This document shows positions 1-64,000 of a DNA stretch of 64,000 nt, in pieces. The notes under the pieces are model-generated. The model did not search any database. It was given only the letters and a program-made list of their open reading frames with translations, and was not told where the DNA came from. This stretch comes from Bacteroidales bacterium (GTDB taxonomy: Bacteria > Bacteroidota > Bacteroidia > Bacteroidales > GCA-2748055), in assembly GCA_029210585.1 (NCBI GenBank), contig JARGFP010000009.1, positions 1 through 64,000 on the forward strand. The letters are read 5' to 3'. The position numbers and the translations under genes were made by a program. Positions within the stretch are counted from its first letter, which is position 1. Each line of letters starts with the position of its first letter.

Positions 1-83
1 GGGGATGAGCAGTCCCCTATGAAGGAAAAAGAATTAACCGTGGTTTGATAATTTTACAGAAAATAAGTTGCACAACTATTGTA

Positions 84-115
84 AACATTGAATTCCTCTG
101 TGAGAATTCAATGTT
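84..115. repeat. Perfect 12-bp inverted repeat
   Basis: The arms AACATTGAATTC (84-95) and GAATTCAATGTT (104-115) are exactly complementary across an 8-nt loop. The hairpin lies 22 bp before the start at 138 and is followed on the plus strand by an A-tract, not a T-tract, so it is not a standard plus-strand terminator. It may be a leader hairpin of the downstream gene or the remains of a 3' stem of a gene left of the window. Positions 1-48 are open in frame 1 and could be the tail of such a gene, but 16 codons are too few to judge. Confidence 0.6.
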
Positions 116-137
116 CAGTTAAAAAAAAACCAATGTT

Positions 138-1304
138 ATGAAAAGGATGCACCCCTTCTTTATTTCAGCATTGACGGTGGATTTTAATATCGAAGTCTTC
201 TCATATCCTGATCATACAGGAGCACCCTCAGGAATGACGGAGTTGTGCCAGGGAAGTAATACAACGACATATATATTACCTGACAATGAGCTGATTATGA
301 ACTATACCTGGCATGTTTTGCCGGACACTGCTGCATCATTACAACCGAACGGCGCCACAGTTTCCGCAGTATGGAATGAAAATTTTTACGGAAACGCTGA
401 AATATTCGCAGAGCCACAACTGGCACATTGTCCGGGAGAAAACTCTGATACGCTTCAGGTATGGGTTACCGGTCCGCAGCATGTCCCTGAAATATGCATT
501 GTAGGCAATGATGAGACATCTGGAAAGTATATGGTCGTCTGGAACAAGCTGGATGATGCAAGTATTGTGGCATATAACATCTATCGCGAATCAAATCAGG
601 CCGGTGTTTACCTGGAGTTGAGAACACAGCCTGCGGGTGATTTCAGTGTATTTGTCGATGAAACCTCCAGTCCTGATGTTTTTCCACATTCATACAGGAT
701 CAGCCATACAGACACCTGTGGTAATGTGTCTGAAATGAGGCCACCTCACAATACGATTCATCTTTCTGCCAACATTGGAACCGGTGGGGAAAATAACCTG
801 AACGGGAGTCCATATACCGGAATAGCATTTCTGACATACGACATATACAGGGGTACCGAAAAGAACGCGCTTTCACTGCTTGCGCAGATCAACAGCAACG
901 TGACTTCGTATTCTGATTTTGATCCACCGGGAGGGATGGTCTATTACCAGGTGGTTGTAGAAAGTGACGGTCAATGTGCGCCAACCAAAAAGGCACTCGA
1001 TTATAACCGGTCAAGTTCAAATATTGCCGAATCGGGAATCATCAATGTGGAAAATCCGGGCATACAGATGGTGCAGGTCTGCCCAAACCCCTCAAATGGC
1101 TCATTTACGGTATCCCTTCCGGAATCAAACAGTTTTCCGGGTTCCTTGAATATCATCAGCATGACAGGACAACTGGTCAGCACGGTTACATTTGAAGGTA
1201 CAACCAAGACATTACACATGGATGATCTGCCGGTCGGTGTATACACGCTAATTCTTACTTGTGGAGAAAGGCATTTGACTCAACGCCTGGTGATTCTCAA
1301 ATAA
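138..1304 (+). CDS. N-terminally shortened T9SS-sorted surface protein (PKD-like and FN3-like domains)
   Basis: This encodes a 388-residue protein. Residues 30-110 resemble the Cys/Trp-rich PKD-like repeats of Bacteroidota adhesins. Residues 115-300 look like two fibronectin-III-type modules, with YNIYRES and YDIYRGT strands. The last 80 residues are a T9SS type A sorting domain (VCPNPSNGSF start, GVYTLIL near the end). The N-terminus is odd: about 13 residues look like the beginning of a signal peptide (MKRMHPFFISALT) and then run straight into domain sequence with no hydrophobic core or cleavage site. Such proteins are normally much longer and carry a complete signal peptide. I infer an internal deletion joining the start codon region to the C-terminal third, so export is doubtful. 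The domain reading is good; no function beyond surface display can be assigned. Confidence 0.7.
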   Translation: MKRMHPFFISALTVDFNIEVFSYPDHTGAPSGMTELCQGSNTTTYILPDNELIMNYTWHVLPDTAASLQPNGATVSAVWNENFYGNAEIFAEPQLAHCPGENSDTLQVWVTGPQHVPEICIVGNDETSGKYMVVWNKLDDASIVAYNIYRESNQAGVYLELRTQPAGDFSVFVDETSSPDVFPHSYRISHTDTCGNVSEMRPPHNTIHLSANIGTGGENNLNGSPYTGIAFLTYDIYRGTEKNALSLLAQINSNVTSYSDFDPPGGMVYYQVVVESDGQCAPTKKALDYNRSSSNIAESGIINVENPGIQMVQVCPNPSNGSFTVSLPESNSFPGSLNIISMTGQLVSTVTFEGTTKTLHMDDLPVGVYTLILTCGERHLTQRLVILK

Positions 1305-1431
1305 ATACCATCATATCCAAAATAGTGGGCAGTATCTGCCGCACGATAACAGCCCCCAACGCAACGAATGACGGATCGGTTTCATCCTTATCCTGACAAT
1401 CGTTGTTTTTATTCACTTAACCCCAATACCT

Positions 1432-2448
1432 ATGAAAAAGAACATTATTATTACCTGCCTTGTGATGGCATTTACCTTGTTTCATATTTCTCACAGCGCA
1501 GCACAGGAACCGGGCAAACAGGAAGCAGAACTTATCGACCTGAGGATTGACCTGGCTGCTTCCAAACTTGAACTCCTGGATTCCAGGATGAAACTGCTGG
1601 AGGAAAAACCTGTCGTGCTGGATGGAAAACTGGCAGATATTGAGGATCGCATGGCTCAAATTGAATCGGTCCCCGCTCTTTTGCAGGAAAAATACACGGC
1701 TTTGGATTCACTGGAAGTAGTTCAGCAGGAACTGCTTAAAGAATTAAATGAAATAAGCAACCGGCTTCAATTGATGGAGAAAAACACCTCTGCCGGCCCT
1801 GGCACAATTTCTTTTACAAATGCGGGTGCGTACACGCCCGGGAAATATGTCATCTCCATGCTGCCGGTCAGGCTGTTTGAAGGTACAATGGAGCTTGCTG
1901 TTGAGCGCGTACTCAATAAAGGAAATGCACTCGAGCTTTCCGCCATGGCTACCTATGCTTCGAAAAAGGGTTTTGCCCGGTACTACCTCGCCAACCAGAA
2001 ACTGGAATATTACAATGCAGACCGTGCAGATTATCTTCCCTACAGCAGTGAAAACATCACCGGTTTTGGAGGATCAGTTGCATGGAAAAACTACCTGCTG
2101 GCAAGGACCGATGTTTCCTACTCCGCACCAGGCGGTCCTTACGTAGCCCCGATGGGAATGTTCCGCCGGCTCACCCTTTCAGGTTTCGATCATATCTATA
2201 ATGAAGAGGAGGAAATCTATGAAACAGTTGAAGTGATACAATATCTGAATGTTTTTTCAGGTGGCTTCCTTGCCGGCTGGCAATTTGTCTTCTGGGATGT
2301 GGTTACGGCGGATGTATACCTGGGCGGAATGATCCGGTTGAGTAAATACGACGGGGAAGAGGGATTTACAAAGTACAAGGCACTGCAGAATGTGGATTTC
2401 TCAGGCGTCCTGCCAACCATCGGAATTAAGCTGGGTATTGTAAAATAA
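1432..2448 (+). CDS. Outer-membrane protein with N-terminal coiled coil and beta-barrel-like C-terminus
   Basis: This 338-residue protein begins with a clear signal peptide (about 25 residues, ending SHSAAQ). Residues 28-120 are rich in Leu, Glu and Lys in a heptad-like pattern and should form a periplasmic coiled coil. Residues 135-338 show alternating aromatic and hydrophobic strands ending in IGIKLGIVK, typical of small Bacteroidota outer-membrane barrels. The combination could place the coiled coil in the periplasm, perhaps against peptidoglycan, with the barrel as anchor. No catalytic motif was seen. The gene stands alone, 127 bp after the truncated surface protein, and converges with the antiporter. 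I do not recognise a named family. Confidence 0.65.
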   Translation: MKKNIIITCLVMAFTLFHISHSAAQEPGKQEAELIDLRIDLAASKLELLDSRMKLLEEKPVVLDGKLADIEDRMAQIESVPALLQEKYTALDSLEVVQQELLKELNEISNRLQLMEKNTSAGPGTISFTNAGAYTPGKYVISMLPVRLFEGTMELAVERVLNKGNALELSAMATYASKKGFARYYLANQKLEYYNADRADYLPYSSENITGFGGSVAWKNYLLARTDVSYSAPGGPYVAPMGMFRRLTLSGFDHIYNEEEEIYETVEVIQYLNVFSGGFLAGWQFVFWDVVTADVYLGGMIRLSKYDGEEGFTKYKALQNVDFSGVLPTIGIKLGIVK

Positions 2449-2590
2449 TAATGACTGTAACCGGTTGATTTTCGTCACAGGACCCTGATGACAACCTGCG
2501 TTCAGATCTCTTCTTCCAGAAACAGTTGAGGTTCCTGGAAGTATTCGGTTGTCAATACCAGGCGATCATTGGGCTGTCAGGATCCGTTTT

Positions 2591-4540
2591 TCAGTCTGCA
2601 TTTTTATGTGCCCCGGGGTCCTCAAACTGAAGCCGCATTTTTTCAAGACTTTCCGTTGACCCAACGGCAGTTACAATGTCTTTCTTACGTAAACGCGTGT
2701 AGCCATGTGTTACGACCATGTGCCCTTTGCGTTTGACAGAAAGGATCAACAGGTCTGCAGGTAATTTCAGATCACGAATGGCCATTCCGTGAAACCGCTT
2801 GTCACGCACTTCAAAATCTTCAGCGTCCTGCCGGGCATCCATTCCCAGTATCAGCGAAGTAGCAATTGGAGCGCGGACAAAATGATCCAGTAATCCAATC
2901 ACTGCAGTATAGGGTTCCACGATCTGTGCCCCAAGATCATTAAAATGTTTAAAGTATTTTCTGTCATTTAATCTCACTACAATTTCCTTTGTCCCCACAT
3001 GTTCGTATACGATATCACAAATAGACACATTCTCCTGGTCAGATAGCATCAGGACAATCACCTCGGCCTTCGATGCGCCCGCCACATCCACGGATTTGAT
3101 ATCCAGGCTGTCGATAAATTCCAGCTGTATTCCTGGTATTTCCGGAACTTCATCCCATTTCTTAAGGGTTGCGATCTTTACTTTCCAGTCGTTCATCTGA
3201 AGCTGACGAGCCAGGGCCACTGATTGATCTTCCAGTCCAAAGATGAGCGCATTGCGGACCCCGTCAAAGACTGTAATTTCACCTCTTCGATGCGATTCTC
3301 CAACCATCTGTATAGCCCATTTAAACAGGGGAGGGCCAACCAGTTGATTGAGCACTATGACCGCAATAATTATGGTTGCAAATTCCCCTCCCCAACCACT
3401 AAATTCCCCCGCAACTTCTGTAGCAAGTCCCAACCCGACTCCCGCCTGGGTGACATAGGGCATCCAGCCGATTTTTCTGTATAGTCGTGGATCGCCTGCC
3501 AGGAAAGCACCCAGTCCGGAACCAATGATGACCGAAATCAGCCTGACAAAAAACAAAATCACTGCAATCATCCACACTTTTGCCAGGATATCCAGGGAGA
3601 GCATGGCTCCCACAAGGGTAAAGAAAGCCACGTATACTGCAGGCCCGGCCTCATCAATCATCTTTTGAAACTGCATCCTGTGCTTGCTGTAATTCGTGAC
3701 CCAAAAGCTCGCCACAATTGATATCAGCAAAGGCTCAATATGAATGTCAATATTTGCATTACCCGGGTTCAGGGCATTTATGGAATGGGTGAAGAAAAAG
3801 GTCGCATACCCTGTTGCAAGGATGATCATCATTTTAACATAGGAATTCATCCCTACTGACAGTACTAGAGAAATCCACCTGCCTATAAAATAGCCCATGA
3901 GAAAAGCCAATGCAATTTCGGCAAGAAGAAGAAGGATGATCATCATATTGAACGCTGCTCCTGAAATAATATTCACGGCGATTGAAAGAGAAATGGAAAA
4001 AAGCAGGATCACCAGGACATCCTTTAATATGGTGACACCCATTACAATCTGGGTGAAAGGACCTTTTGCCCGCAACTCACTGATAATTGCAATTGCGGAT
4101 GAGGGTGAGCGGGCAACAAAAATACTCGCAACAAGCATGGCGACCGCAACTTTATTACCTGAACTCATATCTTTCATAAAAGGAATAAAGTCCGATAGGA
4201 GAAGTACACCAATCGTTCCGAATACGAAGGTAATCATCACCTGTCCGAAAGTATTCCAGGCAATACTCCTGACATGGATCCTTATGTCTTTCAGGTAAAG
4301 CTCTGCACCTGCAGCATAAGCTATGAAGGCAAGCGCCAAATCATTTACAAAGCCAAGATTTTTCAGTGCATCTGCTTCTATCAAATCCAGCACATGGGGA
4401 CCGCAAATGATTCCTGTGACCAGGAATCCGGTGATTAAAGGCAGCTTTAGTCTGTTAAAGAATTTGGCAAAATACGACGATGAGAACAATATAAAGATGA
4501 ATGCAAGGACATAATATAGGATTTGTTGATACGCGTGCAT
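2591..4540 (-). CDS. CPA2-family cation:proton antiporter with RCK domains (KefB-like)
   Basis: This is an inner-membrane monovalent cation/proton antiporter. Residues 1-390 contain about 12 hydrophobic segments with the Na/H-exchanger pattern (LITGFLVTGIICGPHVL, FVARSPSSAIAIISELRAKGPF). A cytoplasmic RCK_N/TrkA-N-like domain follows at about 425-545 and an RCK_C/TrkA-C domain at about 565-640. The dinucleotide-binding loop of the RCK_N domain reads IFGLEDQS instead of a clean GxGxxG, so NAD(H) gating may be lost or changed. The ATG at 4540 is preferred over a TTG three codons upstream. The family exchanges K+ or Na+ for H+ in osmotic and pH homeostasis; ion specificity cannot be read from sequence. 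No operon partner is visible. Confidence 0.85.
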   Translation of the reverse strand: MHAYQQILYYVLAFIFILFSSSYFAKFFNRLKLPLITGFLVTGIICGPHVLDLIEADALKNLGFVNDLALAFIAYAAGAELYLKDIRIHVRSIAWNTFGQVMITFVFGTIGVLLLSDFIPFMKDMSSGNKVAVAMLVASIFVARSPSSAIAIISELRAKGPFTQIVMGVTILKDVLVILLFSISLSIAVNIISGAAFNMMIILLLLAEIALAFLMGYFIGRWISLVLSVGMNSYVKMMIILATGYATFFFTHSINALNPGNANIDIHIEPLLISIVASFWVTNYSKHRMQFQKMIDEAGPAVYVAFFTLVGAMLSLDILAKVWMIAVILFFVRLISVIIGSGLGAFLAGDPRLYRKIGWMPYVTQAGVGLGLATEVAGEFSGWGGEFATIIIAVIVLNQLVGPPLFKWAIQMVGESHRRGEITVFDGVRNALIFGLEDQSVALARQLQMNDWKVKIATLKKWDEVPEIPGIQLEFIDSLDIKSVDVAGASKAEVIVLMLSDQENVSICDIVYEHVGTKEIVVRLNDRKYFKHFNDLGAQIVEPYTAVIGLLDHFVRAPIATSLILGMDARQDAEDFEVRDKRFHGMAIRDLKLPADLLILSVKRKGHMVVTHGYTRLRKKDIVTAVGSTESLEKMRLQFEDPGAHKNAD

Positions 4541-4867
4541 AAATATCAATTCAATGAATAAAGGGATAAGTTACAAAAAATTCCTTCCCTCCAACAGATC
4601 GCCGCCTTTCCGGAGATTTCCACCAGCTGTTTTTTCATTTACTACCTGTTCATTTCTTGTTATATGTCAAAACCTTGTATATTGCAGGGGCGTATATTTG
4701 TATGTGACGGATCAGCTTGTTCTGCAAGAGGAAACAACCGGGGTCACCGGTGGAAGTGAAAAAAGATCAGGTTCCGGCAAGCATGTTGATGCACACTCAG
4801 CCTGCACAATTGTGCAGGTTCAGTCTGCAGCGTGCATCTGCCCGGTGAGGCGGGCAAAAAGGGGATC
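4541..4867. other. Intergenic stretch between divergent genes, no gene seen
   Basis: This 327-bp stretch separates the antiporter from the polysaccharide-degradation module. Open frames exist but none looks like protein. It probably contains promoters in both directions. The only structure recognised is the 18-bp perfect palindrome at 4801-4818. It may also contain the scar of the deletion that removed the front of the next gene. Confidence 0.5.
4801..4818. promoter_or_regulatory. 18-bp perfect palindrome, possible operator
   Basis: CCTGCACAATTGTGCAGG is its own reverse complement and extends by two more weak pairs on each side. It lies 50 bp before the ATG of the gene fragment at 4868 and upstream of GH105. 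A symmetric site of this size in front of sugar-catabolic genes fits a dimeric repressor operator. It could also fold as an RNA hairpin, but no T-tract follows, so it is not a canonical terminator. No second copy was noticed. Confidence 0.45.
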
Positions 4868-5359
4868 ATGGAAACAGACCTGCTGGATTATACCAGGGCA
4901 TTTTTTCCAACGGCGCTGTTTGATACAGCCTGGATCGACGGGAGATATGTATTTGGAAAGAAAGGAGACACGTACTGTGCCATGATCGCTTCCGACACCC
5001 TTACTTTCAGGGATGAAGCAAAGGATGACATCATTCTGCACGGCAAGCAATCCTTCTGGATCACCGAAGCCGGATCGGCAACCGAAGACGGTGATTTCGG
5101 CACTTTCACCAGGAGGATCCTTGAAAACCCGGTTACATTCAACAGGAAAAAGCGCGATTTGACGTATATTTCACGGGGAAAAACCTATAAGCTTACATTC
5201 GGAAAGGATTTTTCACTGGATGGCGACGTTGTGAATACACAGTACCCCAGGTATGATGCTCCTTACGCTAAGGCCGAAAAGAAGGATCCGACCCTTACCT
5301 TTGAACACAACGGGGAATCCCTGTTCCTTGATTTTGAAAACCTCGTAAGAAAATATTAA
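4868..5359 (+). pseudogene. C-terminal fragment of a secreted carbohydrate-active protein
   Basis: The 163 residues from the ATG at 4868 resemble the C-terminal beta-rich part of larger polysaccharide-degrading proteins. The pattern is an aromatic/Asp stretch followed by GKKGDTYCAMI, then FWITEAG and a closing YPRYDAPY segment. There is no signal peptide, and the catalytic domain such proteins carry upstream is absent: the preceding frame is unrelated. An aaaaagggg stretch sits just before the ATG, and the stop is three bases before the GH105 start, so the fragment may still be translated and coupled to that gene. I take it as the remnant of a polysaccharide-lyase-like or heparinase-like gene that lost its front. 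Family assignment is uncertain; truncation is likelier than a genuine small gene. Confidence 0.45.
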
Positions 5360-5362
5360 AAC

Positions 5363-6583
5363 ATGGTAATGATGAAAGGCTATCAGAAAATCATCTTACT
5401 CCTGGCAACTGTCTTAATAGTTCTGCCGGAGCAGCAGGCCAAGGCCGTTGAGAACAGATCTCCGGGACCGGTCCCGGGATTTTCGTTTCACATACCCTCC
5501 GATCCGGGTTCCTGGTCGTTAACAGGACTATCCAACCCGTTTTGGGAACCGTCGGAAACGCATCACTTACGTTTATTTACGGATCCGGACCTGGACCCCG
5601 ACCTGGACCTGGACAACTCCCCGGAGGAGATCGGGAACAAGATTGCAGCGAACATCATCGACCGCAGGTTTGGCTGGCGGTACCAGAAAGTGTGTGCCTA
5701 CTATGGTGCACTGAACTTCGCTGAGGCCAGCGATAACAAGGAGATTGCCCGGCAGGTTGAAGAAGGTTTCCAACCTTACCTGGAGGGCAAAAGGAAGTAC
5801 CGCAGGGGACATGTCGATTTCAACGTTTTCGGAATCTGGCCCCTGGAGCTCTACCAGCAAACCGGGAACACGGATTACCTGGAGATGGGAAAGGAGCTGG
5901 CGGACCATGAATACATCAACCCACGGCCTGATGGCCTGACAGCGCTTACCCGCTTCTGGGTGGACGATATGTTCATGGTGGGCGCGCTCCAGCTACAGGC
6001 ATACAGGTCGACAGGGGAAGAGAAATACCTGGACCGTGCCGCTCTGCAGATCATCACCTATATCGACAGCCTGCAGCGTCCGAACGGATTGTTCTATCAT
6101 CGTCCGAAAGCCCCGCATTACTGGGGCAGGGGCAATGGCTGGGGTGCGGCAGCAATGGGGGAGTTGCTGAGGGATCTCCCGGAAAACCATCGGTATTACA
6201 ACCGGTTGGTGACCGCTTACCGGAAGATGATGCAGGGATTGCTGGAGTTCCAGGGAAGTGACGGCATGTGGCACCAATTGCTCGACAATCCCGAAAGTTT
6301 CGCCGAACCATCATGTACCGGGATGTTTCTTTTCTCCATGATCACGGGAGTCGACCTGGGCATCCTGCCGGCAACGGAATACCTTCCTGCCATTGAAAAA
6401 GGCTGGAAGGTCCTCTCAACGGATTTTGTGAATGAAAAAGGGGAGGTGATCGGTGTCAGCATGTGGACCAACGCCAAAAAACGGGTCGGGTATTACCTGC
6501 GAAGGCCCCGCATCACCGGGGATTACCACGGACAGGCAGCAGTGTTGTGGACCGCCACGGCATTGATCAGACTACAGGAATAA
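5363..6583 (+). CDS. GH105 unsaturated glucuronyl/rhamnogalacturonyl hydrolase
   Basis: This 406-residue exported enzyme (signal peptide about 1-28) belongs to the six-hairpin GH105 family (YteR/YesR), which hydrates the double bond left by polysaccharide lyases and so releases the terminal unsaturated uronic acid. The catalytic region is visible as RFWVDDMFM at about 198-205, where the Asp pair includes the general acid/base, followed by PHYWGRGNGWG and a C-terminal GDYHGQAAVLWT helix. A short acidic DPDLDPDLDLD repeat (74-84) precedes the domain and is encoded by small tandem DNA repeats. The gene begins 3 bp after the fragment at 4868 and lies just before the GH43 gene, so an operon for pectin or glucuronoxylan fragments is likely. 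M1 or M4 could be the start. Confidence 0.85.
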   Translation: MVMMKGYQKIILLLATVLIVLPEQQAKAVENRSPGPVPGFSFHIPSDPGSWSLTGLSNPFWEPSETHHLRLFTDPDLDPDLDLDNSPEEIGNKIAANIIDRRFGWRYQKVCAYYGALNFAEASDNKEIARQVEEGFQPYLEGKRKYRRGHVDFNVFGIWPLELYQQTGNTDYLEMGKELADHEYINPRPDGLTALTRFWVDDMFMVGALQLQAYRSTGEEKYLDRAALQIITYIDSLQRPNGLFYHRPKAPHYWGRGNGWGAAAMGELLRDLPENHRYYNRLVTAYRKMMQGLLEFQGSDGMWHQLLDNPESFAEPSCTGMFLFSMITGVDLGILPATEYLPAIEKGWKVLSTDFVNEKGEVIGVSMWTNAKKRVGYYLRRPRITGDYHGQAAVLWTATALIRLQE

Positions 6584-6662
6584 CACAAAACAGGTTGTTG
6601 AATATCTCCGGCAGCAACAAGTTCCCATATTATTCATATTTTTGGAAAAATCCATCCGGGAT

Positions 6663-9263
6663 ATGTTGGTACGCAGGGACACTTTTCGGTATACGTCTTA
6701 CATTGGTGTGGTAGCTTTTCTCCTCTATGCAGGGAATAGTACGTATGCCAAAGCACCCTTGGCATTTCAATTCCCGGACACCCTTACCTCGGGCAATCCC
6801 ATTATTACGCATATACGCAGTGCTGATCCGGCAGCCGAGGTGTGGAACGATGGAAGGGTCTGGATCTATGCTTCCCACGATCCTGAGGATGCAGTCGACT
6901 ACAGTACGATGGAAGATTACCGGGCGTATTCTTCCGCTGACCTGGTTAACTGGACCGACCACGGGACGGTCCTGCATGCAAGGGATGTCTCCTGGGGAAA
7001 CTCCGCGAACGCCTGGATGTTTGCCCCGGATGCAGCCTACAAAGAGGGCACCTATTACCTCTATTTCCCAACCATGTCAAACGATTGGCAATGGAGGGTG
7101 GGGGTGGCCACCAGCCCCGGGCCTGAAGGCCCTTTTACAGACATCGGCCGCTCTATTAAAGGTCCGGACCATATTGACCCCACCTGTTTTATGGACGATG
7201 ACGGGCAGGCATACCTGATCTGGGGCGGGGGAGGAGATGGGGAAGGCGGGGGAAGCGGACCCTGGATCGCGAGGCTGAAGGAAAACATGACAGAACTCGC
7301 TGAGTCCCCCAGGCCCATCGCGTATGGTGCGGAAAATTTCGGGGAAGGCGGATACATGCATAAACGCGACAGCATCTATTATTTTTCCTGGACCTGCAAC
7401 ACCTGCTGGCCCTACCAGGGGTATTATGGTATGGCTGATAACCCATACGGACCTTTTGAATACAATGGGGAATTAAAAAGGATTCCGCCGGGCGCACAGG
7501 ATCACCATTCAATCATTGAATTTCACGGACAAAGTTATTACTTCTACCATGTTGGAAATTTCGGAGCAGATGGCAATGCTTACCGGAGGAACATCTGTGT
7601 CGACTCTCTTTACTACAATCCTGACGGAACCATGCGGGAGGTGACCGGGACCGGGGTGGCCATGGACCTGGTCGCCCGCGAACCCGGCACGTGGATCCCG
7701 GGACGAATCGAAGCTGAAGATTATTTTCGTAAACAGGGCCACCTGGTTGTTAGCGAAGGAGATACAGCAACCCGGTTAACCGGGATTCGTGACGGCGACC
7801 ATGTGGAGTATATACTGAACGTTCCGGGCAGTGAGACCTATGAACTGGAAATGCAGATCAATACTCCGTTTCCGGGTACGGAGGTGCACCTGTACATCGA
7901 TGATCAACCTGCCGATACGGTCCGGCTGGATACACAGGAAGCTGCTCCCCGGGATTCTGTTTTCCTGCATAAAGGCAGGCATGTACTGAAACTGGTGTTC
8001 AGCAATCCTGACACTACGGCTGAATTACTGGAACTCTACCAATTCAGCATCAGCAGCAAGACGGCTTATTTTTCAATCCAGGCCTCCGCAAGCGAGGGAG
8101 GTAAAATTTCGCCCGAAGGAATTTCTTATTACAGCAGCGGGGATTCTGCCGAATTCAAAGTCTTTGAAGAAGAGCATTTTTTCCTGGAGGAGGTGCGTAT
8201 TGACGGGGTTGCGCAACCCCTGGCCTCAACTTTTGTATTCAGGGATATTGCCAACGACCACAGTATCCACGCGCAGTTTTCACCATGTAGTGACATTGTG
8301 TTCACTCCCTATTACCAGGTCAATAACGAGCAACCTGTACCAGGAACTGAAATTGTTGCCACTGAGGGTGATACCCTGAAGTGCTGGCTTGAAATGGAGC
8401 AGTCCGTTGGCCTGTCATGGACAGGCCCGTTGGGGTTCACCAGTGAACAGGCTGAAATCAATTTTGAAGGTATCGGTACAGGACAGTCAGGAAACTACAT
8501 TGTGAAACTTGTGAACAGCCAGGGATGCACTTCTGAGGTTATTTTCAAACTGGAAGTCAACCTGGCCGAACTGGATGTATTTGAAGCCGAGGATTTCTTC
8601 AGCCAGAGCGGTGTCCAGTTGCAGCAATCGACCGACCTGGGTGGAGGATGGATCCTCGGAGCCATTGAGAATAATGACTGGTCGTATTATCGGGTAGAAA
8701 TTGATACCTCCGGTATCTATGATCTTACCGCAAGAGTTGCCACCGCTACAGAAGGGGGAACCATCGAAGTGAGTAATGCCGACAGTATCGTGGCACTTGT
8801 CGGTGTAACCGGAACGTTTTCAGGCAGCTGGCAGGACTGGTATACCACTGCACCGCTGGAAGTGCCGTTTGATTCAGGATCCCACCGGCTGAAATTTACA
8901 TTCAGGGGCGGAACGGGATACCTGTTTAATTTCAACTGGTTTGACCTGGAATTCAACCGGCTGTTCGAAACGGATACAACCACAACATCCATTCACTTGC
9001 CGGACGCATACGAGGGACCGGAGATCAGGGGAAACAGGGTTGAATTTGCTTTGTCAGCCCCGGCAGTCGTTGAAATGAAAGTGATCAGCAGCAATGGTAC
9101 GATTGTCAGTACCCTGCTCCCGTCGGAAAGAAGACCCCCTGGAAATTACGCGGTTGATTGGTACCGGGTCCTGGAAAACAGCGGGAATCTGGCAGAGGGC
9201 CTCTATCTGCTTTATTTCAGATGCAATGAAAACGTGCACGTTAAAAAAGTCATGGTATTCTGA
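6663..9263 (+). CDS. GH43-family glycosidase with two CBM6-like modules and T9SS sorting domain
   Basis: This large secreted enzyme (866 residues from the ATG at 6663; a TTG lies 7 codons upstream) has a signal peptide to about residue 31. A five-bladed GH43 domain spans roughly 40-340: SADPAAEVW carries the base Asp, IDPTCFMDDDGQAYLIWGG the pKa-setting Asp, and NFGEGGYMHK the acid Glu. A CBM6-type module follows (IEAEDYF, about 345-460), then a basic/Ig-like linker, a second CBM6-like module (VFEAEDFF to FNWFDLEF, about 630-765) and a T9SS type A domain at the end (GLYLLYFRCNE then KVMVF). GH43 enzymes act on arabinan, arabinoxylan or xylan. With GH105 next door, pectin side chains or xylan are the likely target at the cell surface. 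Confidence 0.85.
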   Translation: MLVRRDTFRYTSYIGVVAFLLYAGNSTYAKAPLAFQFPDTLTSGNPIITHIRSADPAAEVWNDGRVWIYASHDPEDAVDYSTMEDYRAYSSADLVNWTDHGTVLHARDVSWGNSANAWMFAPDAAYKEGTYYLYFPTMSNDWQWRVGVATSPGPEGPFTDIGRSIKGPDHIDPTCFMDDDGQAYLIWGGGGDGEGGGSGPWIARLKENMTELAESPRPIAYGAENFGEGGYMHKRDSIYYFSWTCNTCWPYQGYYGMADNPYGPFEYNGELKRIPPGAQDHHSIIEFHGQSYYFYHVGNFGADGNAYRRNICVDSLYYNPDGTMREVTGTGVAMDLVAREPGTWIPGRIEAEDYFRKQGHLVVSEGDTATRLTGIRDGDHVEYILNVPGSETYELEMQINTPFPGTEVHLYIDDQPADTVRLDTQEAAPRDSVFLHKGRHVLKLVFSNPDTTAELLELYQFSISSKTAYFSIQASASEGGKISPEGISYYSSGDSAEFKVFEEEHFFLEEVRIDGVAQPLASTFVFRDIANDHSIHAQFSPCSDIVFTPYYQVNNEQPVPGTEIVATEGDTLKCWLEMEQSVGLSWTGPLGFTSEQAEINFEGIGTGQSGNYIVKLVNSQGCTSEVIFKLEVNLAELDVFEAEDFFSQSGVQLQQSTDLGGGWILGAIENNDWSYYRVEIDTSGIYDLTARVATATEGGTIEVSNADSIVALVGVTGTFSGSWQDWYTTAPLEVPFDSGSHRLKFTFRGGTGYLFNFNWFDLEFNRLFETDTTTTSIHLPDAYEGPEIRGNRVEFALSAPAVVEMKVISSNGTIVSTLLPSERRPPGNYAVDWYRVLENSGNLAEGLYLLYFRCNENVHVKKVMVF

Positions 9264-9597
9264 TCGCATGCAGCTATTGACCCGTTCGTTCCGCAGAGTT
9301 CGTAAACCCGGTTCTTGCAAGCCCGTTATTAATTGAAATATCTTTGCTCAATAATGAGGATTTCGTTTGGCAGGGTGTGCTTCTCCAGTTTATTATTGGA
9401 TTGTCCCAAGCCGCTTCAGTAACCATTCCAAACCGCTTCAATATATATCCACCCCTGATCCGATATATATTACCAATAGTAATAACGAATGGTTGTCAGC
9501 TTTCAACTTGTTTAAAATCAGTCTCAATTAGTATGTATTTTGCTGTGAAATGTTCCTTTTTCAAAAAAATCGTTAGATTTAAGCTCAAATTCTGAAA
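9264..9597. other. AT-rich intergenic region before the trp leader
   Basis: This stretch of 334 bp contains no convincing gene. An open frame at 9344-9595 has no recognisable protein character. Two similar CCAAGCCGCTTCA/CCAAACCGCTTCA words lie at about 9407 and 9429. The promoter of the trp leader must lie near the right end; TATTTTG at 9536-9542 resembles a Bacteroidota -7 box but is one base short and has no well-spaced -33 partner. Confidence 0.5.
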
Positions 9598-9663
9598 ATG
9601 GAACGGAATACTCACAGGGTGATCTGGCGTTGGCGATGGCAATGGCACTGTCAAAGTGCCTGA
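9598..9663 (+). CDS. trpL: Tryptophan-rich leader peptide of trpB2 (attenuator peptide)
   Basis: A 21-codon open frame starts with ATG at 9598 and stops with TGA at 9661-9663. Codons 10, 12, 14 and 16 are all TGG, alternating with Arg, Arg and Gln (WRWRWQW). Four Trp in 21 codons is far above chance. It lies 117 bp before trpB2 and is followed by an antiterminator/terminator arrangement. The peptide is expected to act only as a sensor: when charged Trp-tRNA is scarce the ribosome stalls on the TGG run and transcription continues into trpB2. The logic is that of the enterobacterial trpL/trpE leader. Seen directly: codons, spacing and hairpins. Inferred: transcription of the region and ribosome stalling. 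Confidence 0.85.
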   Translation: MERNTHRVIWRWRWQWHCQSA

Positions 9664-9721
9664 TGATCTGTTGTATTCCTTGAATGTGTAATTTCATTTA
9701 AATTATATTCGGATCGTCGGG
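9659..9721 (+). promoter_or_regulatory. Antiterminator pairing of the trp attenuator
   Basis: Segment 9659-9670 (CCTGATGATCTG) can pair over 12 positions, G-U pairs included, with 9710-9721 (CGGATCGTCGGG). The right arm takes away the first three bases of the terminator stem that begins at 9719. The left arm straddles the leader stop codon, so a ribosome that finishes the peptide covers it and releases the terminator, while one stalled at the TGG codons leaves it free to pair. Confidence 0.7.
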
Positions 9722-9746
9722 GCTTGTGTACATAAGCCCCTTTTTT
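9719..9746 (+). terminator. Rho-independent terminator of the trp attenuator
   Basis: GGGGCTT (9719-9725) pairs with AAGCCCC (9734-9740), with one to two further pairs towards the loop, and is followed at once by six T residues (9741-9746). It lies between the leader stop and the trpB2 ATG at 9781, so it ends transcription early when the leader peptide is completed. Confidence 0.9.
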
Positions 9747-9780
9747 ATGTTGGATATATTCACCTGAAAAAATAGAAATC

Positions 9781-11157
9781 ATGCGTAAACAGACCAAGAT
9801 CACTCTTGATGAAAAGGAGATGCCACGACAGTGGTACAACATTGCTGCGGACCTTCCCGGAACAATGAATCCGCCGCTGGGACCTGACGGAAACCCCATC
9901 GGGCCGGAAATGCTGGCCCCGGTATTCCCTATGAACCTGATCGAACAGGAGGTAAGCCAGGAACGGTGGATCGATATACCTGAAAAAGTGCTTGAGATGC
10001 TGTATCTCTGGCGTCCCACACCGTTGGTACGGGCATACAATCTTGAAAAGGCCCTGGGAACTCCTGCCCGGATCTATTACAAGAACGAAAGCGTATCTCC
10101 TGCCGGGAGTCACAAGCCCAATACGGCGGTGGCACAGGCATATTACAACAAAGAATTTGGTATTAAAAAGCTGACTACCGAGACGGGTGCCGGACAGTGG
10201 GGGAGCGCACTGGCCTTCGCCACTTCCCTGCTGGGAATGGAATGCAAGGTATTCATGGTGCGGGTGAGCTTCGACCAGAAACCATTCAGGAAAATGATGA
10301 TGCGGACCTGGGGAGCCAATTGCATTGCAAGTCCGAGCATGGAAACCCAGGCAGGCAGGGACATTCTTGAAAAATACCCCGACACCCCCGGAAGCCTGGG
10401 TATTGCCATTTCGGAAGCCATTGAGGCGGCTGTAACGGATAAAACAGGTCAGACCAGGTATTCACTGGGAAGCGTACTGAACCACGTGATTCTCCACCAG
10501 ACCATCATCGGGCTGGAAACCAAAAAACAACTGGCCAAGATCGATGAGAAAAAAGTGGATGTGGTCATAGGTTGTGCCGGCGGCGGAAGCAACTTTGCCG
10601 GGCTGGCGTTCCCGTTTGTACTTGACAAGATCAACGGGGCCGAGATAGATGTGGTTGCCGTGGAGCCGGCCAGCTGTCCGACCCTCACCCGCGCACCGTT
10701 TGCCTATGACCATGGCGATGTGGCGAAAATGACGCCCCTGATGGCCATGCATACGCTGGGACATAATTTTATACCACCCCCTATACATGCCGGCGGATTG
10801 AGGTACCACGGGATCTCCCCGCTGATCAGTCATGCCGTGAACCACGACCTGATCAGACCGGAAGCAATCCACCAGATGGAATGCTATGATGCTGCAGTGA
10901 AGTTTGCACGCACCGAGGGAATCATTCCTGCCCCGGAAACCAGTCATGCCATTGCTTCCGCCATCCGCGAAGCCAACAAAGCCAAAGAGGAAGGGAAAGA
11001 GAAGGTGATCGTCTTCAATTTCAGTGGGCATGGTCTGATGGACCTGGTGGGATATGATAAATTCTTTAACGGCGAATTGTCGGATCACTCCCTCCCGGAA
11101 GAGGACCTGGCGAAATTCACGGAAATCCTGAAAGGGTACCCGGTGCCGACCAGGTAA
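9781..11157 (+). CDS. trpB: Tryptophan synthase beta-like protein TrpB2
   Basis: This is a PLP enzyme of 458 residues, the longer TrpB2 type rather than the roughly 400-residue TrpB1. It condenses indole, and perhaps other donors, with serine to give tryptophan. Lys112 in AGSHKPNTA forms the Schiff base, Glu134 in TETGAGQWG matches the catalytic Glu, and GCAGGGSNF is the PLP-phosphate loop. The N-terminal extension with [14 protein letters not shown] is characteristic of TrpB2. No trpA is adjacent, and TrpB2 proteins commonly work without tight TrpA partnership. The gene sits directly behind a Trp-codon leader and terminator, so it is expected to be switched on by tryptophan starvation, which supports a biosynthetic role. 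Confidence 0.92.
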
Positions 11158-11230
11158 TTTCAGCATGAAAACGGACCATCTTTGGTGGTGCGTGCCAAAA
11201 ATGCGCTTGTCGTCTTAGTTTCACTGAGGA

Positions 11231-11289
11231 CACAAACTACAACCTTTGCGTAGTATTGCGAAATGCTATACTGCGTAGAGGTTGTTGTG
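11231..11289. repeat. Long RNA-type hairpin between trpB2 and the decarboxylase gene
   Basis: Positions 11239-11256 can pair with 11268-11285 over 18 consecutive positions, three of them G-U, around an 11-nt loop that itself can close with GC pairs. After a small bulge, CACA (11231-11234) can pair with TGTG (11286-11289). The G-U pairs suggest an RNA structure rather than a protein-binding site. No T-tract follows, so it is not an ordinary terminator. It may be a processing or stability element, or part of the 5' leader of the decarboxylase transcript. Confidence 0.55.
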
Positions 11290-11410
11290 CGCAATTAAAA
11301 GGCTAAAGGTCGTCCACTATAATTATACCAGGCATACGTACTTGTTTTTGCATCCTTTTTTCGCTGCAATCAAATATTCCCCTAATTTTATAAAAAAATA
11401 TGCCACCGCT

Positions 11411-12841
11411 ATGATCGACGCAAAAGACTTCCGGAAACATGCCCATGATTTTGTCGACTGGATGGCCGACTACCTGGAACACGTGGAGGACCTTCCCGTG
11501 AAATCACAGGTGAAGCCCGGTGAAATATTCAGTCAGCTTCCCGATGCGCCACCTTCGGAAAGTGCGGATATCTCAGCCATCTTCAGTGATTTTAAACACA
11601 TCATCCTTCCGGGGATGACCCACTGGCAGAGTCCGAACTATTTTGCTTATTTCACCGCCAATTCCAGCTACCCATCGGTGCTCGCAGAGATGCTTACAGC
11701 AACCCTCGGGGCCCAGTGCATGGTATGGGAAACCTCCCCGGCAGCAGCAGAGCTGGAGGAGAAAGTGATGGCATGGCTGCGGGAGATGATCGGTCTGCCG
11801 GCAACGTTCGAGGGAGTGATCCAGGATACCGCTTCCACTGCAACGCTGGTTGCGTTTCTGACGGCCCGGGAGAAACATTCCGCATACAGGATCAATGAAA
11901 AAGGTTTCTCGGGGAACGAGCACTTCAGGATTTATTGCAGCACCGAGGCCCACTCGTCCATCGAAAAGGCGGTGAAGATGGCCGGTTTTGGCAGGGAAAA
12001 CCTGGTGAAGATCGAAACAGATGCGGTGCTTGCGATCCGTCCCGGCAAACTCAAAGAGGCGGTGGAGCAGGACCTCGCGAACGGGCATACCCCGCTGTGT
12101 GTGGTGGCTGCCCTGGGTACCACCGGCACTGTGGCGATCGACCCGCTGCAACCGGTTGCCGAAATCTGCATGAAGCACAACATCTGGCTCCATGTGGATG
12201 CCGCCTATGCCGGAACGGCACTGGTACTGCCGGAACAACGGTACATGATCGAAGGGATCGGGGATGTGGACAGCTTTGTATTCAATCCGCACAAGTGGAT
12301 GTTCACAAACTTCGACTGTTCGGCCTATTTTGTGAAGGATGTGGGGGCGTTGCTGAAAACCTTCGAAATCCTCCCCGAATACCTGAAGACCGGTACACGC
12401 GGCCAGGTGAATGACTACCGCGACTGGGGCGTGCAACTCGGCAGGCGGTTCCGTGCCCTGAAGCTCTGGTTCGTGATCCGCGATTACGGTATGGAAGGGA
12501 TCCGCAGCAAAGTAGGGGACCATATTACCTGGGCTGGGGAACTGGCAAAAGAAGTCCAGATGGAACCCGGGTTTACGCTACTTGAACCCCAACACCTCGG
12601 GGTGGTTTGTTTCCGATACACACCTGAGGGTGTTAAGGACCAGGAAGCGCTGAATGCCATCAACCAGCGGCTGATGCAGGCATTGAATGGTACGGGAAAA
12701 ATCTACCTGACACATACCAAAGTCGACGGGTACATCATCCTGCGCATAGTGGTCGGCCAGACCAGCGTCACCCGCGATCATGTGATGCAAGCCTGGAACC
12801 TGGTGAAAAAGATGGCTCCCGGAGCTCTGAAGCAGCCCTGA
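11411..12841 (+). CDS. Group II PLP-dependent aromatic L-amino acid decarboxylase
   Basis: This 476-residue enzyme follows the DOPA/tryptophan decarboxylase pattern through its whole length: HWQSPNYFAYF with SYPS, TSTATLVAFL, HVDAAYAGTA, the PLP lysine Lys295 in NPHKW, and a catalytic loop PEYLKT ending in QLGRRFRALKLWFV. Tyr324 occupies the position of Tyr332 of human DOPA decarboxylase. Its replacement by Phe marks aldehyde synthases, so decarboxylation is predicted. The likely products are tryptamine, tyramine or phenethylamine. The ATG at 11411 is chosen because the 43 in-frame codons upstream do not resemble the family. The gene lies 253 bp after trpB2 in the same direction with a large hairpin between, so tryptophan is an attractive substrate, though sequence alone does not prove it. 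Confidence 0.88.
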   Translation: MIDAKDFRKHAHDFVDWMADYLEHVEDLPVKSQVKPGEIFSQLPDAPPSESADISAIFSDFKHIILPGMTHWQSPNYFAYFTANSSYPSVLAEMLTATLGAQCMVWETSPAAAELEEKVMAWLREMIGLPATFEGVIQDTASTATLVAFLTAREKHSAYRINEKGFSGNEHFRIYCSTEAHSSIEKAVKMAGFGRENLVKIETDAVLAIRPGKLKEAVEQDLANGHTPLCVVAALGTTGTVAIDPLQPVAEICMKHNIWLHVDAAYAGTALVLPEQRYMIEGIGDVDSFVFNPHKWMFTNFDCSAYFVKDVGALLKTFEILPEYLKTGTRGQVNDYRDWGVQLGRRFRALKLWFVIRDYGMEGIRSKVGDHITWAGELAKEVQMEPGFTLLEPQHLGVVCFRYTPEGVKDQEALNAINQRLMQALNGTGKIYLTHTKVDGYIILRIVVGQTSVTRDHVMQAWNLVKKMAPGALKQP

Positions 12842-13038
12842 GGTGAATCTGGCACCGGGCAGTATCCTCCGCCCAGCATGCGCATAGAACTTATCTTTTC
12901 AATAGTGCGCTGTTACTCTTCCGGCCATTTATGCAAATGGAGCACATCTGTTGTATATCATTGATTTATAAAATCTTTACATATTTTTTGCAGTTTGTTG
13001 GTTAGTTGTATAACTTGTTGGCTCTAAATTCCCCGGCG

Positions 13039-14361
13039 ATGAAAAAAACAAGTCTGAAATGGTGTATATTGGCCGCCCTCGTGGTCTTGCCAGGTTGCCA
13101 GAAGCTTTTCAATAAACCCGATGATGTTGCAAAAATAGATATTACCGATGCGCGGTACCTGGGTGTGGATGCATCTGCGAATTTTCAGGAGGGTGCTACG
13201 AACAGCCTGGTGAAGATCAAAAAAGGAGATGCCCTTGACAATTGGCAAACGGTTGATTTTCTCGACAGCGAGGAGAATTTTCTTGGTGAGGATTTCATTT
13301 ATGCCGATGCCTGGTCCATTCACCCGGCCTCTGAGGATTTTTCAATCATCGCCGGCGAATTCAGGTTCAATGTGAAAGGGGAAGAGCAACGGCACTTCGG
13401 ACTGGTAGTGAACAATCATACCGGGGAGATCTTCGGACTGGGAGATCGTTATTGGCCGGAACCCCCGTATGGACTGCAGGGAGCGTATTACTACCAGACC
13501 GATGGAGAGGGGAATATCTATTATGTTAAAAGCGACCTTTACCGCATACTGGTCAACGATGGTGAACAACTCCAGCTTGAAATCTATATGGATGGCGCTG
13601 CAGGTATTTTTGACCAGCGCTACCTGGTGGATCAGCAGGGCAATGTTTATTTTCAGCAAGGCGGCCGGGTGAAGATGCATTCAGGAGGGATCGCCGAAAC
13701 CAATATGCATTTTATTGCCGTGAACGGTGCAGATGGCAAGTGTTATGGATTCAGACAGGACTGGGAAGATATGGAAATCCCGGAAAATGTTTACGTGATG
13801 CAGCTTGAAGTGAAGGACGGGGAATTCGTGGCCACGAAAATAACCGATGACGGTTTTTATTTTGAAGGAGGAACCCACCAGGCATATCAATACATGGACA
13901 CTGACAAGCAGTGGAACGTGATCATTGCAAACGGTTACCTGGTTCCCGACCGGAATTTCGGAACGGAATGGTGCATGGGTGTCATTGTGGATGAAGCGTC
14001 CCATGCGTTAATCCCTATTTTAACCGATGCTTCCGTCTATTTACAGCCGATGGGAATTGAAGGAGCCTACCTGTGGGTGGAAAGGAGCGCGGATCAGTAC
14101 GCGGCACTGAACCTTTCTTCATTGGAGGTCGACACCACCAGGAATGTTGCACATATCACCGAATCCATTGTGTTTGATTTGCCAGCTGAATTTGATAGTG
14201 GCGGGGCAACATTCCATTATGGAGGAGCCGGACTCAATATTTCAGGCTTCAACCTGGCAACCGAAACGAAATATAAAGGTAAGATCACCATTGAGAACGG
14301 GGTGGAGTTTTACGAGACAGACAGTGTTCCTTACCTGGAAACACTCACCCGCATTCAATAG
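13039..14361 (+). CDS. Hypothetical lipoprotein with propeller-like repeats
   Basis: This protein has 440 residues from the ATG at 13039. The N-terminus is a lipoprotein signal (MKKTSLKWCILAALVVLPGC) with Cys20 as lipidation site; 11 codons upstream in frame are not needed. The rest lacks Cys-rich or catalytic motifs but shows short strand repeats such as DGEGNIYYVKSDLYRI, DQQGNVYFQQGG and NGADGKCYGF, which suggests a beta-propeller lipoprotein on the periplasmic or outer face. Its stop overlaps by 7 bp the 3' end of the convergent esterase/GH43 gene. I do not recognise a named family; the position between aromatic-amino-acid and glycan genes gives no clear function. Confidence 0.65.
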   Translation: MKKTSLKWCILAALVVLPGCQKLFNKPDDVAKIDITDARYLGVDASANFQEGATNSLVKIKKGDALDNWQTVDFLDSEENFLGEDFIYADAWSIHPASEDFSIIAGEFRFNVKGEEQRHFGLVVNNHTGEIFGLGDRYWPEPPYGLQGAYYYQTDGEGNIYYVKSDLYRILVNDGEQLQLEIYMDGAAGIFDQRYLVDQQGNVYFQQGGRVKMHSGGIAETNMHFIAVNGADGKCYGFRQDWEDMEIPENVYVMQLEVKDGEFVATKITDDGFYFEGGTHQAYQYMDTDKQWNVIIANGYLVPDRNFGTEWCMGVIVDEASHALIPILTDASVYLQPMGIEGAYLWVERSADQYAALNLSSLEVDTTRNVAHITESIVFDLPAEFDSGGATFHYGGAGLNISGFNLATETKYKGKITIENGVEFYETDSVPYLETLTRIQ

Positions 14362-17300
14362 TCACCCGGCCCTGCCCTGAACCAGTCAAAATCAACATAT
14401 CCTCCCGTTTCCCTGGTGGCATAATTAAACAGGCAGAATTTGTTACCGGTGAATACAGTCAGGTTGAACTGCATGTTGAGCTGATTTCCAAGTTGTCGGA
14501 ATTCTTGGTTATCAGTGCTGTAAAAGAAGGTAGCCTTACTGGTGGCATAATCAGCTTTTGCTTGCAGGTAAAGGATGGAATCAGGTTCAATCGTTGCATT
14601 ATGATCCCCGCCTGTTGTATTCTTCCCGTTCGCTGCATTCTTCCCGAAGGTTGTGTTTTTCCACGCTTCTGAAAATTCTAAGGCTGTCGAATCCACCACC
14701 TGCCCGTTGTTAACCATGATCACATGATGCTGGTCGCCGGATTTCCTGATCCCAATATACGCATAAGGGTCCTGGAATACGGCGAGCCCTGCAATGTCAC
14801 CGTTTTTCATGTGACGTATATCAAGCCGTGTGACCGCATTTGAAGTAACACTTTTAGAATAGTAAGCAAAAATTCTTTGCGTTAGCGTATTACGTGCCAT
14901 GCGTAATGACCCTGCAATGCTAACGGTATGCAACCTTAAATGACCCGGACGCTCACTAAGTGACCATTTTTCATCTGAGGGATTATGGTTCCAGCCCCAT
15001 TGCATCCCAAGCCTGGTGTCAGAAAATTCATCCGATGTTTGTAAGGCGGTGACAGCCCAGGTTCTTCCGACATCCGGTTTCGGATAGGTTCCCACCCCTT
15101 TACCATCCACACCCACCATCGGCCACCCGTCGATCCAGGTAACAGGTTGCAGGGTAGGGAACCTGCCAAAGGCACCACCGTCCTGGAAAATCACCGACCA
15201 CCATTCCCCGCCTGGTGTCTCTACCAAAGCGCCCTGGTGAATGCCGGATCCAAGGTTGCCGTTGTCGCGGATCACGATCTTTTGTTCATAGGGACCGTAA
15301 ATATTCCTGGACCGAAGTGCCACCTGGAAACCGTCGAAACCGCCGTAAGTACAATACAGATAGTAGTACCCATCAATCTTGTATACATGCGCACCTTCAA
15401 GTCCTCCCCTGATATCACCTGAGAAGACGAGCACATCCTCATCGATTGCTTCCAGGTCCGGGTTCAATTCTGTAATGTAAATATCATTGTACCCGTGGGC
15501 CACATAAATGCTGCCGTCGTCGTCGAAGAAGAGTCCCGGATCATAAAATCCACGCGGGAGCTTCCTGATCTTCCAGGGACCGGCAGGGTCTGCTGCAGTA
15601 CATACAAATCCTCCTTCATCCAGGGTAATAAACAAAAGATAATATGTTCCCTCATGGTACTTCATACTGGTGGCCCACTGACCATGACCGTAGCGATCGC
15701 AGCCATCCAGGTCATAGCACTTACTGAAATCCATGCGCGGTACGGCATTGCTGCAGTATTCCCAGTTCACAAGATCGTAGGACTTGAGAACGGTGACCCC
15801 GGGGAAAATGAACATGGTGGTGGAGACAAAGTAATAGACAGAGTCTACGCGGATCACATCGGGATCGGGAAAATCGGCATAGATCACCGGGTTGGTATAG
15901 GTCCCGTCGCCATTGTCACTCTGCAGCTGCGGTCCTGTTAGCTGCGGTCCTGTTAGTTGTGGTTCTGTCAGCTGCGGTCCTGTCAGTTGCAGTCCTGTCA
16001 GCTGCAGTTCTGTCAGCTGCGGTCCTGCTTTAAATGGCGATGCAGGCAGTCCCTCCCTGTTATAGAGGTTGGCCCCTTCAGGATTGTCTGCCCAGGCGTA
16101 ACGCACAGCAACAGGATGCTTTACCTTCCTGCTCCACACGACAACATGGTCTCCCCTGATCCTGGCTTTTGCCCGGACATATGTACCGTCTTTCCCGGTA
16201 ACAAAGAAATGTTGCAAACGCTTTCCTCCATTTGCCACCAGTCCGCCGCCTTTATTCCTGAAGGAGAGCATCACTCGCTTTCCCTTGATTTGTGCAGATT
16301 CCACGATCGGGCCTGCAGGAACGACGGAACGATCTCCGTATGCAATCCATTTTGCTGTCAGGGCCAGTCGTTCACCCACATCTTTCTTGTTCGGGGGATG
16401 GATGTCATTCCATTCCCCGAGATCAATATTGACAGATAAGCCTGTATTTTCCACTGATTTGTGCACCATCAATTGCGCATGACGAAGTTCGGCCCAGTTG
16501 CTTTCCGTTGTCTCTTCCCGCGCCTCCAGGTAGTTAGGGATCTGTGCGATAAGAAAGGGGAAAGCACCCTGCCCGCGCTTGGCCCGCCAGTCATGGATGA
16601 GCGCGGTCAGCAATTCCCGGTATTCTCCAGGCCTGCTTTCGTTCGATTCTCCCTGGTACCACGCAACACCCTTTATCATGTATGGATTGGAGGGGGCGAT
16701 CATCCCGTTGTACAACCCGGTAGGCTTCCATTGTACGAACGTCTGCCTGGGTGTGGGAGGCATCCTGCAACCCACTTTGTAATGCCATTCTCCGCGGAGG
16801 TCCATCTCCCCGTTTTCAGTCAGGATCCGGTAAGGCTTGTCCGGGACAAATCCACCTTTCCCCGAGTTATTGATTACCCGTATCACGATTACATTTTTAC
16901 CCGGCCTGAGTACCCCGCCGGGGATAGCATACTTTCGCTGCGGATACTGGTAGGAGGTGGTGCCCACAAATTGACCGTTGATAAATACCGAATCGGCATC
17001 TACGATCCTTCCCAGTTGTATCCAGGCTTCTTCGCCTGTGCGTTCCGCAGGAATTTCCACCGTTTTTCTGAACCATACGGATCCATGCTGATCCTCGTCA
17101 CCCTGGTCTTCCCAGTATTCCGGCACCTGCATTTTTTTCCAACCTGAATGATCCAGCTGCGGATCTTTCCAGTTGGGTTCCAGTTGTAAACCAGGGTCCG
17201 CCTTATCCAGGTTCCGGTACCATGCACGGATCGCTTTCTGCTCATTGTATTGCTGTTTCCTGACAAAGGGTTCATCCGAATATTTCTCTGCTTCTGCGAG

Positions 17301-17948
17301 GTATTCCGGGAATGCTACGAGTGCTTCGCGGCTCATCCACGATTCGGCCGGGCTGCCGCCAATGGATGCATTGATGATCCCAATGGGAACGTCATAGGTT
17401 TCATGCAGTGATTTCGCAAAGAAATAGGCCACTGCTGAAAATGTGGAGAGGGACTCCGGTGCTGCTTCCACCCAGGAACCGGAGGGATAATCCTCAAGTG
17501 GCCCTGTGAAATTATACTGCTGCGGAACCAGGAACTGCCGGATCTTGCTGTTCCTGCTTGCTGCCATCTCTTTTGCATATATATCGGTGAGCCTGCTGAA
17601 CGGGTATTGCATGTTGGACTGCCCTGAGCAGAGCCACACATCGCCGAAAAGTATGTTTTCCAGCGTGACCTGGTTGCTGGCAGACAAATGCATCTGAAAT
17701 GGTCCTCCTGCAGGCTGTGGGGGCAATGTGACCTCCCATCTTCCATCCCTGTCTGCGGTTGTTGCGAGCGAATGACTCGTGAAGGTCACGCGAACCAACT
17801 CCCCCGGGGCGGCCCATCCCCAGATTCTGACGGGGGTATCTCGTTGAAGCACCATCCCGTCACCGACAAGGGCAGGAAGATGAAGCTGTCCGGTTGTTGT
17901 CTCTGTGACAGCCAGCAGGATGAAGAATAAGATTGATTTGAATCGCAT
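14355..17948 (-). CDS. Sialate-O-acetylesterase-like / GH43 fusion enzyme
   Basis: This is a bifunctional secreted protein of 1197 residues. After a signal peptide (1-20), residues 25-630 form an SGNH-type sialate-O-acetylesterase-like esterase: LCSGQSNMQYPF with Ser111, GVAWYQGESN, and DIHPPNKKDVGERL carrying the Asp/His pair. A galactose-binding jelly-roll insert occupies about 260-390. Residues 640-675 are a low-complexity linker of LTGPQ-like pentapeptides. Residues 680-1000 are a GH43 domain (YADFPDPDVI base Asp, GFYDPGLFFDDDG, GGLEGAHVYK acid Glu), and 1010-1195 a concanavalin-like beta-sandwich common on GH43 xylosidases. The pairing suggests one enzyme that removes acetyl groups and then xylose or arabinose from acetylated xylan. 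No T9SS signal was seen at the C-terminus, so it may stay in the periplasm. Confidence 0.85.
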   Translation of the reverse strand: MRFKSILFFILLAVTETTTGQLHLPALVGDGMVLQRDTPVRIWGWAAPGELVRVTFTSHSLATTADRDGRWEVTLPPQPAGGPFQMHLSASNQVTLENILFGDVWLCSGQSNMQYPFSRLTDIYAKEMAASRNSKIRQFLVPQQYNFTGPLEDYPSGSWVEAAPESLSTFSAVAYFFAKSLHETYDVPIGIINASIGGSPAESWMSREALVAFPEYLAEAEKYSDEPFVRKQQYNEQKAIRAWYRNLDKADPGLQLEPNWKDPQLDHSGWKKMQVPEYWEDQGDEDQHGSVWFRKTVEIPAERTGEEAWIQLGRIVDADSVFINGQFVGTTSYQYPQRKYAIPGGVLRPGKNVIVIRVINNSGKGGFVPDKPYRILTENGEMDLRGEWHYKVGCRMPPTPRQTFVQWKPTGLYNGMIAPSNPYMIKGVAWYQGESNESRPGEYRELLTALIHDWRAKRGQGAFPFLIAQIPNYLEAREETTESNWAELRHAQLMVHKSVENTGLSVNIDLGEWNDIHPPNKKDVGERLALTAKWIAYGDRSVVPAGPIVESAQIKGKRVMLSFRNKGGGLVANGGKRLQHFFVTGKDGTYVRAKARIRGDHVVVWSRKVKHPVAVRYAWADNPEGANLYNREGLPASPFKAGPQLTELQLTGLQLTGPQLTEPQLTGPQLTGPQLQSDNGDGTYTNPVIYADFPDPDVIRVDSVYYFVSTTMFIFPGVTVLKSYDLVNWEYCSNAVPRMDFSKCYDLDGCDRYGHGQWATSMKYHEGTYYLLFITLDEGGFVCTAADPAGPWKIRKLPRGFYDPGLFFDDDGSIYVAHGYNDIYITELNPDLEAIDEDVLVFSGDIRGGLEGAHVYKIDGYYYLYCTYGGFDGFQVALRSRNIYGPYEQKIVIRDNGNLGSGIHQGALVETPGGEWWSVIFQDGGAFGRFPTLQPVTWIDGWPMVGVDGKGVGTYPKPDVGRTWAVTALQTSDEFSDTRLGMQWGWNHNPSDEKWSLSERPGHLRLHTVSIAGSLRMARNTLTQRIFAYYSKSVTSNAVTRLDIRHMKNGDIAGLAVFQDPYAYIGIRKSGDQHHVIMVNNGQVVDSTALEFSEAWKNTTFGKNAANGKNTTGGDHNATIEPDSILYLQAKADYATSKATFFYSTDNQEFRQLGNQLNMQFNLTVFTGNKFCLFNYATRETGGYVDFDWFRAGPGDY
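15925..16029. repeat. Seven tandem 15-bp repeats encoding the inter-domain linker
   Basis: Units of 15 bp related to AGCTGCGGTCCTGTT follow each other from 15925 to 16029 with a few substitutions. On the minus strand they encode Leu-Thr-Gly/Glu-Pro/Leu-Gln pentapeptides between the esterase and GH43 domains. Each unit is five codons, so slippage changes linker length without breaking the frame. Confidence 0.9.
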
Positions 17949-18096
17949 TTGAGTGAAATTTACATATCCTGAGAATAAAGTTACCTGTTTGAAGCATCAA
18001 TATAAGTCAAATAGAACGTTAATCCACATGCTGCGCAACCTGATCCTGAAGATCAGAATGTAAAAACATGAGTGATATTTCATACTTTTGATTATT

Positions 18097-19098
18097 ATGA
18101 TGCATAAAATGAAATACGAAACCATTCACTGGGGCATGATCGGGGTGGGAGATGTCACCCGGAAGAAAAGCGCACCTTCATTTAATAAAATCGATCATTC
18201 CGAACTGGTGGCCGTGGGCAGCCGGACCCCTGCAAATGCGCGAAAGTTTGCCGCGAAAAACAGGATCAACAAATGCTATGATGATCCCCTTCAGGTAATC
18301 TCCGATCCGGATGTGGATGCAGTATATATCGCCACCCCCCCGGGTGCGCATGCTGAATATGCACTCAGGGTCATCGAGGCCGGGAAACCGGTGTATATCG
18401 AAAAACCAATGGCACCCACCTACCAGGAATGCCTGGTGATCAATGAGGCTGCTGCCCGGAACAATGTGCCGGTATATGTAGCCTATTACCGGCGATCCCT
18501 GGCGTATTTTCAGAAGGTGAAAGAGATCCTCGCACAGGAAAAGCTTGGAAGGATCCTTGCCCTGCACACCGACCAGCACTTCAGGGCCAGGCCCGAAGAC
18601 TTTAACCGCGCATCGCCACCCTGGCGCGTTGTCCCGGAAATCTCCGGAGGCGGGTATTTTCACGATGTGGGATGTCATGCCCTCGACATCCTTTTTTACC
18701 TGTTCGGCGACCCGGTATCAGTTACCGGCAGTGCTGCCAACCTGGCAGGTATATACGGTCCGGAAGATACCGTAACGGCATTGGTTCAATTACCGGGTGG
18801 ACTGCTGCTTACCGGCAACTGGAGTTTCGTGGTTCCCGAAGCGCACCAGCGAGATCGCGTGTATGTTACCGGCGAGCACGGGAACCTCTCCTTTTCCGTT
18901 TTCAGCTTTGAACCCATCAGGCTGGAGATCCGCGGCGATGCCTCCCTGATCAGCGTCGAACCGCCGGAACATATCCAGATGCCGTTCATACAAACCATCG
19001 TGGATGAACTCACCGGGAAAGGTACCTGTCCTTCGACGGGCATCTCTGCAGCAGCGACTTCCAGGGCAATGGATGAAATCCTGGAGGGACATGGTTAA
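18097..19098 (+). CDS. Gfo/Idh/MocA-family NAD(P)-dependent oxidoreductase
   Basis: This cytoplasmic dehydrogenase has about 333 residues. A Rossmann-type nucleotide-binding region opens the protein (HWGMIGVGDVTRKKS), EKPMAPT follows as the family's conserved Lys-Pro segment, and GGGYFHDVGCHALDILFYLFG carries the Asp/His residues used in catalysis. The family oxidises or reduces sugars and sugar derivatives, and the surrounding glycosidases suggest a sugar substrate. A TACTTTTG box at 18083-18090 lies so close to the ATG at 18097 that translation may instead start at the ATG at 18109 (MKYETIHWG), which suits the family N-terminus better. The gene converges with the SpoIIE gene, leaving 21 bp between them. 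Confidence 0.85.
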   Translation: MMHKMKYETIHWGMIGVGDVTRKKSAPSFNKIDHSELVAVGSRTPANARKFAAKNRINKCYDDPLQVISDPDVDAVYIATPPGAHAEYALRVIEAGKPVYIEKPMAPTYQECLVINEAAARNNVPVYVAYYRRSLAYFQKVKEILAQEKLGRILALHTDQHFRARPEDFNRASPPWRVVPEISGGGYFHDVGCHALDILFYLFGDPVSVTGSAANLAGIYGPEDTVTALVQLPGGLLLTGNWSFVVPEAHQRDRVYVTGEHGNLSFSVFSFEPIRLEIRGDASLISVEPPEHIQMPFIQTIVDELTGKGTCPSTGISAAATSRAMDEILEGHG

Positions 19099-19119
19099 TC
19101 TTCTGTTGCTCGAAATCAC

Positions 19120-22100
19120 TTAAAACCGGATCCCCATTACCAGCACATCATCGATCTGTATCGTACCGTCCATCCAGGATAAAAAAGCAGACTCCAGGTA
19201 TTCCTTCTGGTCGATCATGGGTTTGTCGGCATGTTTCAGCAATAATTTTTTGAAGCGTCCGGTGGTGAATTTTTTATCATGCTTGCCCCCGAACTGATCG
19301 CTGTATCCATCGGTAAAAAGGTAGATGATATCGCCTTTTTTGATCTTCAGTGTATGTCCGTTGAAATCTTTTTTCACAGGGAAATAGCCTATGGGCATCC
19401 TGTTGGGTTTGATGATATGCAGTTCTTCATCCCTGACCAGGTACAACGGGCAGTTGGCCCCTGAGAAGTTCAGCTCCCGGGTTTTCCTGTTGTAGATGCA
19501 CATGGCTATGTCCATCCCGTCGTCGGTGTTGTTGCTGGCTCCGGATTGTGAAAGAGCATTGGTGATCATTACACGGAGCTGGTTCAGTATGCCACTGGCA
19601 GTAAGTGTCTTTTTCCTGCTTTTCGTGATCTCGTTCAGGAAAGAATTCCCCAGCATACTCATAAGTGCACCAGGCACACCATGGCCTGTACAATCTGCCA
19701 CCGTGAATATTACCTGGTCATCGCGTTCGGTGATCCAGTAAAAATCACCGCTCACAATGTCCCTGGGCCTGAAAAAGATGAAGTAATCCCCAAATGCTGC
19801 TTCAAACAAAGCCGGAGAGGGAAGGATTGCCCGCTGGATGCGGCTTGCGTAGGTAATGCTTGCCGTAATTGCATCTTTCTGATGCTCGATCTGTTTTTTC
19901 TGTTCACTGATCTCAATGGTGCGTTCTTTCACTTTTTCTTCCAGGATCGCTTTGTCCCGCTTGATCTTCCGTTCACGCAGGGAGAAGAAAATATATAACA
20001 GGACGAACAGGATCGGGCTGAGCGACAAGTAAAACCATGGTTGCTTGTAAAAGGGTGTTTTGATGGTGATGGAAAGCGACCTGGTCTGGCTGATTTCGCC
20101 CAGTACATTCCGGGCACGCACCAGGATGGTGTTTTCACCCGGCTCCAGGAACAGGAGCAATTCAGGAGATTCGCTCCAGTCGAACCATTCTTCCATGCGG
20201 TGCTCAATCCTGTACTGGAAACGGGTCTGTTCACCGCCGGGGAAATAAGGGGCACTCAACCTGATCTGCAGGGGTGCCTGTTCAGGTAAAAACGTGAGAT
20301 CTGACATGTCGGCATAGGCTCCCGAAACAAGACGTATATTTTCAATATTTACTTTAAATGAACCATGCGAATGATCTGTTATGCTTCTCGATAACTGAAA
20401 TAATCTTTCATTACTATCGATGATCCAGTATCCCCTGTCAGCATCCCGGACCAGAGCAGTGATGTTTTTGAAAAGTCCGAAATGCGCAAGGTATTGCTGT
20501 TCAGGACTGCTGTTGCTGGCAAACAGATGCAATTCATTATCTGCCTTCAGCCATTGGTATGTGCCCGTGGATTGAACAACTGAAAGAGAACTATATTGAT
20601 CCGGCAGAAAATTATTATCATACCGGAGGAAGGAATCAAGCGTGGAAGCATAGAACTCAACAGACCTTTCCGTGAAAAGAAAAAGCGTATCCCTGAGGTA
20701 TTTTATATGAAGTTCTTCCGGGTAGGGCGATTCAAATGTATAGGAATTGATCAGTTTGGAATCATGGGAAAGCCGGTATACGGTGTTGTATCCGCTTACC
20801 CAGATAAAATGCTGATCATGCGTCACACTGAAAAGGGGTGCACCGATCAGGTCTGACTTTTTCTCCCTGAGCCAGCCGCTCTCAAGTAAATGAAGGATTT
20901 CCAGGCCGTTTTCGCTGACGACGTAAAAATTTTCATTGTCAAATTCATGGATCGCGCTGATGTTTCTTGAATCCGACAGACGGACAGCGATGCTGTCATT
21001 CACCGCAAATAATCCCGATGAGGAGCCGGCAAGCAGCGATGAATTTGTGGGAAGCAAATGAAGGCATCCGCTGTTGATTCCCTTTACTTTTTTGAATACA
21101 TGCCGGACCGATCTGAGCTTGCGCACGGTTTTCCTAACATACCGGGGCTTTTGCCTTGTCGACGCGGCAGGTACTTCGATCTCTTTCAGGACCTCTTCAA
21201 TATCTGGTTCTTCAACGTTTCCTTGCCGGGGGGAAGCTTCATTCGGCAACTGTTCCTGTTCCTGCTCCGTACCACGCCGGTCCCTCCTGAAGATGCGTTC
21301 AAAAAAACCCCTTTTATCTTCTTTTTCCCCGGCCGCCTCTTCCCCGGCCACCCGTGGATCTTCAGAACGTTCCCCGGGCAGGGTTGCTGCTTTTTCGGAT
21401 GCATCGGTGGATGACTGACCAGTGGCTGTTCCGGGAGAAGGCAATGTTGCAACTCCGGAACCGACCGGTTGACGTGCCACGGATTGCTGGCGCACCATGA
21501 TCTCTGTGACACTGTAATCTTTCACTTCCTCCAGGAAAAACAGTCCCTCGGTGGTTGCAACATATAAAGTGTTGTTGTACCATACTGTATTGGTAAGCAA
21601 CCCTTCCAGTCCGGGATAATTACTGTATTCCCGTACAGGCAGCAAGGGGTCCACACGACAGATTCCATACCTGTAGGTGAGCCACACGCCGCCATTGTGG
21701 TCCTTACCGATGGCAAATACTTCGTCATCCGGCAACCCGTTCTGGTAATTCAGAATGGTCAGTACTTTCCCGCTCTCCCGGTCCACGATCATTGCGCCAC
21801 CATAATAGGTTGAGAGCACATACAAAGAATCATTGAGTGCAATTCCGTCAGAGAGGCCGTAGTCATTCAGGTAGGAACCTTCAGAAATGGGATAATCCCG
21901 GAACCCGTCGCCATCAAAGAGCTGCAATGTTGAATTATCAAATCCGACCAGGACCCTGTTGTTGTCGTACGGCAGCCAGAAAAGCACCTCCACGCTGCCG
22001 GTGGCCTTTCCATTCGGCAGTTGTACAAGTGAATTGTCCTTCAGTTCATGGAGGCCGGTATTTTTGATATTGACAAATATGCGATCATTCAACAGGAGCA

Positions 22101-22602
22101 TTCCTGAAAAAGGAGCCTGTTCCCCGGCGGTAAGCCTTGTTTGAAGCGTCTGGTCATCGAGGGAATGAAAACTGATGTGACTCATTCCATAAAAGACGAC
22201 GCTCGTATCCATAAAATGAAGGGCTTTCAGCGTCCGGTCGAGCTCTCCCTCGTAACTAAGCGGTTCATAACTGATGCTTCCGGTTCTGCTTCGATTCAAT
22301 AGCCCGTAGTTCCTGTCCGAAAGCACATAGATATCGCCGCTTCCCTTTGCAGTGCCTATTTCCAGGGGAACATAGGGGAGTTTTACAGACTGCCAGTTTT
22401 GGCCATCGAAAAAAGTAACACCCTGCTTGTTGGCAAAAACCATGGAATAGCCTGTATCCTGGCAAACCGACCAGTTGTGCGACTCAAAACCGGAGCGGGA
22501 ATCATAATACGTTATATAGGGTATGCCCTCCTGGCCCGCAACAAGCGCCGGACAAATCAACATGCTGACCAGTAGAAAACAATGGGTTAATGACCGCATC
22601 AT
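19120..22602 (-). CDS. Sensor protein: periplasmic beta-propeller, Y_Y_Y domain and SpoIIE phosphatase
   Basis: This single-pass signalling protein has 1160 residues. After a signal peptide (1-23), propeller-type repeats occupy about 25-360 and 505-765, broken at 371-505 by a charged, low-complexity insert that ends in a very basic stretch. A Y_Y_Y-like Ig fold follows (about 770-850), then one membrane span (856-875), a coiled coil and a PP2C-type SpoIIE domain (about 938-1160). Its metal-binding acidic residues are in RPRDIVSGDFYW, VADCTGHGVPGALMSMLG, DDGMDIAM, LFTDGYSDQFGG and QIDDVLVMG. Such proteins dephosphorylate anti-sigma-antagonist (STAS) partners; none is encoded nearby. It resembles the Reg_prop sensors that control polysaccharide use, but with a phosphatase output instead of a kinase. 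Confidence 0.85.
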   Translation of the reverse strand: MMRSLTHCFLLVSMLICPALVAGQEGIPYITYYDSRSGFESHNWSVCQDTGYSMVFANKQGVTFFDGQNWQSVKLPYVPLEIGTAKGSGDIYVLSDRNYGLLNRSRTGSISYEPLSYEGELDRTLKALHFMDTSVVFYGMSHISFHSLDDQTLQTRLTAGEQAPFSGMLLLNDRIFVNIKNTGLHELKDNSLVQLPNGKATGSVEVLFWLPYDNNRVLVGFDNSTLQLFDGDGFRDYPISEGSYLNDYGLSDGIALNDSLYVLSTYYGGAMIVDRESGKVLTILNYQNGLPDDEVFAIGKDHNGGVWLTYRYGICRVDPLLPVREYSNYPGLEGLLTNTVWYNNTLYVATTEGLFFLEEVKDYSVTEIMVRQQSVARQPVGSGVATLPSPGTATGQSSTDASEKAATLPGERSEDPRVAGEEAAGEKEDKRGFFERIFRRDRRGTEQEQEQLPNEASPRQGNVEEPDIEEVLKEIEVPAASTRQKPRYVRKTVRKLRSVRHVFKKVKGINSGCLHLLPTNSSLLAGSSSGLFAVNDSIAVRLSDSRNISAIHEFDNENFYVVSENGLEILHLLESGWLREKKSDLIGAPLFSVTHDQHFIWVSGYNTVYRLSHDSKLINSYTFESPYPEELHIKYLRDTLFLFTERSVEFYASTLDSFLRYDNNFLPDQYSSLSVVQSTGTYQWLKADNELHLFASNSSPEQQYLAHFGLFKNITALVRDADRGYWIIDSNERLFQLSRSITDHSHGSFKVNIENIRLVSGAYADMSDLTFLPEQAPLQIRLSAPYFPGGEQTRFQYRIEHRMEEWFDWSESPELLLFLEPGENTILVRARNVLGEISQTRSLSITIKTPFYKQPWFYLSLSPILFVLLYIFFSLRERKIKRDKAILEEKVKERTIEISEQKKQIEHQKDAITASITYASRIQRAILPSPALFEAAFGDYFIFFRPRDIVSGDFYWITERDDQVIFTVADCTGHGVPGALMSMLGNSFLNEITKSRKKTLTASGILNQLRVMITNALSQSGASNNTDDGMDIAMCIYNRKTRELNFSGANCPLYLVRDEELHIIKPNRMPIGYFPVKKDFNGHTLKIKKGDIIYLFTDGYSDQFGGKHDKKFTTGRFKKLLLKHADKPMIDQKEYLESAFLSWMDGTIQIDDVLVMGIRF

Positions 22603-22829
22603 ATAGTGTACAAGCTGTTTACTCCAGAGAAAAACCTTTTTAAATTGCCACTAATGTAATCAATTCGTATGATATGGCAACAGGCTGCATGCTGTTCTCC
22701 CTGTAGGGTTAACGACCATTTCATTCTAAATCCGATTTTTCATTTGTCATTCCCGGCGGACGTACCCCGACGGGAGAACGTGGTGTTTAACCTGGCCATC
22801 GGGTACCCGTTCTGACCTCCAAACACTTC

Positions 22830-25280
22830 CTATTCCGTCAACGCGACCCGCCGGATAAAACGGTTGCCATTCTTCGAGAATTCAACCATGTATATACCGG
22901 GCTTCATGCGTTCATTCACAACGAATTCGGCCGAAAATGCAGGGACATCGAAGGAGCCCAGTAACATCCCGGAAACAGTGTAAATGCGCAGCACGCCTGG
23001 TCCGGCAGCAGGAGCCATATTCACCCTTATTGTACCATGAGCTGTGCCTGCCCGGAAATGAGTACCGGTCCTGTCCCGGGCTGAGATCTCCTGGCCGACA
23101 ATAGCGATATATTGTGTTGTAGATATGCCCGATCCATCTGTGGCCGAAACCTTCACTTCTGCGGTTCCGTTTGCATTGCCCATTGCCTGCAGTAACCCGT
23201 TCTGGTCGATGGTGGCAATGTCCGATCCTGTGGTCAGCTCCCAGGAAACGACCTTGCTGGATGCTGATTCCGGCAACACCTCCACTGTGAATTGAAGACT
23301 TCCCTGCGGGGTGCTGATGCTGTCTTCAGGTGCATCCAGTCTGATCTCCTCCACCAGCACCTGGTTCTTTATGGTGATCTCCTGCACTGCAGCGACGTCC
23401 GATCCATCTGTAGCAGCAACCCGGACCACAACTTTCCCATCGCCTGTGCCCAATGCCTGCAGCAACCCGTTCTGGTCGATGGTGGCAATGTCCGTTCCAC
23501 TGGTCAGCTCCCAGGCCACGGTCTTGTTGAACGCTTCTTCCGGTAATACCTCGGCGGTGAACTGGATGTTGCCATGGTAGGTGTCGATGATACCCGCGGA
23601 TGCAAAAAGTTTGATTTCCACCACCAACACCTGGTTGATCAACGTGTACTCCTGTTCTGCAGTAATGCCTGACCCATCGGTGGCAGAAGCCTGTACCACG
23701 ACCAACCCATCGCCGGTGCCACGGGCTTGCAGCATGCCCGATGAAGTGACCGTTGCAATTTCCGATCCGGTTAGGATCTTCCAGAAAAGTGCATCGTTGG
23801 TTGCATCTTCCGGAAGCACCACCGGCTGCAAATCCAGTGTTCCCTGCCAGGTATCAATGACAGTATCGGATTGTGAAAAAGTAATGCTTTCCACTGGAAT
23901 GAATGACTGGTCATCAACAAGGGTCATCGCAACAGTGGTGATGGAAACAGGCGGACAGATTACTGCTGAAGCCGGTATGTTTGTAATCGGCGCACAGTTC
24001 ACTTCAGCCGATGTACGGTAAATTTCAGTTTCGGCCACGGAAAAGCCCCTGAAGGCAATGGCCGCGGTGAGCTCTTCGCTCTCCGATGTATTGATGATGA
24101 CTGTAGCGGCGGAGTCCCTGCCGGGGCTCACAAAGGTGAGGATCTTGTGTGCATCGGCCGATTGCCCCGTCGCCACTCTCTGCCACCCGGGATGAATGAA
24201 AGCGGAATACTGTTTGAATACATAGAAATCCTTGGTTTTTGTATATCCTTTTTGCGGATCCTGCCACTGAGAACTGTTCCATGGGAAATCCAGACTGACC
24301 AGTCCATCGCCATCCCAGATCAGCTCCCAGTACAGGTAGGCTGCCACATTTTCATCATGAAGGGATTTGTACATCAGGCCAGCAAGGGACCACCAGTCGC
24401 CCAGCGAATATTCGGTCTGGTAATGCGGTACCTCCGGGTAAAATGTCCCCACCTTCTGAAAATCAGAGGAGGCATAGGGATCATTCGCATTGACCCCATG
24501 ATACAGGTGATGGGCAATGCCGTCCAGCAAACTGATATCCAGCGCGTTCACGTATTTTTCCACTGCATTGTACCCGATGCCTACCGTTTCCGGTCCGAGT
24601 ATCTTCGGTACGTTGGTGCGTGTGGTTATTGAATCATGCACTGCACGGAGTGCTTTATTGTAGCCCGCAATGGTGTCGGAGGTGGTAATTTTTTCTGAAG
24701 GATCAAATCGACAGGATTCATAGCTGGCAGTGAAATCCGGTTCATTCTGCAGGCTGATATAGGCTGGGTAAATGCCATTGGTATTGTATTCATCCAGGGA
24801 ACGGTTCCACCAGTGGGCAAAACCGGCATAGTCAAACTGAACGGTTCCATCAACGATCGTGTACCGAAGGGTTCCCCCGTTCGATTTGTCCCCGTTGCTT
24901 TTCAGGTTTCCCGGCGGTCCCCAGGAGCTGACCAGCACATCGATGGGTTTGCCCAGGGAAGACTGTGCGGCCGTAACGAATTCCTTTGCACGATTGATCA
25001 TTTCCGGATCATATTCAAATGCGTTCCGGAGCCTCAGGATATCCAGGCTCAGTTCACCAAAAATGGCCTCATAGATCTCAGCCTTTTTCGGATGTGCGGT
25101 CAGCCAGCCCTCGTAGTAAGCCAAAGCTGCCCCGAATCCCCGCATGGTCTGGTAAGATGTGTCGGGAGAAACCGCGATGATCATGTTGTCCTGTGGCTGG
25201 GCAGAAACATGGAACAGTAATGCAAGGATCACTGTTGCCAGTCTCCGCATGGGAGTGATTTTTTGTAGCAGGCAGCTCAT
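22830..25280 (-). CDS. GH30-family xylanase-like enzyme with three BIG2 domains and T9SS signal
   Basis: This secreted 816-residue enzyme carries a GH30 catalytic barrel (about 35-380 plus a beta-sandwich to 460). The acid/base is Glu180 in SLQNEPDF and the nucleophile Glu290 in YQTEYSLG; MRGFGAALAYYEGW starts the barrel. Three bacterial Ig-like group 2 (BIG2) domains follow at about 469-560, 561-650 and 651-735. Repeats two and three share IATIDQNGLLQA and are clearly recent duplicates. A T9SS type A domain ends the protein. GH30 members include glucuronoxylanases and beta-1,6-glucanases; the nearby GH43 and esterase genes favour glucuronoxylan. Translation may start at Met1 or at Met11 (25250), the latter giving a cleaner signal peptide. 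Confidence 0.85.
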   Translation of the reverse strand: MSCLLQKITPMRRLATVILALLFHVSAQPQDNMIIAVSPDTSYQTMRGFGAALAYYEGWLTAHPKKAEIYEAIFGELSLDILRLRNAFEYDPEMINRAKEFVTAAQSSLGKPIDVLVSSWGPPGNLKSNGDKSNGGTLRYTIVDGTVQFDYAGFAHWWNRSLDEYNTNGIYPAYISLQNEPDFTASYESCRFDPSEKITTSDTIAGYNKALRAVHDSITTRTNVPKILGPETVGIGYNAVEKYVNALDISLLDGIAHHLYHGVNANDPYASSDFQKVGTFYPEVPHYQTEYSLGDWWSLAGLMYKSLHDENVAAYLYWELIWDGDGLVSLDFPWNSSQWQDPQKGYTKTKDFYVFKQYSAFIHPGWQRVATGQSADAHKILTFVSPGRDSAATVIINTSESEELTAAIAFRGFSVAETEIYRTSAEVNCAPITNIPASAVICPPVSITTVAMTLVDDQSFIPVESITFSQSDTVIDTWQGTLDLQPVVLPEDATNDALFWKILTGSEIATVTSSGMLQARGTGDGLVVVQASATDGSGITAEQEYTLINQVLVVEIKLFASAGIIDTYHGNIQFTAEVLPEEAFNKTVAWELTSGTDIATIDQNGLLQALGTGDGKVVVRVAATDGSDVAAVQEITIKNQVLVEEIRLDAPEDSISTPQGSLQFTVEVLPESASSKVVSWELTTGSDIATIDQNGLLQAMGNANGTAEVKVSATDGSGISTTQYIAIVGQEISARDRTGTHFRAGTAHGTIRVNMAPAAGPGVLRIYTVSGMLLGSFDVPAFSAEFVVNERMKPGIYMVEFSKNGNRFIRRVALTE

Positions 25281-25411
25281 TAGTGTTCAATTTACACCGT
25301 AAATGTAATAATTCTTTCAAGCTAATGGAATTCTTTGTGTTTATGGAAGATTTCCTCGTTGGTGCAGCGGTGAATGTTGGACCACTGCTGAACGAAAGAT
25401 GTTGTAGTCGT

Positions 25412-25546
25412 CACTGGTGAATGAACCAGCAGGAAATCCTTTCCCTGCCGGTAAAAGGTTCACCAGTATACCATGAGGAAATTCTTACGTTCAGGGTATA
25501 GGGTTCACTATGATACCATGAGGAAATCCTTGCCTTCCAGGTATCC
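25412..25546. repeat. Three 45-bp direct repeats covering the 3' end of the glycosyltransferase gene
   Basis: Units at 25412-25456, 25457-25501 and 25502-25546 align with exact 45-bp spacing; the AGGAAA word begins at 25431, 25476 and 25521. The rightmost unit contains the last codons and stop of the GT2 gene on the minus strand. The other two lie downstream of the stop and still read as versions of the same C-terminal peptide (KNFLMV and KDFLLV against KDFLMV). Confidence 0.8.
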
Positions 25547-26518
25547 TCTTTGGGTTAAGAATTCCCGGATCCGGTCGCGGTTGTCCATCTGCCGGATGTA
25601 GGAGAGGATGAACAGTTCCCCGGCCGGGGGCAGGTCTTCGTAATAGATCACATTTTGCCCCAGTTGCCTGCTTTTTTTTGTATCGATATAATTGGCAAAC
25701 CGAATCCCGAAGGGTTCCAGCAACCGCGCCCTTCTGCGTGAAATCCGGCTGGCACCCCAGACCGACACATCAGGATGGAAGGGGTTGTTTTTTTGTAACC
25801 AGGAGGCCAGGTACTGGCTTTTGATCCCGTAGAATGCCTTGTCGCTGTATGCCGGATGTGTCCTGGTGAGCCGCGTATCGGAATCATACCACCTGAGTAC
25901 CGTTTCGGGGATTTTTTCAATCCTTACCCCGGCATCCAGCCACCTGAGGATCATCTCGTAATCTTCCGGGAAACTGCCTGAACGGTAGAGTCCATATTTT
26001 TCTCCGATCTCCCTTCGCCACATGAGTGTCGGATTTACCACGGGCAGTTCGATAAAGCGGTTGTGATAGATCGCTGTACTGCTGCAAATGGAATTGCTCC
26101 ATTCCACGAACCGCGAGAAACCCTTTGTTTCCCCTGTATGGGGCACATGTTCAACCAGTCCGGCAACCGCATCAGTGCCTGGATGGGATGCAAGGTAGGC
26201 CGATTGCAGCAGCAGCCTGTCCGGTGTCGCCTCATCGTCCGCATCCATCCTGGCAATGTATTTTCCGTTCGCTTCCGCAGCACCCCGGTTGGAGGCGAAT
26301 ACCACCCCTCTCTCCGGCTCGACGACGATACGCAACCGGTTGTCGCCATCCACCCACTTTTCTGCAACAGAACGACTGAGATCGGAGGAAAGATTGTCGA
26401 TCAGGATCAACTCAAAATCCCCTTCTTTCTGCCGTACAATGCTGCCGATCGCCCGGTCGAGCGTTCTTTCAGCATTGTAAAAGGGCAGGATCACTGATAT
26501 TTTTGGTGATATTGACAT
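25508..26518 (-). CDS. Glycosyltransferase family 2
   Basis: This GT-A-fold glycosyltransferase has 336 residues and no membrane span. The N-terminal pattern ISVILPFYNAERTLDRAIGSIVRQ is the GT2 signature. ARMDADDEATPDRL contains the DxD-type metal/sugar-nucleotide site, and GSFPEDYEMILRWLDAG carries the acceptor-side ED motif. The protein probably adds a sugar to a lipid-linked or surface glycan; donor and acceptor cannot be predicted. The last 90 residues are basic and unusual for the family. The gene is alone, far from capsule or LPS genes. Two extra copies of its last 15 codons lie just past the stop, evidence of tandem duplication at the 3' end. Confidence 0.85.
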   Translation of the reverse strand: MSISPKISVILPFYNAERTLDRAIGSIVRQKEGDFELILIDNLSSDLSRSVAEKWVDGDNRLRIVVEPERGVVFASNRGAAEANGKYIARMDADDEATPDRLLLQSAYLASHPGTDAVAGLVEHVPHTGETKGFSRFVEWSNSICSSTAIYHNRFIELPVVNPTLMWRREIGEKYGLYRSGSFPEDYEMILRWLDAGVRIEKIPETVLRWYDSDTRLTRTHPAYSDKAFYGIKSQYLASWLQKNNPFHPDVSVWGASRISRRRARLLEPFGIRFANYIDTKKSRQLGQNVIYYEDLPPAGELFILSYIRQMDNRDRIREFLTQRGYLEGKDFLMVS

Positions 26519-26771
26519 CGTAGCTTCCTAAATGTACATAATTTTTCCAGAATGAATGCAGCGGAGACAGGATGCCGGGATTTTATTCAATGCCGGAGTG
26601 CACAAACAAGGTACGCCAGGGCTTTTTTTCACTGCCTGCAGGATGCGCACACCAGGCCTGCAACACAATGTTATTAATGTTAAATTTTGAACCTTTCATG
26701 GCAGATATTTGTTTTTTTGCGGATGTAAGGAAACGACGGCACCTGCGACTAAATAAGCAAATCCGGACAAA

Positions 26772-27233
26772 ATGGAAAAAGAGAGATTTATGAGAGAGAT
26801 TATTTGCCCCATATCGACCCAAAAAGCCAATGAAAACGTTGTGCGGATCACCGCATTCTGGGTGATCATGCTTACCGGGTTATTCATCCTGGAACCCAAT
26901 CCCTATATCCCGGCGTATCTCGCAATTGATTTCTATATCAGGGCGTTTACAAAACTTAAATACAGTCCGCTGAGCTGGCTGTCTGCAGGTATTGCACGCT
27001 GGCTGAAACTGGAACCCCACTGGATCGATAAGGCTCCGAAGATCTTTGCCGCAAGGGTAGGATTGTTGTTTTCCGTTCTCATGGGCGCAATGGCACTCTT
27101 CGGACTCACGATCCCCGCTGTGGTCACCGCCTCTGTGCTGGTACTGTTTGCATTTCTTGAATGCGGACTGAATTTCTGCGCCGGTTGCTGGGTCTATACG
27201 TATGTCGTTATCCCGCTGTACAGGGACAAATAA
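26772..27233 (+). CDS. DUF4395-family membrane protein
   Basis: This small inner-membrane protein of about 150 residues has four predicted hydrophobic segments (about 25-42, 45-60, 95-112 and 115-135). REIICPISTQKANENVVRI at the start and FLECGLNFCAGCWVY near the end are DUF4395-like, the latter with two Cys two residues apart that could bind metal or form a disulfide. The second Met (26790, MREIICP) may be the true start. DUF4395 has no firmly established role; some members sit near thiol-redox or rhodanese-type genes. Here the neighbours give no hint. The gene is monocistronic, 109 bp before the TPR gene. Confidence 0.75.
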   Translation: MEKERFMREIICPISTQKANENVVRITAFWVIMLTGLFILEPNPYIPAYLAIDFYIRAFTKLKYSPLSWLSAGIARWLKLEPHWIDKAPKIFAARVGLLFSVLMGAMALFGLTIPAVVTASVLVLFAFLECGLNFCAGCWVYTYVVIPLYRDK

Positions 27234-27321
27234 CCGCTTGAATTCATTCCTGCCCGGCTGATTTTAAATTCCTGCTGTCTGACAGATTGTCTGAATGCAA
27301 TCCTGTGGCGTGATATTTGGA

Positions 27322-27338
27322 GCAATTTCATAAATTGC
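27322..27338 (+). promoter_or_regulatory. Short hairpin directly before the TPR gene start
   Basis: GCAATTT (27322-27328) and AAATTGC (27332-27338) form a perfect 7-bp stem with a CAT loop ending four bases before the ATG at 27343. In RNA this would sit in the ribosome-binding region and could limit initiation. It could also be a small DNA operator. Confidence 0.4.
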
Positions 27339-27342
27339 ATAG

Positions 27343-29571
27343 ATGATCAACGTAAAAAAGATTAATTCACAATACAATCAACTTTGTTCCCTGATCCATT
27401 CCCGGAAAATCAAGGATGCCCTGGATATCCTCAATCAACTCATCTCCGAAGCCGGTTTCAGCGATTTCTTCGTGCAGCAGGAACACCTCGAGTCGACCTA
27501 TGAACAGATGCTGAAGTATACCCTGGAGGGTGTGCACGACCCGGAGCGGGACAAAATCTACATGAAGTTGCAGAAATCCATTGTTGAACTTGCTGACAAG
27601 GTAAGGTTTGTGCTGTTGAAGAAATACTCAGGCTGGCTGACCCTCAGTCTGCAGGAAGAACTGGAAAAGCGACAAAAGCTTACCGGGAAAGGGGTGATCG
27701 AAAGCCTGGACGATCTGGCGTTCAGGTCCGAACTCGATGAGATCATCAATGAAGACAAAACATCACCCAGGACTGATGACCTCAAACGCCGGGAGCTGAT
27801 CATGGAAATTTTCAAGCATCTCTGGCTCACCAATGAATACGGAGAAGCAGAGAACAGCCTCGTGAATTCGCTCATTACCTGTCGTGATTTTGCATGGTAC
27901 GAACAGGCACAACAGGTAAGTGCCGTCCTGCTTTCTGCACTCAGGTATTTTGATGAGCAAAAGATCCAGCGGATGATCGATTTAACAGCAGTCGAAGACC
28001 AGCAGGTTTCGGGCAGGGCGTTGGTGGGACTGGTGATATTGCTGCATACCTACGACCAGCGGTTGTACCTCTATCCTTCCCTGTTGAGCAGGCTGGAACT
28101 CCTGAAGGACCAGGTGGACCTGGACAGGGTACTGGAGCAGATCGTGCTGCAGCTGATCCGTACCGAAGACACCCTGGAGCTGGGGAAAAAGCTGCACGAG
28201 GACCTGATCCCGGAGATTTCGAAGCTGAAGCCCAAACTGGAGGACAAGCTGAAAATGGAGGACCTCAAGGAGGAAGACCTGGCAGAAGACAAAAACCCCG
28301 ACTGGGAAAGTGTGTTCAAGGAATCAGACGAACTCTACAAGAAGGTGGATGAGTTCATGAAACTCCAGATGGAAGGGGCCGATGTTTACATGACCACGTT
28401 TGCCCGACTGAAAAGTTTTCCTTTCTTCAATGAACTTACCAACTGGCTGGTTCCCTTTTACGAGGAAAATCCTGACCTGAAAGAAATCTATAACCAGGAA
28501 TCAGACAGCTTCAACCCGGAACTCTTCATTGCCGGACTCAGGAAAATGCCTTTCCTGTGCAATTCCGACAAGTATAGTTTTATACTTAATGTCAAATTCC
28601 TTCCCGACGCGCAAAAACAGATGCTCACAAGTGCCTTCTCCATGGAGATGGAGGGGCTGTCGCAGATGATTTCGGATGAAGAACTGATGAACGAGCAATT
28701 CGCACGCAGGGTGGTATTTGTTCAGTATATACAGGATCTTTACCGGTTCTTCAAACTTTCGCCCTTCAGGAATGAATTCGAGGATGTGTTCCGCGGAAAA
28801 CTCGATATCTACAATTCCTGGTTCTTTGGAAAGCTGATCCAGGACAACGGAATTTACCGGAACATTGCTGAATTCTATTTCGAAAAAGGACACTATGCAG
28901 AAGCCCTCGATATCTTTCGCATGCAACTCAAAAAGGATCCTGTGAACGTGGAGTTAATCGAAAAGGTGGGCTATTGTCATCAACAAATGGGTCAATACGA
29001 ACAGGCAGTAGCATATTACAGGCAGCTGGATCTTCACGGTACTTCAGGCGCCTGGGCGATGAAAAACCTGGGTTACTGCTACCGTAAAATGGAGGACTAT
29101 GAAGCAGCCCTGGGAATATATATTCAACTGGCCGGGCAACAACCGGAAGATATTAAGAATGAATCGATGATCGGGTTTTGTCACCTGAAAATGGAACATT
29201 ATGATGATGCCCTGAAACACTATTACAAGATAGAATACCTGAAACCGGAAAATACCAGCGTGATCAGGCCCATTGCCTGGTGCTGTTTTGCAACAGGAGC
29301 CTTCGAAAAATCGGAAAAATATTACCAGAAAGTGTTCGGGCTGGAACCCGATTATTACGACTATGTCAATTACGGCCACCTGAAATGGGCCACCGGCGAC
29401 AGGAAGGCAGCCATAGAAAATTACCTGCTGTCTATTTCGGAATTCAGGAAATTTACCTTCAAGGACCTTCAGAAAATCATGGATGAAGACGCTTCCATAT
29501 TGGTGGAACGTGGCATTGAAAAGGAGGAGCTGTCACTGATGATGGATTACCTGCGGTACAAGCTGAGGTAA
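27343..29571 (+). CDS. TPR-repeat protein of unknown function
   Basis: This soluble protein of 742 residues has no signal peptide. The first 500 residues are predominantly helical and rich in Leu, Glu and Lys, without a recognised domain. Residues 505-690 contain at least five tetratricopeptide repeats (for example GHYAEALDIFRMQLKKDP, GQYEQAVAYYRQL, EDYEAALGIYIQLA). The N-terminal region has a charged patch around 280-310. TPR arrays bind partner proteins, so a scaffold or chaperone-like cytoplasmic role is likely, but no partner is encoded nearby. Similar large helical/TPR proteins are common in Bacteroidales genomes, and I do not know a function for them. A perfect hairpin touches the start region. 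Confidence 0.7.
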   Translation: MINVKKINSQYNQLCSLIHSRKIKDALDILNQLISEAGFSDFFVQQEHLESTYEQMLKYTLEGVHDPERDKIYMKLQKSIVELADKVRFVLLKKYSGWLTLSLQEELEKRQKLTGKGVIESLDDLAFRSELDEIINEDKTSPRTDDLKRRELIMEIFKHLWLTNEYGEAENSLVNSLITCRDFAWYEQAQQVSAVLLSALRYFDEQKIQRMIDLTAVEDQQVSGRALVGLVILLHTYDQRLYLYPSLLSRLELLKDQVDLDRVLEQIVLQLIRTEDTLELGKKLHEDLIPEISKLKPKLEDKLKMEDLKEEDLAEDKNPDWESVFKESDELYKKVDEFMKLQMEGADVYMTTFARLKSFPFFNELTNWLVPFYEENPDLKEIYNQESDSFNPELFIAGLRKMPFLCNSDKYSFILNVKFLPDAQKQMLTSAFSMEMEGLSQMISDEELMNEQFARRVVFVQYIQDLYRFFKLSPFRNEFEDVFRGKLDIYNSWFFGKLIQDNGIYRNIAEFYFEKGHYAEALDIFRMQLKKDPVNVELIEKVGYCHQQMGQYEQAVAYYRQLDLHGTSGAWAMKNLGYCYRKMEDYEAALGIYIQLAGQQPEDIKNESMIGFCHLKMEHYDDALKHYYKIEYLKPENTSVIRPIAWCCFATGAFEKSEKYYQKVFGLEPDYYDYVNYGHLKWATGDRKAAIENYLLSISEFRKFTFKDLQKIMDEDASILVERGIEKEELSLMMDYLRYKLR

Positions 29572-29638
29572 GGAAAAGAAGCTGAGGCAGGTACAACGTT
29601 AAAGAAGCTGCAGGTATCTTGGGGCAGGTACAAAGAAA

Positions 29639-29725
29639 AAGCGGTCCGATTTCGAATGTTGAAGAAAAAAAGCCATGGAATTCAACCCGTCTCTATGAGA
29701 ATGGAATTTGAAGATCGGACCGCTT
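29639..29725 (-). terminator. Long branched stem, probable terminator of the deoC transcript
   Basis: AAGCGGTCCGAT (29639-29650) is exactly complementary to 29714-29725, and pairing continues inward for seven more bases past one bulge. The roughly 45-nt interior has its own GTTGAA/TTCAAC stem. Read leftwards, the main stem is followed by a T-rich run (TTTTTCTTTG), so it fits the end of the leftward deoC operon. It also lies after the rightward TPR gene and could slow both polymerases. Confidence 0.5.
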
Positions 29726-29814
29726 ATCGGTCAAAGAATTCAGTTTCTGAATCCTTCATATGTTTTAAGAACGCTGTTGTCTTGAACAAATATATGTAAA
29801 CCTTTTTAAAAAAA

Positions 29815-30690
29815 CTAATTGAAATAGGAAAAAGATGCATCTTTTTCAAAAAATTTTCCGATCACGTTATTTGCAAGCCGGCTGGCACCTATCCTGAACT
29901 TTTCAGGATCCAGCCATTCCTCACCCAGGATATGGCGGACAATTCCCAGGTATTCGTAAGCTGCCGGAACATCTGAAATCCCGCCGGCAGGTTTTATCCC
30001 TACTTTTCTACCGGTTTTTTCATAGAATTCCCTGATTGCACGGCACATGACTGCGAATGCATCCGGACTGGCACCTTTCCCGGTTTTGCCTGTGGAGGTC
30101 TTAATGAAATCGGCACCGGCGTCCATGGACAGGAACGATGCCCTCCTGATTTCCGTAAGGTCCTGCAATGACCCGGTTTCCAGGATCACTTTCAGGTATA
30201 CCGGTCCGAGTTGTTCCTTGATGGTTTTGATTTCCTCGAATACCTCTTCAAACAATCCGAGTTGCAGCTTTCCAACAGACATCACGATGTCAATCTCATC
30301 GGCGCCGGATTCCACGGCCAGTTCCACTTCCCTGAGTTTCACTTCCATGAAGGTTTGTGAAGACGGAAAGCCGGCACCGACGGAGGCGATGTTTACCAAC
30401 GGGTTACTTAGTTTTGCCCTGACAATGGGTACAAGTTCGGGGTATACACAAATGGCAGCTGGTGATGGCAATTCGGGATAGCTTTCTGTAAGCAGGTTCA
30501 GCTGATCACACATACGCCCGATATTTTCAGCATTGTCACGCTCACTGAGGGAGGTGAGGTCGATCAGACTGAAAATAAGCTTCAGGGTATCCTTGTCAGG
30601 ATGTTCGGGATATCCCGATTTACAGCTTTCCAGGAGATCATGGATCGTATTGTCATCCACGTTGTACTGAAATTCATTGTAGTATTTCAT
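29815..30690 (-). CDS. deoC: Deoxyribose-phosphate aldolase
   Basis: This class I aldolase of 291 residues splits 2-deoxyribose-5-phosphate into glyceraldehyde-3-phosphate and acetaldehyde in deoxynucleoside catabolism. The Schiff-base lysine is Lys197 in DFIKTSTGK, and the second catalytic lysine Lys233 lies in GIKPAGGI. The Asp of ADEIDIVMSVG is also conserved. It belongs to the longer DeoC subfamily (about 250-300 residues) with extra N-terminal helices. The gene starts 9 bp after the stop of the MazG-like gene, so the two are probably co-transcribed from further right. A long hairpin with T-tract follows the gene. Confidence 0.93.
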   Translation of the reverse strand: MKYYNEFQYNVDDNTIHDLLESCKSGYPEHPDKDTLKLIFSLIDLTSLSERDNAENIGRMCDQLNLLTESYPELPSPAAICVYPELVPIVRAKLSNPLVNIASVGAGFPSSQTFMEVKLREVELAVESGADEIDIVMSVGKLQLGLFEEVFEEIKTIKEQLGPVYLKVILETGSLQDLTEIRRASFLSMDAGADFIKTSTGKTGKGASPDAFAVMCRAIREFYEKTGRKVGIKPAGGISDVPAAYEYLGIVRHILGEEWLDPEKFRIGASRLANNVIGKFFEKDASFSYFN

Positions 30691-30699
30691 GGGGTTTGG

Positions 30700-31026
30700 T
30701 TATTTCAGTTTATGATTGTCGAGATGCCTGGTGGCATCCCTTTTTGTTTTCTTTTCAATATTTTCCCTGAATGCTTCCTCCAGGTCCACTCCTGTCTGGT
30801 TGGCGATGCAAATAAGCACGAAAAGAATATCTGACATTTCATCCTTCAGTGAATACTCCTTTTCGGATTCCTTGAAGGATTGTTCTCCATACTTTCGTGC
30901 AATGACCCTGGCAAGTTCGCCTACCTCTTCGGTAAGCAGCGCCATATTGGTTAATTCGTTAAAATAACGCACGCCGTATTTCCTGATCCACTGATCTACC
31001 TGCTGCTGGGCATCTGCTAAGGTCAT
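30700..31026 (-). CDS. MazG-like nucleotide pyrophosphohydrolase
   Basis: This 108-residue all-alpha NTP pyrophosphatase matches the short MazG/RS21-C6 (dCTPase-like) type. The metal-binding acidic motifs are LLTEEVGELARVI and LKDEMSDILFVLICIAN. The family hydrolyses (d)NTPs to monophosphates and cleans the nucleotide pool, which fits co-transcription with deoC 9 bp downstream. The C-terminal tail is basic (KKTKRDATRH). The exact substrate is unknown. The gene follows dtd by 72 bp, so an operon dtd-mazG-deoC is plausible. Confidence 0.85.
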   Translation of the reverse strand: MTLADAQQQVDQWIRKYGVRYFNELTNMALLTEEVGELARVIARKYGEQSFKESEKEYSLKDEMSDILFVLICIANQTGVDLEEAFRENIEKKTKRDATRHLDNHKLK

Positions 31027-31098
31027 GTGTATTTATTTGTTGTTCCGACAATGTACAAATTTCCGGGCAATGGTGAACTGTTCCAGCATCTCCTGGCA

Positions 31099-31551
31099 TT
31101 ATTCCCTGTTTTTGGTATCAATAAAGATGGTAACCGGACCGTCATTCAGTAATTCAATATTCATGTGGGCACCAAATTCACCGGTGGTGACCGGTTTTTT
31201 TAAATGATCCTGTAAATGTAAAACAAACTGCGCGTACATCGGTTCAGCGATTTCAGGAACCGCAGCCCTGATCCAGGAGGGACGGTTCCCCTTTTTAGTG
31301 CTTGCATGCAGGGTGAACTGACTTACCACCAGGGCTTCACCATCAATATCCTGCAAAGAGAGGTTCATTTTTCCATCCCCGTCATCAAAGATACGTAACC
31401 GCGCAATTTTTGCAGCAAGCCAATCAATATCCCCGGCCTGGTCTTCATGTTCAATTCCCAGGAAGATGCACACTCCGCAGGTGATCGACCTCTGGATATT
31501 GTCGTTGATCGTGATCCTGGCGTATTGTACCCGTTGAATGATTGCTCTCAT
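31099..31551 (-). CDS. dtd: D-aminoacyl-tRNA deacylase
   Basis: This enzyme of 150 residues frees tRNAs charged with D-amino acids or, by mistake, glycine. The two family signatures are SQFTLHASTKKGNRPS and LNDGPVT, the latter with the cross-subunit Gly-Pro dipeptide that enforces chirality. The ATG at 31551 (MRAIIQRV) is chosen because the family starts exactly there; 19 further in-frame codons upstream have no family similarity. It lies 57 bp downstream of the outer-membrane barrel gene at 31609, so it may ride at the end of the exporter operon by read-through. Confidence 0.93.
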   Translation of the reverse strand: MRAIIQRVQYARITINDNIQRSITCGVCIFLGIEHEDQAGDIDWLAAKIARLRIFDDGDGKMNLSLQDIDGEALVVSQFTLHASTKKGNRPSWIRAAVPEIAEPMYAQFVLHLQDHLKKPVTTGEFGAHMNIELLNDGPVTIFIDTKNRE

Positions 31552-31608
31552 CGTGTGAAAATACAAAAATCCGTACGAAAAATGTAACAGAAACTGCGCA
31601 TGGAACAA

Positions 31609-32778
31609 TTAGAAACTCCATTTAATGCGCAGGTAACCGATAAAGGTGTTCTGTCTTTCGGTATTGCCCTGCAGGTCTTCCAGTGCTGCGGAAAACCCAT
31701 GGAAAATCATGGAGGCTTTCAGGTTATTGCCCAGGGAAAGGTCCACGGAAGGTCCCAGGAAATAACCTTTCAAGTCGGGAAAGTACATCCCGGCGAGGGA
31801 TGCGTTCAGCAGCAGGTTGATGGGGTAGGAGAGACTGGCGAAGATGGACCACTCGGTAAACCCGATACGCCTGATGTTCATGTCTGTTCCGAACAGCTGC
31901 ATGAAATTGTAGATCTGCATCTCTTTTGCAAAGGCAGAATAGAGCATTTCGGTTTGCAGCCAGAGGGAATTCCCGAAGGTATGGTCTGCACCGACAGAAA
32001 ACAGCAGGTTCCCGGCAGTGTCAGCAAAATGTTCCAGGTTCCTGAAATAGCTGGCTTCTCCGCGGAAAGAGGTATTGACAATGTTCCCGCTCCACCCGGT
32101 TCCGAGTACCAGGTCTTCCCCGGCAAGGACCCCGCCGATCAGCTGGAAATCATAACCAAACGTGTTGAAGCGAAAATACCCGGCTGCAGTGACCTTGCCG
32201 GCACTGTCGGGTTTGGCTGCCACTTCAATATTGGAGGCGATGCCCGTGTAGTATTGCAGCCGGACGGCATCGCTGCCCGGTCTTTCCGGGTAATCCACGT
32301 CAAAATAGGAATATGCATTGAATATATCGTTGGGATTCCATACAAACGTCTGTCCCCAGTTGATGCGCTGACGTCCGACCGTACCCACGAAATCACCAAA
32401 GGAAAATTCAGCATACGCGCGATCAAGCATCAAGGTAAACACATACCCTGTGATATTGTTGTAGGTGCCCTCGGTGGAGAGGGTCATATCCACCCAGCCG
32501 GCATCCCTGCCGAGCATGTCGGCATATCCCGGGAAATTTGAATAGGTATTTCCCTGGATGAACCTTGTCCTGGCCTGGAGGGAAATTTTCAGCCAGCCAG
32601 CCGGGTAGAGGTCCAGGTTGAGCCGGTTATGTACCTGGTTTTCCCACAGCCAGCCTGTTTCTTCCATATGGTACAATGTCTGCATATCGTTGAGGTAGCC
32701 TGAAAAGGAGACCCATGACTGGGCGTTCCCTGACAGGGAATATACAAGTAAAACAGATATGAATAAGCGTTGAAACAT
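31609..32778 (-). CDS. Outer-membrane beta-barrel component of the ABC export cluster
   Basis: This 389-residue protein has a signal peptide (1-19) and then alternating strands rich in Tyr, Trp and Phe, with many GYxxx turns and a final strand TFIGYLRIKWSF whose terminal Phe suits BAM-dependent assembly. It resembles porin-like, DUF1302-like barrels in size and in motifs such as VGRQRINWGQTFVWNPNDIF. It is the last envelope gene of a leftward row that encodes a LolA-like protein, two FtsX permeases and an ATPase. I infer that it is the outer-membrane exit or acceptor for whatever that system moves. It starts 69 bp after the ATPase stop. The substrate is unknown. Confidence 0.75.
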   Translation of the reverse strand: MFQRLFISVLLVYSLSGNAQSWVSFSGYLNDMQTLYHMEETGWLWENQVHNRLNLDLYPAGWLKISLQARTRFIQGNTYSNFPGYADMLGRDAGWVDMTLSTEGTYNNITGYVFTLMLDRAYAEFSFGDFVGTVGRQRINWGQTFVWNPNDIFNAYSYFDVDYPERPGSDAVRLQYYTGIASNIEVAAKPDSAGKVTAAGYFRFNTFGYDFQLIGGVLAGEDLVLGTGWSGNIVNTSFRGEASYFRNLEHFADTAGNLLFSVGADHTFGNSLWLQTEMLYSAFAKEMQIYNFMQLFGTDMNIRRIGFTEWSIFASLSYPINLLLNASLAGMYFPDLKGYFLGPSVDLSLGNNLKASMIFHGFSAALEDLQGNTERQNTFIGYLRIKWSF

Positions 32779-32847
32779 TTCTGGTCTGAGCTGATTATCG
32801 GGTTTTCTGAATCGGGTTTCGAGGTTTTCCGAGTTGGGTTTCGTGAA

Positions 32848-33534
32848 TTATTGTTTGTTTTCGTCGCTGATCACTTTGCCATCTTCGATCGTGACCACCC
32901 TCCTGGCTTTTTTTATCACCCGGTTGTCGTGGGTGGAAAAAATAAAGGTGATCTTCTCTTCCCGGTTAAGTTCCTCCATAATATCCAACAGGGTCTCCGT
33001 GGACTTCGAATCCAGGTTTGCGCTGGGCTCGTCGGCAAGTATGAACTTTGGTTTGGAGGCAAGTGCACGTGCAACGGCGACCCGTTGCTGCTGTCCGCCC
33101 GAAAGTTTGGCGGGCCTGCTGTTTGCCCTGTCTCCCAATCCAACGGCCTTCAGCATCTCCATGGTCCGCTGATCACGTTCTTTTTTAGGACGTTTCTGAA
33201 GGTTCATGATGAACTCCACATTTTCTTTTGCAGTAAGCACGGGAATCAGGTTATAGGACTGGAACACAAAACCGATGTTCCACATCCTGAAATCGATCAG
33301 GTCGGACGTTTTCAGTGTGGAAAGGTCGGTGTTGTCCACCAATATCTTTCCTTCTGTGGGGGAATCCAGACCTCCGATCATATTCAGCAGGGTGGTTTTC
33401 CCCGAACCTGAAGGGCCAACGATGGCGGAGAATTCTCCTTCCTCGAAATCGATGGTGATGCCATTGACGGCATGGACATTGACTTCTGAGCCGTTGTAGA
33501 TCTTGTGAACATTATGTAATTCCAGGACTTTCAT
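32848..33534 (-). CDS. LolD/MacB-type ABC transporter ATPase
   Basis: This 228-residue ATP-binding subunit is complete: Walker A is GPSGSGKTTL, the Q-loop FQSYNLIPVL, the signature LSGGQQQRVAVARALA, Walker B ILADEPSANLD, and the switch His lies in FIFSTHDNRVI. Sequence style puts it in the LolD/MacB/FtsE group, whose members drive periplasmic mechanotransmission rather than transport through the membrane. The two permeases immediately upstream are its obvious partners. Spacing is 24 bp to the upstream gene. It energises the export row; a role in moving lipoprotein or lipid to the outer membrane is inferred from neighbours. Confidence 0.93.
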   Translation of the reverse strand: MKVLELHNVHKIYNGSEVNVHAVNGITIDFEEGEFSAIVGPSGSGKTTLLNMIGGLDSPTEGKILVDNTDLSTLKTSDLIDFRMWNIGFVFQSYNLIPVLTAKENVEFIMNLQKRPKKERDQRTMEMLKAVGLGDRANSRPAKLSGGQQQRVAVARALASKPKFILADEPSANLDSKSTETLLDIMEELNREEKITFIFSTHDNRVIKKARRVVTIEDGKVISDENKQ

Positions 33535-33558
33535 GATTGTATTATTTTTTGATTGTTG

Positions 33559-34986
33559 CTATTCAGTTCTGAGTGCATCTGCGGGATCCAGTTTCAAAGC
33601 TTTAATGGCCGGGTAAACCGATGACAGGATACCGGTGATGATGATCAGGGCAGTTACGGTGATGAAAAATGTATTGGATATCGTGGGATAGATGTGCGCA
33701 GAAAATCCCATCGCCTCGAATCCTTCAGCAGCACTGGAAAAATTGATTCCGTTTTGATTGGTTAGCATCAGGATGATCTTGCTGACGATCATGCCAGCCA
33801 CTCCCCCTACCAGCGAAAGAAATACCGACTCGGACATGATCATGGTAAATACCTTCTTCTTGTTCATCCCGATGGCCGTGAGCATCCCCAGCTCTTTGGT
33901 TCGTTCCAGTACCACCATCAGCATGGTGTTGACAATTCCAAATGAGAGTGCAGCCAGGATGATGATCATGAATACCGCATTGAATTTTTCGATCATGCTG
34001 GTCATCATGGCCAGGTCAGGAGATATCTCCTTCCAGTTCTGAACCTGCAGGGCAGGGAAGGCATCCCGCAATGCTTCGGTGATCTGTTTGGTCTGCTCCC
34101 TGTCCGCAATCCGTACAATAATTTTATGGGTTGCCTGTGCTCCCAGGCCTGTCAGTTGCTGCAAGTCTTTTTTCTGTACAAAGACATGCGACTTTTCGTA
34201 CATGCTGTTCTTGATATCATAAATCCCGGCAATCCGGAACATCCCACCGGTCTGAACATTATCTTTATCCAGGAACGTGAGGGTGAGCCGGGAGCGTTCC
34301 CTGAACGTCCAGGCATGCTCCATGATCTTTTGTCCATGCGCTTCCAACATTTTTTTGGTTAAATGCTTTTTGAGGTCCTTGACAAACAAATCCTGGCTCG
34401 CATACCTTTTGTCGACCATGGGATTGAGTTTTTTCAGCACATTTTCGGGAATACCTGCTGACCTGAGGCTGTCCATTGTGGCATTATGCAGTTCATACCG
34501 GATAATATTCAGTTCCTTGGCAAGGTCCTCTCCAACCAGGGCAAGGTTATGCCTGCTTTCCCTGTTGAAATAGGATCCGGTCCCGGGAATGACCGCTTCA
34601 TGCAGGTTAAATGCCTTTTTATCCTGATCCGGATTTATTCCAATCAATTGTATACCAGTGCTCTTGCTTGCTGTATTTGCGATGGCATTCACCACCAACC
34701 GGTTGGTGATTGCCTCGACTCCAGCCATATTTCGTATTTTCCTGTTTCGTTCCCGTATGCTGTCGAGGGTCAGATGCAGATCATCGTTGTCCCTGAATGT
34801 TTCCCGGTTCAGCTGGATGTGTGAGATCTCCTTATTGATGGCTGCATCCACACGCTGTTCCATGGTGCCGTTCATCAGGCCGACTGCAAAAATGCCCGCA
34901 AATATTCCGATGGTAACGGAAGCGATGACCACCATGCTCCTTGTCTTGTTCCGCCAGACATTCTTCCATGCTGTCCTTAGTATCAT
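33559..34986 (-). CDS. FtsX/MacB-like ABC permease
   Basis: This 475-residue permease starts with a membrane anchor (AWKNVWRNKTRSMVVIASVTIGIFAGIFAVGLMNG), then has a large periplasmic MacB-type domain (about 45-325) and three membrane spans near the C-terminus (about 335-360, 380-405 and 435-460). The pattern LGMLTAIGMNKKKVFTMIMSES is the coupling-helix region of FtsX proteins. It lies 12 bp after the other permease and 24 bp before the ATPase. Two different permeases with one ATPase mirror the LolC/LolE/LolD layout, which supports a heterodimer. Confidence 0.9.
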   Translation of the reverse strand: MILRTAWKNVWRNKTRSMVVIASVTIGIFAGIFAVGLMNGTMEQRVDAAINKEISHIQLNRETFRDNDDLHLTLDSIRERNRKIRNMAGVEAITNRLVVNAIANTASKSTGIQLIGINPDQDKKAFNLHEAVIPGTGSYFNRESRHNLALVGEDLAKELNIIRYELHNATMDSLRSAGIPENVLKKLNPMVDKRYASQDLFVKDLKKHLTKKMLEAHGQKIMEHAWTFRERSRLTLTFLDKDNVQTGGMFRIAGIYDIKNSMYEKSHVFVQKKDLQQLTGLGAQATHKIIVRIADREQTKQITEALRDAFPALQVQNWKEISPDLAMMTSMIEKFNAVFMIIILAALSFGIVNTMLMVVLERTKELGMLTAIGMNKKKVFTMIMSESVFLSLVGGVAGMIVSKIILMLTNQNGINFSSAAEGFEAMGFSAHIYPTISNTFFITVTALIIITGILSSVYPAIKALKLDPADALRTE

Positions 34987-34998
34987 TGCTTTACTTTT

Positions 34999-36414
34999 TT
35001 ATGCCCTCAGGGCGTTTACAACTTTCATTCCCAATATTTTTCGCAATGGATTCAGCAACGATACCAGGACCATAATCCCGACAACGAAAGCTTGCCAGAG
35101 GAAATATTTGTTGACAGGTTCAAACACCAGTTTGGGTTCGAAATCGTACTGTTCCATCATATGGGCCAATTCTCCCTTGAAAATGATCGGATGATGCACT
35201 CCGTAGAGGATGATAGGGATACACACTATCATTCCGGAAATCACGCCCATTAATCCGATCATCATCATTTCATAAGTGATGATGCCTGCCAGTTTTTTCT
35301 TCTGCATGCCGATGGCCACCATTACCCCGAATTCCCTTCTTCGCTCTGTAGTCAACATCAATATGGTCCCGAATATCCCGAAAGCGATAACCAGGTACAG
35401 GATACCGAGCATGAACATCCCGCTCATATTGTCGGCTTCCATTTGCTGAATCATGACTTCATTCATCTCTTTCCAGTCAACCATGCGGGTGTTGTCAGGA
35501 ATCTTTTCGGCCAGTCTTGCCGCAGTCTGCTGTAAAAGCTTATCCCCGGTTTCTTCCAGGTGTAACGCAACGGAAGTCAGCATGCCTGGTGCATTATACA
35601 ATTGCTGCGCAATATCCACAGGAAGGTAAACGACCTTGCTGTCAATGTCAGGAGAGGGTTGGCGAATGATTCCTTTCACTTCGTATTTCCCTGCTGCTGT
35701 GGTACCATGGTATCCCTGTCCCATCAATACGAGTGTATCACCAATGGAAATTTTGAGGTATTGTGACAGGCGGTCGCCGACCCAGGCACCGGGCTCACCC
35801 ATATGAATATCCCCGTTTTCAAATTTGGCATACCTGGCCAGCCTGGGCAGCAGGTCACTGTCTTTTTCGGGATCCAGTGCCAGGTCAGTAAGGAACCGGT
35901 TTTTGGAAGTAAAGGATACATGTTCAAATTTCTCCACGATCTCCCTGGTCTTCTTCGGCAGGGATGCTTCTGACCTGATCTGGGCTACCGCCTCCGGTGT
36001 GAGCCTGTACTGTACTTTTTTATCTGCCACCCCTGAGAGCATGTTTTCCTTCACCGGATCGATACCCATCACCATCACACCTTTCGTGGTGGGTCCATAG
36101 GCCGCCAGTGCAAAGGATTCAAACCGGGGAATTGTGCCGTTCACATTCGGATCCTGCAACAGCTTTTTTTCCAGTGTGTCGGTGTATCTGAAAACATTAT
36201 TCACAGTTTTGTTGTCCCACCACTCCTGCTGCTGTACCTGCAGGTACCCGCTGTAGGATTCGATAGCCGTTTTATACATGTAATCGTAAGACCCCAACTG
36301 CAGGGAGCGCATGATCAGGGCAAAGAACACGGCAAAGAACACGGATGCCACTGTGATCAGCGTGCGACGCCTGTTCCGCCATAAATTTCGCCATGCAAGT
36401 GTTAAATTTTTCAT
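34999..36414 (-). CDS. FtsX/MacB-like ABC permease (second subunit)
   Basis: This 471-residue protein has the same layout as its neighbour: one N-terminal span (TLITVASVFFAVFFALIMRS), a periplasmic domain to about 330, and three C-terminal spans with FGVMVAIGMQKKKLAGIITYEM as the coupling region. The periplasmic domains of the two permeases differ clearly, as expected for a heterodimer. Its start overlaps the stop of the lipoprotein-sorting gene by 4 bp, so translation is coupled. It probably receives or releases a periplasmic cargo together with the LolA-like protein encoded just upstream. Confidence 0.9.
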   Translation of the reverse strand: MKNLTLAWRNLWRNRRRTLITVASVFFAVFFALIMRSLQLGSYDYMYKTAIESYSGYLQVQQQEWWDNKTVNNVFRYTDTLEKKLLQDPNVNGTIPRFESFALAAYGPTTKGVMVMGIDPVKENMLSGVADKKVQYRLTPEAVAQIRSEASLPKKTREIVEKFEHVSFTSKNRFLTDLALDPEKDSDLLPRLARYAKFENGDIHMGEPGAWVGDRLSQYLKISIGDTLVLMGQGYHGTTAAGKYEVKGIIRQPSPDIDSKVVYLPVDIAQQLYNAPGMLTSVALHLEETGDKLLQQTAARLAEKIPDNTRMVDWKEMNEVMIQQMEADNMSGMFMLGILYLVIAFGIFGTILMLTTERRREFGVMVAIGMQKKKLAGIITYEMMMIGLMGVISGMIVCIPIILYGVHHPIIFKGELAHMMEQYDFEPKLVFEPVNKYFLWQAFVVGIMVLVSLLNPLRKILGMKVVNALRA

Positions 36415-37175
36415 CTTCTGACCTGTTTCATGTTCTGTTGAGAGAAAAACTGGTCCGGGATCGACACGTTGAATTCAATGTCCTCAATAAGCAAAATGGT
36501 TTTGTGGCCTTCTTCTTCCTCCGGGATCACTTCCAGCCTGGTGGGGATCATCCTGCCGTCCATTTCCTGTATGCGGCCGGCCGTTTCGGTTCTGACCAGG
36601 TACCCGTCAAAATCGTACAATTCTGCCTTCAGGAACAGGAACTCATCTTTATCAATCCACCGCAACTGGTGCCCCCAGATCACTGCCGCATCTTCCCTGG
36701 CTACCAGTTTGATCTTGTAGCAACTCCGCCCCTCGATGGTGTCTTCACCCACGATTTCATGGGTGTAATCATTCACGATCGAAGACTCCTGTAAAATGTC
36801 ATCATTGGTATAATCTGAGCCCATCCAGCCCTGTGACATCATGGAGGGAGGAAGTTTGATCAACCTGCTGATCGAAGGATTCCAGCTCCACATTTCGTTC
36901 CCTCGTTTCAGGAATGTCTGTCCTTTTTCGTTGGCAGGGGCAGTGATCAGGGTAAGGGATTTCCCGGTTCCCTTATTCCAGCTTTTAAATTCGACGGTTC
37001 TTTCCCAGGAAGGCCGGACAATGGTCATTTTCATCTCGGCAACGGAGGATTCCTCACCGTAGAATTTATCATCTGCTTTTTCTATCACCTCTCTTGCCGT
37101 GAGCCCCTGGGCAGCCAGGTTGCTGCATATTGCTGCGATCAGCAATGTTAGTGGTATCAGTTTATTTTTTTTCAT
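36411..37175 (-). CDS. LolA-like outer-membrane lipoprotein-sorting protein
   Basis: From the ATG at 37175 this is a 254-residue periplasmic protein with a signal peptide (MKKNKLIPLTLLIAAICSNLAAQ). The body matches the LolA-like fold of the COG2834 group: a half-barrel with lipid-binding cavity, visible in GKSLTLITAPANEKGQTFLKRGNEMWSW (two segments) and SQGWMGSDYTNDDILQESS. These proteins ferry lipids or lipoproteins between membranes. The start overlaps the TetR stop by 14 bp and its end overlaps the next permease by 4 bp. I chose the ATG at 37175 because upstream in-frame codons fall inside the TetR gene and lack any signal-peptide character. Confidence 0.85.
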   Translation of the reverse strand: MKKNKLIPLTLLIAAICSNLAAQGLTAREVIEKADDKFYGEESSVAEMKMTIVRPSWERTVEFKSWNKGTGKSLTLITAPANEKGQTFLKRGNEMWSWNPSISRLIKLPPSMMSQGWMGSDYTNDDILQESSIVNDYTHEIVGEDTIEGRSCYKIKLVAREDAAVIWGHQLRWIDKDEFLFLKAELYDFDGYLVRTETAGRIQEMDGRMIPTRLEVIPEEEEGHKTILLIEDIEFNVSIPDQFFSQQNMKQVRR

Positions 37176-37773
37176 GGTGATTGCGGGTATATTTATTAAT
37201 GATCCTTTCTTCATATTTTTTATACAGTTCCGGCGGAAGATCCACCAGGTCATCGTAATAGATCATCATGATGCCGAATCCTTCCAGGATGACCGAAAGT
37301 TCGAACATCTCCAACATCGGATCTTCACATCCCTGTTCCTTAAAATACCGGATGAACATGCTGAAATAACGGTCAATGAATGGGACCAGCGAGCTCTCTC
37401 TCAAAAAAGCCTTCACGTTCGGCTGGATGATCAAGCTGAAGAATTTCGTGAAGAAAGCACGCTTGTCATGCATCAGCTGGAAAGTCCTGCGGATAAAATG
37501 TTCAAATTCTTCCGTGGTCAGTTTGCCATCCTGGTTCGGATCCAGGGAGATCATGATCTGTTCGATGCCTTCGTTGAGAATCTGCTTCAGCAATTCTTCC
37601 TTGCCGGAAAAATAGTTGTACATGAGCCCTTTTGAGATGCCGGCACGCTGGGAAAGCGCTGCAATGGAAACATGACCGTATCCCTCCCTGGCAAACATTT
37701 CCAGCGCTGTGGCCATGATCTGCGTTTTGCGGTCCTTCCGGATCTGATCGTATTGTGCTTTCGTCCTGGGCAT
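37162..37773 (-). CDS. TetR-family regulator with an EF-hand-like loop
   Basis: This 203-residue repressor has a helix-turn-helix at about 15-60 (IMATALEMFAREGYGHVSIAALSQ region, then GISKGLMYNYFSGKEELL). In the ligand-binding part, residues 78-89 read DPNQDGKLTTEE, which matches the 12-residue EF-hand loop at positions 1 (D), 3 (N), 5 (D), 6 (G), 8 (L), 9 (T) and 12 (E). It is followed by FEHFI, a suitable exiting helix. That is not normal in TetR proteins and suggests Ca2+ or another cation may influence binding. It is the first gene of the exporter operon and probably represses it through the palindromic site at 37784-37799. Confidence 0.88.
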   Translation of the reverse strand: MPRTKAQYDQIRKDRKTQIMATALEMFAREGYGHVSIAALSQRAGISKGLMYNYFSGKEELLKQILNEGIEQIMISLDPNQDGKLTTEEFEHFIRRTFQLMHDKRAFFTKFFSLIIQPNVKAFLRESSLVPFIDRYFSMFIRYFKEQGCEDPMLEMFELSVILEGFGIMMIYYDDLVDLPPELYKKYEERIINKYTRNHHEKK

Positions 37774-37783
37774 TTATTAATGA

Positions 37784-37799
37784 TTGAACGTTCGGTCAA
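37784..37799. promoter_or_regulatory. Candidate TetR operator
   Basis: TTGAACGTTCGGTCAA lies 11 bp before the TetR start codon. It has TTGA/TCAA outer arms around a GAACGTTC palindrome, similar to the TTGACCG-type half-sites bound by many TetR-family repressors. Its position would let the protein block its own operon. The match is to a general pattern only. Confidence 0.5.
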
Positions 37800-37866
37800 A
37801 TATAAAACATGAAAAAGCAGGTGTCAAGTTTTTCCCAATTTTTTTGTAAACGATTATATCCATGTG

Positions 37867-37899
37867 CCTGTAACTTTTCATAACTTGTGTCGTCTTACA
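37867..37899 (+). promoter_or_regulatory. ECF-type promoter of the sigma/anti-sigma operon
   Basis: CCTGTAACTTTTC at 37867-37879 and GTCGTCTTACA at 37889-37899 are separated by 9 bp. The GTAAC and CGTC cores are the usual -35 and -10 elements of ECF sigma factors. The same two words occur before the barrel gene at 52082. The sigma ATG is 20 bp downstream, leaving a leader of about 14 nt. Confidence 0.75.
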
Positions 37900-37918
37900 C
37901 ACGGAACCCTGAATTTAA

Positions 37919-38410
37919 ATGACGATAGAAGAGTACAATAAGGCGGTTGACCTGTACGCTGATAATTTATTCCGCTTCATCATGAAGCAAAGCAGGAACG
38001 AAGCACTGGCGCAGGATGTGGTACAGGAATCATTTGAGAAGATGTGGCTGAAGCTGGATTCTGTCAATGGCGAAAAGGCAAAGTCATACCTCTTTACAAC
38101 GGGGTACCATACCATGCTGGATGTCCTGAAAAAAGAAAAAAGGGTGACCTCGATTGACGGTGAAAGTGAACAGGAACCAACACATCAGCAACCGGAGCAG
38201 TATTCAGACATCAGCGAAGTACTGGAAGAGGCACTGGAACGATTGCCGGAAATACAGCGCACGGTGATCATGCTGCGGGATTACGAGGGTTATACCTACG
38301 AGGAGATCGGGGAAATTACGGAATTGAATGCGTCGCAGGTGAAGGTGTATATTTACAGGGGAAGGATCAGCCTGAAACAATACCTGGTCAACATAGAAAA
38401 CGTTATATAA
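37919..38410 (+). CDS. ECF-type RNA polymerase sigma factor
   Basis: This 163-residue sigma factor contains region 2 (about 10-70: DNLFRFIMKQSRNEALAQDVVQ split over a loop, then FEKMWLKLD) and region 4 (about 105-158: LPEIQRTVIMLRDYEGYTYEEIGEIT and SQVKVYIYRGR). It lacks regions 1 and 3, as expected for ECF factors. Its anti-sigma factor follows after 12 bp. The promoter in front of it occurs again upstream of the outer-membrane barrel gene at 52082, so it most likely controls itself and that gene. The gene is divergent from the TetR/exporter operon. Confidence 0.93.
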   Translation: MTIEEYNKAVDLYADNLFRFIMKQSRNEALAQDVVQESFEKMWLKLDSVNGEKAKSYLFTTGYHTMLDVLKKEKRVTSIDGESEQEPTHQQPEQYSDISEVLEEALERLPEIQRTVIMLRDYEGYTYEEIGEITELNASQVKVYIYRGRISLKQYLVNIENVI

Positions 38411-38422
38411 AGGAACAGGAAC

Positions 38423-39496
38423 ATGAATATTAACAGGAACAATTACGAAGCATATTTTCTCGATTTCATCGAGGGAAGGCTTTCTCCGGAACAGGAGGCG
38501 GTGTTGCGACGGTTTCTGAAATTCAATCCTGATCTGGCTCAAGAACTGACGGCATTCGAATTACATACGGTAGCTGCACCCCACCTTCCATTCCCCAAAA
38601 AGGAATCCCTGAAAAAGGAGTTGCCAGTCGGGGAAACCGGCGTAAATGATGCCAGTTTTGACATGTACTGTGTTGCTTTCCTGGAAGGCGACCTCTCAGA
38701 AAATCAACGGGAGGCTTTTGAAGCTTACCTGGCACAGCATCCTGTCAGGAAAAAGGAGCTGGAAGCCTTCAAAGCGACTTACCTGGTGCCTGCCAGGGTC
38801 GCGTATCCACACAAAGGAAGGCTGAAACACCGCAATATCCGCCTCACCAACTGGAGGATCATGTTTCCTGTTGCTGCTGCTGCAGCCATCACACTGATGA
38901 TGCTCCTGCGTGTTCCCTATATGCAGCCGACCGTTGAGGTAGCCTCCTTGGTGGAGCCAGAACAGGCAGAGAAACAGCCGGATGTGGAAAAGGAAGAAAA
39001 ACAGCCGGAAGTGAAACCGGTCCAGGCCACTTTCAACATGGTCAGGAAAACCAATTCCCCGGTTCCGGTATCTGATTACAGTGAACGGCAGCAGGAACGC
39101 CTGGAACAGCAACAAAAAGAGGCAGGGGAACAACAGGAACAGACTGGCGATTCCCGCAGGATCGCCGGCGTTGATCTCAGGAAACAACAGGCGGATGATG
39201 TTGATGTTCAATATGACCAGCTTCACCCGGAAATCATCCGGCCACCAGCCATCAACAACAGTTCTCTTTCCCTTTTTGCGCTGGCCCGCTACCAGGTGCA
39301 AAAAGCAACCCGGATCATGGAGGAAGAGGATGCACTGCTCTGGAGTATTGCAAGTTCAGGCCTGCAGGAGTTAAACCGGATCACCGGATCGGAAACACAA
39401 CTGATGGCCAGCCGGAATGAGGAAGGTGCAATATCGGGAATCCAGTTCAAATCAAGATTCCTGAATGTCACTACCCCGATAGCACAGAATGAGTAA
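38423..39496 (+). CDS. Membrane anti-sigma factor with duplicated cytoplasmic helical module
   Basis: This protein of 357 residues follows the ECF sigma gene by 12 bp. Residues 7-46 and 79-118 are two copies of one helical module: NYEAYFLDFIEGRLSPEQEA and SFDMYCVAFLEGDLSENQRE align without gaps. Each resembles the short sigma-binding helices of Bacteroidota anti-sigma factors, without the zinc-binding HxxxCxxC motif. One membrane span lies at about 145-163 and is followed by a periplasmic region rich in Gln, Glu and Pro, with coiled-coil character (about 175-260), and a globular tail. The arrangement supports an envelope-stress sensor that holds the sigma factor at the membrane. Family naming is uncertain; the role as anti-sigma factor rests on topology and position. 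Confidence 0.75.
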   Translation: MNINRNNYEAYFLDFIEGRLSPEQEAVLRRFLKFNPDLAQELTAFELHTVAAPHLPFPKKESLKKELPVGETGVNDASFDMYCVAFLEGDLSENQREAFEAYLAQHPVRKKELEAFKATYLVPARVAYPHKGRLKHRNIRLTNWRIMFPVAAAAAITLMMLLRVPYMQPTVEVASLVEPEQAEKQPDVEKEEKQPEVKPVQATFNMVRKTNSPVPVSDYSERQQERLEQQQKEAGEQQEQTGDSRRIAGVDLRKQQADDVDVQYDQLHPEIIRPPAINNSSLSLFALARYQVQKATRIMEEEDALLWSIASSGLQELNRITGSETQLMASRNEEGAISGIQFKSRFLNVTTPIAQNE

Positions 39497-39587
39497 TTGC
39501 CTGGCCTTGCGTGTTTTTCCTGCCTTTTTTTTCCTTTCCCTGGCTACTGAATGGACAGGTTTAAGTAAATTAGCCAAAAATTCGTTT

Positions 39588-40514
39588 GTGAGGAAAGGAC
39601 TTGTTATAAAATCCACCGGCAGCTGGTACTATGTGAAAGACACGGATGACAACGTGGTACCCTGCAAAATCAAGGGAACATACAGGATCAAAGGAATCCG
39701 GGCAACCAATCCGGTAGCTGTTGGTGACCATGTGCAGTTTGAACTGACCGACTCCGGTAACGGAATCATATCTCATATCGGTGAGCGGAAGAATTATATC
39801 ATCCGCCGTGCTGCAAATCTTTCCAAAGAATACCAGCTCATCGCAGCCAATATCGACCAGGCGGTCCTGATGGTCAGCCTGGTAAATCCCAAAACCCACC
39901 TGGCTTTTATTGATCGCTTCCTTGTTTCGGCTGAAGCATTCAGGATACCGGTTGTCCTGGTGTTTAATAAAACGGATATCTACAATGAAGTCGAAATCAG
40001 TGAGATGGAAGCGCTGGCGGCAATGTACGATATGATCGGCTATACGGTCCTTTCAATTTCAGTAAAGGAAGGTACAAATATGGATCGCACCGAACAATTG
40101 TTTGCAAACAAGGTATCCGTGGTGACCGGGAACAGCGGTGTTGGAAAAACCACCCTGCTTAACCACCTGGATACCTCGCTGGACCTGAAGACCCGCGAGG
40201 TGTCAGCATACCATAAATCCGGACAGCATACCACCACGTATGCCGAGATGTTCTTCCTGCCTGGGAATGCCAGGATCATTGATACTCCCGGTATCAAGGG
40301 ATTTGGCATGGTGGACATCGCGCGTGAGGAATTGTTTCATTTTTTCCCCGAGATATTTAATGTCAGCCAGGACTGTAAATTCCATAACTGCATGCATGAG
40401 AACGAACCGGATTGTGCGGTCATTAAAGCGGTTAAAGATAACAGAATCAGTGTTTCACGCTATATCAACTACCTCAACCTCCTGGAGGACATGGGGGATA
40501 AATACCGCAAATAG
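39588..40514 (+). CDS. rsgA: Small ribosomal subunit biogenesis GTPase RsgA
   Basis: This circularly permuted GTPase of 308 residues helps late 30S subunit maturation. An N-terminal OB fold (about 1-65, KGLVIKSTGSWYYVK) is followed by G4 (FNKTD), then G1 (GNSGVGKTTL) and G3 (DTPG), the permuted order diagnostic of RsgA. The C-terminal zinc motif is CKFHNCMHENEPDC. The GTG at 39588 is selected because the family begins right there; the 33 in-frame codons upstream to an ATG at 39489 overlap the anti-sigma gene and are hydrophobic and unlike RsgA. Confidence 0.92.
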   Translation: MRKGLVIKSTGSWYYVKDTDDNVVPCKIKGTYRIKGIRATNPVAVGDHVQFELTDSGNGIISHIGERKNYIIRRAANLSKEYQLIAANIDQAVLMVSLVNPKTHLAFIDRFLVSAEAFRIPVVLVFNKTDIYNEVEISEMEALAAMYDMIGYTVLSISVKEGTNMDRTEQLFANKVSVVTGNSGVGKTTLLNHLDTSLDLKTREVSAYHKSGQHTTTYAEMFFLPGNARIIDTPGIKGFGMVDIAREELFHFFPEIFNVSQDCKFHNCMHENEPDCAVIKAVKDNRISVSRYINYLNLLEDMGDKYRK

Positions 40515-40627
40515 GATACTTATATACTGATAAATATGTACTTTTAGTCTGCTCAAACCGTTCGCTGAAAAAATTGAGGATTTTCATTGATAATAGTGCA
40601 ATTACATAATATATAATTCTACCGGCT

Positions 40628-43477
40628 GTGAAAAGGGTAACTACTACTTTGGTTTTGGTTTTGCTGGCATTCATTTTGTTATTGAGTGCTTTTTCATTTT
40701 TTAATATCAATCAGCGTTTCATCTCTTTTCTCCATTCAAGCCTGGAGCAACAGACGATCGTCTGTGGCTCACACATGGAAGAGGAACTCCATGAATTCGA
40801 GAGTGACCTGAACAGGTTGCTGTTCCAATATAATTTTTCTGAAATATTTTCCAGCCAGGCAGCGCTGGAAAAAAGCCAGGATAGCCTCGAGGTACTGTAT
40901 TACAGGTACCAGGACCTGATCACCAATGTATTCGTTTTCGATAACAAGAAGAATTATTTCGGCCTGTATATCAACAAGGAAGGTGAGTTTGTTGTGGACA
41001 CTTTTCCCAGACAGCGACAACAGCATTTATCGTCCAGGCACCGGGTAGAAGAAAGCAATGGGAAATACCTGTATCATTATCCATATTTTGAAAATGACCA
41101 GGTAAGCGGAAATATCATTGTAGAAGTGGATTTTGAAAAATTTGCCAGGGAGCTATTCTCTTACTATCCTGTCGGCAAAACCATTTCCTGGCAGTGGGTG
41201 CTGAGGGATGACGAAATTATTGGCTCCAATTTTCCTGATAGTACCACTATATCATCGCTTCAGGAAATTGCCGACAGTATTGAAATGTTTTCTGTGGGTA
41301 CCATTAATCATATCCTTGCCCTCCCGGGCGGAAGAAAACAGAAAATACACTCAGTCTATTACCCGATGAGTATCCTGGGAAAACACGTGGGTATCGTTTT
41401 TTCCACGAGCCAGACGGAGTTCAACCGTATGTTTCTATTCAAGAATATGCTGGTTTCAGCTGCTGCTTTCCTCATTACCCTTGCGGTGATCATCTATCTG
41501 CTGGTGGTCATCGGACGCGGATCAAGATCTCAGGAAAAACTAATGATGTCCGAGATTGTTTTCAGGCAAATCCTGGAAAAATTCCCTGTCGGAATCATCA
41601 TCCTGGATTCCGGGAATATTATACGAAACCTGAACAGTGCGGCCCTGAAGATGATGGGCATTGATAAAAAGGAAAACCTGGTTGGACAGGATTACAATAA
41701 AAATTCCCTTTTCTCAAATAAATTTCTTCTTCATAGTGGTTCAGACAGCATGAGCGGGGCTGATTATCTTTATTATGAAAGAGACGGGATAGAAACCATT
41801 CTGTACAGGCTTGAAGAAGCTACCAGGATCGGGGGAGAAGATCTTCGGCTGATCGCCCTGGTGGATGTGTCTTCCATTGAGCGATCCAGGAAACAGGAGG
41901 TGGCAGCAAACCGTGCAAAATCAGATTTCCTGGCCTCCATGAGCCATGAGATCAGGACACCAATGAACGGGATACTGGGAATGGTCGAGCAACTGATGCT
42001 CTCAAAAATGCCCCGCCCGGTAGAAGACAAAGTGAAAATCATCAAAAAATCATCGGATTTACTGATGACCATTCTGAACGACATCCTCGATTTTTCAAGG
42101 ATTGAAGCAGGGAAAATGATCCTGGAAGAGATTCCCTTTCAACTACGCGAAGAGATTGCACACACCGTGGAACTTTTCAGACCACTGGCACAGAAGAAAG
42201 GGTTGCTGCTTGAGCAGGAGATCAAACCTGTCGTTCCCGAAAAGCTTATCGGTGATCCTTTCAGGCTCAGACAGGTGATCTCAAACCTGCTGAGTAACGC
42301 CATCAAGTTTACCGGGAAAGGAAAGGTGGCATTGTATGTGGATGTACTTGAAAATGTGAAGGGACGTTTGCAGCTCTTGTTCAGGGTGGAAGATACTGGC
42401 ATGGGCATTCCTGAGGATAAGATCGCCACTATTTTTGACAACTATGCCCAATCGGGGAGTTCCGTAACCCGGCTCTATGGTGGAACAGGTCTGGGAATTG
42501 CCATTTCAAAAGAGCTCGTTGAGCTGATGAATGGTGAGATCTGGGCGGAGAGCCCCGCAAGATCTGGCGCTCCCGCAGAATCCCCGGGATCCAGGTTCAG
42601 TTTCACCATCGAAGTGTTTTCAAATGAAAAACTGAATAAAAACTATGCCTTCGACCACATTCAGCAGCTGAACCAGGTCACGGCCCTGCATGTTACCAAG
42701 GAACCGACACCGGAAAAGAACAGTATCAACAAGCTCTTTAACCAGTTTGGAATCAACATTGTTACGAAAATATTCCAGGACAGCAACATGGATTCGGTGG
42801 TGCATCACCTCACCATGAAAAAGAATCTCTACCAATTCCTGGTGATTGCCGACAAGGCTGGAATGGAGGGTTTTGGGATTGCTTCCAAGCTAAAAGCGGA
42901 TGGTTTGATGGATTTATTTTCTTCCATTATGGTATGTAACAACGACAAACCTGGAAATTACAGGCTTGCCAGGAAACTGGGTATCGATTATTACCTGATT
43001 GAACCTTTTGAAAGTAAAGAGGTATATGACATTATAAGGGAGATATTTCCGAAGCTCAAAGATCACATGAGTATCCTGCCCATCCTGCAAACCCTGCCAG
43101 CCGACCTTTCCATTTTACTGGTTGAAGATAACCTGATCAACCAGAAGGTGGCACAATCCATTTTCAAGAACATTGGTTTTGAAATCGATATCGCGTCTGA
43201 TGGCGCAGAAGCTGTCGAAAAATCCACGGCCAATGAATATGATATTATTTTTATGGACCTGTATCTGCCAAAACTGGATGGATTTGAAGCAGCGGAAAAG
43301 ATCCGGAAGAACGGGTTCACCGCGCCGATCGTGGCCATGTCAGCTGACACAGATGATCAGCAGAAGGCCAGGACCGTACAGTATGGCATGGACGATTTTG
43401 TTACTAAACCGGCACGTGTTGAGCAAGTGAAACAGGTGTTGATAAAATACTTTTCCTCCTCCATTAAACAGAAATGA
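40628..43477 (+). CDS. Hybrid histidine kinase with a degenerate and an intact receiver domain
   Basis: This 949-residue membrane kinase starts at GTG. Span 1 is at about 5-25, a periplasmic sensor at 26-270, span 2 at 276-297, a PAS-like domain at 310-420, and HisKA with His440 in SMSHEIRTPMNG. A HATPase domain follows (about 540-660, with SNLLSNAIKFTG, DTGMGIPED and GGTGLGIA). Residues 675-810 look like a receiver fold but have lost the phospho-acceptor: FLVIADKAG replaces the usual DxxMP strand. The last domain (820-945) is a true receiver with Asp877 in IIFMDLYLP and Lys in DFVTKPA. It sits between rsgA and the U32 peptidase gene; signal and target are unknown. Confidence 0.92.
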   Translation: MKRVTTTLVLVLLAFILLLSAFSFFNINQRFISFLHSSLEQQTIVCGSHMEEELHEFESDLNRLLFQYNFSEIFSSQAALEKSQDSLEVLYYRYQDLITNVFVFDNKKNYFGLYINKEGEFVVDTFPRQRQQHLSSRHRVEESNGKYLYHYPYFENDQVSGNIIVEVDFEKFARELFSYYPVGKTISWQWVLRDDEIIGSNFPDSTTISSLQEIADSIEMFSVGTINHILALPGGRKQKIHSVYYPMSILGKHVGIVFSTSQTEFNRMFLFKNMLVSAAAFLITLAVIIYLLVVIGRGSRSQEKLMMSEIVFRQILEKFPVGIIILDSGNIIRNLNSAALKMMGIDKKENLVGQDYNKNSLFSNKFLLHSGSDSMSGADYLYYERDGIETILYRLEEATRIGGEDLRLIALVDVSSIERSRKQEVAANRAKSDFLASMSHEIRTPMNGILGMVEQLMLSKMPRPVEDKVKIIKKSSDLLMTILNDILDFSRIEAGKMILEEIPFQLREEIAHTVELFRPLAQKKGLLLEQEIKPVVPEKLIGDPFRLRQVISNLLSNAIKFTGKGKVALYVDVLENVKGRLQLLFRVEDTGMGIPEDKIATIFDNYAQSGSSVTRLYGGTGLGIAISKELVELMNGEIWAESPARSGAPAESPGSRFSFTIEVFSNEKLNKNYAFDHIQQLNQVTALHVTKEPTPEKNSINKLFNQFGINIVTKIFQDSNMDSVVHHLTMKKNLYQFLVIADKAGMEGFGIASKLKADGLMDLFSSIMVCNNDKPGNYRLARKLGIDYYLIEPFESKEVYDIIREIFPKLKDHMSILPILQTLPADLSILLVEDNLINQKVAQSIFKNIGFEIDIASDGAEAVEKSTANEYDIIFMDLYLPKLDGFEAAEKIRKNGFTAPIVAMSADTDDQQKARTVQYGMDDFVTKPARVEQVKQVLIKYFSSSIKQK

Positions 43478-43478
43478 C

Positions 43479-43565
43479 ATGAATGCACACGAGTTCGATT
43501 ACAGGATCATCGGGGATGATATCCAGCTGGTTGAAATTGAACCTGACCGGGGCGAAACATGTTAG
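43479..43565 (+). pseudogene. 28-codon remnant of an AIM24/TIGR00266-family gene
   Basis: Directly after the kinase stop, ATG at 43479 opens a frame of 28 codons ending in TAG at 43563-43565. The peptide contains HEFDYRIIGDDIQLVEIE followed by DRGET, which closely follows the conserved N-terminus of TIGR00266/AIM24 proteins (HEIDYKI.GDD.Q.VE.ELDPGET). The rest of the roughly 230-residue protein is missing: the frame passes into the U32 gene after GET and stops. It overlaps the U32 start by 7 bp. I infer a deletion that removed most of an AIM24 gene and kept its start region, which may now serve the U32 gene as a translated leader. Confidence 0.65.
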
Positions 43566-44821
43566 AGAGAAAGGAGATAGAACTGATGGCCCCGGCCGGA
43601 TCCTGGGAATCCCTTGCGGCAGCTATCCAGGGAGGGGCAGATGCAATCTATTTTGGCATCGAGCAGTTGAACATGCGCTCCCGGTCATCGGCCAATTTCA
43701 CTGCCGAAGACCTGCCGCGTATCGTGCAGACAGCACAAGAGCAAGGACTGCGGACCTACCTGACGATAAATACGATCATTTATAACCACGAGTTGCTGCA
43801 GATGCGTAAGATCGTCGGCCTGGCGAAAACGCACGGGGTGACGGCAATCATCGTATCCGACCAGTCGGTGCTTGATTATGCCCTTCAATCAGGAGTAGAG
43901 GTGCATCTTTCCACACAATTGAATATCAGTAATATAGAATCTTTAAAGTTTTATGCCAACTACGCCGACGTGGTGGTGCTGGCAAGGGAACTGGACCTGG
44001 ATCAGGTAGCCGAAATCCATAAGGGGATTGCGTTGGAAGACATCCGTGGTCCCGGTGGAGAGCTGATCAAAATTGAGATGTTCGTGCACGGCGCCCTGTG
44101 TATGGCAGTGAGCGGAAAATGCTACCTGAGCCTCCACGAACACAACCATTCTGCCAACAGGGGCGATTGTTTCCAGGTATGCCGGAGTTCCTATATAGTT
44201 ACAGACAAGGAGCGGGATATTGAACTGGAGATTGACAACAAAAACATCATGTCGCCCAAAGATCTTTCCACTATTCATTTCCTGGATAAAGTGCTTGATG
44301 CCGGTGTTCGTGTGCTCAAGATAGAAGGAAGGGCACGCTCTCCGGAATACGTGAAAACCGTGACTTCCTGTTACAGGGAAGCCATTGAAGCATGGCTGTC
44401 GGGAAGTTTTACAAGGGAGAAGACCGATGCATGGACCGAAAGGCTCCGCAAGGTATTCAACCGCGGATTCTGGGACGGATACTACCTTGGACAACGCCTG
44501 GGAGAATGGAGTGAGGTATATGGGTCAGCCGCAACGACCCGTAAGATGTATATCGGAAAGGGAACCAATTATTTTGACCGGATCGGGGTGGCTGAGTTTG
44601 CCATAGAGACGGGAGAGATCAGTGTTGGTGATGAGGTGCTGATCATCGGCCCCACTACTGGCGTCATTGAAACAAGGATCGAAGAGATCCGGGTGGATGA
44701 AAAAAACACGGACCGGGCCGCAAAGGGCGACACCTGCTCCATTCCTGTCAGGGAAACAGTCCGACGATCTGACAAACTGTACAAGGTCGTGCCCAAAACG
44801 CCCCGGCTCGGGGAGGCCTGA
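43559..44821 (+). CDS. U32-family peptidase-like protein (TrhP/YegQ type)
   Basis: This 420-residue protein begins ELMAPAGSWESLAAAIQGGADAIYFG, the barrel opening of the U32 family. The conserved Cys cluster lies in HGALCMAVSGKCYLS, then SANRGDCFQVCR, likely an iron-sulfur site, and KIEGRARSPEYV follows. A C-terminal beta-domain (about 335-420) is present. Members of this family (TrhP, RlhA, UbiU/V) work in tRNA or rRNA hydroxylation or in oxygen-independent ubiquinone synthesis; true protease activity is doubtful. The tRNA-type role is likely, but the sequence alone does not settle it. The start overlaps the end of the AIM24 remnant, and the gene converges with a histidine kinase gene 12 bp away. 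Confidence 0.88.
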   Translation: MLERKEIELMAPAGSWESLAAAIQGGADAIYFGIEQLNMRSRSSANFTAEDLPRIVQTAQEQGLRTYLTINTIIYNHELLQMRKIVGLAKTHGVTAIIVSDQSVLDYALQSGVEVHLSTQLNISNIESLKFYANYADVVVLARELDLDQVAEIHKGIALEDIRGPGGELIKIEMFVHGALCMAVSGKCYLSLHEHNHSANRGDCFQVCRSSYIVTDKERDIELEIDNKNIMSPKDLSTIHFLDKVLDAGVRVLKIEGRARSPEYVKTVTSCYREAIEAWLSGSFTREKTDAWTERLRKVFNRGFWDGYYLGQRLGEWSEVYGSAATTRKMYIGKGTNYFDRIGVAEFAIETGEISVGDEVLIIGPTTGVIETRIEEIRVDEKNTDRAAKGDTCSIPVRETVRRSDKLYKVVPKTPRLGEA

Positions 44822-44833
44822 CCGTTTACTGTT

Positions 44834-45982
44834 CTACCTGTTCAGTATGATCCGGAATACAGTTTTGATACCGGGTTCAGAGGAATGCACAAAAATCTTC
44901 CCGTCGTGGTTTTCCTCTATGATCCTCTTTGTAAGTGATAGTCCCAGTCCCCATCCACGCTTCTTGGTGGTGTACCCGGGTTTGAAAATGGTAGTAAACC
45001 TGGATTTCGGAATGCCTTTTCCAGTGTCTTCAATGTCAATGGTCACATGCTTGTCGGCGGGCGTGCACCTGATGGTGAGTTCTCCTGCTCCTTCCATGGC
45101 ATCCATGGCATTCTTGCAGAGGTTTTCGATGACCCAGTCCAGTAAGGTCTCGTTGACCGGTACGATCACAGGCCCCTCGGGGAGCAGTGTTGTGAACCGG
45201 ACCGACTTACCCCTTCTCGTCTGGATATAGGACAGGCTGTTTTCAATGACACTGATCACATCCATCTCCACAAGTGATGGTTTGGATCCTATCTTGGAAA
45301 AACGGTCGGCGATCCTTACCAGGCGTTCGGAATCTTTCTCCAGTTCCTTCGTGGCCGAAGGATCTGCCCCCGATTGTTTCAGGATTTCAACCCACCCGCT
45401 CAGGGAGGAAATAGGCGTCCCCAGCTGGTGGGCAGTCTCCTTCGACAGGCCTGTCCAGACTTTGTTCTGCTCCGCTTTCCTCGACACACTGAAAGCCACG
45501 TAGGAAACACCGATGAACAGAATGATCACGGCCAGCTGGAAATAGGGGAAAGCTGCAATTTTCCGTAGCAGGTTGGAATTTCTGTAATAGAGGTACTGGT
45601 ACTTGTTCCTCCCCAGTTCAATGACGATGCTGTCATTCTCACTTTTCATTTTTTCGAGTGATTTCGCCATGTAGACTTCCTGGTTGATCCGCGCGGTATC
45701 CAGGTTGCGCGAGGCCATGATGTTCCCTTCTGCATCGGTAAGAATGACAGGTATATTGGTGTTGTTTTCCAGGACCTGCAAGGGAAAGAGGATGTCATTC
45801 CCTGAAGGATCGGGATTGGCCAGGATGCGGGTGGCTTCGGCCCATAATTCGATCTTCTCCCGTTCATCCTCGGCAATGGTCTTCACCAGCCGGTTGGTGT
45901 AAAAAAGGGATCCGGCCCCGATCAGTACAGCAGAAAACAAAAGGATGAACTTCCAGCGTTGTTTTTTTTCGTATATATTCAT
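44834..45982 (-). CDS. Sensor histidine kinase
   Basis: This membrane kinase has 382 residues. Span 1 is at about 11-28 and span 2 at 146-165, with a roughly 115-residue periplasmic sensor between them. His185 in KETAHQLGTPISSL is the phospho-site, and the HATPase domain shows ENLCKNAMDAM, DTGKGIP and GWGLGLSLTKRI. The AHQLGTPISSLSGW variant of the H-box is common in Bacteroidota kinases. There is no HAMP domain and no response regulator next to it. It starts 10 bp after the AsmA-like gene, so it is likely co-transcribed with it. Confidence 0.9.
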   Translation of the reverse strand: MNIYEKKQRWKFILLFSAVLIGAGSLFYTNRLVKTIAEDEREKIELWAEATRILANPDPSGNDILFPLQVLENNTNIPVILTDAEGNIMASRNLDTARINQEVYMAKSLEKMKSENDSIVIELGRNKYQYLYYRNSNLLRKIAAFPYFQLAVIILFIGVSYVAFSVSRKAEQNKVWTGLSKETAHQLGTPISSLSGWVEILKQSGADPSATKELEKDSERLVRIADRFSKIGSKPSLVEMDVISVIENSLSYIQTRRGKSVRFTTLLPEGPVIVPVNETLLDWVIENLCKNAMDAMEGAGELTIRCTPADKHVTIDIEDTGKGIPKSRFTTIFKPGYTTKKRGWGLGLSLTKRIIEENHDGKIFVHSSEPGIKTVFRIILNR

Positions 45983-45992
45983 CTATGAAATA

Positions 45993-48635
45993 TTAGAGAT
46001 CGTTGTCATCAATAATGAATTTAGGTCCAGGCGCACTGGTAGTGTCTTTTTTTCTTTGCCACCATTTGCGCTTTTCTTCCACCGGCGGTTGGGTATCCTG
46101 CGGCTCCTCTCCCGGGAACTCAAATTTGAATACCGGCTGTTCGGTCTTCCCCGTATTTTCCCGATGCTGCTCCTCTTTACCGGTATTACCGAATGCATCT
46201 TTCAATACATTCTTTAATTCCTGCTTCTCCTTCCTGAGGTCCTCCTGTATCTTTTTCATCGCCTGCTCCTCGTCAAATTTGATCATCATCCCGTCTCCCT
46301 CGTCGAAGAGAACCAGGAAAATGGTTCGCCTGTCTTCCTTGTCCAGGGCGATATTGAATTCCTTGTCAGGATTGCTTTTCGCCTTATTGAAAAGCAGTTC
46401 AGATAAACGTGTTGCCAGGTGGTACTCATAGGTTTTATCGAAGCTGTGATATCCTGAAGCCTGGAGGTTGAGGGCATTTGACCTGATATCCATGGCGGGA
46501 ATGGTAATCATATTGTTGTTGATCAGGATCGTGTTGCTGATGTTGGAAAACTGGACCTGGTCCATTTTGTCGATCTTAAGGAAATCTGATAGCGCAATCA
46601 ACGGTTGAAAATCATTCAGTTCACCATCCCTGATAACAAAGCTGTTCTCAGAAATAATGCCGCTGGTATTGATGGAAAAATCATTGTTCAGTGGCGCAAG
46701 GAATTCTGATTCACCTGAAATGCTGCCTTCAATATTTTCATACGTAAGGAAATCCTGTCCAAAATTATTGAATGAGCGGAAAACATCGCTGATTTCCACA
46801 TTTCTGAAAGTGCTGTGCATATTCACCTGGTAACGCGGCTGATGCAGATCAAACAATGCCACCCTGCCGTTGACAGACCCGTTCATGGTTTCCAAGTAAA
46901 ACGGATCCACCGTCAGCCCGGGGTATTTGTAGGTGATGTTTCCTGAAACCTGTTTGGTGTGGAGTTGTCCCTTGGTGATCCGGTCAAATTTGAAATCCAG
47001 GTCCAGGGCAAGATAATCGGGGAAAGAAAACGGCCCGGTTTTTTTCCTGTCCTGCTTCATCTCCCCTGACAGCTGATCGATATTAAGGTTGCTGCTGGAA
47101 AGGGTTCCCCGGATATCGATCCGTGGATCTGAAGTAAACGCGGCAAGCGGATTCATCAGCGAAAATTCCAGGTCGAAATCCGTATCATTCATGTAGCCGG
47201 TAAGACCGGCATTCAGGGTTTTTGAATCAACGAAAACGTTTCCGCCAATCTCCCTGAAATGAAGATCCGGCCCGGTGAGCAGGAATTCCACATCATTTAC
47301 CCCGAGTGTGCCGACCGGGTCAAAGGTAACATTCCTGGTGGAGTCAGACAGGTCACTGATGGTGCCGGTAATACGCAGGTCGGGATAAATTTTGCCATCG
47401 CCGGTATGCAGCGGAAGTCCCTTGAGCCATGGATCCAGGTCGGTCAGAGACACATCCCCTTTGACCACGATGTTAAATGAAGGCCTGAGAAGGTCTTCCA
47501 GCCTGACTGATCCTGAAACTTCAGATGCTCCCGACCTGGCTGAAAAAGAGTGGAGATTGATCACCGTGGAGCGAACACTCATGAGGTTGCCATTGGTGTA
47601 AGTTCCTTCTGCTGACAGGCTTTTCAGTTCAAGGGGAATCCTGTCGGATTGCAGGGAGGCATTTTTGGTCGAAAACCGGGCGGTGATATGGGGAGAAAGC
47701 GTGGGACTTGTAAGTCCTGTAACGTCAACTGCGAGGTTGATGTTACCCCTGCCAGTTATGCCCGGAGATTTCTTGCTGCTGGACAGGATACGGGATACCC
47801 ATTCGATATTGATCTTCTCTCCTGAAAAATGCAGATCCAGGTCCGCACCCACCTCTTTGTCTACCAGGAATTCCCCCGTGATGGCAGCGGTAAGGTCCCC
47901 GATCATCATTTCACCGCGTGAGATAGTGAAGTGGTTGTTGTTCACCTCCAGGAATACATTTGTGCTGACGTCCTGCCCTGACAAATAATACACACCGTGG
48001 TTGATGATGTTTTCCACGTAGGCATTGCCACTGGCTTTCAGCATGTAATCGCGGTTCCCAAAATTTCCTTCCAGGGAGATTTCTTCAAGGAGGATGTGGG
48101 AACGGATCTCTTTTGCAACATTGATATACTGGATGTCCAGGTCTCTTAGCGTGACTCCTTTCATTTCAATGGGCCGGCCTGCTCCTGTATCATCTTTAGG
48201 GTCCCGGACCATAAAATTCCCGTTGCCGGCACCATCGATAAGGATCCGCAATATGCCTTCCCGGGCTTCAAGGCTCTTGATCGTGAATTTTTTTCTCAGC
48301 AGATCCGGAAGATTGAACTGCAGGTACAGCCGGTCAGCAACAAAAAGGGTATCGGGAGGAACATCCCCGAAGACGGTGCGGTCGAAGCGGTGACCTGACC
48401 AGACCGTTACATCGTTGAAAAAAACGGAGGTATTGGGGAACCTCCTCAGGACGCTTATCCCCATCTCTCCAACCGATATTTTGGTATCCAGCTGGTCGTT
48501 GATAAGGTCCATAGTATATTCCTGCACGTCGTCGCCGTAAAATTTTACGATAACTATGCTCGTGATCACTGACAGCAGAACGAATATGATCAGGAATGCT
48601 GCCAGGTATTCCAGGAAAATACGGATCTTCCTCAC
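45993..48635 (-). CDS. AsmA-like inner-membrane-anchored protein
   Basis: This 880-residue protein has one N-terminal membrane span (about 8-32) followed by a very long periplasmic region of repeated beta strands, the layout of AsmA/TamB/YhdP-type proteins. Typical segments are IKSLEAREGILRILIDGAGNGNF (in two parts) and TRLSELLFNKAKSNPDKEF near the end. The last 110 residues are charged and low in complexity (KKIQEDLRKEKQELKNVLK, then many Glu/Gln/Lys). AsmA-like proteins form long hydrophobic grooves that help phospholipids travel to the outer membrane. The gene lies between pepE (29 bp upstream) and a kinase gene (10 bp downstream). Confidence 0.85.
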   Translation of the reverse strand: MRKIRIFLEYLAAFLIIFVLLSVITSIVIVKFYGDDVQEYTMDLINDQLDTKISVGEMGISVLRRFPNTSVFFNDVTVWSGHRFDRTVFGDVPPDTLFVADRLYLQFNLPDLLRKKFTIKSLEAREGILRILIDGAGNGNFMVRDPKDDTGAGRPIEMKGVTLRDLDIQYINVAKEIRSHILLEEISLEGNFGNRDYMLKASGNAYVENIINHGVYYLSGQDVSTNVFLEVNNNHFTISRGEMMIGDLTAAITGEFLVDKEVGADLDLHFSGEKINIEWVSRILSSSKKSPGITGRGNINLAVDVTGLTSPTLSPHITARFSTKNASLQSDRIPLELKSLSAEGTYTNGNLMSVRSTVINLHSFSARSGASEVSGSVRLEDLLRPSFNIVVKGDVSLTDLDPWLKGLPLHTGDGKIYPDLRITGTISDLSDSTRNVTFDPVGTLGVNDVEFLLTGPDLHFREIGGNVFVDSKTLNAGLTGYMNDTDFDLEFSLMNPLAAFTSDPRIDIRGTLSSSNLNIDQLSGEMKQDRKKTGPFSFPDYLALDLDFKFDRITKGQLHTKQVSGNITYKYPGLTVDPFYLETMNGSVNGRVALFDLHQPRYQVNMHSTFRNVEISDVFRSFNNFGQDFLTYENIEGSISGESEFLAPLNNDFSINTSGIISENSFVIRDGELNDFQPLIALSDFLKIDKMDQVQFSNISNTILINNNMITIPAMDIRSNALNLQASGYHSFDKTYEYHLATRLSELLFNKAKSNPDKEFNIALDKEDRRTIFLVLFDEGDGMMIKFDEEQAMKKIQEDLRKEKQELKNVLKDAFGNTGKEEQHRENTGKTEQPVFKFEFPGEEPQDTQPPVEEKRKWWQRKKDTTSAPGPKFIIDDNDL

Positions 48636-48664
48636 AACTTCTTTTCCCTCCTTAGTTGACGTGG

Positions 48665-49369
48665 CTACAGGAATTTACTGAAATCCTCCCCGGGTTCCAT
48701 CTCTGCAGGCGTTTCGCTATACCTGAATACACGTACCGGCTTGTTGCCGATAAGCTTCATTATCTTGTCTTCAATGCGTAACATACATCCCTCGCGTAAT
48801 CCAAGAACAGTGATGTCCTTGTTGGCGACCAGGAATTCCATGATCCTGTCTTCCCTGGTTTCTCCTGCATGCCCGTCAGGATTATGATCCAGGTAGTGGG
48901 GGTTGACCTGGAAATCGACCAGGTGAAATGCATCAAAACCATCGGGCTCAACGATCGGCATGTCATTCGTCGTGCGGATCGTGGGACAGGCCATGTTTGA
49001 TCCTGCACTCCAGCCAATATAGGGTATTCCGTTCATGACTTTTTGCCTCACAGGCCCGATCAGGCGGTTGTCGCGAATCATTTTCAGCAGATGAAAGGTG
49101 TTCCCGCCACCTACAATGATCGCTTCGGCATCATTTACTGCCTGTACCGGGTCGTCAAATTCGTGGACCGACCTGATATCATGACCTATTTCGTTAAAGC
49201 GGGACCTGACCTTCGCGGCATAATCATCAAATGACATGGTTACACTGGCATAAGGGAAAAACAATCCGGTGATTTTTTTATCGCCAAGGAATTTCCTGAT
49301 CTCCTCTTTGGGATAATCCAGGTAAACTTCTCCGGCATTCGTTGAATTACTGATCAGTAACAGTCGCAT
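48665..49369 (-). CDS. pepE: Peptidase E (alpha-aspartyl dipeptidase)
   Basis: This 234-residue cytoplasmic serine peptidase of family S51 cleaves dipeptides with N-terminal aspartate. Ser121 in the nucleophile elbow GWSAGSN, Asp136 in TTNDMPIV and His158 in VNPHYLDHN correspond to the Ser/Asp/His residues of Salmonella PepE. The N-terminus MRLLLISNSTNAGEVYLDYP is also typical. The gene precedes the AsmA-like gene by 29 bp and may share its transcript, though the functions do not obviously connect. Confidence 0.92.
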   Translation of the reverse strand: MRLLLISNSTNAGEVYLDYPKEEIRKFLGDKKITGLFFPYASVTMSFDDYAAKVRSRFNEIGHDIRSVHEFDDPVQAVNDAEAIIVGGGNTFHLLKMIRDNRLIGPVRQKVMNGIPYIGWSAGSNMACPTIRTTNDMPIVEPDGFDAFHLVDFQVNPHYLDHNPDGHAGETREDRIMEFLVANKDITVLGLREGCMLRIEDKIMKLIGNKPVRVFRYSETPAEMEPGEDFSKFL

Positions 49370-49470
49370 ACGTTATGGTTATAAATTCACTGTAAAATTA
49401 CAATAATAAGGGAAAGCGGCCTGCAAAGTTTTCAAGAAAGAAAAACAATAACAATAGGGACACAATTGTG

Positions 49471-50916
49471 TCAGGACAATTTAATTTTCCGGTCGGAAAT
49501 ATCTATGATTGCCCCACGGAATCCCATCAGTTTGTTATCACGGTGGATACGGTTGGTATATACAAGTACCGGGAATGTGGTGCCGTCTTTTCTGCGGGCA
49601 ATATATTCAACCGGGCCCGCCGATTCATTTCCCAGGACAATGGGACCGTTTTTTGCCTTCAGGATGGTAATGATGTTTACCCCATTCTGCACCTCCTCCC
49701 TGGTGTAGAAAAACGACTTTTGCCAGTTGCTGTTCACATAGGTAAGGTTGCCAAACTGATCTGTTTCAAATACAGACTGCGGAAGATTATCGGCCAGCTG
49801 CCGGTACTTTTCTTCGTTCTCGATCAATGCCTTCTGTACCTTATTCAAATCCTCTTTCTCCTGCCTGATCTGCTCGATCAGGGACCTGAACTCCTTATAC
49901 AATACGGAAGTCTCATAGTTGCTGAAGTTCTGTTCCAGCTGATCATCCTGCTTCAGGTTGTTTTCAGATAACTTCCTGATGTGACTTGTCAGTGTGGTCA
50001 AAGGCGCAGAGATGTAGCCGGATATCACCCGGCTCAGGAGGATGCTGACAAGCAGGAATACCAAAAAGGAAAATATATAGAAAATTTCCAGGTACCTGAA
50101 CAGAACGGTCTTCCTGGATTCAGCGGTGCTGATCACGTGATTGAAGCGTTTTTCGATGTTGATTTCAAGTTCATCGAGCTGGCTTTTCGTTCCTGTTTCC
50201 GGTGTCTTGAGTCCAATTTGCCGGTCCACTGCAACCAGGTTGTTGAATTCCTCCATGTAATTATCAAGAATCATAATGATGGAATCTTTCCGGTAACGGC
50301 TGATCCGTGGGTCATCTGTGATCATCTCCCGGAAACGGCTTCCCAGGTCGTTCAGCTTGCCTACATATTGTTGTTCATTGCGGATAATGTAGTCTTTTTC
50401 ATGTCTCCTCAGATTCAATACATACGTCTGATCCAGTTCACCGAAACCCTCCAGCTGGTGGGCAAATGCCCGCATTTTACCCACAATACCGTAATCTTTG
50501 AATCCCCGTACCAGTATCAGTGCTATGATTTGATCGACAGAGGTGACATACGTTTCAAAATCCGCTGCCAGGCTGTCAACAGCCCCCTGGATATTCATCC
50601 TTGCAACCATGGAATTGTGGCGAAGTGCTTCCAGTGTTGCATTGATTCCCTTCACCCGTTGTTCATGATCTTCAAGCAACGTACTTTCCTGTGTATCGAA
50701 AAACGCAAGGTTGCTGGTTTCATAGGTAAAAAAGACATCTGTAATATTGAAATCCTTTTGTACATCAAGGTGCAGTTCATAAATCTGTCCGATCACATTT
50801 GTGATCCTGGTCTTTTGGTGGATATACAGGGCATTGAATGCAATAAACACCAGGATCAGGACCACTGAAAATCCCAGGAACCAGACCAGGAGCGTATTGC
50901 GCAATGTCTTTTTCAT
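49471..50916 (-). CDS. Membrane sensor with HAMP and C-terminal PAS domain, no output domain
   Basis: This protein has 481 residues from the ATG at 50916. Span 1 is at about 5-28, followed by a four-helix-type periplasmic region and span 2 at about 285-305, then a HAMP domain (about 305-357), a coiled coil and one PAS domain (about 370-478) ending IDISDRKIKLS. PAS domains of this style normally lead into HisKA, and the IDISDRK ending is exactly where a kinase would begin; here a stop codon follows. No kinase fragment lies downstream (the next 100 bp have none), so it is either truncated or passes its signal by protein contact. A TACCTTTG -7 box at 50945-50952 favours the second ATG. Confidence 0.75.
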   Translation of the reverse strand: MKKTLRNTLLVWFLGFSVVLILVFIAFNALYIHQKTRITNVIGQIYELHLDVQKDFNITDVFFTYETSNLAFFDTQESTLLEDHEQRVKGINATLEALRHNSMVARMNIQGAVDSLAADFETYVTSVDQIIALILVRGFKDYGIVGKMRAFAHQLEGFGELDQTYVLNLRRHEKDYIIRNEQQYVGKLNDLGSRFREMITDDPRISRYRKDSIIMILDNYMEEFNNLVAVDRQIGLKTPETGTKSQLDELEINIEKRFNHVISTAESRKTVLFRYLEIFYIFSFLVFLLVSILLSRVISGYISAPLTTLTSHIRKLSENNLKQDDQLEQNFSNYETSVLYKEFRSLIEQIRQEKEDLNKVQKALIENEEKYRQLADNLPQSVFETDQFGNLTYVNSNWQKSFFYTREEVQNGVNIITILKAKNGPIVLGNESAGPVEYIARRKDGTTFPVLVYTNRIHRDNKLMGFRGAIIDISDRKIKLS

Positions 50917-50944
50917 GTGAACAGGCTTACCCATATTGCGGCTA

Positions 50945-50952
50945 CAAAGGTA
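50945..50952 (-). promoter_or_regulatory. Bacteroidota -7 promoter box (TACCTTTG)
   Basis: On the minus strand TACCTTTG matches TANNTTTG. No good -33 box is seen at the normal distance. Transcription would begin near 50940, so the first ATG (50934) would have almost no leader, whereas the ATG at 50916 would have about 22 nt. Confidence 0.4.
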
Positions 50953-51011
50953 ACAAGTGGATCACCGTTCTGTATGAAGAGATTATTAAATAATAGTAAA
51001 GTAATGGATAC

Positions 51012-51043
51012 AAAAAAGGACCGCCGGTGCCGGCAGTCCTTTT
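51012..51043 (-). terminator. Rho-independent terminator of the ECF-linked barrel gene
   Basis: The arms 51014-51027 and 51030-51043 are complementary at all but one position (AAAAGGAC pairs with GTCCTTTT, then a GC-rich part closes the loop). Reading leftwards the stem is followed by a run of T. It lies 23 bp after the stop of the gene at 51066-52082. Confidence 0.85.
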
Positions 51044-51065
51044 CGGTAGTATTTTGTGCAGCCTG

Positions 51066-52082
51066 TCAGAAGGAAACCAGGTTCAGTCCCACGCTGAACG
51101 GGTACAGTTCCGGTGTGTCAGTCTCTCCGAAAAGCGGGGAAAAGTAATAATTTGCGAACAGGTTGATGGCCATGTAACCTACCCTGAAAGTTGCCCCGTA
51201 ACGGAAGGGCGCGAGGCTGAAGTCGTCTTTCCTGACCTCTTTCTGCCTGCCACCGTCCTGGTATTTGATCTTGGTCCTGGACCCGAGCTTTACGCCACCG
51301 GTCATCCCGGCTGAAATATGAACGCGTTTCTTCCCTGCGGGAATCTGAAATTCCAGCAGAAGCGGCGCATTCAGGTAGGTTGTTGCCAGCTTGGATTTTG
51401 TAACGCCGTTGTATACGGGGGCCGGTCTTTCGAAGATATCGCCATTTTCCTCAACAATGGAGTTGTTACCGTCGAATACATAATTGGACCACTCAATACC
51501 CATGCCGGTAACCAGCCCGACATAGGAGGTCCCCAGCCCTATTCCGTATTCCAGGAAGTTGAGATTGTAGTTCCACGATTTGGCGGTATTCAAATTCATG
51601 AATGTACCGGTATGCAGGGTATTATCAGCATTCAGGAAATTATTAAGCCCTATCTCAAAACCCGCATAATGGGGCTTGAATTTTTTCTTCTTCTGCTTCT
51701 CTCCTTCATCATTTTCATCATCTTCCACCTTGGCTTTGTTTTTGTTTTCATTCATTTCGATGATTTCGATGGTGTAACCGTCTTTTCCTTCAACGATGCT
51801 CATTCCCTTGGATCCAAGCTGGAACTTCGTGGTGTCGCCATTGTCTTCAATGATAAAAATCTCGTTTTCACCCACTTTCACCTCGGTCTTCTCCGGTGTC
51901 TTAAAGGAGATGTCTTCCGGAAGATCCGGAACGTCGGGAGCATCAGGAGCATCAGGAACACCTGGTACTTCTGCGGGTGTCGCGACTTTTTCCTGTGATT
52001 GGGGAGCGGGGATCGTATCCTGCTGTGCCAGTGCGGGCGATATGATCGCAAGTGCCAGGATAATTGCTGATAATTTTTTCAT
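51066..52082 (-). CDS. Outer-membrane beta-barrel protein under ECF control
   Basis: This 338-residue protein has a signal peptide (1-19, ending ALAQ), then a proline/aspartate repeat (VPDAPDAPDVPDLP, about 41-55), a short strand-rich region, and an acidic-to-basic linker (DDENDEGEKQKKKKFK, about 121-136). The C-terminal half is an outer-membrane barrel of the PorT-like/beta-barrel type (PHYAGFEIGLNNFLN at its start, YPFSVGLNLVSF as last strand). The proline-rich part may span the periplasm. An ECF promoter almost identical to that of the sigma gene at 37919 lies just upstream, and a clear terminator follows. It is probably an envelope-stress target or a part of the sensing circuit. Confidence 0.78.
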   Translation of the reverse strand: MKKLSAIILALAIISPALAQQDTIPAPQSQEKVATPAEVPGVPDAPDAPDVPDLPEDISFKTPEKTEVKVGENEIFIIEDNGDTTKFQLGSKGMSIVEGKDGYTIEIIEMNENKNKAKVEDDENDEGEKQKKKKFKPHYAGFEIGLNNFLNADNTLHTGTFMNLNTAKSWNYNLNFLEYGIGLGTSYVGLVTGMGIEWSNYVFDGNNSIVEENGDIFERPAPVYNGVTKSKLATTYLNAPLLLEFQIPAGKKRVHISAGMTGGVKLGSRTKIKYQDGGRQKEVRKDDFSLAPFRYGATFRVGYMAINLFANYYFSPLFGETDTPELYPFSVGLNLVSF

Positions 52083-52118
52083 GCTATTGTGTTTTTATCG
52101 GTTCAACTGCTGTTTTGC

Positions 52119-52152
52119 TGTAAGACGACAAAGGTGCCGGAAAAGTTACAGG
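52119..52152 (-). promoter_or_regulatory. Second ECF-type promoter, matching that of the sigma gene
   Basis: On the minus strand CCTGTAACTTTTC (52152-52140) and GTCGTCTTACA (52129-52119) are separated by 10 bp. Both words are identical to those before the sigma gene at 37919, where the gap is 9 bp. The barrel ATG is 37 bp downstream. Exact reuse of a 13-bp and an 11-bp word 14 kb apart is hard to explain by chance. Confidence 0.75.
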
Positions 52153-52266
52153 AGGGTTGAAAACTTGAAAAATACCTGGCAAAGCGGCAGGTATTATGTT
52201 CGCTGATCAGGAGCATTGCCCGGCATTCAGAGACAGCATCCGGTTTTCAGGAACATCTTCCGGGAT

Positions 52267-55200
52267 TCAAAAACGGACGCCTATTACCACTACGTCATCA
52301 ATCTGGTCAATGTCTCCTTTCCATGCGGCGAACTCCCTGTCAAGTATCTCCAGCTGTTCCTTCATGGGCTTGTCGGAGGCACCCAGGATCAGCTCACGAA
52401 ACCGTTTCGACATCAACTTTTTGGATGCGGGACCACCGAACTGATCGGCATACCCGTCGGAAAACAAATAGACCACGTCACCAGGCGCCAACCTGATTGA
52501 TCCGAGCCTGAAAGGATCCATTTTATCATGGATCGCAACCGGCATGGGCTCGCCCTTGATGCGGGTCAATTCGCTGTTCCTGACATGATACAATGGATTG
52601 TTGGCCGCTGCATAGGTCAGCATCCCTGTAGTACGGTTGTATTTGCACATGACCATGTCCATGCCGTCCTTGTTTTCACCGGATGTTCCTTTCTGGTGCA
52701 GGGTAGCAATGAGGTACAACCGTAATTCGTTCAATATCTGGTCCGGCTCAACAGACGCATGTTTGGTGATGATTTCGTTCAGGAAGCCCATTCCGAGCAT
52801 GCTCATGAATGCACCCGGCACACCATGACCGGTGCAATCTGCCGCAGTGAAATATACATGCTCGTCCTGTTCCGCTGCCCAGTAGAAATCACCACTGACG
52901 ATGTCACGGGGTTTGAACAGGACAAAATGATCGGGCAGTATGGCAGCAAGGGCTTCGGGGGAGGGAAGCATGGATTCCTGGATGCGCTGCGCATACTGGA
53001 TGCTGTCCATGATCTCCTTCTGCTGAACGGCAATCCTATCCCGCTGTGTCGTTGCGATATCCCGCTGAGCTTCAATCTCTGTGTTGGCTTCTTCCAGTTC
53101 AGCGGTCCGCTCCTTTACAAGTTGTTCGAGTTTTTTCTTCTGCAGCTGTATGGCCCGGACCCTTCCCTTGTAGAAGAGGGTTGCCAGGAGGATGATAAGC
53201 ATTACCAGGCAGATCCGGAACAGCCAGGTCTGGTACCAGGCTTTGTTGATGGCAAAACTGAAACTTTCGGCATATCCCCACAGGTTGTTCTTTCCTTTTG
53301 CCTTGTAAATGAATTCATACTCTCCCGGTGGAAGGTTGCTGTAATAGGCCCTGAATTCTTCGCCCCTGTGGTAGGAGGAATAGTTGTTGCCGGTTCCCCG
53401 GAGGTAAAATTCATATTCAACGGATTGTTCATCGGTGAACGAGAGCGCCGAAATCTCAAACACGAAGTTGTTCTGGTTGTGCCTGTATGTTTTTCCGGAA
53501 ACCGGGTCAATGGGCTCGCCATTCAGCGTGAGGCTCTCGATGTAACATACCGGGGCGTAAGAGCGGAAGGATTTTGCCCTGATGTTGAAATTGGAAATAC
53601 CGTGATAGGTACCTATCCAGAGCAGATCAGACTGGTCGAGGTAGAGTCCCCCGGAAGTGATCTCATCGCCGCTGAGTCCGTCTTTCGTGTCGATCCTGAA
53701 TTCGTGTTCGCGTGTGTTGGTGTTATAATAGGAAAACCCCCTGTTGGTTCCGACCCAGAGGTAATTCTTGTTTTTTGCAGCTACCAGGGCTTTGATCACC
53801 ACGTTTTCATCGTAGTTTGCCATCTCGAGGCTCTCAAACCTGTTGCCGGAAATAAGGCCGATACCACAGTCCGTACCCACCCATAACACACTGTCGCCCG
53901 GGTGCAGGGACCATACATTGCAGGAAGTCTCCATGACAGGCACAAATTCCTCACCGTTGAAAGACACAATTCCTTCATTGTTCCCCCCCAGGATACGTCC
54001 CTGGTATTCACAAAGCTGGTGAATATTCGACGTGTTGCGGTTCTTCAGCTGGCGGGGCTGACTGTAGAAGTCCTCCAGGTAATATACTACGCCGTCGATT
54101 CCGGTCAGCAGAAAAATTTCCCCGGAGGAGGAGACATACACGTTTTCCGGTGTCATCGAAAGCTGTGGAAATTGCGAAAACCGGATGATCTGCAGGTTAT
54201 TTACATAGACCTCATATACCCCGAATGTATTTGAGAGCAAGATGTTTCCGTTGTTCAGCAGGGTGGCAAGAAAAGTACTGTTGTCAACCCCAACGGCGGG
54301 ATGGTACTGGATGAGTTCGTCCCTGAAATGAAAAATTCCGTTGTTGGAGGTGATCCAGATGCGCCCGGTCTGGTCCTGGAAAACAGAGTATACAAAGGAA
54401 TTGATGGTGTTCGGATAAAAGTTTCTCAATCCCTTCCGGTTGGTAAGCCTTTGCATACCTCCCGAGAAACCGATCCAGATATTGTCTTCCATATCTGCCA
54501 GGAAGGAGTGGATCTTATTGTTCCTGATGCCGATTTCCTCCTCGTAGAGCACCGGTTTCTGATCGGTGGAGTTGACCTGGTAGATCCTGGCATCTGAGAT
54601 GAGCCATACGGATCCGTAGTTGTTGGTTTTGATCTCTGAGAAAATTTCGGTGGGAAAATCCAGCCGTTGATTTAGGTTGTGGAACTGCACTTCAGCGGCA
54701 TTTTTCCGAAGCTGTTCAAAATCGGCTATCAGCAGGCCGTCCTTGGTGGAGATCCAGAGGCTGTCATTGATGTCGATAAATACTGAAAAAGCATCCTGTT
54801 TGCTGATTCTTTCGGTGAAATTCTCTTCCGGGTCGATCAGGAACACGCCCATGGAGGTGGCCAGGAGGATGCTTCCTGACTTCGGATCCTCACTGATATT
54901 GTAGATCAGCCTGGGCAATTCGGGAAACCGGCTGTTGATATACCTTTCCTTACCGCCTGAACTGAGCTGGTACAACCCGTCTTCGCCAATGAGCCATTTA
55001 TTGTTCCTGCGATCCACATGGATTTTCTTGAATGATGTCCCGCCAAACCGTGTGGCGGTGACCGAATCTCTTCCGAATTCCGCTATCCCTTTGGTGGTGG
55101 CAAGAAAAATGGTTCCCGTGGAATCCTGCTGTATGTCCCTTACAGAGTTGGCGGGGAGCCCGTGATTTTCATTATACACATACATTTCACGGCCATTGTA

Positions 55201-56910
55201 CCTGACTGCCCCCGAGTTGGTGCCGAACCAGATGTACCCCTTCCGGTCCTGGAAGATCGAAAAAACATCTTCCTGCGGCAGGCCGTCGTCTGCCCCGTAA
55301 TTTACATAGGGAAGCTGACCGGTCTGGAAGGATTCGTAATAACTGTTGATATATGCATCAGGAGTCTGAAGTGTATTGCCCTGGAGGGACTTCATCAGGA
55401 TGCGGATGAGTCCGTTTTCTGAAGATGTACTGATGAATTGTTCCAGTTCGGCCTGGAGCTCCGGCTGGTCTTTCCTGATGCCCCAGCAGACATTCAGTGC
55501 ACCGAGTGTAAGCTTCACTTCCAGTTCGGGGTAATTGGATAACTCGTAGAATGCGTTGTACAGGATGGTATAATCTGCATTTCCGGATCTGACCTCCGGG
55601 AGAAAATTGTTGACCTTGTCAGTATAATAATAGTTCTCCAGGTCGTAATCGTCCAGGATATCTTCATACACGGTTTCCGGGGCAACGACACAGTTCAGGT
55701 TTTTCAGGTCACCGGGTGCTTCAATTTCGGTCTCTTTCCTGGCAATGACAGCATATTCTGAAGGGTATACAGGGACCATGTTGATTTTCCTGGTTCTCCA
55801 TTCAAGCGGGGCGAACACCTCGCAGGCAATGTCAAAACGCGTGAACCAGTCGGGGGTGTACGACGAATCCCGGATCACTGCCCCGTCTTCGGTCTCCCAG
55901 TATTTTGAAAAATAAGGGGTGATGATGATCTCCAGGGATACACCCAGGTGATCGGCAAATTCTTCAGAAAGTGCATGCATGAACTGCTTTTGCCCGTCGG
56001 AGCGATAGATGAAATTCCGGTCACGAAGCGCCACTACCAGCTTTTTTGATGCCAGGATACCCGGCAGGTCACGGGTCAGCTCCTCGTACCGCAGGTTCTT
56101 GTGGATATTGTCGACGAAAGTGGAGTACTGTACTTCGAATTTTTCATAGAAGATTTCATCCAGCACACCATTGTTGGCGATGGTCTTAAAAAAATTTTCC
56201 ACTTCCCGCTTCAGCCGGTTGTTTTTCTCCACCGCCCATGCTGTCCTGGAAACATCGCTGACCGGGAAGGCAATCCGGAAACGGTGGTTATTCAGTGCAT
56301 TGAAGTTGAGTGCTTCATCTGCATCCAGAACGATCCCGTCGGCTGCGCCGCTGAGAAGCAATTCCTTCGCCATGTCCCCGTTTTCAGTGGGAATCAGTTC
56401 AATTTCCCCGCCGATTTTATCATTGATTTCGTTGAGATGCTTTTCAAAAGTGGTGGACCGGTGGAACGTGATTTTTTTGCCCGCAAGATCCTGGAATTCC
56501 TTCGGGGGTTCTGTACCTCTTTGCACCATTAATAATTCAGCAGAATAGAGGGTTTCGGCAAAATCGAAGAGTTTTTTTCTCCATTCCAGGATGGTGAACG
56601 TGGAACAGATAATGTCCGCTTTCTTAAGGGCATCGGGGGTAAATGAAACCGACGGATCGGTTTCAAGTCCGGGAGGGATCACCCCATCTTTCATGAAGAC
56701 TTCCTCCCATTCTATTTTCACTTCCACCAGCTCAACATTCAGGTAGCTGGCAAATTCCATGGCCAATGGGTAATTGATGTTGCGAATGTCGTCGCTCGTG
56801 AACGCAACATAGATCCTGCCGCTTCTTTTTATTTCATCCAGTCCCCGCCCATGCGCTGAGCACCACAGTGCCAAGACAAGGACAAGGGTGAATATCTTCC
56901 TGGGACGCAT
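52267..56910 (-). CDS. Tandem solute-binding, beta-propeller, SpoIIE phosphatase sensor protein
   Basis: This is a 1547-residue single-pass protein. After a signal peptide (1-22), two family-3 periplasmic solute-binding domains follow at about 24-258 (IYVAFTSDDIRN, DAADG-type hinge GAADGIVLDADEA) and 285-507 (LVVALRDRNFIY, CEVFAPLEWRT). A Reg_prop propeller occupies about 537-1140 (YIWFGTNSGAVRYNG, LWIGTYHGISNF). A Y_Y_Y-like domain (about 1150-1215), a membrane span (1230-1246), a coiled coil and a SpoIIE PP2C phosphatase (about 1320-1547; RDIVSGDFYWAAE, TAADCTGHGVPGAFMSM, LFSDGYADQFGG) complete it. The output half resembles the protein at 19120. Amino acid or similar small-ligand sensing is inferred from the SBP domains. 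No STAS or anti-sigma partner is adjacent. Confidence 0.88.
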   Translation of the reverse strand: MRPRKIFTLVLVLALWCSAHGRGLDEIKRSGRIYVAFTSDDIRNINYPLAMEFASYLNVELVEVKIEWEEVFMKDGVIPPGLETDPSVSFTPDALKKADIICSTFTILEWRKKLFDFAETLYSAELLMVQRGTEPPKEFQDLAGKKITFHRSTTFEKHLNEINDKIGGEIELIPTENGDMAKELLLSGAADGIVLDADEALNFNALNNHRFRIAFPVSDVSRTAWAVEKNNRLKREVENFFKTIANNGVLDEIFYEKFEVQYSTFVDNIHKNLRYEELTRDLPGILASKKLVVALRDRNFIYRSDGQKQFMHALSEEFADHLGVSLEIIITPYFSKYWETEDGAVIRDSSYTPDWFTRFDIACEVFAPLEWRTRKINMVPVYPSEYAVIARKETEIEAPGDLKNLNCVVAPETVYEDILDDYDLENYYYTDKVNNFLPEVRSGNADYTILYNAFYELSNYPELEVKLTLGALNVCWGIRKDQPELQAELEQFISTSSENGLIRILMKSLQGNTLQTPDAYINSYYESFQTGQLPYVNYGADDGLPQEDVFSIFQDRKGYIWFGTNSGAVRYNGREMYVYNENHGLPANSVRDIQQDSTGTIFLATTKGIAEFGRDSVTATRFGGTSFKKIHVDRRNNKWLIGEDGLYQLSSGGKERYINSRFPELPRLIYNISEDPKSGSILLATSMGVFLIDPEENFTERISKQDAFSVFIDINDSLWISTKDGLLIADFEQLRKNAAEVQFHNLNQRLDFPTEIFSEIKTNNYGSVWLISDARIYQVNSTDQKPVLYEEEIGIRNNKIHSFLADMEDNIWIGFSGGMQRLTNRKGLRNFYPNTINSFVYSVFQDQTGRIWITSNNGIFHFRDELIQYHPAVGVDNSTFLATLLNNGNILLSNTFGVYEVYVNNLQIIRFSQFPQLSMTPENVYVSSSGEIFLLTGIDGVVYYLEDFYSQPRQLKNRNTSNIHQLCEYQGRILGGNNEGIVSFNGEEFVPVMETSCNVWSLHPGDSVLWVGTDCGIGLISGNRFESLEMANYDENVVIKALVAAKNKNYLWVGTNRGFSYYNTNTREHEFRIDTKDGLSGDEITSGGLYLDQSDLLWIGTYHGISNFNIRAKSFRSYAPVCYIESLTLNGEPIDPVSGKTYRHNQNNFVFEISALSFTDEQSVEYEFYLRGTGNNYSSYHRGEEFRAYYSNLPPGEYEFIYKAKGKNNLWGYAESFSFAINKAWYQTWLFRICLVMLIILLATLFYKGRVRAIQLQKKKLEQLVKERTAELEEANTEIEAQRDIATTQRDRIAVQQKEIMDSIQYAQRIQESMLPSPEALAAILPDHFVLFKPRDIVSGDFYWAAEQDEHVYFTAADCTGHGVPGAFMSMLGMGFLNEIITKHASVEPDQILNELRLYLIATLHQKGTSGENKDGMDMVMCKYNRTTGMLTYAAANNPLYHVRNSELTRIKGEPMPVAIHDKMDPFRLGSIRLAPGDVVYLFSDGYADQFGGPASKKLMSKRFRELILGASDKPMKEQLEILDREFAAWKGDIDQIDDVVVIGVRF

Positions 56911-57041
56911 AACCTGAATTGCTAGATAATCTCTAAAAATAGTAAATATTTACGGCGCTGCTCCGATGCCCGCTGATGTTTTAAACCATGGCGGCGCCTC
57001 AGACCTTTTTCGGCAGGACAGTGGAGAGCATGTCTGCACGC

Positions 57042-57419
57042 TTATTCAAAAAATTCCTTCAATGGTCCGAAATAAGATACATCCCAGCCTTCAGCGATGT
57101 CCTCAAAGGCTTCATCAGGGATGTTGGTGTGCAGCAGCTCAATCTTCGTGAAATATTTATCCGCGGTAAGGGTGATGGTCACCACAGATGGTTCAGGTTG
57201 TTCACCGAAATACCATTCCTGTACCAACTTGCTGTCTGGTTCAAACTGTAGGTTCCTTCCCATGATGTCGCCGCTGAAAAGGGAAAACTCTTCCCCCGCC
57301 GTGGTGCTCATCACTGCTTCTTCCCCGGTCCACAATTCGATGGAAAAGGAATTCGTAAGTGCGGCATACACCTCCGGTGGTGTCGCCTTGATCTTGTAGA
57401 ATTTTTTCAGATTTTTCAT
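57042..57419 (-). CDS. SRPBCC-type START-like protein (AHSA1 related)
   Basis: This cytoplasmic protein of 125 residues has the helix-grip pattern of AHSA1/SRPBCC proteins: FYKIKATPPEVYAALTNS, ELWTGEEAVMS, FSLFSGDIMGRNLQFEPDSKLVQEWYFG and a C-terminal helix with GWDVSYFGPLKEFFE. The ATG at 57419 is preferred over a GTG seven codons upstream. The fold binds hydrophobic ligands or proteins; members include relatives of the Hsp90 activator Aha1. A specific role cannot be named. It lies between the propeller-SpoIIE gene and the DUF3160 gene and is not obviously in an operon. Confidence 0.83.
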   Translation of the reverse strand: MKNLKKFYKIKATPPEVYAALTNSFSIELWTGEEAVMSTTAGEEFSLFSGDIMGRNLQFEPDSKLVQEWYFGEQPEPSVVTITLTADKYFTKIELLHTNIPDEAFEDIAEGWDVSYFGPLKEFFE

Positions 57420-57529
57420 ACGTTGCTTTTGATGCTGCACAAGTTACTTATATTCCATGAAAGTACAGATGGATCGGGGAAGTTTTCGGCACCTGAACGC
57501 AACCAGCAAGGGGGTGTTTATGTCTTACT

Positions 57530-57560
57530 ATTGAGTATCAGGTTATTTTACATACATTTG
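57530..57560 (+). promoter_or_regulatory. Bacteroidota-type promoter of the DUF3160 gene
   Basis: ATTG at 57530-57533 and TACATTTG at 57553-57560 fit the TTTG/TANNTTTG elements with a 19-bp spacer. Transcription would begin near 57567, giving a very short leader before the ATG at 57578. Confidence 0.55.
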
Positions 57561-57577
57561 TAAAAACCACGACAGCT

Positions 57578-60151
57578 ATGAAGCACTTTATACTTGCAGC
57601 GATGGTTGGCATCCCTGTGATGTTGGCCGGACAAAGTGGTTTTTCACCCGAGGCATATATGCAGTTCAGGCAGGAGAACAGGGGCCTTACCACCGCGGAA
57701 CTGTTGCAGCAGCATCCACCGCAAACCACTTACTATTCTTCCAGGAAATACCCCGTAGACCTTTCACAGGTTGCATGGTTTGACACGATCGACCAGGCAT
57801 ATGCCTTTACAAAGGACGAAAGAGCATTGCTGGAAACCAATAAATTCATGGTCACGGAACGCATTTCCAGCGATTCCTGGCTGGATGCGTATGTGGGTGT
57901 GTATAACCAGGACCTGCCATTGTTCCTGGGAACCGATTTTATCCTCTTTACCCTCCACCAGTCGTACGATGAGATTCTCAAAACGCTGGAATACAAAATG
58001 CTCGAACCCAACCTGCTCGAGCTGCTTCAGGCCATGTATGCCACATTCCCCGATACCTATACACAATATAAGGACATACCGGAGCTGGCGCTCTCACTGG
58101 GCGACGTGGACCTGTACATCTCGGTGGCCCTGTCGTTGCTCACGGGCGAAAAATACGCTCCCCGCTACAATGCAACCTCTGATTACACGTCGGTCATGGA
58201 AGCAATTGCATCAGAACAAATGGTGGTGATGCCGCTTTTTACGCGTGAGGACCTGGACCGGAAGCTGGATTTCAGCCAGTTCAAGCCGCGGGGACACTAT
58301 ACCGATGAACTGTACTATTCCCCGGAAGGCAGCAGGACTCTTGAAAATTATTTCAGGGCAATGATGTGGTTGGGAAGGATCGATTTCCTGGTGACACCAC
58401 CCCCTGAAAATCCATGGGAGCCGCCATGGAAGCGGGACGACATCCTGCGCATGAACCTTTCGGCCTTGCTGCTGAATGAAGTGCTTTTCAACTGTGGCAA
58501 AACGGAGCTGCTGGAAAAACATGAGGAGGTGATCAGTTTCCTGGTGGGAGAAGACGATAACCTGACACCCGCAGAACTCCATGCACTTTCTGACACGCAT
58601 CTGTCGGGTGTTTCGGACCTGCTGGATGCGCAGCATTTTGATATGTTCCTGGAATTGCTGAACAGTTCGGATGATTACGGACAGAAGATCATGTCCAATT
58701 TCTTCCTGGCGGATCCCGACAGCTCAGATCCCGGGCACTTGCCGGTTTCCTTCAGGCTGCTGGGTCAGAAATTCCTGGTCGATTCCTATATCTTCAGTGA
58801 GGTGGTGTTCGACCGCATCACACACAACGGGGTGAAGCAATTCAGGATGATACCGGATCCACTGGATATCCTGTCTGTATTTGGCAACGAAAATGCCATG
58901 ATGCTGATGGAGGAGGAGATGGTGAAGTACAAATACGCCTACAAGGTCAACGAGCTGAAATACCTCGTGGATGCCTATGACGAGGAGTACTGGACCAGGT
59001 CTCTTTACAATACCTGGCTGTCGGCAATCATGAAACTGAATCCACCCGCTTCGGGCAACGGGCTGCCCTATTTCATGCAAACCACGGCCTGGCATCATGC
59101 GAAACTGAATACACAGCTGACTTCCTGGGCACAGCTCCGGCACGACAATATCCTGTATGCGAAACAATCCTACACGGGAGGCACCGGGTGTTCCTACCCG
59201 TTTACGTACGTGGAACCCTATCCGGAATTCTACGCATATATATCCACGTTTGCAGCAAATGCCGCTGCTTTCTTCGAAGACCTTCTGGCAACAAGTGATC
59301 CTGAACTGGCACAGAAAATCTCCGGGTATTACGACCGGTACGGTGAAATCATGGACAAGCTGGAAGGTATCGCAGGTAAGGAGCTGGCTGGAGAAAGCCT
59401 GTCGGAAGATGAGCTGGTTTTCCTGAAGACCATGATCAATGATTACATGGCATCGGGACCCAGTGTTTCGGGATGGATCACGCATTTGCTGTTTCCCGCC
59501 ATGGATGCCCTGGAGCCTGATTTCACAGTCGCCGATGTGCATACACAACCCACGGAGCCTGGTGGTGCCCCGGTTGGAAAGGTGCTCCACGTAGGGAACG
59601 GAAGGCTCAACATTGCCGTGGTCATCGCCCCATGCAACACCGGGTCGGGCGGACAGATGGCATTTGTAGGCCCGGTGGGATCTTTTCATACTGCGATCAC
59701 GCGGGACTTTTACAGGCTCAATGATGATGAATGGGAACAACTGTTCATGGAAGGAAACCCGCCGGAACGACCCGGGTGGGCCTATGCTTACCTGGCCAAT
59801 GCCAGGGGCGATACCATTGTGCCCGACCAGGTGCTGAAAGGGGTGCAATATACCGGGATCGACCATGTGCCTTCTTTTGACCGCGAAATGGAATACATGC
59901 TGCTGTACCCGAACCCTGCCACGGACAGGCTGCATGCCAGGTTCATCCTGAACAATACAGCCAGGGTTTCGGCCGGAATGTATGACATGTCGGGAAGACT
60001 GGTAAAATCCTTCTTCAGGGGATGGTTGCCTGCCGATGAGCACGACCTGGAGGTGCCGCTGGAGGGAACCACTCCGGGCGTTTACTTCATCCGCCTGGAG
60101 GTGAACGGACAGGGTTTTGTCAAAAAAGGCATCATCAACGGGGGCCACTGA
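57578..60151 (+). CDS. DUF3160-family secreted protein with T9SS sorting domain
   Basis: This 857-residue protein has a signal peptide (1-19, ending LAGQ). Residues 60-740 follow the DUF3160 pattern: a lead segment LPLFLGTDFILFTLHQSYDEILK, then LDFSQFKPRGHYTDE, YFRAMMWLGRIDFL, and W-rich stretches such as SWAQLRHDNILYAKQSYTGG. The last 75 residues (LLYPNPATDRLHARF to KKGIINGGH) form a T9SS type A domain. DUF3160 proteins are large, helical and secreted; no activity is known to me. The conserved His, Asp and Trp residues leave room for an enzymatic or binding role. It has its own promoter and no partner gene close by. Confidence 0.85.
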   Translation: MKHFILAAMVGIPVMLAGQSGFSPEAYMQFRQENRGLTTAELLQQHPPQTTYYSSRKYPVDLSQVAWFDTIDQAYAFTKDERALLETNKFMVTERISSDSWLDAYVGVYNQDLPLFLGTDFILFTLHQSYDEILKTLEYKMLEPNLLELLQAMYATFPDTYTQYKDIPELALSLGDVDLYISVALSLLTGEKYAPRYNATSDYTSVMEAIASEQMVVMPLFTREDLDRKLDFSQFKPRGHYTDELYYSPEGSRTLENYFRAMMWLGRIDFLVTPPPENPWEPPWKRDDILRMNLSALLLNEVLFNCGKTELLEKHEEVISFLVGEDDNLTPAELHALSDTHLSGVSDLLDAQHFDMFLELLNSSDDYGQKIMSNFFLADPDSSDPGHLPVSFRLLGQKFLVDSYIFSEVVFDRITHNGVKQFRMIPDPLDILSVFGNENAMMLMEEEMVKYKYAYKVNELKYLVDAYDEEYWTRSLYNTWLSAIMKLNPPASGNGLPYFMQTTAWHHAKLNTQLTSWAQLRHDNILYAKQSYTGGTGCSYPFTYVEPYPEFYAYISTFAANAAAFFEDLLATSDPELAQKISGYYDRYGEIMDKLEGIAGKELAGESLSEDELVFLKTMINDYMASGPSVSGWITHLLFPAMDALEPDFTVADVHTQPTEPGGAPVGKVLHVGNGRLNIAVVIAPCNTGSGGQMAFVGPVGSFHTAITRDFYRLNDDEWEQLFMEGNPPERPGWAYAYLANARGDTIVPDQVLKGVQYTGIDHVPSFDREMEYMLLYPNPATDRLHARFILNNTARVSAGMYDMSGRLVKSFFRGWLPADEHDLEVPLEGTTPGVYFIRLEVNGQGFVKKGIINGGH

Positions 60152-60240
60152 TGGAATCATACGTCATTGCTGTCCCATATTGCACTGGCAGCTCTGCCGG
60201 AGTGTGCAGATACATTTTACCTGGACTTTTCAACCAATGG

Positions 60241-60708
60241 TCAGGGAGCGATTTCGGAAATTTCGATATGTACGATCCTGTAAGCCTTGAAAATTTCTAT
60301 CACTGAAAACACCACGCCATTAATGATCGCCAGCAGACCAGCGAAAAGAAAGCTGAGCGAAACCCAGTAATAGCCGTTCACTTCAAAACTGGAACGGATC
60401 CCCAGCAGGACCGCGGTAACAGAAAAGAACAGGAGCGAAGCAGAATAACTGATAATGATGATCCGGATCATGTAGATCCGGTGGATCAGGTGGCTGATCT
60501 GTAATTCAACCTTGTCGCGGTTGTTGCCGGAATTCCCTCTTGACCCGGGAATTTCAGGCTGGTGCCCCCGTTCGGATTTGAGTATCCTGATGCGGTCGAT
60601 AATCGTTGTATACCTGCTGTTGGTTGAGAACAGCAGGATGGAGGAGGCCATGATCAATACCCCGGGAACCAGCAGGGAATGGATGAGTTGTGCGGCATTC
60701 GGATTCAC
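60241..60708 (-). CDS. DUF2721-family membrane protein
   Basis: This 155-residue protein has an N-terminal hydrophobic segment (about 10-28), a charged middle (RYTTIIDRIRILKSERG) and two further spans (about 83-103 and 110-135). The layout VLIMASSILLFSTNSRYTTIIDRIR is typical of DUF2721. The function is unknown in the family. The gene is monocistronic and converges with the DUF3160 gene, leaving 89 bp. Confidence 0.78.
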   Translation of the reverse strand: MNPNAAQLIHSLLVPGVLIMASSILLFSTNSRYTTIIDRIRILKSERGHQPEIPGSRGNSGNNRDKVELQISHLIHRIYMIRIIIISYSASLLFFSVTAVLLGIRSSFEVNGYYWVSLSFLFAGLLAIINGVVFSVIEIFKAYRIVHIEISEIAP

Positions 60709-60826
60709 ATCGATACGTATTGTTTACCAGGCAAATGTTGTTATTCCTGTTGAAATAGCCAAGCATTGCGGTGATTCATGCGATGCAATGTGACCAATTT
60801 GTCCCGGGAGGTATGAACGGAAACCA

Positions 60827-60858
60827 ACATCGCCGGATCACCGGTGATCCGGCGATGT
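60827..60858. repeat. 32-bp perfect palindrome downstream of the M56/TonB gene
   Basis: The 32 bases from 60827 to 60858 are exactly self-complementary, with no spacer (centre CACCGGTG, outer ends ACATCG/CGATGT). It lies 25 bp past the stop of the leftward BlaI/M56 operon. In RNA it would form a strong GC-rich hairpin that may end or protect the transcript, but no T-tract follows on either side, so it is not a standard intrinsic terminator. Confidence 0.7.
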
Positions 60859-60883
60859 GTTCTGACCGGGATTTGCTTTCCCG

Positions 60884-62251
60884 CTATTGCAGTTTAAACG
60901 TGATGGGCATGGTAAACAGTACATTTACATTTTTGCCCCGCTGTTTTCCGGGAACCAGGTCGGGCATCAGCTCGACCACGCGGACGCCTTCGTCCTTCAG
61001 TGCCTGGACAGCTTCCTCATCTGGTGTTTCCTGGTCAGGCGAAAGGGCCCTGTAGGTAACCACGACCACCTCATCTATCGTTCCGTCTTCATTCTTCAAC
61101 GGAGGGGGAAGGATGTCGGGGTCGGGGACCACCACTTTACCGGTTGAGGTGACCATGAAATGCACGAATACCTTGCCTTCAACATTGTTTGCTTTGGCAA
61201 TTTCCGGGTACTTGAGGTTTTGTGCAACGAATAGCTGCATGGCCTTTGCCATGTCATCACTACCAGGCCATTGCGGCATCTCTTCTACGATATAGAAAAC
61301 TTCCTCCGCAATGGATTCAGAAACATCCCCGATGAGTGCATTTGAGTTTTCAGGGTTGGCAGACTCGTGCAATGGATCGTCTACCTGTTGATTCACTGGT
61401 TCTTCATTTCCGCAGGCCATGAAGAACAACAATACGATACTCACCGGAACGAGCATGAGCCCTTTCCAGGAACTTCCTTTTTTATACTTTTTGTTGATCA
61501 TGATGATTCTGTTTTTAATTTGATTACTGAATTGATTGGATATTGAAGCGCTTCCAATATATTGGTTCAGGATGGTAAGCTGGTAGCTGACCTGGTCAGT
61601 ACCGCGCTCGATCACCCTGATGTCTGCCTGGTATTCGTGGTTCACCACAATGGCTTTGCGGAGCATCCATATCACCGGGTTGAACCAGCTGATGCACAGG
61701 ATCACCTCAGCCATGATCCTGTCCGCGGAATGGCCGAGCCGTGCATGGAAAGATTCGTGTTCGATGATGTGCTCCAGGTCTGCCTCACCGGCTTTTTCGG
61801 GATCAATGAAAATCAGGTTGAAAAAGGAACTGGCGTGCAATTCCTTGTTAACCAGCACCGCTGTTCCGTTGATCGTTGTTTTCTCAGATGTCGCTGATTG
61901 GATGAGAATACGACCCATTCCCAATGCAAGTCGTCCGGCGAAAAACAGGCCGACCGCGATATACAATATCGACAGGAGTTCCGGGATCCAGGTAGAATTA
62001 TGGACAGCACCGGTTGCATTTCCCCGGAATACGACCTCCGGCAAAACGATCAGCACGGTGTTCAGGTTTCCTGTTGGGATAGCCACGTTAAAACTGAGCA
62101 GGGGGATCACAAACGATGCCACCATGGCCAAAAGCAGGAAAGCTCTTCTGACACCAAAATTGGAATCTTTCCTGAATAACATCAGGTAGGCACCAAAGAA
62201 TACGGCGATTGTTATATTCAGCTCAACCAGGTAAGTGATTATTTCTCTCAT
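60884..62251 (-). CDS. BlaR1-type M56 metallopeptidase with C-terminal TonB-like domain
   Basis: This 455-residue membrane protein has spans at about 5-25, 38-58, 92-112 and 265-282. The zinc site is in IIEHESFHARLGH, with HExxH at 165-169, and HEYQAD (205-210) supplies the downstream acidic ligand. The periplasmic C-terminus (about 360-455: LKYPEIAKANNVEGKVFVHFMVTSTGKV) is a TonB-type domain, here following a Pro/Glu-rich linker. It is encoded 4 bp overlapping with the BlaI repressor, as in antibiotic-response BlaR1/BlaI pairs. The expected role is a sensor whose protease destroys the repressor. No beta-lactamase is adjacent, so the signal may be different envelope damage. Confidence 0.88.
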   Translation of the reverse strand: MREIITYLVELNITIAVFFGAYLMLFRKDSNFGVRRAFLLLAMVASFVIPLLSFNVAIPTGNLNTVLIVLPEVVFRGNATGAVHNSTWIPELLSILYIAVGLFFAGRLALGMGRILIQSATSEKTTINGTAVLVNKELHASSFFNLIFIDPEKAGEADLEHIIEHESFHARLGHSADRIMAEVILCISWFNPVIWMLRKAIVVNHEYQADIRVIERGTDQVSYQLTILNQYIGSASISNQFSNQIKNRIIMINKKYKKGSSWKGLMLVPVSIVLLFFMACGNEEPVNQQVDDPLHESANPENSNALIGDVSESIAEEVFYIVEEMPQWPGSDDMAKAMQLFVAQNLKYPEIAKANNVEGKVFVHFMVTSTGKVVVPDPDILPPPLKNEDGTIDEVVVVTYRALSPDQETPDEEAVQALKDEGVRVVELMPDLVPGKQRGKNVNVLFTMPITFKLQ

Positions 62252-62625
62252 TTCTGTTCCGATTTTTTCTTGATCTCTTCCAGCATGCTGATCATCTCAT
62301 CAGCTTCATTTATATCCAGGTGATCGCCATCTGAAAAGTGGGAGAGCACCTGCTTCATAGAGTTATTGAAATATCCTTTCATCAGATCGGAGAACCTTTC
62401 GTTCCGGTATGCTTCCTTGTTGACGACCGGGAAATAGCGATGCGATTTACCAAATTCCTCGTGGGAGACGAATCCCTTTTTCTCCAGTATCCTTACGATG
62501 GTGGAAACCGTATTGTACGCAGGTTTTGGCTCGGGAAAGTGCAAAAGGATCTCTTTTACAAAAGCCTTTTTCTCTTTCCAGAGGACCTGCATCACCTGTT
62601 CTTCTGCTTTGGTAAGTTCTTTCAT
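62248..62625 (-). CDS. BlaI/MecI-family transcriptional repressor
   Basis: This winged-helix repressor of 125 residues begins MKELTKAEEQVMQVLWKE, the BlaI/MecI signature. The recognition helix lies in YNTVSTIVRILEKKGFVSHEE, and the dimerisation tail is about 80-125. It overlaps its M56 partner by 4 bp. Two ACTAA(N4)TTAGT dyads lie over its own promoter, so it should repress the pair until the M56 protease cleaves it. Confidence 0.93.
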   Translation of the reverse strand: MKELTKAEEQVMQVLWKEKKAFVKEILLHFPEPKPAYNTVSTIVRILEKKGFVSHEEFGKSHRYFPVVNKEAYRNERFSDLMKGYFNNSMKQVLSHFSDGDHLDINEADEMISMLEEIKKKSEQK

Positions 62626-62650
62626 GCTTGCTACAATTCGATGTTCACAA

Positions 62651-62682
62651 CAAATATATAACTAAAATATTAGTTTTACAAC
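62651..62682 (-). promoter_or_regulatory. Promoter of the BlaI/M56 operon
   Basis: On the minus strand GTTG (62682-62679) and TATATTTG (62658-62651) fit the Bacteroidota -33/-7 elements with a 20-bp spacer. Transcription should begin near 62645, about 20 nt before the BlaI ATG. The operators at 62661-62694 occupy the spacer and the -33 region. Confidence 0.6.
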
Positions 62683-62694
62683 TAAAAAGTTAGT
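62661..62694. promoter_or_regulatory. Two BlaI-type operator dyads
   Basis: ACTAAAATATTAGT (62661-62674) and ACTAAAAAGTTAGT (62681-62694) share the arms ACTAA/TTAGT around a 4-bp centre. Their starts are exactly 20 bp apart, close to two helical turns, so repressor dimers would lie on one face. The sites cover the spacer and the -33 box of the promoter. Confidence 0.75.
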
Positions 62695-62855
62695 TTATTT
62701 ATTAAACGTAACAAAAAAAATGTTATTGCAGCGGCTGTGAAAAAAATACAATTGCTTGATAATAAGGTTAGGTATGAAAGGGCCAGAAAAACAGATACCA
62801 TGGCATGCCAACCTGTTTGCGACGGCAGCATGTTGGAGAGAAATTATGGAGCAGG

Positions 62856-63344
62856 CTATTTTTCCAGGATATAATAGGTGTGGTCGTAGGGATTCTGCTG
62901 ATCCGCTTTTTTGTGGATCCTGGAAACGATCGTATAATCTGAATAGTCAATTTCCGGGTAATAAGCGTCCCCTTCCACCTCCGTTTCAATGACGGTGATA
63001 TAGATCCGGTCCACCATGTCGAGGGTTTGCCTGTAAATCTCCCCGCCGCCAACGATAAAGACCTCTTTCGGGTGATCCGTCCTGGCAATTTCCAGGGCTG
63101 TTTTGATATCGTGGGTGACAATGGCATCGTCCGGTCTGAACGCCTTGTTCCGTGTGATTACGATGTTGGTCCTGTTTTTCAATGCCTTCCCGTTGGCTTC
63201 ATAGTTTTTGCGGCCCATGATCACAATGTGCCCGTCTGTTACCTTGTGGAAATAGCGCATGTCCGCAGGCATCCGCCAGGGGAGGGTATTGTTCTTACCG
63301 ATCACGAAATTTCTCGAAACAGCAACAATGTGGGAAACCACCAT
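62856..63344 (-). CDS. folA: Dihydrofolate reductase
   Basis: This 162-residue enzyme reduces dihydrofolate to tetrahydrofolate with NADPH. The family marks are SHIVAVSRNFVIGKNNTLPW at the start, ADMRYFHKVTDGHIVIMGRKNYEA, ITRNKAF, and FIVGGGEIYRQTL for the cofactor loop. Asp29 in PADMRYF corresponds to the active-site acid. The length is typical of chromosomal enzymes; there is no mobile element near it that would suggest acquired trimethoprim resistance. It is a monocistronic gene without a partner such as thyA in the window. Confidence 0.93.
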   Translation of the reverse strand: MVVSHIVAVSRNFVIGKNNTLPWRMPADMRYFHKVTDGHIVIMGRKNYEANGKALKNRTNIVITRNKAFRPDDAIVTHDIKTALEIARTDHPKEVFIVGGGEIYRQTLDMVDRIYITVIETEVEGDAYYPEIDYSDYTIVSRIHKKADQQNPYDHTYYILEK

Positions 63345-63634
63345 GATTTTTTATTTACAAGTTAAAAAGAATCTTTTTTTTTCCTGTAAGAAAAAAAGTA
63401 ATTTTTAATCTGGCTAAATAAGCATATAAAACATTGAAAATAAATTTTATGTGTGCTTATTTTAATTCAGATTCAATAATAATTCCGGAATTGTTTGCTA
63501 AAACACCGCGTACTGTTACAGAAATAACAATAAAGAAATTATATTCGCCCTATAGTATTGTGATTTAATTCACAAAAGAAAAAAGGGACCCAATTGCACA
63601 AGTTTAATCTTTCAACGCATTAAATAAAACTGCT

Positions 63635-64000
63635 ATGATAATCAATGAGGAACTGGTGAAAGAAGCCGTGAAAAAACATGGCAGCAGCCGGGCGGCACTG
63701 ATCCCCGTTTTACAGGAGCTCGTTGCCGGGAAAAACTACCTGTCTGATCTGGACATGGTTGAGGTTGCCAGGGAAATGAATTTGTCAGCTGCTGATGTAT
63801 ACGGTACCGCCACTTTTTATTCTTTCCTTGACACCAGGCCAAGGGGAAAGTATGTGATACGGGTATGTAAAACAATCTCCTGCAGCATGAAGGGGAAGAA
63901 TGCCATTCTTGCCACCATTGAAGAAACCCTGAAAATCAAGTTGGGAGAGACAACCGCCGATCGCAAATTCAGTCTGCTGGAGACCAATTGCATTGGCTGG
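63635..64000 (+). CDS. NuoE-like [2Fe-2S] subunit, cut by the window edge
   Basis: The frame opens with ATG at 63635 and stays open for 122 codons to the end of the window. The N-terminal helical bundle (HGSSRAALIPVLQELVAGKNYL) leads to the family segment VYGTATFYSFLDTRPRGKYVIRVCKTISCSMKG, with two Cys five residues apart, and then NCIGW, where the third Cys lies; the fourth is beyond the edge. This is the thioredoxin-like ferredoxin of NuoE, HoxE, HydC/HndA and formate dehydrogenase gamma. It probably begins an operon for an NAD(P)-linked electron-bifurcating hydrogenase or a related complex. The 290 bp before it are AT-rich with no gene. Confidence 0.88.
   Translation, partial: MIINEELVKEAVKKHGSSRAALIPVLQELVAGKNYLSDLDMVEVAREMNLSAADVYGTATFYSFLDTRPRGKYVIRVCKTISCSMKGKNAILATIEETLKIKLGETTADRKFSLLETNCIGW

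Follow-up and report, generated by a model that had tools for sequence, protein, structure and literature searches.

What does a short tryptophan-rich open reading frame do when it stands, together with a hairpin and a run of T, in front of the gene of a stand-alone TrpB-like PLP enzyme? This question is raised by a locus of a Bacteroidales bacterium that lies within the window, the whole stretch of 64,000 nucleotides of DNA that was analysed. Our answer is that the element at 9598-9746 is very probably a ribosome-mediated transcription attenuator tying the expression of trpB2 to charged tRNA-Trp, where the parts, their conservation in the genus, and their recurrence in relatives are observed, and leader translation, dependence on tryptophan, the direction of the switch, its kinetics, and the activity of the enzyme are what we infer. 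This kind of switch is already known; what is new here is trpB2 as its target, the recurrence of this target, and the leader peptide of the Prolixibacteraceae.

The controlled gene encodes a protein of 458 aa that scores 724.2 bits with NF009057 (cut-off 366) and 642.5 bits with TIGR01415 (cut-off 518.85), while the TrpB1 model gives 171.6 bits, under its cut-off of 392.45; the protein is thus of the TrpB2 class (TIGR01415 / PRK12391), over the curated cut-off and above TrpB1. The predicted activity of such a stand-alone TrpB2 is most likely the formation of tryptophan from indole. The same has been suggested for BT_RS23500 of Bacteroides, like the window's protein a TrpB2-type enzyme in the Bacteroidales, and the accessible part of that paper describes no regulation (PMC11535334). 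TrpB2_o enzymes lie outside trp operons and, according to the available part of the source, another function was argued for one archaeal case (PMC1854888). About 245 nt downstream of trpB2, at 11402-12838, the window holds a Pyridoxal_deC (group II) amino-acid decarboxylase that could act on aromatic amino acids. A conserved trpB2 neighbourhood or operon was rejected as a claim because, in a search of 124 loci of which many had little downstream sequence, this decarboxylase stood beside trpB2 elsewhere only in L088.

The initial annotation had described a frame of 21 codons with TGG at codons 10, 12, 14, and 16, a strong stem at 9719-9740 with six T, and the trpB2 ATG at 9781, and all of this reads exactly so in the sequence (Table 1). 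The leader ORF opens with ATG at 9598 and closes with TGA at 9661-9663, and its four TGG codons begin at 9625, 9631, 9637, and 9643. As in a ribosome-mediated trp attenuator, a short and presumably translated ORF with clustered Trp codons precedes a Trp gene, an intrinsic terminator lies between leader and trpB2, and the leader stop falls within segment 2 (9654-9670), where a terminating ribosome would block this segment in our models. The four-TGG pattern alone is not rare, with 5 sites in the window's own genome and 3 for the reversed-pattern control, and it was rejected as a genome-wide signal because its count is near the control level. Of the other four sites, two fall into long frames (93 and at least 333 codons) and two into short ones (7 and 28 codons) with no Met ahead of the Trp run. 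Scanning the genome for TGGTGGTGG was likewise uninformative (182 matches vs 143 reversed controls). What is unusual is the combination of leader, arms, and terminator, not the four-TGG pattern by itself.

Table 1. Features of the trpB2 leader region (window coordinates).
Feature	Position	Strand	Basis or remark
Promoter-like box TAGATTTA, TAnnTTT type	9574..9581	+	Sequence; begins 24 nt before leader ATG
Leader peptide ORF MERNTHRVIWRWRWQWHCQSA (predicted)	9598..9663	+	Sequence; Trp-rich leader also in L088 (WRWRW) and L089 (WRWRWHW)
Four control Trp codons TGG	9625..9645	+	Sequence
Hairpin 1:2, GGCACT (9644-9649) / AGTGCC (9655-9660)	9644..9660	+	MFE fold; 6 pairs in window
Antiterminator left arm (segment 2), spans leader stop	9654..9670	+	Pairs 16/16 with 9710-9725
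Antiterminator right arm (segment 3)	9710..9725	+	7 nt common to terminator 5' arm
Intrinsic terminator, stem 9719-9740 and T6 9741-9746	9719..9746	+	Sequence; GC-rich stem, hairpin -13.4 kcal/mol
trpB2 (stand-alone TrpB-like PLP enzyme), controlled gene	9781..11157	+	NF009057, TIGR01415, PALP domain

The trpB2 transcript probably includes the leader because TAnnTTT boxes, which we take to be the -7 consensus of Bacteroidota, cluster before the leader ATG. Over 87 loci, the starts of such boxes peak in the bin from -30 to -26 (34 sites vs 2 in the shuffle), and the window's box falls just outside this peak in the bin from -25 to -21 (6 sites vs 1). Boxes in similar position are found in L088 (TAGTTTTA) and L089 (TAGCTTTA), the loci of two further genomes of the window's genus.

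An antiterminator of 12 pairs had been proposed between 9659-9670 and 9710-9721. These pairs exist, with CCTGATGATCTG matching CGGATCGTCGGG at 12 of 12 positions (3 of them G-U), but the duplex is really longer: beyond a bulged G9658, 4 further pairs join 9654-9657 to 9722-9725, giving 16 of 16 pairs in total and an overlap with the 5' arm of the terminator of seven bases, not three. When one arm is slid by 1 to 4 nt, only 4 to 9 of the 16 pairs are left. The hairpin formed by 9644-9649 and 9655-9660 competes with the left arm of the antiterminator, which results in the textbook layout of 1:2, 2:3, and 3:4 pairings. The window's leader RNA folds with a z of -5.15, a stability reached by 0 of 200 dinucleotide shuffles, and its best arm duplex has a z of -5.56, a value matched by 0 of 200 sequences in which the left part was shuffled.

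When the emerging RNA was folded step by step and a ribosome occupied Trp codon 16, the 16-bp antiterminator was the best fold for each of the four lengths tried (9726 to 9736). A ribosome at the leader stop masks the left arm of the antiterminator, and the modelled folds then keep the terminator and lose the antiterminator. At equilibrium, the complete leader RNA of the window prefers the terminator in every modelled state with a pairing probability near 1, and forced antiterminators are 3.6 to 5.7 kcal/mol worse than the best fold; the switch would therefore have to be kinetic and decided during transcription. Stalling on the first two Trp codons of the window would, according to the model, leave hairpin 1:2 free to form. 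Six relatives were folded like the window: stalling at later Trp codons cuts the terminator probability at equilibrium to 0.15-0.34 in L089 and L090 and gives values of 0.59-0.76 in L088, the equilibrium tips only with a stall at the first Trp codon in L012, and no stall position tips it in L017 and L061.

In the mechanism that we propose, transcription would begin just 5' of the leader ORF, as the promoter-like box suggests, and a ribosome trailing RNA polymerase would translate the 21 codons of the leader. If Trp-tRNA is scarce, the ribosome would stall at any of the four TGG codons, covering segment 1 (9644-9649) when the stall occurs at a later one, so that segment 2 could pair with segment 3 (9710-9725) as it emerges and take seven bases away from the terminator's 5' arm; with the antiterminator formed, the polymerase would continue into trpB2. 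If Trp-tRNA is plentiful, the ribosome would reach the stop at 9661-9663 and block segment 2, and the terminator at 9719-9740 would form.

How much of this architecture is kept among close relatives can be read from the family, in which 22 of 28 genomes match trpB2 and 18 regions were used beside the window. Within the genus, the gene is present in two more genomes, with TrpB2 identities of 93% (L088) and 91% (L089), and a third one that is 68% complete gave no trpB2 match. The antiterminator pairs are kept in register at 13 of 16 positions in L088 and 14 of 16 in L089, the arm duplexes have z values of -3.9 and -3.3, and hairpin 1:2 is kept with 7 pairs in both loci vs 6 in the window. Most substitutions in the antiterminator affect one side of a pair (U-G to C-G or U-A), 2 to 3 mismatches occur, and at one pair (9670-9710) both sides differ. 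With three sequences and mostly one-sided changes, this comparison backs the antiterminator stem modestly.

Beyond the genus, we compared trpB2 upstream regions from 80 named loci, the family, and the order, where 135 of 393 genomes have trpB2 (25 new loci and 80 of the 105 hits lacking a locus were used); together with the window these are 204 regions, 194 of them distinct. A strict leader, defined as an ATG-started ORF with at least 3 Trp in 8 codons, is present in 68 of the 194 distinct regions, and 58 of those also have an intrinsic terminator; the antisense strands and three dinucleotide shuffles that served as controls gave 0 for the leader and 0 for the leader with terminator. When at least 2 Trp are required, the counts rise to 112 leaders, 87 of them with terminator, vs 6 and 0 on the antisense strands and 12, 20, and 10 leaders (0, 2, and 0 with terminator) in the shuffles. 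No other residue clusters in these short ORFs as frequently as tryptophan (68 regions; 0 on the antisense strands and 2 in one shuffle). By the criterion used, 82 of the 194 regions have no leader of at least 2 Trp, and these leaderless regions include loci from other phyla and more distant TrpB2 relatives in the order. The combination of Trp leader and terminator before trpB2 thus recurs within the window's family, in some members of the order, and among KSB1-like bacteria.

These counts bear on the reading that the terminator belongs to an upstream unit, that the Trp-rich ORF is a coincidence, and that trpB2 has its own promoter at 9747-9780. The 34 nt between the U-tract and the trpB2 ATG speak for such an arrangement, but leader and terminator recur together before trpB2 far beyond the controls, a promoter-like box stands ahead of the leader, and the antiterminator stays in register within the genus, and we consider this reading highly improbable. 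The comparison of relatives' upstream regions that the initial annotation had proposed as a check supports its attenuation reading on two counts, the recurrence of Trp-rich leaders with terminators and the register of the antiterminator in the genus, with the dependence on tryptophan being predicted; the lack of conserved Trp codons or stems that would have refuted this reading was not observed.

The Trp codons are retained while the flanking sequence varies across lineages, and many lineages share little except runs such as WWW, WRW, and WWWW. This pattern argues against a ligand-binding riboswitch or T-box in place of a translated attenuator, for which the stable fold of the window and the recurrence of some terminator loops across lineages could be cited. 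Rfam models likewise lend such an explanation no support: the search that the initial annotation had called for found no match at gathering score in the window, be it to RF01692, RF00513, T-box, or riboswitch families, 12 trpB2 relatives gave a tRNA as their only match at gathering score, and a further scan below threshold returned only four matches, all to unrelated families. Taken together, a riboswitch or T-box has very little probability, and Rfam as a means of identifying the element was rejected since the window and its relatives lack such matches. Across 19 loci scanned at E up to 1, there was one sub-threshold match to RF01692 (L133) and one unrelated match.

The recurrence of attenuator parts does not extend to a uniform antiterminator in all lineages, which was rejected because just 21 of the 87 loci in the arm duplex test have a z below -2 (mean z -1.06). 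The test is not significant in most other lineages, and the same layout can therefore not be claimed there; even L090 of the window's own family has a z of -0.91. In the second genus of this family (L008-L018, L107, and L108), 8 of 13 loci have a z below -2, and ATGCTTCGT, which is conserved in the leader, forms pairs with ACGGGGCAT in the arm of the terminator. Leaders such as WGWWW and duplex z values of -3.3 to -4.2 are seen at L058 and L077, two loci with KSB1 in their titles, and at L084, which falls into one group with them on the tree; their arm sequences are unrelated to those of the window. On a quick TrpB2 tree of 111 rows (75 with leader and 36 without, the labels of 15 loci being assigned by hand), 9 changes account for the leader label; a shuffle mean of about 33 was computed with differing labels for L092, L096, L099, L115, and L116.

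Some of these loci carry features of their own. In L107 (G006), the leader ends early at a stop codon that falls within what is the antiterminator arm in relatives, and the pairing is weak (z -0.11); intact versions of this leader are present in relatives. The TrpB2 matches of L126-L129 contain in-frame stops (one each in L126-L128 and three in L129) and are possibly decaying copies; L126-L128 retain a leader ORF with two Trp codons. Certain tops of terminator hairpins, GTTGTTTACGCAGC, GTTGGTTACAGC, GTTGTTTACAAC, and variants, recur across otherwise dissimilar leaders (L027, L036, L041, L056, L065, L066, L104-L106, L120, and L124), and perhaps they pair with leader bases or form a protein site.

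The trpB2 leader of the Prolixibacteraceae (Mariniphaga, Draconibacterium, Maribellus, and others; loci L223-L252 and 26 of L022-L121) departs from this picture of variable flanks. It reads MYKxPLYGKEWxWRNVKMEA, with a core of YGKEWxWRNVKME and two Trp codons. The pattern W.WRN[VI]KME occurs in 58 of 140 genomes of one family (that of G191), once in each and with 0 control hits; we equate this family with the Prolixibacteraceae since its rows fall among theirs on the TrpB2 tree. All 30 of the 30 loci fetched for this pattern lie before trpB2, and 29 of them have YGKE. Across the 43 distinct leaders compared, YGKE has a pN/pS of 0.04 and RNVKME one of 0.09, against 0.50-1.20 for the four neighbouring codon groups, where the conservation of RNVKME is partly selected for because it was part of the search patterns and YGKE was not required in the W.WRN[VI]KME search. 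Covariation links the last base of the Arg codon to the first of codon 21 (C-G in 23, U-A in 20, and one mismatch among 44), and this pair closes a hairpin that includes the second Trp codon. Another hairpin around the leader stop was seen by eye and is absent from the consensus fold. Five loci of the same clade (L027, L036, L066, L120, and L124) have leaders with WWW or WWWW instead.

Judged from these comparisons, the Prolixibacteraceae leader is constrained both as a peptide, at the level of its amino acids, and as RNA. Counting of Trp codons alone does not explain it, and it could serve fine-tuned stalling or act as a nascent-chain sensor. A bolder proposal, which we regard as unlikely though worth stating, is that this attenuator has turned into a sequence-specific nascent-peptide switch, with tuned stalling or Trp-dependent arrest through contacts to the ribosome, coupled to the covarying hairpin and the one at the stop codon; if true, it would be a new class of tryptophan-sensing leader that arose among ordinary multi-Trp attenuators of the same gene. 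The leader offers a natural case of selection on a leader peptide sequence beyond its Trp codons.

For the window's element itself, the same conservation could be taken to suggest a TnaC-like arrest peptide that senses free tryptophan, so that high tryptophan would arrest the ribosome and alter termination and the peptide sequence would matter. The low pN/pS values of the Prolixibacteraceae leader speak for such a peptide, that of RNVKME being partly owed to the search patterns. But the peptides of the window, L088, and L089 have in common no more than the core WRWRW and a terminal S-A encoded by bases that belong to hairpin 1:2, many other lineages share little past their Trp runs, and the enzyme belongs to a family that makes tryptophan and does not degrade it. 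We therefore find an arrest peptide improbable at this locus and retain attenuation by stalling at Trp codons.

Attenuation of trpB2 would not be the only Trp control of this genome. On contig C72 it has a trpE-G-D-C-F-B1-A operon, as assigned by best NCBIfam models (trpE and trpF under their cut-offs), and a leader MLFNIHNNWWWPFDTQ with WWW and a strong terminator precede this operon (L218:1277-1397). WWW leaders are found at 20 of 22 trpE loci of the family, the other two being one leaderless locus and one without upstream sequence, and none of the nine family trpE loci that were scanned has an Rfam match at gathering score. The earlier statement that the element controls a TrpB2 rather than a whole trp operon has to be amended in that this genome equips its trp operon with a Trp attenuator as well. 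trpB2 and the trp operon thus bear parallel but unlike Trp leaders. Since the trp operon has its own WWW attenuator, Trp starvation should induce de novo synthesis and the stand-alone TrpB2 together. The presence of a Trp-codon attenuator before trpB2 in many Bacteroidales and in KSB1-like bacteria also suggests that the cell treats TrpB2 as a tryptophan-making enzyme in parallel to the trp operon, so that the leader gives a hint of TrpB2 function that can be read from the genome.

Whether such an element has been described in this lineage had been left open by the initial annotation. Bacteroidetes Trp leader RNAs are on record, as the Bacteroid-trp motif (RF01692) was described as a cis-regulatory motif of Bacteroidetes by Weinberg 2010 in the part of the paper available (PMC2864571), and its Rfam name is "Bacteroidete tryptophan peptide leader RNA". 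Like the window's element, RF01692 is a cis-regulatory leader of Bacteroidetes, and its consensus has UGGUGGUGG in a frame opened by AUG, then a hairpin region and GGCUUGUC. Unlike that element, RF01692 matches mostly precede trp loci that begin with trpB1 or trpE: at least 59 of 393 genomes of the order match at E 0.01 or better, 20 of them over the cut-off (a lower bound due to stricter filters), and the next gene of the 30 loci fetched from these 59 is trpB1 in 26, trpE in 3, unclear in 1, and trpB2 in 0. One of the other 29 hits, whose coordinates alone were compared with those of the trpB2 genes, lies directly before trpB2 and is below the cut-off (G089/L133; 40.8 vs 49 bits). The window gives no match to RF01692 (cut-off 49 bits), its own genome has none at E up to 10 among the 150 of 277 candidates scored, and the element does not belong to RF01692 as that family is modelled. 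In G150, G311, and G370, three genomes from a single family of the order, trpB2 follows an RF01692 leader at a distance of 3-4 kb and on the same strand, and trpB2 may be near or part of a trp cluster there; trpB1 comes next after the leader in the two of them that were fetched (L296 and L302).

Leader-peptide attenuation has further been suspected in Flavobacterium psychrophilum, judging by the part of that source at hand (PMC9723704). In the literature that we searched, partly available and with subscription papers mostly outside its coverage, no stand-alone trpB2 of Bacteroidota is described as having a Trp leader in front of it. Our results extend trp attenuation in Bacteroidota from the operons matched by RF01692 to a second target that is mostly missed by that model.

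The trp leader of enteric bacteria has two adjacent Trp codons, alternative 1:2, 2:3, and 3:4 pairings, and a stop codon in segment 2. The window's element resembles this enterobacterial leader (RF00513) in its Trp-codon leader peptide, predicted alternative pairings, U-tract, and stop within segment 2, and differs from it in lacking an Rfam match, in the spacing of its four Trp codons, and in preceding a single stand-alone gene. Actinobacterial trp attenuators are classical ones with double or triple UGG, and that of C. diphtheriae precedes an operon named trpB2A by the authors, as stated in the available part of the paper (PMC1262725). As far as this source goes, the latter is an operon with trpA in another phylum, whereas the gene in the window is a TIGR01415-type TrpB2 that stands without trpA.
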